Positions 1 through 32,989 of a DNA stretch of 32,989 nucleotides are shown piece after piece (the stretch's first letter is position 1; the number at the start of each line of letters is the position of its first letter). A program made the position numbers and the translations under genes. Origin of the DNA: Candidatus Adiutrix sp. (GTDB lineage: Bacteria > Desulfobacterota > Desulfarculia > Adiutricales > Adiutricaceae); contig JAISJK010000058.1 of assembly GCA_031261565.1 (NCBI GenBank), forward strand, positions 1 through 32,989, read 5' to 3'. The notes below the pieces were generated by a model, which saw only the letters and a program-made list of their open reading frames with translations, searched no databases and was not told the DNA's origin.

Positions 1-107
1 CTCAACTTGTAGCCTTAATTCGGGTTAGATTCAGCTTTCTTTTGGTTGTCGATCCGTTGCACTTTGCTCTTGCATGCGCATCAGTAATATGGCATTATTG
101 ACCCAGC

Positions 108-278
108 GTGAACGGTTACACTAAATCCAAGGGGGCTTTCCCCCATGATGAGGCAGTATTTAAAATATTCTGGCTAGCGTTACGCAATATTAGTAAAAGA
201 TGGACAATGCCCTTAAAAGATTGGAAATCTGCGCTGAACCGTTTCGCTGTGATGTTCGAGGAGAGAATTGCGGTCTAA
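108..278 (+). pseudogene. IS256-family (Mutator) transposase, C-terminal fragment
   Basis: Frame reads VNGYTKSKGAFPHDEAVFKIFWLALRNISKRWTMPLKDWKSALNRFAVMFEERIAV*, the characteristic IS256 transposase C-terminus (NGYTKxKGAFPxDxA...LALxNxxKxWTMPxxxWxxALNxFAxxFExR). An in-frame TGA lies just upstream of the fragment, so the frame is broken here. Confidence 0.85.
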
Positions 279-369
279 CCGGAGCCGTCACAGCCCTTGC
301 CCTTGCGAGATCCTTGGTGTCTCGCGCAAGGGCAGCGCCGGCTCCTGGAGCATAGCAGGATGGAAATAG

Positions 370-397
370 CCGTTTACACAAAATTCTTTACACTACC
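370..397 (+). repeat. probable right terminal inverted repeat of the IS256-family element
   Basis: ccgtttacacaaaattctttacactacc, typical IS256-family end sequence, ~100 bp downstream of the transposase stop. The other end is outside the window. Confidence 0.65.
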
Positions 398-502
398 GAA
401 ATTGTCGCTCTTTCTGGGCATGATCTATTTGGAACTCCCAAGCCCGAGCGCCTCATCCAGCTCGTCATCAACATCGCTACTAACCCCGGCGATCTCCAAT
501 AA
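398..502 (+). pseudogene. remnant of adenine-specific DNA methyltransferase (type III Mod-like / N6_N4 methylase)
   Basis: Frame 2 reads EIVALSGHDLFGTPKPERLIQLVINIATNPGDLQ*, matching the F-x-TPKP-E-LI...I-IATNPGD-L motif preceding the DPPY/FxGxG region of Mod methylases; truncated on both sides, abutting the IS end. Confidence 0.6.
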
Positions 503-544
503 TAGTTTTGATTGTCAAGCTCTTCAGCATGACAGGGGGAGAAT

Positions 545-3500
545 ATGCTTTTTTATTTCGTAATTTTTATCGTTATTGGGTTTGTTCTTGGGGCTATGCA
601 AAAAAATGTTAAAATAGCTTCTGTTATAATTATTGCTATTTCATTGTGTTGGGCAGTCGTTTTTGGCGCTTGGGCATTGGCTGCGTTCGTAGAATTGATA
701 TTCGGGTATGCCCTTGCAAAATATCTCGCAAAAGATAAGGAACAGATTGAAGCTACTCAGAGTGTAGAGCAGGTTGATAAAAGAAGCGATGTCCTCATTC
801 GGGATGAAGTTACCCGGGAACGCCAAAAATCGAATGGCGTTAATGCTATTTTAGATAAGGTCGGCTCACTCAGTGTAGATGAGCTCACGCGTGAACTCCA
901 AAATGAGTCACAGCGATCTTGCTTGAATGAAATTAAAGCCCTGCTGGAAATGCCTGAATCCTTAAGGACACCCCGGCATTTTCGGGCTTTGACTTTTGCT
1001 TGTGCGAATACTTTTGGTGAGCCCATTTGTGAAGTGCCTGACGAGCTAGCGGCGGGGTTTTATCACGCTCTTGTTCACGAAAGCGGCTTAAACCTTAAAC
1101 ATGTACCAGATGCGCTCAAAACAACAGAGCTTTGCCTAGTGGCAGTCCAAGACACCAATATGGTGCTGAAGTATGTGCCGGAAAATGTTAAAACACCTGA
1201 ATTTTGCCTTGCTGTTGTTAGTATGCATGGTTCTGCGCTTTCGATAGTGCCTGAAGCTCTAAAAACTCGTGAGCTTTGCCTTAGTGCGGTTGAAAATGCC
1301 AAGTATTTCGGTTCACCGCTTCAGTTCGTGCCTATCCGGCTTAAAACCCCAGAAATGTGTTTTGTCGCTGTCCAAGAGTGCGCTGACGCGCTCAAGTATG
1401 TTCCTGATAGGTTGAAAACGCCGGAATTTTGCTTAACCGCCGTGAAGTTTCATGGCTCGGCGCTTGAGCATGTACCTGATAAAATAAAGTCTCCTGAGCT
1501 TTGCCTTGCTGCTATCGAGCAAAGCGGCTCAGCGCTCGAGTTTGTTCCTGAAAAGATTAAGACAGCGAAGTTCTGCTTAGCGGCTATTCAGGAAAGCCCT
1601 TCGGCACTTGAGTATGTGCCGGACACGCTGAAAACAACTGAGTTATGCTTAGCGGCAATTAGCGATGCGGGGCATTGGGATAATGAACTTGTTTTTGGGC
1701 ATATTCCAGCATATTTGAAAACTCCAGAGTTTTTTATTGCCGCTGTTAAGCAAAATGGGAGCGTACTGAAATTTATTTCAGATGAGTTTAAGACGGCAGA
1801 CTTATGTAAATTGGCCGTTCAACAAAGTGGTCATGCGTTACAATATGTGCCGACGGCATTGAGAAAACCTGAACTCATCATTGAAGCTGTTCAAGAAGAT
1901 CCGTCCACGCTTTCTCTCATTAGAGAGGAACACAAAACTTTTGAGCTTTGCCTTGCCGCTGTCGAAATGAAGGGAGCGGCACTTGAATATGTGCCAGACG
2001 CTTTGAAAACGTATGAACTTTGCCTCGCTGTTGTTCAACAATCCGGCTACGCGCTTGAGTATGTACCAGAAAAGCTCAGAACTCCCGAACTCTGTCTTGA
2101 AGCTATTCGTGCTGATAGTCCTTCATTTGGCAGTGCGCTTGAACATGTACCAAGCAAATACAAAACCTTTAAGCTTTGCCTAAAGGCTGTTCAACAATGT
2201 GGCTGGAATCTTCAGTATGTGCCTGATAAATTCAAAGCACCCCAATTGTGCCTGGCGGCAGTGCAACAAAAAGGCTGCTCGCTACAATATGTGCCGGACA
2301 AATTCAGAACTGCGGAGCTATGCCTTGCCGCAGTGATAGAAAACGAACACGCTATCGAGCATGTTCCTGGAGATCTGCAAGGATCAGTCCTTCAACTTGT
2401 CGCTTCTCAATCTTTTGATAATGACTCTGATGAAGATTCGGATGAATTTATAGCCTTTGAGTTCGATGAATCTGAAGATATCGTGGCCTTACAGGATTAC
2501 GAGTCTCTGTTTGTGTCCAAACCCCTGAAAACATATGAGCAATGCCTGTCTGCTGTTCAAAAAGATGGTTGGCAACTTGAGCGTGTGCCACCCGAATTTA
2601 TAACGCAAGAATTGTGCCTTGAAGCTGTCAAGCAAAATGGTTGGGCGCTCCAATTTGTACCTGATAAGTACAAATCCTCAGAGATTTGCCTTGTAGCAAT
2701 TAATGAAGAAAGCCGCGCGGTTGAATATTTGCCGGAGGAATTAAAAAAACTACGGACTCACGATTTGTCGGAAAGGGTGTTCGCTAATATAAACTACGAT
2801 TTTAATGAATATATTGCAGAGGATGCCTCGTCTGGCAAGCGAGAACCTCAACCGAACGATCATGCCACAAATCAGCACAATAGCACCCATGCTCAAATAC
2901 AACACAGCAACCGAACTGCAAAGGCTGTCACTCCATTAGAAAGGGCTATAGAAAATAGCGGGGTAAAATATATTGTCCATTTTACGCAAGAGTCGAATAT
3001 TGACTCAATAGTTCAATACGGATTAGTGCCTAAAGATATGTTTTCAGAATTTGCTATATCTGGAGCCTGCAATGATAGTCTTCGTCTTGACTCAAGAGAG
3101 GATGCCAGCTGCTTTTCAATCGGATTCCCCAACAGCTTAATGTTTTACAAGTATCGCAAAATAACAGAACCACAGGGGATTGAATGGGCAGTATTCGTTT
3201 TAAATAAAAAAGTGCTGACTGATAAGGATTGTCTATTTTGTTTTACAAATGCTGCCAGCAGTTCTATTCGGCAACTTAATGTAAATGATCTCAGAGGGGT
3301 TAGCGCGTTCAATAGGCTATACACTGACGCCGAAGAAGGGCCTACTCGAAAAGAACTTGGATTGCCAAATGACTGGCCAACAGACGTGCAAGCCGAAGTG
3401 CTAGTCAAAGGAGTTGTTGAGCCAAGATATATACTTGGAATTATGTTTGACAAAGAAGAATTAATGGCGAAATACAAATTGAAATACCCATATCTGGACA

Positions 3501-3556
3501 TACGCGCCAACAAATTCTTCTATAATACACGGGACTACTCCCTTCGGGGGACATAA
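545..3556 (+). CDS. Membrane-anchored DUF4116-repeat protein with C-terminal DarT-like DNA ADP-ribosyltransferase (DUF4433) domain
   Basis: 1003 aa; SD gggggag before ATG; N-terminal 2-3 hydrophobic segments (MLFYFVIFIVIGFVLGAM...VIIIAISLCWAVVFGAWALAAFVELIFGYAL); ~20 repeats of the form xxVPDxLKTxELCLAAVxxxGxAL; C-terminal ~208 aa with YIVHFTQESNIDSIVQYGL, NDSLRLD, ASCFSIGFPNSLMFYKYR, KDCLFCFTNAASS, LGLPNDWPTDVQAEVLV, i.e. DarT motifs including the E of QAEVLV. Confidence 0.88.
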   Translation: MLFYFVIFIVIGFVLGAMQKNVKIASVIIIAISLCWAVVFGAWALAAFVELIFGYALAKYLAKDKEQIEATQSVEQVDKRSDVLIRDEVTRERQKSNGVNAILDKVGSLSVDELTRELQNESQRSCLNEIKALLEMPESLRTPRHFRALTFACANTFGEPICEVPDELAAGFYHALVHESGLNLKHVPDALKTTELCLVAVQDTNMVLKYVPENVKTPEFCLAVVSMHGSALSIVPEALKTRELCLSAVENAKYFGSPLQFVPIRLKTPEMCFVAVQECADALKYVPDRLKTPEFCLTAVKFHGSALEHVPDKIKSPELCLAAIEQSGSALEFVPEKIKTAKFCLAAIQESPSALEYVPDTLKTTELCLAAISDAGHWDNELVFGHIPAYLKTPEFFIAAVKQNGSVLKFISDEFKTADLCKLAVQQSGHALQYVPTALRKPELIIEAVQEDPSTLSLIREEHKTFELCLAAVEMKGAALEYVPDALKTYELCLAVVQQSGYALEYVPEKLRTPELCLEAIRADSPSFGSALEHVPSKYKTFKLCLKAVQQCGWNLQYVPDKFKAPQLCLAAVQQKGCSLQYVPDKFRTAELCLAAVIENEHAIEHVPGDLQGSVLQLVASQSFDNDSDEDSDEFIAFEFDESEDIVALQDYESLFVSKPLKTYEQCLSAVQKDGWQLERVPPEFITQELCLEAVKQNGWALQFVPDKYKSSEICLVAINEESRAVEYLPEELKKLRTHDLSERVFANINYDFNEYIAEDASSGKREPQPNDHATNQHNSTHAQIQHSNRTAKAVTPLERAIENSGVKYIVHFTQESNIDSIVQYGLVPKDMFSEFAISGACNDSLRLDSREDASCFSIGFPNSLMFYKYRKITEPQGIEWAVFVLNKKVLTDKDCLFCFTNAASSSIRQLNVNDLRGVSAFNRLYTDAEEGPTRKELGLPNDWPTDVQAEVLVKGVVEPRYILGIMFDKEELMAKYKLKYPYLDIRANKFFYNTRDYSLRGT
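1096..2746 (+). repeat. ~20 tandem DUF4116-like protein repeats (~24 aa / 72 nt units)
   Basis: Repeated YVPDxLKTPELCLAAVQxxGxALE units, interrupted near aa 625-660 by an acidic insert (NDSDEDSDEFIAFEFDESEDIVALQDYESLF). Confidence 0.85.
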
Positions 3557-3557
3557 A

Positions 3558-4274
3558 ATGGCAATAAGACCTACATACCTTGTTAGTGTTAATGAAATAC
3601 CCTTAGTAAAAGTTGAAGATTTTGAATTTAAATGGCACCCTGGACTTTCTGTGTCACAAAAGCAAAAATCCATTGATGAACTCCACAGCGCTATACTAAA
3701 AATACATCCTGACAGGAAAATACTGGAAGTATCAAGCAAGTCAAGAATAGTGCTTGGAACACTGTTGAGTGCTTTTAACTTAACATTTAGTACGAAGAAA
3801 TATAAAAAAACAATCAGCGTAGAAACAGCATTTCAAAGCAGCAAAGTGTTCACCAATGGTGGTCCGTATTATGACTTGCTTGATAAAACATCAGCAGAAG
3901 CAAAAAAAGATTTGCGAATAAAAAATTCCGGTAATCTCACACATTTTATTTTTTTTAATGAACAATGGAGCATAAATCCACCAACAGCATTTTATGATTG
4001 GCTATACATGAACGCACTCAATCAACACAGAAATATAGTTGAAGAGGTGCTTCAGTATAATTGTTTCACTGATATTGAATTTAATCCAGAAAAATCTATA
4101 AATTGCCAAGCGCACTCTGTGGCACTGTTTGTATCTTTGCATAGAAAAAATATGCTCGCAGAGGCGTTAAGTTCTAAAGAAAAATATATTGACACCATAT
4201 GCAAATTTAATAACTCAATCACGCCCAGTACTGCTAAGATTCAAAGCACATCTCGACAGTGTTCATTGCTGTAA
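3558..4274 (+). CDS. DUF6977/NADAR-like protein, predicted DarT antitoxin
   Basis: ATG is 1 nt after the toxin stop. Protein contains WHPGLSVSQKQKSIDELH, SVETAFQSSKVFTNGGPYYDLLDKTSAEAKKD, FYDWLYMNAL, FTDIEFNPEKSINCQAHSVALFVSL, which I recognise as the DarT-associated NADAR-type antitoxin family. Confidence 0.75.
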   Translation: MAIRPTYLVSVNEIPLVKVEDFEFKWHPGLSVSQKQKSIDELHSAILKIHPDRKILEVSSKSRIVLGTLLSAFNLTFSTKKYKKTISVETAFQSSKVFTNGGPYYDLLDKTSAEAKKDLRIKNSGNLTHFIFFNEQWSINPPTAFYDWLYMNALNQHRNIVEEVLQYNCFTDIEFNPEKSINCQAHSVALFVSLHRKNMLAEALSSKEKYIDTICKFNNSITPSTAKIQSTSRQCSLL

Positions 4275-4318
4275 TTTTCTATTTTTATAATGTGAAAGCG
4301 CAACAGGAATAAGCTAGA

Positions 4319-5359
4319 ATGAGAAACGGTATTCAGCATCAAAATTTATTCTCCGAAGTTTCAGCCCTCATTGAGCAGTCCAGAAGCATGGTTGCAGTTC
4401 AAGCCAACTCCACCTTGACTCTGCTCTTCTGGAAAATCGGACAACGCATTAACGAAAATGTTCTGCAAAACAAACGGGCAGACTACGGCAAACAAATTGT
4501 CGTTACGCTGTCGCGGCAATTGACGGAGAAGTATGGCCGGAATTTTGAAGAGAAAAATCTTCGACGTATGCTCCAGTTTGCCGAACAATTTCAGGATGAT
4601 GAAATTGTCGCTACGCTGTCACGACAATTGAGCTGGTCTCATTTTCTCACACTGATTCCGTTAAAATCGCAAGAGGCAAAGCTTTTCTATGCGCGACAGG
4701 CTGCCGCCGGGCAACTTGGCGTCCGCGATTTGCGCCAGCTTATTGCCCGGAAGGCTTTTGAGCGCACAGCCATTGCCGATACTCAGGTTACGCCGGACTC
4801 GCCCGTGCCGCCCGGAGCCTTCAAAGACCCCTATCTCTTTGATTTCCTTGGCCTGAAAGATGACTATCTGGAAAACGATCTGGAAGCGGCTATTTTGCGC
4901 GAGCTGGAGCGTTTTATCCTGGAGTTCGGCAAGGGGTTCACCTTTGTGGAACGGCAAAAGCGCATGATTATTGATGGGGAAGACTTTTACCTGGACTTGC
5001 TCTTTTATCACCGCATCCTTAAACGCCTTGTGGCCGTTGAGTTGAAGTTGGGTAAATTCCAGGCCAAGGACAAGGGGCAAGTAGAGCTATATCTGAAATG
5101 GCTGGATCGCTACGAGCGGCAGGAAGGCGAGAACGCGCCCATCGGCCTCATTCTCTGCGCCGCTGGTAGCCGTGAACAGGTAGAGCTTCTGGAAATGCAC
5201 AAAGACGGCATCGTACTGGCTGAATACTGGACGGATTTGCCGCCGAAAAAGGAATTTGAGCGTAAAATCCATACGTTGTTGCTGGAAGCGCAAGAGCGGC
5301 AAGCAAGGCGGCAGCTATTGGGCAGTAGCGCCAGTGCTGCCAAACAGATTGGCGATTAA
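4319..5359 (+). CDS. YhcG-family PDDEXK nuclease (DUF1016)
   Basis: LFWKIGQRINENVLQNKRADYGKQIVVTLSRQLTEKYGRNFEEKNLRRMLQF...LSWSHFLTLIPLK...DDYLENDLEAAILRELERFILEFGKGFTFVERQKRMIIDGEDFYLDLLFYHRILKRLVAVELKLGKF: canonical YhcG/DUF1016. Confidence 0.93.
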   Translation: MRNGIQHQNLFSEVSALIEQSRSMVAVQANSTLTLLFWKIGQRINENVLQNKRADYGKQIVVTLSRQLTEKYGRNFEEKNLRRMLQFAEQFQDDEIVATLSRQLSWSHFLTLIPLKSQEAKLFYARQAAAGQLGVRDLRQLIARKAFERTAIADTQVTPDSPVPPGAFKDPYLFDFLGLKDDYLENDLEAAILRELERFILEFGKGFTFVERQKRMIIDGEDFYLDLLFYHRILKRLVAVELKLGKFQAKDKGQVELYLKWLDRYERQEGENAPIGLILCAAGSREQVELLEMHKDGIVLAEYWTDLPPKKEFERKIHTLLLEAQERQARRQLLGSSASAAKQIGD

Positions 5360-5512
5360 AATACGAGGTAGTGGGCATATGAGGAGCGGTTCAATTCCCC
5401 GCGAGGGGGATTGCCGTTGCCTTGCTGATGTGTATTAGGTTTCGCGTAGAAAATAAAAATTAAAAAATATACTTCATAAAATAAGCATGTTACTTTAATT
5501 ACTTGAATCCCC

Positions 5513-5905
5513 TTGGGGACGCCAAATGATTACAGCATGTTACGTCAAAAACGACAGGGCGGATTCAGCGCGGCCCAGATCAGGATGGCTCTGGTTCAGA
5601 TCGTGGCCCCGCCCAAGGTTGGCCAGGAAGCCCCTACCATCAACAATCTTCACCCCGCTCAGGCTGCGACCGTGGATCAAATGCTGGCACTGGTGGAAGC
5701 CGGGGCCGGGGCGGACATTGCCGGGGTCAGGGGCAGCGCCTAAGGCGTCCTCAACGCAGTGACGGAATTCACGGATCACTTTTGCCACTATCGCGGCGGC
5801 AAGTCCCTCAAGGCTGACGAATCCAGATTCGAAAACATTTTGATGAGGAATGCCCGCGATTTCAAACAGGCCGCCTTCAACTATTTGCTCGATATGGCCG
5901 CCTAA
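5513..5905 (+). pseudogene. DUF932-like plasmid/phage-type protein, 5'-truncated, with in-frame TAA
   Basis: Same frame on both sides of TAA 5741-5743: ...PAQAATVDQMLALVEAGAGADIAGVRGSA*GVLNAVTEFTDHFCHYRGGKSLKADESRFENILMRNARDFKQAAFNYLLDMAA*. Resembles the DUF932 C-terminus (…GTAYGLLNAVTEFTDH…). Confidence 0.65.
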
Positions 5906-5973
5906 GCGGCGAGGCTTTCGCCATCCAAAAGGCCGCTTCGGCATCAGGCCGTTATCAGCGGAACAACGCTCAA

Positions 5974-7335
5974 CTATCTCTCCAAGAAGACAAAAGTGGT
6001 CAGCGCAAAAAGCGGCACCAGAATACCCACTGACCAGACCATATAGCCGAAGAAACTGGGCATGGCCACTCCCTGCTCTACGGCTATGGAGCGAACCATA
6101 AAATTGGGGGCGTTGCCAATGTAGGTATTGGCCCCCATAAAGACCGCCCCGGCGCTGATGGCCGTCAGGGTATGGGCGGCCGTCATCAGGGCCTGGGCAT
6201 CGCCGCCGGCCATATTGAAAAAAACCAGATAGGTCGGGGCATTGTCCAGAAAGCTGGAGAGGGCCCCGGTCAGCCAGAAATACATATAGTTGACCGGCTG
6301 GCCGTCCGGGCCGGAGGCCAGGGCCACCAGATCGCGCAGAGCCCCGTGGGGGCCGGCCTTTAAAATGGCGATGGCCGGGGCCATGGTGATGAAGATGCCG
6401 GCGAAGAGCTTGGCCACCTCAACAATGGGCTCCCAGGTAAAGTCGTTGCCCCGCCTGATGGCACCGGGGGTGAGCAGCAGCGACAGCCCGGCCAGCCCCA
6501 GAAGGGCCAGGTCGCGCACCAGGTTGGGCAATTCCAGCTCAAGTCCTGTCCAGACCGGAAAGCTGACCTCGCTTTTCCACAGGCCACTGATGAGCACCAT
6601 GACCACCACCCCGGCCAGGAGCGCAAAGTTGACTTTGCCAAGGAAACCGAAAGGCTCCTGCGGGCCGGCCTGGTTTGGCCGGGGGCGGCCTTCCCGGCGG
6701 TAAAGCGCCGTGTCGAGGATGAAGAAAATCCCCAAAAGCAGGGCGGCCATGAACAGAGTCAGGGGCCACAGGTGGGCGGTGGTCCAGAAAAAGGAGACCC
6801 CCTTTAAAAAGCCCAGAAACAGGGGTGGGTCGCCCAGCGGGGTCAGGGAGCCTCCGATATTGGCCACCAGAAAAATAAAAAAGACGACTTGGTGAACCCG
6901 GTAGCGCCGGTGGGCGTTGGCCCGGAGGAGCGGCCGGATTAAGAGCATGGCCGCCCCGGTGGTGCCCATCAGGCTGGCCAGAAAGGTACCGGCCAAAATC
7001 AGCAGGGTGTTAAGCCCGGGGGTGCCCACCAAGCTGCCGGTCAGGCGGATCCCCCCGGCAATGGTGAAGAGAGAAAGAAGCAGGATGAGGAAGGGCACAT
7101 ATTCCATCAGGATAGTATGGATAACCGTATAAGAGGTCACCTCCCCGCCGATGACCAGCCAGCAGGGCAGGACAAAAGAGACCGCCCAGCCCAGGGTTAC
7201 CTTGCCGTAATGGTGGTGCCAGAAGCGGGGCGTCAGGAGGGGGCCCAGGGCGATGGACAGGAGAAGCCCGGCGAAAGGCAGGGCCCACCAGCCGGAAAGG
7301 GAAGATCCGTCAATGATGAGTTTTATGTGGGACAA
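5974..7335 (-). CDS. NhaD/ArsB-like (ion transporter superfamily) sodium:proton antiporter/citrate transporter
   Basis: 453 aa, many TM segments; motifs NIGGSLTPLGDPPLFLGFLKG, GALSSFLDNAPTYLVFFNMAGG, FMGANTYIGNAPNFMV. Confidence 0.85.
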   Translation of the reverse strand: MSHIKLIIDGSSLSGWWALPFAGLLLSIALGPLLTPRFWHHHYGKVTLGWAVSFVLPCWLVIGGEVTSYTVIHTILMEYVPFLILLLSLFTIAGGIRLTGSLVGTPGLNTLLILAGTFLASLMGTTGAAMLLIRPLLRANAHRRYRVHQVVFFIFLVANIGGSLTPLGDPPLFLGFLKGVSFFWTTAHLWPLTLFMAALLLGIFFILDTALYRREGRPRPNQAGPQEPFGFLGKVNFALLAGVVVMVLISGLWKSEVSFPVWTGLELELPNLVRDLALLGLAGLSLLLTPGAIRRGNDFTWEPIVEVAKLFAGIFITMAPAIAILKAGPHGALRDLVALASGPDGQPVNYMYFWLTGALSSFLDNAPTYLVFFNMAGGDAQALMTAAHTLTAISAGAVFMGANTYIGNAPNFMVRSIAVEQGVAMPSFFGYMVWSVGILVPLFALTTFVFLER

Positions 7336-8606
7336 AAGCCGCTCCTTTGATAGGTGTCGGTGGCGATCAGAATGTCGCGCTTCAGGGTGCGGTAATAATG
7401 GCTGGCCAGATTCTGGGCCTGCCGCCGGGTCTCGTCCAAATCCTCAAAATGCTGGTGAACCAGATTGACCACCTCGCCGTCAATGGCCTGGCCGGCCACC
7501 ATCCGGTCGAGGACGGCCAGGGCCCCACTGCCGGACATGCCCGGCCGGTAAGGCCGGTCTTCAGTCAGGGCGGTCAGGACATCGGCCACCGCCGTCAGCC
7601 GCGATTCCAGGGGAATATCCTCAGCCGTCAGGCCATTGGGGTAGCCTTGGCCGTTGAGTTTTTCGTGATGCCAGGCTCCCCAGGGCGAGACCTGCTCAAA
7701 ACCGGGGATAGCGGAGAGCACCTGCTGGCTGAGGAAGGCGTGGCGGCTGACGGCCTTAAACTCCTCAGGCTCTAATTTGCCCGGCTTTTCCAGGAGGTCA
7801 AGGGGGACGCCCACCTTGCCGATGTCGTGCAGCAGACCGGCGATGAAGATGACCTTCCGGTCACGCTCCGGCAGGCCGGCCAGCTCATGCAGGCGCCGCA
7901 CCAGATGGGCCACGCCGCTGGTATGGGTGGCGGTGAAAGGGCTGCGGGCATCAATGACGTGGGAGAAGAGGAGACAAAAGATGGTGGCGTCCTCCGGCCC
8001 CAGCATGAATTCCGGCTGGGGCGGCAATTGGAGGCGGCTGGCTTTTTCCGTCAGATTATCAAAAAAACCGGGGGAGTCGCAAAGCTCCAGAGCGGCCGCC
8101 AGGCTTTCCTGGGAGTAGGTCTGGCCGGTCTGCCGGGCCTTTTTTAAAGCCGATTTCAGGGTAGCGGCGGCGTCCCCCCCGGAGTGCAGGTGCATATCAA
8201 TCATATCGGCCAGGCCGACCAGGTGGCCGAAGCAGGCGGCCTCCCGATCCTCGTCCGGCACGGTGTCAATGGCCCGCCAGCTGATGTGGTGGTAGCGGAT
8301 TATTTTGGCCTCCAGCCGCAACAAATAGCAGGAGCGCAACAGAGTCCAGCCGGCCAGGCTGTGGCGGCTCATATCCTGTTCAAAAAAAAGGCTGTCGGAG
8401 GTTTCCTGGAGAGGGATGACCCCGACATCGTGGAGCATGGCCGCCATAACCACCCGGCTGCAGGTCAGGCGATCCATATGCAGACGGCCGCAAACCTGAT
8501 CAGTGATCAGGGCCACCCGCTGGTGATGATTGGCCAGAGTGGTGTTGACCAGATCCACGACCTCGGAAAAACCACGAATCAAATCAAACATATTAAGTAG
8601 CTGCAA
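7323..8606 (-). CDS. HD-GYP domain-containing phosphohydrolase (two HD regions)
   Basis: AAMLHDVGVIP...; second HD region IAGLLHDIGKVGVPLDLLEKPGKLEPEEF...WHHEKLNGQGYPNGLTAEDIPLESRLTAVADVLTALTEDRPYRPGMS. Confidence 0.92.
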   Translation of the reverse strand: MQLLNMFDLIRGFSEVVDLVNTTLANHHQRVALITDQVCGRLHMDRLTCSRVVMAAMLHDVGVIPLQETSDSLFFEQDMSRHSLAGWTLLRSCYLLRLEAKIIRYHHISWRAIDTVPDEDREAACFGHLVGLADMIDMHLHSGGDAAATLKSALKKARQTGQTYSQESLAAALELCDSPGFFDNLTEKASRLQLPPQPEFMLGPEDATIFCLLFSHVIDARSPFTATHTSGVAHLVRRLHELAGLPERDRKVIFIAGLLHDIGKVGVPLDLLEKPGKLEPEEFKAVSRHAFLSQQVLSAIPGFEQVSPWGAWHHEKLNGQGYPNGLTAEDIPLESRLTAVADVLTALTEDRPYRPGMSGSGALAVLDRMVAGQAIDGEVVNLVHQHFEDLDETRRQAQNLASHYYRTLKRDILIATDTYQRSGFCPT

Positions 8607-8630
8607 TACTGCCTCCCGCCGGTTGATATT

Positions 8631-9062
8631 TCACTGCTGATACAGTTCCGCCCGGGGAATGATCCGGCCAATGCCGGGCTTGATGGCCGAAAGGCCCCGA
8701 TCCAGATCATCGACCCGGAAAATCATGATAGCCACCGCCTGCTGATGGCTAAAAAAGGCATACATGTATTCCACGCTGACGCCGGCCGCCTGAAAGGCGA
8801 TTAATATCTCGCCCAATCCCCCCGGCCGGTCAGGCACTTCCACCGCCAGCACCTCGGTCACCTGGGCGGAAAAGCCCTGCTCGCTCAGCGCTCGCCGGCC
8901 GTCTTCCGGCCGGTCGACGATGAGCCGCAGCACGCCGTATTCCATTGTGTCGGCCAGGGACAGAGCCCGGATATTGATATTGTTTTTGGCCAGGGCCGTA
9001 GCCACCTCGGCCAGCCGGCCGGGCTTGTTTTCAATAAATATTGATAACTGCTCAACTTTCAT
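8631..9062 (-). CDS. tandem ACT domain-containing protein
   Basis: MKVEQLSIFIENKPGRLAEVATALAKNNINIRALSLADTMEYGVLRLIVDRPE... two ACT units; ORF track starts at 9074 but MKVEQ start at 9062 fits family. Confidence 0.88.
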   Translation of the reverse strand: MKVEQLSIFIENKPGRLAEVATALAKNNINIRALSLADTMEYGVLRLIVDRPEDGRRALSEQGFSAQVTEVLAVEVPDRPGGLGEILIAFQAAGVSVEYMYAFFSHQQAVAIMIFRVDDLDRGLSAIKPGIGRIIPRAELYQQ

Positions 9063-9070
9063 GGGACACC

Positions 9071-10390
9071 TCACATTTTATCGCCGCGTTTATCAATGAC
9101 CCGCTGAGCCTTGCCCTCGCTCCGGGCCAGGACGCGGGGCTCCACCAGCCGGATTTCAGCGGTTATGCCGAGAAATTCCTTAATCCGATGGCCCAGTTGA
9201 CGAGTCATCTGCTGCAGATGCCGCACTTCGCCGCCGGCCGGAAAATTATCGGCCAGTTCCACGGCCACGACCATCTGGTCAAGGTTATCCACCCGGTCAA
9301 CCGTGATCTGGTAATTGGGCGACAGGCCCTCGGTTTCCACCAGGACAGCTTCAATCTGCGAGGGATAGACATTGACCCCGCGAATAATCAGCATATCATC
9401 GGAGCGGCCCGTCAGCCGGCCTATCCGCCGGTGAGTGCGGCCGCAGCGACAGGGCGTCGGATCCAGCCTGGTGATGTCGCGGGTGCGGTAGCGCACCAGG
9501 GGCACGGCCTCTTTGGTCAGGGTGGTCAGCACCAGCTCGCCCTCTTCGCCGTAGGGCAACACCCGGCCCGTGGCCGGGTCAATGATTTCCGGCAGGAAGT
9601 GGTCTTCAAAGACGTGCAGGCCGCACTTGGAATCCACGCACTCCATGGCCACGCCCGGCCCCATGATTTCCGAGAGGCCATAGACGTTCATGGCGTTGAT
9701 GCCCATCCGGCTCTCAATCGTCCGGCGCATTTCCTCCGACCAGGGCTCGGCCCCGAAGACGCCTGTTTTCAGAGACATGACTGATTTGTCACGGAAATCC
9801 AGGCCCTCTTCCAGGGCCGCCTCGTGCAGATGCAGGGCGTAGGAGGGGGTGCAGCAGAGCACGGTGGCCCCGAAATCGCGCATGAACTGCACCTGGCGGC
9901 GGGTGGCACCGCTGGAGGAAGGCACCACAGTGGCCCCGATGCGCTCGGCGCCGTAATGGGCGCCCAGACCGCCGGTGAAGAGGCCATAGCCATAGGCCAC
10001 GTGAATCAGGTCCTGCCGGCTGGCCCCGGCGGCGGCCAGGGAGCGGGCCATCAGGTCGGCCCAGTTGTCAATGTCCCGCCGGGTATAGCCCACTACCGAG
10101 ACCCGCCCGGTGGTGCCGCTGGAAGCGTGAAGGCGGACCACGTTATCCCGGGGCACGGCGAACAGGCCGTAGGGGTAGTGATCCCGCAGGTGCTGCTTTT
10201 CGGTGAAGGGCAGCCGCTCCAAATCTTTGAGGCTGCGGATCTGGTCGGGTTTGAGCCCCAGCTCATCGAATTTTTGGGCGTAAAAGGGCACATTGGCGTA
10301 AACCCGGCAGCACAGATCCTGGAGGCGGCGCAGTTGCAGGGCCTCCAGCTCATCGCGGGGCAGGGTTTCATTCTCCAGGTCAAAGATCAT
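9071..10390 (-). CDS. paaK: phenylacetate--CoA ligase family protein
   Basis: [36 protein letters not shown]...[15 protein letters not shown]...[17 protein letters not shown]...[23 protein letters not shown]. Confidence 0.93.
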
Positions 10391-10406
10391 GATGTCATCC
10401 TCAAAA

Positions 10407-12596
10407 TTAGCGTTTTAAGGCCAGCATGGCCAGAGGCGGTAAAGTCAGGTTGAGGCTCTGAGGCCGGCCGTGGGCGGCCAGAGGCTCGGTCTCCAGGCCC
10501 CCGCCCAGGCCCAGGTTGGATCCGGCGTAAAAAGCCGAGTCGGAATTCATAATTTCGCGCCAGAAACCGGGCCGGGGCACGCCCAGGCGATAGCCCGGGC
10601 GGGGCACCGGGGTGAAATTGAAAACGAAGAGGATCTCGTCTTCGGGGTCAAAGCCCCGGCGGATAAAGCTGACCACCGTGGCCTCCTGGTCGTGGAAATC
10701 AACCCATTCAAAACCCTGGCCGCTGCAATCCAGCTCATACAGGGCCGGTTCGCGGCGGTAGAGGCTGTTGAGATCGCGGGTATAGTTCTGGAGGCCGCGA
10801 TGGTAGTCGCGGTATTGGTAGCCGGGGCTGAGGAGATCCCAGGAGAGCTGATCGTCATGGTTCCACTCGCCGATCTGGCCAAATTCACCGCCCATGAACA
10901 GGAGCTTTTTCCCCGGCTCGGCGAACATATAGCCCAAGAGGAGACGCAGATTGGCGCTTTTCTGCCAGTAATCACCTGGCATTTTATCCCACAGCGAGCG
11001 CTTGCCGTAAACCACCTCATCGTGGGACAGGGGCAGGCAGAAATTTTCATGGAAGGCGTAGAGCAGGGCGAAGGTCAGCCGCTCCATGTGATAACGGCGG
11101 TGGATGGGCTCTTTGGACATAAAGTCGAGCATATCGTGCATCCAGCCCATGTTCCACTTAAACATGAAACCCAGGCCGCCCAGGTGTACCGGCCGGGAGA
11201 CGGCCGGAAAGGCCGTGGATTCCTCGGCGATGGTCAGGGCCCCGGGATAGAGCTCGTAAAGCTTGGTATTCAGCGTTTTGATGAATTCCAGAGTTTCCAG
11301 ATTTTCCCGGCCGCCATACTGATTGGGGATCCAGTCGCCCGGTTCCCGGGAGTAGTCCAGATAGATCATGGAGGCCACCGCGTCCACCCGCAGGGCGTCG
11401 ATATGATATTGATCCACCCAGAAGAGGGCGTTGGCCACCAGGAAATTTTTGACCTCGTTGCGGCCGTAGTTGAAAATCAGGGTGCCCCAGTCGCGGTGCT
11501 CCCCCTGGCGGGGGTCGGCGTGCTCGTAAAGATGGGTGCCGTCAAAATTCTCCAGGGCGTAGGCATCGCGGGGGAAATGGCCCGGCACCCAGTCAATGAT
11601 CACCCCGAGGCCCGCCTGGTGGAGACAGTCAATGAGGTAACGCAGGTCGTCGGGCGAGCCGAAGCGGGAGGTGGCGGCATAGTAGCCGGTGACCTGGTAG
11701 CCCCAGGAGGCGTCAAAGGGGTGCTCGGCCAGGGGCATGAATTCGACCCAGTTGAAGCCCATATCCGTAAGGTAGGGCACCAGGCGGTCGGCCGCCTCCC
11801 GGTAGGTCAGCCACTCCCGCTCATGGTTTCTCATCCAGGAGCCTAGGTGGATTTCATAGATGCTCATGGGGCGGCTCAGGAAGTTTGATTTGGCCCGCCG
11901 GCTGATCCAATCCTGATCCCCCCACTGGTAGTTGTTCAGGTCGTAAACCACCGAGGCCGTCTTGGGCCGCTGCTCCATCTGGAAAGCCATGGGGTCGCTT
12001 TTAATCAGCAGGGCGCCGCTCTGGGTGAGGATTTCATATTTATAGAGGGTGCCCACCCTGGCGTGGGGAATGAACAGTTCCCAGACGCCGGAGGAACCCC
12101 GGGGCCGCAGATGGTGGCGGCGGCCATCCCAGAAATTGCCGTCGCCCACTAGGCTGACCTGCCGGGCCGAGGGAGCCCAGACAGCAAAGGCCACCCCTTT
12201 GACGCCCTGGTGGGTCAGGGGGTGAGCCCCGAGCTTGTGGTAAATCTGGTAGTGATTGCCCTGGTTCCACAGGAAGAGGTCATACTCGGACAAGACCGGG
12301 CCGAAACTGTAGGCGTCATAAAAAGTGGAGCGGCCGCCCGGCTCAAAGAGGGCTTCCAGGCGGTAGGGCTGAAAGTCATGGGGGCCGGCCTGGAAAGATT
12401 CAAAGAGGCCCTCGGGGTCGACCCGGGCCAGTTCCAGCCGGCCGGAGGGCAACAGGGCCGCCACCTGCCGGGCGCCGGGGATGTAGGCCCGGAAGACAGT
12501 GCCGGAGAGGCCGCCCTGCCTCGAGGGGTGGGTGCCGAGCACACTAAAGGGATCGGAAATTTGCCCGGCCATAAAGAGTTTAGCCTGTTTATCCAT
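10407..12596 (-). CDS. glgB: 1,4-alpha-glucan branching enzyme
   Basis: 729 aa; [123 protein letters not shown]. Confidence 0.97.
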
Positions 12597-12654
12597 TCTG
12601 GTGCGCTCCTAGATAGATTGCCTTTTTTGCATTTTATCATATAATGGGCAAATA

Positions 12655-14007
12655 ATGAATACCGCCTTAACTCTCGCCGCCGCCTTTGGTCTGGTTCTGC
12701 TCAACGGCTTCTTTGTGGCCGCTGAATTCGCCTTTGTCAAAGCCCGCTCCACCCGTCTGGAAGTCCTCTCCCGGGAGGGCGACCGGCGGGCCAAGGCCGC
12801 TCTTTTCGGCCGGGATCACCTGGAGGCCTATCTTTCAGTCTGCCAACTGGGCATAACCCTGGCTAGCCTGGGGCTGGGCTGGCTGGGCGAGCCGGCTGTG
12901 GGCGCCCTGCTCCGGCCTCTGTTTGGGCTGGCCGGCCTGGCCAGTTCCCCTCTGGCCTCCACCCTGTCGCTGGTCATCGGCTTCGCTGTCATCACTTTTG
13001 TCCACGTGGTTTTCGGCGAGCAGGCCCCCAAGACCATCTCCATCCGAGCCGCTGAAAGCGCCGTGCTGCTCCTGGCCTACCCCATGCGGTTTTGCTATTA
13101 CCTGTTTCTGCCGGGGGTCAAAATCCTCAATTCAGCCTCGGCCCTGACCGTCCGCCTGGTGGGGGCCGGCCACCTCCAGACCAGCGAGGCCCACTCCACG
13201 GACGAGCTCAAAATCCTGATAGCCGAATCCAAGGCCGGCGGCCAACTGGACGCTGATGAAGAGCGCTTTGTCAACAATATCTTTAACCTTGATCGCCGCA
13301 GCGCCCGGGACATCATGATCCACCGCACCCGGGTCGATTCCCTGGCCACCACCGACACTGTGGGCCAGGCCATCAATCTGGTGCTGGAGAAAGGCCACAC
13401 CCGCGTGCCGCTCTTTGCCGGGGACAAAGACAATGTGGTCGGCTTTCTCCACGCCAAAGACCTGCTGAACGAGCCCCCGGATAAGAGCCTGGACTCGCTG
13501 GCCCGCCCGGCCCTCTATATTTATGACCACCTGCCCATTGACGAGGTGCTGGAGCATATGCGGCGGAAAAACCAGCAGTTTGGCTTGGTCTGGGATGAAT
13601 ATGGCAGTTGGCAGGGGCTGATTACCATGGAGGATGTCATTGAGGCCATTGTCGGGGCCCTGCAGGATGAGTTTGACCACGAAACGCCCAAAGTCGTCCC
13701 CGGGCCGGAGGGTTCCTTCCTGGTGGACAGCACCGTCTCCCCGGATGAGTTAAAGGACTATCTGCCCCTGACCCTCGGCCCCGACGCCCAGGAGCATTAC
13801 CACACCCTGGCCGCCCTGCTGGTGGAAAAATTCGGTGAAGTGCCCCGGGAGGGCGATTCCCTGGAGCTTTACGGCGCTCTTTTCACGATCCTGACCCTTG
13901 ACAACCACACCATTTCCAAAATATCGGTGGCCCCCCTGGCTGCGGAAGTCAATCCTGATCCGGCCCCTCCAACTGAGCCAGATGCTGGTAATAGCGAACC
14001 CGCTTGA
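12655..14007 (+). CDS. hemolysin-family CNNM/CBS/CorC_HlyC transporter-associated protein
   Basis: GFFVAAEFAFVKARSTRLE, CQLGITLASLGLGWLGEPAVG, CBS pair (IMIHRTRVDSLATTD...), C-terminal CorC_HlyC. Confidence 0.93.
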   Translation: MNTALTLAAAFGLVLLNGFFVAAEFAFVKARSTRLEVLSREGDRRAKAALFGRDHLEAYLSVCQLGITLASLGLGWLGEPAVGALLRPLFGLAGLASSPLASTLSLVIGFAVITFVHVVFGEQAPKTISIRAAESAVLLLAYPMRFCYYLFLPGVKILNSASALTVRLVGAGHLQTSEAHSTDELKILIAESKAGGQLDADEERFVNNIFNLDRRSARDIMIHRTRVDSLATTDTVGQAINLVLEKGHTRVPLFAGDKDNVVGFLHAKDLLNEPPDKSLDSLARPALYIYDHLPIDEVLEHMRRKNQQFGLVWDEYGSWQGLITMEDVIEAIVGALQDEFDHETPKVVPGPEGSFLVDSTVSPDELKDYLPLTLGPDAQEHYHTLAALLVEKFGEVPREGDSLELYGALFTILTLDNHTISKISVAPLAAEVNPDPAPPTEPDAGNSEPA

Positions 14008-15100
14008 GGAAAACCCGGCGGCTGTAGTGGCGGCGGAAAAGCTCCCGCCAGGCCGGTGGGTGGTCTTCCTCTAAATTTTGGTCAGCCAAAGTGGCCAGGG
14101 CCGCCGGCAGAGCCCCCTCGTCCTGAAGCAGGGCCACGGCCGCCGCCGCCAGTTGGGCCTCCATGTTTCTGAAAGTCAGGCGGCTGGCCAGCTCGGCCCC
14201 GCCATAGGCGAGCCAGGCGGCCGCCCAGACCAGGGTGATGAGGGCCGGGCTGAAGGCCAGAGGGTAGCCCCACAACTGGACGCCCAGAGTGCTGATGAGG
14301 ATGGAGCCCAGGGGAATGGCCACGGCCACGGCGCAGAGACGCAGGAGCAGGAATTTCAGCGTGGTCTTGACCAGGGCGCCGACGAGAGCGGTGACCACCA
14401 TGACCGCCAGTTCCCGGGGGGTGAAGGCCACCAGATTTTTTTCCGGAATAATCAGGCGCCGGCTGGAGCCGAGCCCCTCCAGGCGGGGCGGCGTCAGCTC
14501 CGGATTAAAGCTGGTCGAGACCAGGATGGCCTGGTCAGACAGGCCGGTTTTGGTCGCCCAGTGGCGGATGCGCCTGACCAGATCGGCCTCCAGCTCGCCC
14601 TCTTGGAGGGGCCGCAACTGCTCCGGCCGCCAGAGACCGGGCCGGAAAGCGGCCAGGGCGGTCAGGGCCAGCCCCAGGCCCAGGGCCGACCAGGTCCAGA
14701 CCGGCAGGCTCAGATAGACCAGCCCCAGAAAGAGCAGCGCCGAGACCAGGCCGAGAAGCAGCCCCCTCCGGAGATCAAGGGCGGCCAGCCGCCGGAAGCG
14801 CCGGGCGGGCGGCTGCGGGTCGAGGCCAAAGTCGGCCGCCAGTTTGGCCTGGCCGCTGACAAAAGGCAGGCGAAACAGGCCCACAAACAGCATCATCAGC
14901 CCAATGGCCGCAACGCCCCCGGCCGGGGCCCCCAGGGCCGCCGTCAGATAGTGGCCCATAAACCAGCCCAGGCCGGCCATCAGCAGGCCCAGGGCCATAA
15001 ACTCAGACAGGCGCAGACCAACGGCCAGATTCAGTTTTAACAAGTTGTATATTTCCAGACGCTCGGTCTTATCGGCGATGGTGGTAAATTTTTTAAACAT
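13949..15100 (-). CDS. Ste24/M48-like integral membrane protein lacking HExxH (predicted pseudopeptidase)
   Basis: GLGSSRRLIIPEKNLVAFTPRELAVMVVTALVGALVKTTLKFLLLRL aligns by eye with Ste24 'GxGxSRRIVLFDTLLxxLSPEELxAVLAHELGHxKxxHxLK'; the HELGH position reads TALVG. C-terminal HPPAWREL resembles the M48 HPPxxER motif. Likely start MFKKF at 15100. Confidence 0.6.
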   Translation of the reverse strand: MFKKFTTIADKTERLEIYNLLKLNLAVGLRLSEFMALGLLMAGLGWFMGHYLTAALGAPAGGVAAIGLMMLFVGLFRLPFVSGQAKLAADFGLDPQPPARRFRRLAALDLRRGLLLGLVSALLFLGLVYLSLPVWTWSALGLGLALTALAAFRPGLWRPEQLRPLQEGELEADLVRRIRHWATKTGLSDQAILVSTSFNPELTPPRLEGLGSSRRLIIPEKNLVAFTPRELAVMVVTALVGALVKTTLKFLLLRLCAVAVAIPLGSILISTLGVQLWGYPLAFSPALITLVWAAAWLAYGGAELASRLTFRNMEAQLAAAAVALLQDEGALPAALATLADQNLEEDHPPAWRELFRRHYSRRVFLKRVRYYQHLAQLEGPDQD

Positions 15101-15156
15101 TCGCGCCTCGTTTTTGGATATAATTTCCAAAGATAGTATCACAGCGAGGCGGAAAT

Positions 15157-15909
15157 ATGGCTAAAAAAACCACTCAGAAACAGGACAGTCTGGAAAAACT
15201 GCTGCGCTATATTTTGGGGCTGCGCCCGGATGAATTCGGGCTGCACCCGGACGAAAATGGCTATGTGGCCGTCAAGGCCCTCCTGGCCGCCCTCCATGAT
15301 GAGGAAGGCTGGCGCGGGGTGCGCGAGGGGCAGTTGGCCCTGCTGGCCAACCAGCCAGGCGATCAGGCCCTCCTGGAAATTGAGGGCCAGCAGGTTAGGC
15401 TCAAGCCCTCTCTGGCCAGTCTGCCGCCGGAACCGCCGGGGCCGGAGCAAATGCCCAAACTGCTCTATCTGCCCTTAAAGCCAGCGGCCTGGCCGGTCAT
15501 CAGCGAGCGGGGCCTGACCCCCAAGCCCGGGGAGACCGTGGCCCGGCTCTGGTCGGATCAGGAGCTGGCCAGCCGGATCGCCCGCCGCTGGTCGCCGGCC
15601 CCGGTACTGGTCACTGTCCGGGCCATGGCCGCCCGCCAGGCCGGGGCCCAATTTGTGCCCTGGTCAGAGCTGCTCTGGCTGACCACGGAGGTGCCGGCCG
15701 CTTTCCTCACCGGCCCGCCCGTGCCCCCTAAAGCAGAAGAGCCGCCCCAGCGGCCGGCCAAAGACAAAAAGCCGGAACCGGCCGGCTCCTTTCACCTCGG
15801 TGCCCCGGAGCCGGAAGTGCATCGGGGCAAGACCAAGGGCAAACACGGCGATGCCCCCGACTGGAAAAACCAGGTGCGGCGCGACCGGCGTAGGGATCGG
15901 GAGGATTGA
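15157..15909 (+). CDS. KptA/Tpt1-like (RNA 2'-phosphotransferase fold) protein with degenerate catalytic residues
   Basis: LEKLLRYILGLRPDEFGLHPDENGYVAVKALLAAL resembles KptA '[30 protein letters not shown]'; KLLYLPLKPAAWPVISERGLTP...LVTVRAMAARQAGAQFVPWSELLWLTTEVPAAFL resembles 'FLYHGTASRFLDEIKKQGL...[34 protein letters not shown]'. Basic/acidic tail HRGKTKGKHGDAPDWKNQVRRDRRRDRED. Confidence 0.65.
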   Translation: MAKKTTQKQDSLEKLLRYILGLRPDEFGLHPDENGYVAVKALLAALHDEEGWRGVREGQLALLANQPGDQALLEIEGQQVRLKPSLASLPPEPPGPEQMPKLLYLPLKPAAWPVISERGLTPKPGETVARLWSDQELASRIARRWSPAPVLVTVRAMAARQAGAQFVPWSELLWLTTEVPAAFLTGPPVPPKAEEPPQRPAKDKKPEPAGSFHLGAPEPEVHRGKTKGKHGDAPDWKNQVRRDRRRDRED

Positions 15910-16104
15910 GGGGGGGGGTAGCTAAAACGGTTTGCGTTCCCTGATGTTCTTGAGTGGCCTTTGGCCTGGGGGCTTTCCTGCGCCCCTGCCTTTGACCTCA
16001 AACCTTTATTCGGTTTTGGTTTTCTCTTAAAAGCCACCCCGTTGGGCAGATAAACCGGCAGTTGCGAAATGCCTTCCAAAGATGTTTAACCCTGCCGCAA
16101 TCAC

Positions 16105-16866
16105 TCAATGCTCAATCTTGGCGAAAATGGACTTGACCGCCGCCGCCGCTTCCGGCGAATGGCTATAGACGCTCAGGCCCTGGCGGTCGGCCTCAATGAT
16201 GGAATCGGCGAAGGGGATGAAGCCCAGGATTTCCAGGCCGGCCAGTGCTTTGGTGATGAATTCCTGGTCGCCCTTGTTCCGCACTTTGTTGCCCACCACC
16301 GACACCCGCTTAATGTGCAGATCGTTGGCCAGCTTGCGCACGGCCAGAGCCGTCTCAATGGATCTCTGCCCCGGCTCCACCACCACAATGAGCTGATCCA
16401 CCCCGGTGGCCGTGGCCCGGCCCAGATGCTCCAGGCCGGCCTCCATATCCATGATGACCACCTCGTCCCGGGCCAGCACCAAGTGCATGATGATGTTTTT
16501 GAGCATGGTGCTCTCCGGGCAGATACAGCCCCCGCCTCCCTTTTTCACCCCCCCCAGGGTCATGAACTTGATGCCGTCCACCTCTTTGGCCAGGGTGTCC
16601 GGCAGGTCATCCACTTTAGGGTTGATGGTGAACATGGAGCCGTAGGTGCCGGGCTGGGAGCCGGTGCGCTCGGCCACCAGCTCGGTCATCTCGGAAATGG
16701 GCGTCACCCCGGCCAGATCCGGGTAACCCAGGGCCGCCGCCAGATTGGCGTCCGGGTCGGCGTCAATGGCCAGCACCTTTTTGCCGCTCTCTTTGAATAA
16801 ATGGGCCAGAGTGGCCGAAAATGTGGTTTTGCCCACGCCGCCTTTGCCGGAAACCGCTATCTTCAT
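16105..16866 (-). CDS. cooC: CooC-like MinD-family ATPase (CO dehydrogenase maturation)
   Basis: MKIAVSGKGGVGKTTFSATLAHLFKESGKKVLAIDADPDANLAAALGYP...GGGCICPESTMLKNIIMHLVLARDEVVIMDMEAGLEHLGRAT. Confidence 0.9.
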   Translation of the reverse strand: MKIAVSGKGGVGKTTFSATLAHLFKESGKKVLAIDADPDANLAAALGYPDLAGVTPISEMTELVAERTGSQPGTYGSMFTINPKVDDLPDTLAKEVDGIKFMTLGGVKKGGGGCICPESTMLKNIIMHLVLARDEVVIMDMEAGLEHLGRATATGVDQLIVVVEPGQRSIETALAVRKLANDLHIKRVSVVGNKVRNKGDQEFITKALAGLEILGFIPFADSIIEADRQGLSVYSHSPEAAAAVKSIFAKIEH

Positions 16867-16887
16867 TTTAACACCTCATCTTCATTT

Positions 16888-17523
16888 TTAATTATTGGGC
16901 AGGCCCCGGGACGCGCCCATCAGCCGATAGACCAGGGCCGAGCCCAGCCAGGAAATATCTTCGTTGGACAGGCAGGAGCCGATGACCCGGTCAAAGAGCA
17001 CCTGGCCGGCGCTGTCAAATTCCTCGTCCTGGTGGTGGAGCAACACGATGATGTCCAGACCGGGCAGAACCCGGAAACGGCCGGCCTCGTCCCCGTGGCC
17101 GGGCACGGCCTCGCCGCCCAGAGCGGCCACGGCCCGGGTCAAAAGGCCGGGATTGGGCCCGAAAATCTTGGCCAGGGGGGCCTCGGCCCGGCTTTGAAAG
17201 GCCTTGATGTAAAACTCGCCGCCGGGTATCTGACGATAGGAGACCATTTCCCCGGTGGGCGGCAGCCCCTTGGCCCCCAGCAGATAGTGCAGCACCAGCA
17301 CGGCGTCGGTCAGGCTGAATTCTTCGCCTGCCTTCTGGTCGCGCCAGCTCACGCTCATCTCGGGCGCGGTCACCACCGCCTCCCGGCCGAAAAAATTGAG
17401 CTGAAAGCCGGCCGGGACGGACAGGAGGGTGGCTCCGGCCGCCGCAGCCACGGCCGCCGGGTCTTTGCCGGCCAGCTCTTCAGCGGCCAGGCGGCAGGCG
17501 TTTTTATAGTCGTCAACTCTCAC
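16888..17523 (-). CDS. DUF3786-like protein
   Basis: VRVDDYKNACRLAAEELAGKDPAAVAAAAGATLL...GFQLNFFGREAVVTAPEM...LTDAVLVLHYLLGAKG...; GTG start at 17523 likelier than the upstream ATG; adjacent to cooC. Confidence 0.7.
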   Translation of the reverse strand: MRVDDYKNACRLAAEELAGKDPAAVAAAAGATLLSVPAGFQLNFFGREAVVTAPEMSVSWRDQKAGEEFSLTDAVLVLHYLLGAKGLPPTGEMVSYRQIPGGEFYIKAFQSRAEAPLAKIFGPNPGLLTRAVAALGGEAVPGHGDEAGRFRVLPGLDIIVLLHHQDEEFDSAGQVLFDRVIGSCLSNEDISWLGSALVYRLMGASRGLPNN

Positions 17524-17539
17524 GGGTGTCTCCTTCTTT

Positions 17540-18856
17540 TTATCTGGACAGGGTGCGCTGATAGACCCGGCGGCCGCGCTGCACCACAATGCCCACCGTG
17601 GTCTGGAAGCGGGCCTCAAGGCTGGCCTGGGCCAGCTCGGCCCGGCTGTGGACTTCCCGGCCGAAGGCCAGCAGATAATCGCCCTGGAGCAGGCCCAGGG
17701 CCTGAGCCGGCGAGCGGTCGGCCGGGGCGGCCAGGATCAGAAAGCCCCTCTGCTCGGTGACTTTGAGGCCATAAAGACGCCAGAGCAGATCCAAGGCCTC
17801 GCCTTCGCTGATGGCTTTAGGGGTCAGGGTCAGGGCCAGAGGCTGCCCGGCCCGGAGAACTTCCGCCGCCACCGGCCGGCCCGGTGACAGGCTGGACAGG
17901 ATCATCTCATAATCGGCCACCGTGGCTGTGGGCGAGCCGTCCAGCTTCATCAGCATGTCGCCCTTGGCCAGGCCGCCGGCCTGGCCGGGGCCGCCCGGGC
18001 TGACCTCTACCACCAGGCAGCCGGTCTCGCCCCGACGGGGCCGGCCGGACTCAGCCAGCTCCAGCCCCAGATCCAGCGGGGCCTCGTTTTGGCCGCCCCG
18101 GGCCAGGCGGGCGGCAATGCGTCTGACCTGGCTGGCGGGGATGGCGAAGCCCAGGCCTTCGCCCCGGGCGTCAATAGCTGCGTTGATGCCGATGATCTCC
18201 CCGTTGATATTCAAAAGGGGCCCCCCGGAATTGCCGGGGTTGATGGAGGCGTCGGTCTGAATCATGTCGGTGTAGGTCTCCCCCCGGCCGCCTGGTTTGG
18301 GCAAAGTCCGGCCAATGGCGCTGACCACCCCGGTGGTGACGCTGTGGGCGTGGCCCAAAGGGTTGCCGATGGCGATGACTGTTTCGCCGATCAGGAGCTG
18401 CTCGCTGTCCCCAAGTTTCAATTCCGGGAGGGCCTTGGGGCTTTTGACCGACAGCACGGCCAGGTCGTAGCGGGCATCGGCCCCGACAATGGCGGCCGGC
18501 AGTTCCCGGCCGTCGCTCAGAGCCACCACCACCCTCTCGGCCCCCTCCACCACATGGGCGTTGGTGACAATCAGCCCTTTGGCACCGTCAATGACCGCCC
18601 CGGAGCCCAGGGACTGGCTGGGGCGGGAGGGTTGCCGCCACATGTCGCCGAAAAAGTTGTCAAAAAATTCATCGTGAAAGGAGCCCCGCCGCCCCCGGAT
18701 TTGGGCGGCCACGCTGACCACGGCCGGCCGGGCCTTTTCAATGGCCGCCACAATGGGGGTGCGGCGGCTCTGGGCCAGGGCGTCTTCCCCCTCCGCCCGC
18801 TGGCCCCAGAGCGGCCCTAGGCCCAGCAACAGCAGGGCTATTAAAATTCTTTTCAC
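17540..18856 (-). CDS. HtrA/Deg-family trypsin-like serine protease with PDZ domain(s)
   Basis: Signal peptide; VTNAHVVEGAERVVVAL, ARYDLAVLSVKS, TDASINPGNSGGPLLNINGEIIGINAAI; C-terminal PDZ. Confidence 0.95.
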   Translation of the reverse strand: MKRILIALLLLGLGPLWGQRAEGEDALAQSRRTPIVAAIEKARPAVVSVAAQIRGRRGSFHDEFFDNFFGDMWRQPSRPSQSLGSGAVIDGAKGLIVTNAHVVEGAERVVVALSDGRELPAAIVGADARYDLAVLSVKSPKALPELKLGDSEQLLIGETVIAIGNPLGHAHSVTTGVVSAIGRTLPKPGGRGETYTDMIQTDASINPGNSGGPLLNINGEIIGINAAIDARGEGLGFAIPASQVRRIAARLARGGQNEAPLDLGLELAESGRPRRGETGCLVVEVSPGGPGQAGGLAKGDMLMKLDGSPTATVADYEMILSSLSPGRPVAAEVLRAGQPLALTLTPKAISEGEALDLLWRLYGLKVTEQRGFLILAAPADRSPAQALGLLQGDYLLAFGREVHSRAELAQASLEARFQTTVGIVVQRGRRVYQRTLSR

Positions 18857-19707
18857 GGTCTTTCCCCCCGCAGACGAGCGACGCGTTCCTCAATAGGCGG
18901 GTGGGTGGCGAACCACTCGTTTAAAAATTTGGAATTCAAAGGGTTGACAATGCACATATGGGCCATATTGGCCGAGACCTCCCGGGGGGGGCGGCTGTAA
19001 GCGCCCAGTTTGGCCAGGGCCGAGGCCAGGCCGAAGGGGGTGCCGGCTATGTCGGCCCCGCCGTCGTCGGCCAGATATTCCCGGGAGCGGGAGATGCCCG
19101 CCTGGATGAGGAGGCCGGCCAGAGGGGCCAGAACCACCATTAAAATAACGGCCAGGGGGTGGCCGCTCCGGCCGTCCCGGCTGCCGCCGCCGCCAAAGAT
19201 GAGGCCGTATTTGGCTATATTGGCCAGTAGCATGATGGCCCCGGCCAGGACAGCGGCCACGGAGCCCACCAGGATGTCGCGGTTTCGGACGTGGGTCAGC
19301 TCATGGCCCAGCACCCCGGCCAGTTCCTCCCGGTTCAGAAGGGAGAGGAGGCCGGTGGTCACGGCCACCACGGCTTGGGCCGGGTTCCGGCCCGTGGCAA
19401 AGGCGTTGGGGGCCGGGTCATCGACAATGGCCACCCTGGGGGTGGGCAACCCGGCCCGCTCGGCCAGGTGGGTCACCAGCTGATAAAGTTCCGGGGCTTC
19501 CGCAGGCCCCACCAGCCGGGCCCGGGTCTGAGCCAGCACCAGGTCGGCTGAAAACCACCAGGCCCCCAGATTCATAACCAGGGCCATAACCAGGGCGATC
19601 TCCAGCCCCTGAGACCCGCCCAGGGCCTGGCCGCAGAAAAGCACCACCAGGGTCAGCAGGCTCAGGAGGAGGGCCGTCCGGAAGCGGTTATTCAGGGCCG
19701 GGGACAT
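18853..19707 (-). CDS. htpX: M48 family zinc metalloprotease HtpX
   Basis: LAGVLGHELTHVRNRDILVGSVAAVLAG, ISRSREYLADDGGADIAGTPFGLASALAKL, FATHPPIEERVARLR. Confidence 0.95.
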   Translation of the reverse strand: MSPALNNRFRTALLLSLLTLVVLFCGQALGGSQGLEIALVMALVMNLGAWWFSADLVLAQTRARLVGPAEAPELYQLVTHLAERAGLPTPRVAIVDDPAPNAFATGRNPAQAVVAVTTGLLSLLNREELAGVLGHELTHVRNRDILVGSVAAVLAGAIMLLANIAKYGLIFGGGGSRDGRSGHPLAVILMVVLAPLAGLLIQAGISRSREYLADDGGADIAGTPFGLASALAKLGAYSRPPREVSANMAHMCIVNPLNSKFLNEWFATHPPIEERVARLRGERP

Positions 19708-19716
19708 GGGTTGACC

Positions 19717-20379
19717 TCAATTAAAAAAAGTGCGCACGGCCCGAAAATTTTCAGCCACCCGGGCCGCTCCGGACAGGCTGGGGCCGTGGCCGGGGAGAAT
19801 CAGCTCCACCTCGGGCAGCCCGGCCAGGCGCTCAATACTGGCGGCCAGAGACGGGGTGGAGCCGCCCGGAAAATCCGTCCGCCCCACCGAGTGGGCGAAA
19901 AGGACATCGCCGGTGACCAGCAGTTTGGCCTCGGGCCAGTGGAGGCAGAGGCTGCCCGGGGTGTGGCCGGGGCAGAGATACAGATAGACGGTTTTATCTC
20001 CCAGAGGGAGCGGCCCCTCCTCCAGGGTGCGGCCTATAGAGCCCCGGGGAAAATCCAGGCCCATCCAGGGGAAAAATTCCTGCCCCGGCCCCTGGAGAAA
20101 CCTGGCCTCGGCCGCGCTCATGGCCTGGGTGGCCCCATAGTCAAATTCCAGTATTTCCCCGGCCTCCATGTGGTCAGGGTGGCAGTGGGTGTGCAGCACC
20201 ACGGAGATGTCGGTGGGGCTCAGGCCGTCGGCCTCAATCTGCCTGACCAGATGGGGCCACAGATGTTTGTGGCCGGGGTCAATGAGCACTTTTTCCGGCC
20301 CGTCGAGGATGATGGTGTTGCAGTTGTTTTCACCTGTGGAGGTGAAGGGGTAGAAATAAACCGACGGCGCGACCTGCAT
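19717..20379 (-). CDS. MBL-fold metallo-hydrolase
   Basis: VVLHTHCHPDHMEAG, LCPGHTPGSLCLHWPEAKLLVTGDVLF, LILPGHGPSLS. Confidence 0.93.
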   Translation of the reverse strand: MQVAPSVYFYPFTSTGENNCNTIILDGPEKVLIDPGHKHLWPHLVRQIEADGLSPTDISVVLHTHCHPDHMEAGEILEFDYGATQAMSAAEARFLQGPGQEFFPWMGLDFPRGSIGRTLEEGPLPLGDKTVYLYLCPGHTPGSLCLHWPEAKLLVTGDVLFAHSVGRTDFPGGSTPSLAASIERLAGLPEVELILPGHGPSLSGAARVAENFRAVRTFFN

Positions 20380-20443
20380 GGCTTGACTCCTTAACTATTA
20401 TAAGAATAAAGCCTGAAGGCGGCCGCGTCAAGTTTGACCGGGG

Positions 20444-21424
20444 TTAAAAGACGATTTCCACCTGATTGGGGCCGATAATCCGCCCGGAAATGGTTTTTTT
20501 GCTGCTCTGGTTGAGCACGGGAATGGTCTCGCCCAGGGCACCGTCCTGCTTGGCCAGGCCGGAGTCGGTCACCCGCAGCCCGCCCTGCTGGGCAATAATG
20601 GTCACTGCATCGCCCCGGCGAACCATGAGGCTTTTGGTCAGGTGGCGCTCCTTGACCACTTCCCCGGTGGTCAGGCTGGTCTTGAGAGTGGCTCCGGTGG
20701 TCAGGGCCAGGCTGGTCAGCGCGCCCTTGGCCTGGGCAAAGGGGGCCAGGGTCAGGCTGAGGTCGGTCTCGGTCAGCACCTGGCCCTTGGACAGGGTGCG
20801 GGTGGCCACCACCGCCGGGATGGAGAGGTCAATCTGGGCGGTGACCCGGGCCCGGGCCACTTCCCGGCCGTCCACAGCGAAAAAAAAGGCACCGCTCAGG
20901 TAGGTGGGGTTGGTGGAGGCCTGGGGGGCAAAGCGGTAGGAGGTCTGGCCGGGGGGCAGGGTGGGCAGGTCACTGAAATTGACGCTGACCAGCTCAAATT
21001 TACCGCTCTGATAGGGCTCGGTCTCGGCCAGATATTTGGTCAGAGCCCGGCGCAGGGTGTCCTGGCTCAGCTCCTGGCCCCGGCCGGTGAGACGCAGCTC
21101 CTCCGGCAACTGCCAGGTGGTCTCCGAGAGATCCAGGCGGCTGGCGGTCAGGCGCTGCTCCAGTTGGGCCCGCCGGAGGGCCAGGGTCTGGCCGGCGGCC
21201 GGGGCCGGCCCCAGGTCGAGGGCGGCCAGCTTTTCGGCCAGGTCGGCCCCGGCCGGGTTCAGCAGGGTGATTTCGGCCATGGCCCCCAGGGTCAGGCGCG
21301 GCCCATCGACCGTTGTCTCGGCCGGAACCGTCACCGCCACCTGGGCGGCGGCCAGGGGCCGGGCCAGGATCATGAGGATCAGGAGGGCCAGGCCCAGATT
21401 ACGGGTCAGACGGGTCACGGCCAT
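20444..21424 (-). CDS. flgA: flagellar basal body P-ring formation chaperone FlgA
   Basis: VVATRTLSKGQVLTETDLSLTLAPF..., VVKERHLTKSLMVRRGDAVTIIAQQGGLRVTDSGLAKQDGALGETIPVLNQSSKKTISGRIIGPNQVEI. Confidence 0.93.
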   Translation of the reverse strand: MAVTRLTRNLGLALLILMILARPLAAAQVAVTVPAETTVDGPRLTLGAMAEITLLNPAGADLAEKLAALDLGPAPAAGQTLALRRAQLEQRLTASRLDLSETTWQLPEELRLTGRGQELSQDTLRRALTKYLAETEPYQSGKFELVSVNFSDLPTLPPGQTSYRFAPQASTNPTYLSGAFFFAVDGREVARARVTAQIDLSIPAVVATRTLSKGQVLTETDLSLTLAPFAQAKGALTSLALTTGATLKTSLTTGEVVKERHLTKSLMVRRGDAVTIIAQQGGLRVTDSGLAKQDGALGETIPVLNQSSKKTISGRIIGPNQVEIVF

Positions 21425-22206
21425 TACCGCTTCAGGTTGTTGGCGATGGACAGCATCTCGTCAGAGGTGGTGATGGCCTTGGAGTTCATTTCATAGGCCC
21501 GCTGAGCCACGATCATGTTGACCATTTCCGAGACGACTTCGACGTTGGACATTTCCAGAAAGCCGTGGGCGATGGTGCCGAAGCCCTCTTCCCCGGGGTT
21601 GCCGTCAATGGCCGGGCCGGAGGCCTCGGTGGGCTGGTAGATGTTGTAGCCCATGGCGAAGAGGCCCGGGGGGTTGATAAAGCGGGACAGCTCGATGCGG
21701 CCCTCGGCCACGATCTCGCCCCGCTGGTTTAAGGCGCTCATAAACCCGGCCGAATCCACGGTAAAGTGGACGGCGTCTTCGGGCACCACAAACTCCGGGT
21801 CGAGGGGGTTGCCGTCCTGGGTGACGATGACCCCGTCGCTGTTGAGCTTCCAGGAGCCGTCCCGGGTGTAGTAGAGCTCGCCATTGCGGATGACCCGGAA
21901 GTAGCCTTCGTTTTCAATGGCCATGTCCAGAGGGCTGTCGGTCTTGTTATAGTCGCCCTGGGTGTGGATTTTGGCCGTGGAATTGACCTTGGTGCCCAGG
22001 CCGACCTGGACGCCCACGGGAATTTGTTGCCCGCCGATGGTCTCAGTGCCGGCGAATTTGTGGGTCTGATAGATCAGATCCTCGAATTCAGCCCGGTTTT
22101 TCTTGAAACCAGTGGTGTTGACGTTGGCCAGGTTGTGGGCGATGACATCCAGATGGGTCTGCTGGCCGATCATGCCGGTGGCTGCGGTGTAGAGTGATCT
22201 CATCAT
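21424..22206 (-). CDS. flgG: flagellar basal-body rod protein FlgG
   Basis: MMRSLYTAATGMIGQQTHLDVIAHNLANVNTTGFKKNRAEFEDLIYQ...YTRDGSWKLNSDG...LEMSNVEVVSEMVNMIVAQRAYEMNSKAITTSDEML. Confidence 0.97.
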   Translation of the reverse strand: MMRSLYTAATGMIGQQTHLDVIAHNLANVNTTGFKKNRAEFEDLIYQTHKFAGTETIGGQQIPVGVQVGLGTKVNSTAKIHTQGDYNKTDSPLDMAIENEGYFRVIRNGELYYTRDGSWKLNSDGVIVTQDGNPLDPEFVVPEDAVHFTVDSAGFMSALNQRGEIVAEGRIELSRFINPPGLFAMGYNIYQPTEASGPAIDGNPGEEGFGTIAHGFLEMSNVEVVSEMVNMIVAQRAYEMNSKAITTSDEMLSIANNLKR

Positions 22207-22233
22207 AATATCGGCTCTCCTTTAAAGCCGTGA

Positions 22234-22941
22234 TCAGCTGAGTTTGCCGAGCTGGCTGATGACTTTGTCATCCATTTCCTGCTTAGTGTGGACTATTTTT
22301 TGCAGCGCCTCGTAAATGCGGTAGAGCTCGATCATCTGCACTGACTCGTTGACCGGGTTGACATTAGATTTTTCCAGATAGCCCTGCTCCATGGTGGTGT
22401 TTTCCGCCGGGCCGGGCTCGAAGGCCGGGCTTTTGGGCACATAGAAGTCATAGCCTTCCTTGATCAGCATGTTGGGGTCGTCAAACTCGGCCAGCTCAAT
22501 CTGCCCGATCTCCACAAACTCGCCGTCCTGATTGACGGCCTGAACCCGGCCCTCCCGCTCAATGATGACCTGTTTGGCCCCTTCGGGCACAAAGCCGGCC
22601 CCCACCAGGGGGTCGCCGTCCATGGTCACAATCTGGCCGTCGGAATTGACCTTGAAATTGCCGTTGCGGGTATAGCGGATGCCGGCGGCCGTCTCCACCT
22701 GAAAAAAGCCGGGGCCAGCCAGGGCCAGGTCGAGGTCGCGGTCGGTCAGCTCGTCCGGCCCCTGGCCGAAATAGGTCTTGGACTGCTTGACCAGAAAGCC
22801 CTCAAAGATGGGCACATCCTTTTTAAAGCCGGGGGTGCTGACGTTGGCCATGTTGTTGGCCGTGAGGTTCATCCGCTCTTCCTGGGCCATCATGCCCAGG
22901 TAGGTGTGGTTGAGCTGATAGGGATAAGGTCCGATAAACAT
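22234..22941 (-). CDS. flgF: flagellar hook-basal body protein (FlgF-like)
   Basis: LTANNMANVSTPGFKKDVPIFEGF...YTRNGNFKVNSDGQIVTMDGDPL...LEKSNVNPVNESVQMIELYRIYEALQKI. Confidence 0.88.
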   Translation of the reverse strand: MFIGPYPYQLNHTYLGMMAQEERMNLTANNMANVSTPGFKKDVPIFEGFLVKQSKTYFGQGPDELTDRDLDLALAGPGFFQVETAAGIRYTRNGNFKVNSDGQIVTMDGDPLVGAGFVPEGAKQVIIEREGRVQAVNQDGEFVEIGQIELAEFDDPNMLIKEGYDFYVPKSPAFEPGPAENTTMEQGYLEKSNVNPVNESVQMIELYRIYEALQKIVHTKQEMDDKVISQLGKLS

Positions 22942-23002
22942 AAGCGCCTCTCAGGGGCGGCCGTCACCAAAATAGCGCGGCCCGTGGTTCGCTTTACAGG
23001 TA

Positions 23003-23018
23003 AGCAATTTCAGGGCCA
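23003..23018 (-). promoter_or_regulatory. candidate sigma-54 promoter (-24/-12) upstream of flgF
   Basis: Minus strand TGGCCCTGAAATTGCT: GG and GC separated by 10 nt as in TGGCACG-N4-TTGCW; ~60 bp upstream of the flgF start. Confidence 0.5.
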
Positions 23019-23033
23019 AGTTTAAGGCGCGAA

Positions 23034-23065
23034 GCCCCGGCGGGAGCAGCCGCTCCAGCCGGGGC
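23034..23065 (-). terminator. hairpin terminator after flagellin gene
   Basis: GCCCCGGCTGGAGCGGCTGCTCCCGCCGGGGC, strong GC stem just past the flagellin stop; weak U tract. Confidence 0.5.
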
Positions 23066-23090
23066 CGGTTTAGGGTTATCCGCCGGGGGC

Positions 23091-24932
23091 TTAGCCGAGG
23101 AGGGACAGGGCCAGCTGGCTCAGGGAGTTGGCTTGGGCCAGCATGCCCACGGCCGCCTGGACCATGACGTTGTTCTTGGTGAACTCGGTCATTTCCTTGG
23201 CCACATCCACATCCGAGATGCGGCTTTCCGAGGCCTGCAGGTTTTCAGCCTGAATCTCCAGGTTGGTCATGGTGTTTTCCAGCCGGTTCTGCATGGCCCC
23301 GAGGTCGGCCCGCACCTTGTCTTTGCGGATAATGGCCTCATTCAAGGCGTCCAGAGCTTCCTGGGCGCTGGACTGGGTGCGCACTTCCGCCCCCGCCCAG
23401 TTGCCGTCGGCCGCGTTCTGAATCTCGACGAAAGAGTCGCGATCCAGACCGATGATGTTGTTGGCGATTTTACCGCCGATGCCCACCAGGTTGTATCGAT
23501 TGGCTGCGGTTTCGTCTCCGGTGTTGAAGTCGTAGGAAGTGCCGCTGCCGATATTGGCGATCCACAAGTCCCGATCATGGCCCACATCGCGGCCGTTTAA
23601 GGTGACGTTCCAGACGGCGTTGCCCCGGTCGGCCTTGGTCTGGACGGGGGTCATGGTGGCCCAGAACTCGCCGCCCAGGCTTAAGTTGGTTCCGGACTGA
23701 TTTTCCGCTCCGGTGGCCAAATTTAGAAATTTAACCGCATCGAGAGCCGACTGGGCCAGGGTGGCCGATGTATCGCTGGCTTTAACCCCTCTTTCGCAGG
23801 CCAGGATGTCGTTATTGTCGCCGCCATCCTTGTGGAAGACATAGATCATGCCGCTGTCGCCGCTTTGCATGGCCCAGAAACTCTTGGAATTAATATTGAT
23901 TGCGCTGACCAGAGCTGTAGCCCGATTGCCGTCTGCGGCGATAGCATGGATTACATCTTTACCTTTACCCTCAATGCCGAATTCAGTCTTAGCGGCAGTG
24001 GCTGAGCCCACATAATAAGTTTCGTTGCCAATACATACGGCGAAAGCGGCTAAACCGCTAGTGACCACCAGATCGCTAGCCGCGCCTGACCCAATTCTAA
24101 TGCCCACCCGGCTCTGGGTGCCGAGGTTGACCTTATCCACCAGATCCTGCAGGCTCTCACTGGAGGTGACCCGATAGACGCCGGCGGTGTATTTGCCGCT
24201 GAGGAGGTTGGTGTCGACATCTTCTTTCCAGTCCCAGTTGTAGCCGTAGCTGAAAGTCGCGCCGCTGACAAAGCCGGCCGGGCCGTCCAGGCTGGGGAAA
24301 CCGGCCGTGCAGCAGCCGGGGCCGCCCAAGGGGCCGGCCGCAGCCGCGCCCTGGCCCCAGATATCGTTCTTGGCGTCGCCGCCCACCCGCAGACCAGTGG
24401 AACTGGTGGCCCGGACATCGCCGATATTGATGAAATAATAGTCCTCGGCCGCATTGTTGCTGACCCCGAAGTGGACTTTCAGCCCCTGGCCGCCGTGCTG
24501 GTTGGTGATGGAGCCGTCCAGCAGCTTGACGCCGTTAAAGTTGGTGGCGTTGGCGATGCGGTCAATCTCCCGGGCCATGGCCTGGTATTCCGAGTTGATG
24601 ATATCCCGCTGCACCGTGGTGTAGGTGCCGGTGGCGGCCTGCTCGGCCAGCTCTTTCATGCGGGTCAGCTTTTCGTCAATAACCCCCAGGGCGCCGTCGG
24701 CCGTCTGAATCAGGCTGACGGCGTCGGCCGCGTTGCGGATGCCCTGCTGGGTGGTGGCGATATCGGCCCGCATGAGCTCGCGGATGGCCAGGCCGGCGGC
24801 GTCGTCGGCCGCGCTGGTGATGCGCAGGCCCGACGACAGGCGCTGGACGCTGGTGGCCAGTTTGCCGTAGGTGGTATTGAGGTTCCTGGCGGCGTTTTGG
24901 GCCATCATGTTGTGGTTGATGATCAGAGACAT
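23091..24932 (-). CDS. fliC: flagellin with expanded variable central domain
   Basis: Canonical N-terminus MSLIINHNMMAQNAARNLNTTYGKLATSVQRLSSGLRITSAADDAAGLAIRE and C-terminus LENTMTNLEIQAENLQASESRISDVDVAKEMTEFTKNNVMVQAAVGMLAQANSLSQLALSLLG; 613 aa. Confidence 0.97.
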   Translation of the reverse strand: MSLIINHNMMAQNAARNLNTTYGKLATSVQRLSSGLRITSAADDAAGLAIRELMRADIATTQQGIRNAADAVSLIQTADGALGVIDEKLTRMKELAEQAATGTYTTVQRDIINSEYQAMAREIDRIANATNFNGVKLLDGSITNQHGGQGLKVHFGVSNNAAEDYYFINIGDVRATSSTGLRVGGDAKNDIWGQGAAAAGPLGGPGCCTAGFPSLDGPAGFVSGATFSYGYNWDWKEDVDTNLLSGKYTAGVYRVTSSESLQDLVDKVNLGTQSRVGIRIGSGAASDLVVTSGLAAFAVCIGNETYYVGSATAAKTEFGIEGKGKDVIHAIAADGNRATALVSAININSKSFWAMQSGDSGMIYVFHKDGGDNNDILACERGVKASDTSATLAQSALDAVKFLNLATGAENQSGTNLSLGGEFWATMTPVQTKADRGNAVWNVTLNGRDVGHDRDLWIANIGSGTSYDFNTGDETAANRYNLVGIGGKIANNIIGLDRDSFVEIQNAADGNWAGAEVRTQSSAQEALDALNEAIIRKDKVRADLGAMQNRLENTMTNLEIQAENLQASESRISDVDVAKEMTEFTKNNVMVQAAVGMLAQANSLSQLALSLLG

Positions 24933-25008
24933 GGATATCCTCCTTGAGTTGCCCGGAAAGGGCCTGGGCGTCCCTGCCCATGTGGTGAATTTTTAAACTT
25001 TTTTTAAA

Positions 25009-25021
25009 CCCGTTAAACGGG
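25009..25021 (-). promoter_or_regulatory. short palindrome in predicted flagellin 5' UTR
   Basis: CCCGTT-T-AACGGG on the minus strand, followed by TTTAAAAAAAG. Confidence 0.35.
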
Positions 25022-25042
25022 CTTTGACCTTTCTTAGAGATT

Positions 25043-25070
25043 TTATCGGATACCTTCGGAGCTAACTTAA
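25043..25070 (-). promoter_or_regulatory. candidate sigma-28 (FliA) promoter of flagellin
   Basis: Minus strand TTAAGTTA-N12-TCCGATAA versus consensus TAAAGTTT-N11-GCCGATAA; ~110 bp upstream of flagellin ATG. Confidence 0.55.
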
Positions 25071-25180
25071 CGAATTTATAGTTAAAATAAACTTTAGGGA
25101 TAGCTGATAAATCGCTCTAGGCGGCCATGATTCACTTTTTCCCTTGCTTTTAGGGCTGATATGAATTACATAAAATATAA

Positions 25181-26542
25181 ATGCAGAGAATAGAGCACAA
25201 CCAAGCTTTTATAAAGTTAATGGCCACCTTCGTCATGTGGGTTCTTCAGGTCTCCATCTGGTCATGGGTGTGGATGACCCATTATGCCGATAATATCATG
25301 CGCCCCTTTGGCTACAAAGGCAATTGGCTGGTGGTTGCGGTCTACGGTCTTCTTTTTCTGCTGTTCACCCGTTTTTACGGGGGATATCAGGTCGGCTACT
25401 ACCGCAAATGGGATTTGGCCGTCTCCAACCTCCTGTCTCTTTTCCTGACCAACAGCGTCACTTATTTTCAAACCTGTCTGGTCGGGCGGGCCATCATGGA
25501 TTTTAAGCCGTTTGTGGGCATGACTCTTGCCCAGGCGGTGCTTGCCCTGCTGTGGGTTCAGACCGCCGGCGTTCTTTTCCGGCATTTGTTCCCGCCCTTT
25601 AAAATACTGATCGTTCACGGGGGAGGGAAGACCGCCGCAAACCTGATGGACAAAATGATTTTCCGGGAAGACAGATATTGCATAGAAGAGACCGTAGGCC
25701 TGGAAATCGGTTTTGAAATGGTCTGCTCAAAAATTTTGGCCTATAAAGTGGTCATTTTGTGCGATCTGCCGGCTAAAATGCGTAATACGCTGCTAAAATA
25801 CTGTTTTAGACATTCGATCCGCACCTACACCACTCCCAAACTTTCGGACATCCTGATCCGGGGGGCGGTAGACCTGGATTTGTTCGACACTCCCCTGCTT
25901 TTGAACCGCAACCAGGGGCTGACCGTAAGTCAGCGGGTCGTCAAACGGGCTCTGGATCTCAGCCTAACCATATTCGGGCTGATAGCGGCCGCTCCCTTCA
26001 TGATTATGACGGCCCTGGCCATCAAGGCATCTGACGGTGGCCCGGTCTTGTTCCTTCAGGATCGCTGCACCATAAATAACCGGATTTTTCGCATCTACAA
26101 ATTCCGGAGCATGATTGTGGACGCGGAAAAAGATGGCCTCCCCAATCCGGCCATTGATAATGACCACCGCATCACCCCGGTGGGGAGGGTTATCCGCAAG
26201 TTTCGCCTCGATGAACTGCCGCAACTATTTAATGTATTGAAGGGCGATATGAGCATAGTCGGCCCCCGGCCGGAGCGTTTAGAGCATGTGCTTAAATATA
26301 CGGAAGAAATTACTGAATTTGATTTCCGCTCCAAAGTCAAGGGGGGCATTACTGGCTACGCCCAAATCATAGGCCGCTACAACACCACCGCCTACGACAA
26401 GTTGAAAATGGATTTAATGTATATCACGAATTACTCGGTCTTAGAGGATTTAAAGCTGATATTGATGACCCTTAAGATACTGTTCAGCCGGGAAAGCACC
26501 GCCGGGTTTTCAAAAGGGAAAAATGACCCGCCAAGCCGGTGA
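25181..26542 (+). CDS. polyprenyl-phosphate sugar phosphotransferase (exopolysaccharide priming glycosyltransferase)
   Basis: N-terminal TM helices; C-terminal Bac_transf: KRALDLSLTIFGLIAAAPFMIMTALAIKASDGGPVLFLQDRCTINNRIFRIYKFRSMIVDAE...FRLDELPQLFNVLKGDMSIVGPRPER...GITGYAQIIGRYNT. Confidence 0.94.
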   Translation: MQRIEHNQAFIKLMATFVMWVLQVSIWSWVWMTHYADNIMRPFGYKGNWLVVAVYGLLFLLFTRFYGGYQVGYYRKWDLAVSNLLSLFLTNSVTYFQTCLVGRAIMDFKPFVGMTLAQAVLALLWVQTAGVLFRHLFPPFKILIVHGGGKTAANLMDKMIFREDRYCIEETVGLEIGFEMVCSKILAYKVVILCDLPAKMRNTLLKYCFRHSIRTYTTPKLSDILIRGAVDLDLFDTPLLLNRNQGLTVSQRVVKRALDLSLTIFGLIAAAPFMIMTALAIKASDGGPVLFLQDRCTINNRIFRIYKFRSMIVDAEKDGLPNPAIDNDHRITPVGRVIRKFRLDELPQLFNVLKGDMSIVGPRPERLEHVLKYTEEITEFDFRSKVKGGITGYAQIIGRYNTTAYDKLKMDLMYITNYSVLEDLKLILMTLKILFSRESTAGFSKGKNDPPSR

Positions 26543-26557
26543 AAGTTACATAAAAAA

Positions 26558-26588
26558 GAAACCGAGACTTAGGCGGAGTCTCGGTTTC
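26558..26588. terminator. perfect 12-bp hairpin after the sugar transferase gene
   Basis: GAAACCGAGACT-taggcgg-AGTCTCGGTTTC; U-rich tract lies on the minus-strand side (…ggtttcttttttatg). Confidence 0.6.
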
Positions 26589-26815
26589 AACAACAAGGAG
26601 AATGATTTGGAGTTTTAGCTATGGTCTTGGGCATGACCGTTGCCAAGTAGTGTTGCAAAGGCCGTGCCAAATCTTGGTAAGAGGGCTATATGCTCCTAAA
26701 TGACCTATTTTAATTGTATTTTATCTATAAATAGACTTAATTATAAATAGCCGCCGGTTCAAATTTTAGGTTTCTGGCCATCTTTAGTTCAAATAATAGG
26801 ACGGTGTTGGACAAA

Positions 26816-26838
26816 TTTTTGAACCGCCGGTTCAAAAA
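26816..26838. terminator. symmetrical (bidirectional-terminator-like) hairpin
   Basis: TTTTTGAACC-GCC-GGTTCAAAAA, perfect 10-bp arms. Confidence 0.5.
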
Positions 26839-26980
26839 ACAGCCCTCGGGCTCATAAATTTGGGCCATCTTAGCTTATGCTCCTCCCTGCTCCCGGGTCT
26901 GTCTTTCTTGTCTTATGGGTCAGGCCGGGTTATAATGAATAAAACTTGGCCGGCGGAGTAGAGCCGCATGAAACTTCAAC

Positions 26981-27352
26981 ATGAAACTCTTTGACCTGAG
27001 CGGCCCGGAAGCGCTGGAAGCCAGGCGGCTGATCAGGTGGCACCTGGGCTATGTGGGGCTGGTGGCCTTTTTTTTCTGGGTCATCTACTATTTTGGGTTT
27101 TTCAAGGCCAGCCCCTTTTTGCGGGAGGGCCCCATTTTCATCTATCTGGCCCCGCTGGTCACCATTGTTTTTGTGGCCGTTTCCCCCTGGCGCGGCCGCT
27201 GGCTCCGGGCGGCCCGGGACACCCGTGACCGCCTGGACGGCGAGCCGGTATTTTGCCTGATGGCCGCCCTGGTCTTTTATTTCGGCTTTTACCTCTATAG
27301 CCTCCTGTTGTGGGCCTTGGCCGCCCTGGGGCCCTCGATTTTTTATATGTAA
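26981..27352 (+). CDS. small integral membrane protein, unknown function
   Basis: 123 aa, 3-4 hydrophobic segments; directly upstream of the SBP gene. Confidence 0.6.
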   Translation: MKLFDLSGPEALEARRLIRWHLGYVGLVAFFFWVIYYFGFFKASPFLREGPIFIYLAPLVTIVFVAVSPWRGRWLRAARDTRDRLDGEPVFCLMAALVFYFGFYLYSLLLWALAALGPSIFYM

Positions 27353-27356
27353 TTTT

Positions 27357-28958
27357 ATGAATTGTTATCATAAGTTATTGGCAAGCATTCTACCCGTGGC
27401 CACAGCCCTGCTCCTGTCCGCCGGGCTGGCCGGGGCCGCCCCGGCGGCCAAGCCCGCCCAAAATCAGCAGTTCCGGGCCATCTACCCGACCGAGCCCAAA
27501 ACGCTCGACCCTCACCAGAATGACCCGGCGGCCTGGCCCGTCATCATGGCCACCTATGGCCGCCTGATGACCTTAAAGGAGGGCACGGCCCAGCCGGCGC
27601 CGGCCCTGGTGCAATTTGTCCGGGTTTCCACCAATGGCCTGAAATACACTTTTCAGTTGGCCGAGGGCCTGACCTTTTCCGACGGGATCCCCCTCGACAG
27701 CCAGGCGGTTCTGTATTCCTTCGACCGGCTCATGGCCAGCGAGGTCGGCCGCCGCTATTACCCCTACCTGACCAGTTTTGAGCCCAAAGGAGACTATTCC
27801 TTCCAGTTGATTCTCTCGCGGCCTTGGCCGCCGTTCCTGGCCTCCCTGGCCCTGCCCGCCGCCTCGCTGATCAGCCCCGGCCTCCGGGATCGGCCGGCCG
27901 ACTATCTCCGCACCCGCACTCTGGGTAGCGGTTCTTACCAGGTCTATGACTGGCAAAACCACACCCTTGGGCTGCAGGTTCGGCCGGATCGGGTGGCCAA
28001 GCCCCGGGTGGCCCAGGCGCTGTTCCATTACGAGCCGGATCCGGGCCGGCGGTATGAGAAAATGACGGCCCACAGCGCCCACCTGGCCGTTGACCCGGCC
28101 CGGCCGCAGTCAGGCCTGCCGCCCAACTTTCAGATGAAGCAAGTGCCCACTTTCGGGGCCCGCTACCTGGCTTTCAACACCCGGAAGGTTTACCTCAGCC
28201 GCCCCGAAGTCCGGCGGGCTATGGCCCGGATCATCAGCGAATCAATGAAAGGCCACCCGCCCCTGGCGGCCGGCTTATTTCCCCCCGGCCTTTTTTACAA
28301 CGCCCCGGCCGGCCTCTCGGCACCAATTGAAGCGGCTGAGGAGCCGCTCCGGGCCATTGGTTGGCCGGACGATCCCCTGATCCTGGCCCACCCGGCCGCT
28401 GACCCCGCCCTGGCCGCTCTGGCCGGGGAGGTGGCCGCCGCCCTGACCGCCGCCGGCCGGCCGGTGGCGGTTGCCCCCCGGGCCGGGGAGCCCGGCGATT
28501 ACGACCTCTGGCTGGACGCCCGTTTTCCGGAGATACCGGCGGCCGATATGTGGCTGGGCCGTTTTTTGGATTCCACCTCCTCCCCGGAGGGCAACCCGGC
28601 TTTTTTCCGCAACCGGCGGGCCGACCAGTTGATCGGGGAAATTGCGGCGACCATCGGCCAGCCGGATGACGGCCCCCGGGAAGTGGAGCGACTGGAAACC
28701 GTCCGGGCCGCCAAGCTGGCCGCTTTAGTGGCCCTGGCCCGGGACGAGGCTCCCTATGTCTTTTTAGAGCCGATTGAGCGGCCCCTGGTCATTGATGTGC
28801 GCCTGGCCAAAACCATGCCCCACCCGGCCTGGCCGGAGGTCTGGCCCCTGGATCAGGTTGACCTGAAACCCTTCAGCTTCCGCTCCGGGGCCAACCCCAC
28901 CGGCCGGCCGCCCGCCGCCGCCCAGCCGGAGCCGGGCCCTCAGGAGCCCCCCCAATGA
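27357..28958 (+). CDS. ABC-transporter substrate-binding protein family 5 (SBP_bac_5)
   Basis: Signal peptide; FRAIYPTEPKTLDPHQNDPAAWPVIMATYGRLMTLKEGTAQPAPALVQF...YTFQLAEGLTFSDGIPLDSQAVLYSFDRLM. Confidence 0.9.
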   Translation: MNCYHKLLASILPVATALLLSAGLAGAAPAAKPAQNQQFRAIYPTEPKTLDPHQNDPAAWPVIMATYGRLMTLKEGTAQPAPALVQFVRVSTNGLKYTFQLAEGLTFSDGIPLDSQAVLYSFDRLMASEVGRRYYPYLTSFEPKGDYSFQLILSRPWPPFLASLALPAASLISPGLRDRPADYLRTRTLGSGSYQVYDWQNHTLGLQVRPDRVAKPRVAQALFHYEPDPGRRYEKMTAHSAHLAVDPARPQSGLPPNFQMKQVPTFGARYLAFNTRKVYLSRPEVRRAMARIISESMKGHPPLAAGLFPPGLFYNAPAGLSAPIEAAEEPLRAIGWPDDPLILAHPAADPALAALAGEVAAALTAAGRPVAVAPRAGEPGDYDLWLDARFPEIPAADMWLGRFLDSTSSPEGNPAFFRNRRADQLIGEIAATIGQPDDGPREVERLETVRAAKLAALVALARDEAPYVFLEPIERPLVIDVRLAKTMPHPAWPEVWPLDQVDLKPFSFRSGANPTGRPPAAAQPEPGPQEPPQ

Positions 28959-29986
28959 GGCGCTGCTGTTTGAATCTGGCCCTGGGGCTGTTCCTGGCCG
29001 CCGCGCTTCCGGCCCAGGCTGACGACCCGGCCCGGGCCGAGCTCCTGGCCGGTCTGGCTCTGGAATATAGGCCGGTGGGCGACCCTGATTATCAGGCGGC
29101 AGCCGGCCATTACCAGGCGGCGGCGGCGGCCGGCTCCCGGGAGGCCCTCCTGGCTCTGGCCCGCCTCAGCGGCCCGGGTGCCCCTCTCTGGCAGGGGCCG
29201 GAGCTGTGGCGCGACCGCCTGTTGGCCGCAGCCCGGGCCGGCTGGCCCGAAGCCGCCTTCCAACTGGCCGAGGGCCTGGCCGACCAAACTCTGACCGGCC
29301 TGGATCCGGCCGCCTTTTATTTCCAGGCGGCCACCGCCGGCCACGGCCCGGCCGCCCGCCGCCTGGGGGAGCTCTATCTGGCCGGCCAGCCCAAAGATGA
29401 ATCTCAGGCCGCTTTCTGGCTGGCCCTGGCGGCGGAAAATCACGAGCCCGAGGCGGCTCTGGCCCTGGGCAAACTCCTTTACCCGAGCCGGCCCGAGGCG
29501 GCCCGCCGCTGGCTGGAGCAGGCCCGGTCGGCCGAGGGCTCCTATCTGTTAGGCCAGATTTATTTAAAAGAGCGGCGCTACATTGAGGCCCTCAGCGCTC
29601 TGACTCTGGCCGCCGACCAGCATTACCCCCCGGCCCACCTGGCCCTGGGGCTGTTGAGCTTAAACAATGATTTTGGCCGGCGGCCCAACCCCCGGGAGGC
29701 CCTCCAGCATTTTAAAATAGCGGCCAAAGCTGACCTGCCCGAAGGCGCCTATCAGCTGGCCCGCATGTATCTGACCGGCCTGGCCACCCCCAAAGACCCG
29801 ATTACCGGGGCTTTCTGGCTGCACCAGGCCGCCAGCCGGGGCTATGAGGCGGCCGGCCCGGAGTATGACCAGGTCATTTATAATTTCACGGTCGGCCAGA
29901 AAAAGCGGCTGGAGCGCATGATTGAGGAGGGGCTGGCCCCCACTACCAAAGCGCCTGGGCCAGCCAGGGCGGGAGGCGATTTATGA
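28955..29986 (+). CDS. Sel1/TPR-like repeat protein, exported
   Basis: Signal peptide; repeats such as AARRLGELYLAGQPKDESQAAFWLALAAENHEPEAALALGKL and AYQLARMYLTGLATPKDPITGAFWLHQAASRGYEAA. Confidence 0.85.
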   Translation: MRRCCLNLALGLFLAAALPAQADDPARAELLAGLALEYRPVGDPDYQAAAGHYQAAAAAGSREALLALARLSGPGAPLWQGPELWRDRLLAAARAGWPEAAFQLAEGLADQTLTGLDPAAFYFQAATAGHGPAARRLGELYLAGQPKDESQAAFWLALAAENHEPEAALALGKLLYPSRPEAARRWLEQARSAEGSYLLGQIYLKERRYIEALSALTLAADQHYPPAHLALGLLSLNNDFGRRPNPREALQHFKIAAKADLPEGAYQLARMYLTGLATPKDPITGAFWLHQAASRGYEAAGPEYDQVIYNFTVGQKKRLERMIEEGLAPTTKAPGPARAGGDL

Positions 29987-30945
29987 AAGTTTTGGTCATT
30001 GGCGGCGCCGGCTATCTCGGCGGTGCCCTCACCCCCCTGCTGCTGGCCGAGGGCCATGAGGTGACGGTTTTGGACAACCTCACCTTTGGCTCGGCGGCTG
30101 TCCAGCCCCATTTGACTCATGACCGTTTCCGCCTGGTGACCGGCGACCTGCGCGACATCGGGGCGGTGGCCCGGGCCCTGCGCGGCCAGGAGGCGGTGGT
30201 GCTGCTGGCCTCTCTGGTGGGCGAGGCCGCCTGCGACCGGGATCCGGAGGAGACCCTGGCCGTCAACTATCTAGGTTCGCTCAACGCTTTAAAAGCCGCC
30301 GCCTGGCTCGGTCTCAGCCGCTTTATTTTCATCTCCACCGACTCCTGCTACGGGGCCCAGGAAAAAGTGCTGCTCCAGGAGGAGTCGCCCCTGCGGCCCA
30401 TTTCCCTCTATGCCGAACTGAAGGCCCGGGTGGAGGAGGAAACGCTGAAAATGGCCCGGCCGGCCGGGTTCATCCCCACCATTCTCCGCCTGGCCACCCT
30501 CTACGGCCTGGCCCCGAGGATGCGCTTTGATCTGGTCATCAATCTCCTGACCCGGGAGGCGGTGGCCGGGGAAGGAGCCCGGATTTTCAGCGGCGAGCAG
30601 TGGCGGCCCCTGGTTCACGTCCGGGACGCGGCCCGGGCCGTGGCCCTGGCCCTGGCCGCCCCGGCCGAGGTGGTGGCCGGGCAGGTTTTCAATGTCGGCT
30701 CCAACCAGCAGAATATCCAGTTTAAAGACCTGGCCGGGCTGTTGCAACAGACTCTGCCCGGGGCCAAAATTGAAACCGTGGATCAGCCGCCGGACCTGCG
30801 GGACTATCACGTCTGTTTTGACAAAATAGCGCGGGCTCTAAACTTTAAGCCCGACTGGACTGTGGCGGCCGGCATCGCCGAAATCGCCGAGGCCCTGGCC
30901 AGCGGGAGCCTGGGTGACCCCTATGCCCCGAAATATCGCAATTGA
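29983..30945 (+). CDS. NAD-dependent epimerase/dehydratase (extended SDR)
   Basis: MKVLVIGGAGYLGGALTPLLLAEGHEVTVLDNL...FISTDSCYG...SLYAELKARVEEE (SxYxxxK)...RPLVHVRDAARAVALAL. Confidence 0.94.
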   Translation: MKVLVIGGAGYLGGALTPLLLAEGHEVTVLDNLTFGSAAVQPHLTHDRFRLVTGDLRDIGAVARALRGQEAVVLLASLVGEAACDRDPEETLAVNYLGSLNALKAAAWLGLSRFIFISTDSCYGAQEKVLLQEESPLRPISLYAELKARVEEETLKMARPAGFIPTILRLATLYGLAPRMRFDLVINLLTREAVAGEGARIFSGEQWRPLVHVRDAARAVALALAAPAEVVAGQVFNVGSNQQNIQFKDLAGLLQQTLPGAKIETVDQPPDLRDYHVCFDKIARALNFKPDWTVAAGIAEIAEALASGSLGDPYAPKYRN

Positions 30946-32219
30946 TCAGAAATATCGCCATGCCTGAGCCTCTGGATCGCTTTCTGGCCTTTGCCCCGCC
31001 CCTGATGGGGGAGGGGGAAATGGCCGAGGTGGTGGATACTTTAAAATCGGGCTGGCTGACCACCGGCCCCAAAACCGAGCGGTTTGAGCTGGCTCTGGCC
31101 GAGTTTTTGGGCTCCGGCCGGGGGCTGGCCGTCAATTCCTGCACGGCCGCCCTGCATCTGGGGTTAAATGTCCTAAACGTGGGCCCCGGCCAGGGCGTAT
31201 TGACCAGCCCCCTGACCTTCGCCTCCACCGCCCACGTCATCCGGTATCAAAACGCCCGGCCCTATCTGGCCGACATTGAGCCGGACACCGGCAATCTGAG
31301 CCCCAGGGCGGCCCGCCGGTTTTTGACCCAGGAGTGCCTCTCCGGGCCGGAGGGCCGGCCCGTTCACCGCCAGACCGGCGACATCATGACCACCCTCCTG
31401 CCGGTGCACTATGGCGGCCACCCGGTGGATCTGGCCGCCTTCTGGGAACTGGCCGTGGAGTTTAACCTCAACATTCTGGAGGATGCGGCCCACGCCATAG
31501 GCGCATCCTGGCAGGGCCGGCCCATCGGCCACCGGGCTCTAAAGCCGCCGGCGGCCGCCCATCTCCAGGGCCTGACCGCTTTTTCCTTTTACGCCACCAA
31601 AAATATGACCACCGGCGAGGGCGGCTACCTGACCGGCAGCGATGACCAGCTGGTGGAGGCGGCAAGAGTCCGCTCCATGTATGGCATATCCGACAGCCGC
31701 CGCATCTGGGGGCGCTACGCCCCCAGGGGCACCTGGGTCTATGACGTGGCCGAGCTTGGGTTTAAATATAATATGATGGATATTCAAGCCGCCCTGGGCC
31801 TCCGCCAGTTGGGCCGTCTGCCCGATTTCATCCGGCGCCGGGCCGCCCACGCCGACACCTATGATCAGGCTCTGGCCGGTCTGGAGGAACTGGTCAACCG
31901 CCCGGTCACCCGCCCGGGGGTCAGCCCGGCCTGGCATCTCTATCCCCTGCGGTTGCGGCCCGGGGCCCTCAAAGTCAGCCGGGATGAATTTATTGAAATT
32001 CTGCGGGATCACAACCTGGGGACAAGCGTCCTCTTTATTCCCCTGCACTACCACAGCTATTACCGCAATACCCTCAATTACCGGGAAGGCGATTTCCCCG
32101 AGGCTGAGAATTTTTTTAAAAACCTCATCAACCTGCCAATGGCCCCGGCCCACGCCCCGGAGGATATCGCCCGGGCCGCCGAGCTCCTGGCCGGCCTGCT
32201 GGCCCAATACCGGCGTTGA
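30942..32219 (+). CDS. DegT/DnrJ/EryC1/StrS family PLP-dependent aminotransferase
   Basis: LKSGWLTTGPKTERFELALAEFLGSGRGLAVNSCTAALHLGL...VHYGGHPVDL...ILEDAAHAIGASWQGRPIG...FSFYATKNMTTGEGGYLTG. Confidence 0.95.
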   Translation: MIRNIAMPEPLDRFLAFAPPLMGEGEMAEVVDTLKSGWLTTGPKTERFELALAEFLGSGRGLAVNSCTAALHLGLNVLNVGPGQGVLTSPLTFASTAHVIRYQNARPYLADIEPDTGNLSPRAARRFLTQECLSGPEGRPVHRQTGDIMTTLLPVHYGGHPVDLAAFWELAVEFNLNILEDAAHAIGASWQGRPIGHRALKPPAAAHLQGLTAFSFYATKNMTTGEGGYLTGSDDQLVEAARVRSMYGISDSRRIWGRYAPRGTWVYDVAELGFKYNMMDIQAALGLRQLGRLPDFIRRRAAHADTYDQALAGLEELVNRPVTRPGVSPAWHLYPLRLRPGALKVSRDEFIEILRDHNLGTSVLFIPLHYHSYYRNTLNYREGDFPEAENFFKNLINLPMAPAHAPEDIARAAELLAGLLAQYRR

Positions 32220-32364
32220 TTTCCGCCGGGGCGAATAATCATTAATGGCCGAGAAAGATTTGGATGAGATATAGGCCTATATCGCTGCACGGCTCGCCGG
32301 TTGTAATAATAAATATTCCCCAATTAACGGGCGGCCACATAAAATATCTGCCCTAAAATTTTTC

Positions 32365-32393
32365 TTGACTTTTATTCGCTATTTTGATTCAAT
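32365..32393 (+). promoter_or_regulatory. possible sigma-70 promoter for the structured RNA
   Basis: TTGACT-N17-TTCAAT; the -10 is weak. Confidence 0.35.
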
Positions 32394-32399
32394 CTAACC

Positions 32400-32682
32400 G
32401 GGTTCTGATAAAACCTACAAGCGGTCGCACGCTCGGAGCCGTGCCTTTTTGCGCCCAATGGAAACTGGCACGGCCGGGTGTGGACTGAATATAAAACCCT
32501 CCGGAAATATGTCCGCAGTCTTGTAACTGTTATCAGCGCCCGGCCTCTATATTTTTGAGGCCACCAAAGCACTTGAGGGCGCTCAGTGGTAACTTCACAC
32601 CCGTTCCGGCCTTGCGACCGCTTTTCTAAAATAAGATTCATAGACCAGGAAGCCCCTCAGCGTTCCAGCGTGAGGGGTTTTT
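32400..32682 (+). ncRNA. unassigned highly structured noncoding RNA candidate (core 32419-32623) plus terminator
   Basis: Nested stems: 32419-32429/32613-32623 (11 bp), 32438-32445/32467-32474 (8 bp), 32475-32482/32596-32603 (8 bp), 32483-32487/32516-32520 (5 bp), 32535-32541/32577-32583 (7 bp) extended by 32529-32532/32590-32593, 32542-32547/32557-32562 (6 bp). No conserved protein recognised; strong terminator follows. Confidence 0.6.
32653..32682 (+). terminator. Rho-independent terminator 1
   Basis: CCCCTCA...TGAGGGG followed by TTTTT. Confidence 0.85.
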
Positions 32683-32692
32683 ATATTTTTTC

Positions 32693-32728
32693 GGCCAAAT
32701 CTGCCTTGGGCAGGTTTGGCCTTTTTTT
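32693..32728 (+). terminator. Rho-independent terminator 2
   Basis: GGCCAAAtCTGCC-ttg-GGCAGgTTTGGCC followed by TTTTTTT. Confidence 0.85.
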
Positions 32729-32777
32729 ATTCCGCCCGGCTCTGGTGAGCCGGCCATAACCAATCAGGAGTTTTAAC

Positions 32778-32989
32778 ATGAAGAAATCACATTTTTGGCT
32801 TGGCCTGGCCCTGGCGGGGGCTTTAGGCTTGCAACCAGTGGCGGCTATGGCTGAAACCATTACAGGTGGAGGCGGATGCTCGGGCGCGATTGAGAGTCAG
32901 ATTGATGGCACATTCGAGGGGTGGAGTGGTGAAACGGTTTTTAAGCTCACGAATGGTCAGATTTGGCAGCAATCCTCTTACGCCTATAC
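32778..32989 (+). CDS. secreted small hypothetical protein (partial at window end)
   Basis: SD caggag then MKKSHFWLGLALAGALGLQPVAAMAETITGGGGCSGAIESQIDGTFEGWSGETVFKLTNGQIWQQSSYAYT...; signal peptide followed by a recurring 'IxGxFxGWxGxTxxKLxNGQIWQQ' domain. Confidence 0.75.
   Translation, partial: MKKSHFWLGLALAGALGLQPVAAMAETITGGGGCSGAIESQIDGTFEGWSGETVFKLTNGQIWQQSSYAY

Follow-up and report, generated by a model that had tools for sequence, protein, structure and literature searches.

Near one end of the stretch of DNA analysed here (the window, 32,989 nt), a first-pass annotation had drawn a complex structured RNA and offered it as unassigned, new or riboswitch-like. We asked what kind of RNA this locus encodes and what it might act on. 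By its nearest protein relatives, the host is a termite-gut Candidatus Adiutrix-like member of the Desulfobacterota (assembly of 2.24 Mb in 139 contigs, 95% complete), in whose genome we found seven copies of the element, the one in the window and six others with 77-89% identity.

Architecture and family assignment of the window element

The minimum free energy of positions 32415-32630 was -95 kcal/mol, whereas shuffled sequences averaged -65.4 (z = -7.1; 0 of 200 shuffles as low); the structured RNA claimed earlier is thus real. The element is a real non-coding RNA; a protein-coding reading was rejected because the frames across it are not conserved between copies. Its parts are as follows.

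32365-32393, plus strand: promoter, with -35 TTGACT (32365-32370), a 17-nt spacer and -10 TTCAAT (32388-32393)
32401-32415, plus strand: 5' hairpin GGTT-CTGATAA-AACC (stem also written GGTA/TACC), the 7-nt loop of which (32405-32411) is partner site 1 (a1-like)
32416-32421, plus strand: partner site 2 (b1-like), TACAAG, complementary to the P4 loop
32419-32429 (5' strand) and 32613-32623 (3' strand), plus strand: outer closing stem, an inverted repeat
32427-32450, plus strand: early intrinsic-terminator-like hairpin GCACG-CTCGGAGC-CGTGC followed by CTTTTT, conserved in the copies
32438-32474, plus strand: side hairpin GCCGTGCC/GGCACGGC, 96% paired in a 9-sequence alignment
32472-32553, plus strand: C4-like core, the match to positions 1-87 of the RF02221 (sRNA-Xcc1) model (50.1 bits, E 5.7e-8)
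32474-32481 and 32536-32543, plus strand: P1, CCGGGTGT/GCGCCCGG, 100% paired in 9 sequences
32482-32514, plus strand: P2, GGAC/GTCC; inside it lie the conserved internal loop GAATAnAAnACC..GGAAATA and mini-hairpin P3
32516-32529, plus strand: P4 hairpin, CAG/CTG, the loop of which is guide segment b', CTTGTA (32520-32525)
32530-32536, plus strand: TTATCAG, guide segment a', which joins P4 to the 3' strand of P1
32542-32562, plus strand: hairpin P5, GGCCTC/GAGGCC, overlapping P1 on its 3' strand; every copy has this hairpin, with loop changes
32650-32690, plus strand: final intrinsic terminator, CCCCTCA..TGAGGGG and a T-run, which ends the RNA; the same hairpin class follows the copies L002-L005
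32693-32728, plus strand: second strong terminator (13 pairs, T7), preceding the next gene (32778)

Most of what had been drawn by eye held, namely the 11-bp closing stem AAGCGGTCGCA/TGCGACCGCTT (32419-32429/32613-32623), the 8-bp side hairpin (32438-32445/32467-32474) and the strong terminator (32650-32690). The 8-bp match between CGGGTGTG and CACACCCG exists (32475-32482/32596-32603), but the internal stem drawn from it does not stand, CACACCCG not being conserved in L003, L004, L006 and L007. An alternative partner of CCGGGTGT, GCGCCCGG (32536-32543), pairs with it in 9/9 sequences of the alignment of relatives and is the true one instead of CACACCCG. The promoter-like sequence went unreported by a simple scan, yet it lies in the same place in all seven genomic copies. 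Overlooked were the longest inverted repeat of the region (32398-32421/32520-32543, 24 nt, 79%) and the early terminator at 32427-32450, with which the side hairpin at 32438-32474 is predicted to compete.

The promoter keeps its position and hexamers in all seven copies while the farther flanks diverge; the -10 hexamer, TTCAAT in the window, is TTTAAT or TTTACT in most others. The stem of the 5' hairpin is kept in 9/9 sequences with a two-sided change from A-U to U-A. The outer closing stem shows wobbles and changes across the other copies and has diverged in L007, which also lacks the conserved 3' part. Each copy has its own promoter and early terminator, and the copies align from the promoter (TTGACT-17 nt-TTTAAT type) through the core, with unrelated flanks except in L002. 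They sit among ordinary chromosomal genes, with no prophage genes seen adjacent. L002 (contig C92) and the window (contig C88, 32200-32989) have an aminotransferase gene end and the RNA element in common (89.6% identity), after which the next gene diverges; the P4 loop and its partner are changed, and the two may well be strain variants of one locus within the assembly. The next gene in the window (32778-32989) is a secreted-protein gene of which the contig end leaves only the start; it has no family match, and its signal peptide resembles that of a porin-like gene in the same place in L002.

With the curated Rfam cut-offs, no family matched anywhere in the window. Scanning the region alone, we obtained a match to the whole RF02221 model (positions 1-87; 50.1 bits, E = 5.7e-8), 2.9 bits short of the gathering cut-off of 53. 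Members from the same genus and class score 53.4-79.1 bits, above that cut-off, and the consensus P1-P4 structure is present, with P1, P2 and P4 100% paired in nine relatives. The RNA can thus no longer be called unassigned or new. RF02221 was described as sRNA-Xcc1, a Xanthomonas campestris RNA found by Northern and RACE (PMC2996969). In agreement with the first-pass annotation, tmRNA, SRP RNA, RNase P RNA and 6S models gave zero matches; these readings, like those of a riboswitch or ribozyme, have no Rfam support, and a minus-strand Twister-sister score of 22.8 bits (cut-off 34) was taken as chance. Neither the C4 model RF01695 (even at E <= 10) nor the isrK model RF01394 matched the window copy.

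Guide segments, their partners and the search for a target

The core segments that differ most between the copies are the P4 loop (CTTGTA in the window) and the strand following P4 (TTATCAG). In 7/7 copies, with sequences differing among them, both segments are complementary to the two-part 5' site of the same copy (CTGATAA..TACAAG, 32405-32421, in the window). This own-partner complementarity amounts to 90 in the seven copies against 51.7 +/- 7.2 in permuted pairings (0 of 20000 reach the observed value) and to 239 against 126.5 +/- 8.9 over 17 elements, with segments cut by hand under one rule for all copies and permutations. The first helix, between the hairpin loop 32405-32411 and 32530-32536, is 98% paired in the 9-sequence alignment, with two-sided changes at 4 of 6 pairs. 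The guides of the seven copies are mutually orthogonal; own pairs had duplex energies between -11.9 and -20.3 kcal/mol in a 7x7 matrix, whereas all others lay between -2.4 and -9.5. The window copy carries one of the features of C4-type RNAs, a'/b' guides complementary to a duplicated bipartite 5' partner (a1/b1).

We then considered possible targets. The a2/b2 site found at the ribosome-binding site of a downstream antirepressor in phages and same-genus relatives is absent from the window, and no Bro-N or KilA-N antirepressor gene was found in the 95% complete host assembly. The gene at 32778 was rejected as a linked target, having no partner site and no Pfam or PHROG match, as was an association with SymE as in Xanthomonas, there being no SymE in the genome. 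A genome-wide search with the window guide, one of the seven, for its bipartite target returned a single further exact site, inside a CODH/ACS-like coding region; because of this position, we count no target as found for this guide.

The RNAs could instead have been taken over by the host to control its own mRNAs in trans, a role proposed for C4-derived sRNAs of Acinetobacter baumannii (PMC5320573). Their location between ordinary chromosomal genes without adjacent prophage genes would suit such a role, and most P4 loops begin with CU, which could pair with the AG of a Shine-Dalgarno sequence. The sole exact outside match to the window's bipartite target, however, lies inside a coding region, and the fast divergence of guides between near-identical copies is ill suited to conserved host targets. 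We therefore consider this explanation unlikely. Still less probable, in our assessment, is that the copies are remnants of prophages, control regions left over from decayed antirepressor operons and now without function. Although the two main antirepressor families are absent from the genome and L007 lacks the conserved 3' part, none of the seven copies has lost its promoter, its early terminator or its guide-partner pairing, and the pairing is kept by compensating changes where decay would break it.

RF02221-type modules in phages and related bacteria

A BLASTN search with the RF02221 consensus recovered phage and prophage copies adjoining genes named ant, KilA-N, ORF6N and BRO. We also scanned IMG/VR with the conserved internal-loop pattern alone (AATACAATACY N3-9 GGRAATA), which is blind to both genes and complementarity, and obtained at least 78 loci. 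In the phage members, the P4 loop and the joining strand pair twice, with a 5' site following the promoter and with the Shine-Dalgarno region of the next gene. Among the matches listed, at least 12 complementary bases were found with the own 5' site in 85% of 78 loci versus 22% when swapped, and with the own downstream Shine-Dalgarno site in 85% versus 18%; 68 of these 78 have both sites (at least 11 bases each), and a T-run separates the 5' partner from the core in every one. In these loci the next gene is nearly always an antirepressor. Downstream protein domains, 68 among the matches listed, included Bro-N (23), KilA-N (14), P22_AR_N (11), Rha (9), AntA (4) and ORF6N (3), which places six antirepressor or phage-regulator families under one kind of RNA leader. 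In three loci (L145, L147 and L173) the guides diverge though the remainder is nearly identical. A separate case is a Nitratidesulfovibrio plasmid (L267:1482-2229), where the full RNA module with both partner sites precedes a 203-aa protein of no assigned family, followed by an IS605 OrfB (TnpB-type) gene; the target there is not an antirepressor.

One prophage of E. coli E2855 (L145:1962-3108) allowed us to compare this type directly with C4. By Rfam, isrK and C4 lie before rha and, about 0.9 kb on, RF02221 lies before ORF6N, so that the prophage contains two parallel RNA-controlled antirepressor units. Reading the sequence, the C4 loop CCTTGATT is complementary to AATCAAGG, located at the Shine-Dalgarno site of rha, and the C4 joining strand GTGAGAA pairs with an upstream TTCTCAC, the motif also held in the isrK hairpin loop. 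The a'/b' topology of the neighbouring RF02221 is identical to that of C4. Given this shared C4/isrK topology, the reading that fits RF02221 best is that of a second C4-type RNA class, equipped with an IsrK-like 5' part of its own. We found no such statement in the open-access papers searched, which does not in itself prove novelty.

Intermediate forms connect the window copy to the phage modules. A viral contig (L273) combines a window-type core (56.9 bits) with both partner sites and an AntA antirepressor, and two same-genus loci (L110 and L120) carry both partner sites 5' of a Rha gene, each a complete Rha-linked module. The 5' domain of L110 (GAGCGGTCGCACACCCGC..GTGCTTTTTTT) is common to the window (AAGCGGTCGCACGCTCGG..GTGCCTTTTT), and likewise that of L120. 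BLASTN of the whole element against phages and plasmids gave zero matches, and the link to phages came solely through the RF02221 core; a covariance model of the phage 5' module, with 3 consensus pairs, matched the Adiutrix 5' domain weakly (E 0.16-0.33). What computation establishes here is the homology of the core, the co-variation of guides with their partners, the architecture in phages and the gene context there.

Same-genus relatives hold more copies, some above the RF02221 cut-off, and one genome has 23. On a 133.8-kb contig (G003 contig 3, L131:5900-7380), six RF02221-like cores with differing guide segments stand in tandem at a spacing of about 153 nt, which looks like a multi-guide array, followed by a separate promoter-driven copy directly 5' of a 149-aa ORF. 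At seven loci of G003 (L104, L112, L118, L121, L125, L131 and L132), RF02221-like elements lie directly 5' of proteins of 110-152 aa without a convincing Pfam or PHROG match, and at several the Shine-Dalgarno site is inside a GCCTCC/GGAGGC hairpin. These proteins may form an effector family not described before and governed by the same kind of RNA.

Guide and partner could also form an internal helix of a purely cis-acting, pseudoknotted RNA, with a ligand- or protein-binding fold of the riboswitch or scaffold kind. The only partner found for the window copies is indeed in the same RNA, and the strongly conserved internal loop of RF02221-type RNAs, AAUACAAUACC...GGRAAUA, is left unaccounted for by antisense pairing; this loop may be a protein- or RNase-binding site. 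Phage guides, however, pair with two separate places, the 5' leader and the Shine-Dalgarno site, and guide divergence in the near-identical L145, L147 and L173 suits specificity over a fixed fold, which makes this reading quite improbable. Because of the covariation and gene context, the element is better described as an antisense RNA of the phage C4 type than as the ligand sensor implied by the earlier term riboswitch-like. An integron cassette or mobile repeat serving DNA recombination, brought to mind by sRNA-Xcc1 in integron cassettes (PMC12444791), by the multiple dispersed copies and by the terminal inverted repeats, is very improbable and was rejected, since the integron integrase (TIGR02249) has no match over cut-off in this 95% complete assembly and the homology between copies begins at the promoter and continues to the terminator, where no attC-like flank common to them was seen.

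Proposed mode of action and comparison with known systems

Taking together the pairing, the phage architecture and the same-genus Rha-linked module, we read the window copy as an orphan C4-type antisense module without an antirepressor; its architecture and kinship are well supported. We put at roughly 0.72 the probability that the element is such an orphan module of the phage C4/IsrK type, with an RF02221-family core and immunity-type action in trans. Its expression, trans action, targets and advantage to the host are what we infer. Transcription would start near 32400 from the single promoter. Part of the transcripts would stop near 32450, giving a short, IsrK-like transcript, about 50 nt long and with the two-part partner site on it; read-through would yield an RNA of about 290 nt ending near 32690, which adds the C4-like core. 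The core would display two short guides, b' in the P4 loop and a' beside P4. Phage guides of this kind are complementary to the ribosome-binding region of the neighbouring antirepressor gene and would block its translation, while the 5' partner copy would compete for the guides and therefore set or relieve repression. This partner could also pair with the guide in cis and simply occupy it. In trans, the core would repress mRNAs that have the matching two-part sequence where ribosomes bind, as a rule those of phage antirepressors, and the seven orthogonal RNAs may be domesticated immunity-type RNAs aimed at the antirepressor mRNAs of phages that share their code.

An immunity function of the orphan set is attractive but unproven. 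Its broadest form, in which orphan, orthogonal and fast-diverging guides are an RNA barrier against antirepressor phages and RF02221 is a second, more elaborate C4/IsrK-type lysogeny-switch class across proteobacterial and desulfobacterial phages, is tentative and in our judgement somewhat short of an even chance. The main result is the reinterpretation of RF02221 itself. The family has long been annotated as a Xanthomonas virulence sRNA, and reports now place it in genomic islands, vesicles and integrons, with no mode of action known. It gains here one that is concrete and open to test: as antisense RNAs, its members would control the translation of antirepressors through a guide code that can be read. 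Sequence alone could then predict antirepressor immunity, that is, which prophage RNA silences which incoming phage, and a gut symbiont has accumulated several orthogonal copies. Caution is also due with target predictions that handle RF02221 members as ordinary trans sRNAs.

In comparison with known systems, the window element shares with sRNA-Xcc1 the 87-position core with P1, P2 and the AAUACAAUACC internal loop, tetraloop P3, P4 and J4/1. The RF02221 model spans this core alone, without the 5' partner, early terminator, side hairpin and outer stem of the window element, and in the searchable literature sRNA-Xcc1 is treated as an sRNA of virulence or of integrons, for which no antisense partner is described.

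In C4 of P1 and P7 (RF01695; a1/b1 target RF03163), the ribosome-binding site is blocked by b' and specificity comes from a'; the RNA functions in lysogeny and in immunity to superinfection (PMC5320573). Shared with C4 are the closing stem P1, the two inner hairpins, a b' guide located in the second loop and directed at the ribosome-binding site, an a' guide located in the joining strand and directed at a position farther upstream, and the duplicate a1/b1 site 5' of the RNA; phage members of the RF02221 type also share the antirepressor downstream. Unlike C4, which has a plain hairpin, the window type has a conserved internal loop in P2/P3, and the window copy has neither a downstream target nor a match to the C4 covariance model.

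In Gifsy-1, a short IsrK RNA produced by early termination switches on, in trans, translation of the read-through antirepressor mRNA (PMC4825925). IsrK (RF01394) comes from the promoter of the antirepressor mRNA and has its partner sequences in a hairpin loop. A comparable short terminated RNA is predicted for the present type, and in the window the early terminator (32427-32450) lies 3' of the partner sites (32405-32421); the sequence is distinct and the isrK model has no match. Finally, Acinetobacter baumannii has orphan C4-like sRNAs, for which trans regulation of host mRNAs was proposed (PMC5320573). The Group 1 sRNAs among them resemble the Adiutrix set in their many stand-alone chromosomal copies and variable guide, but they match RF01695, whereas the Adiutrix copies are of the RF02221 type and retain the 5' partner site and the early terminator.
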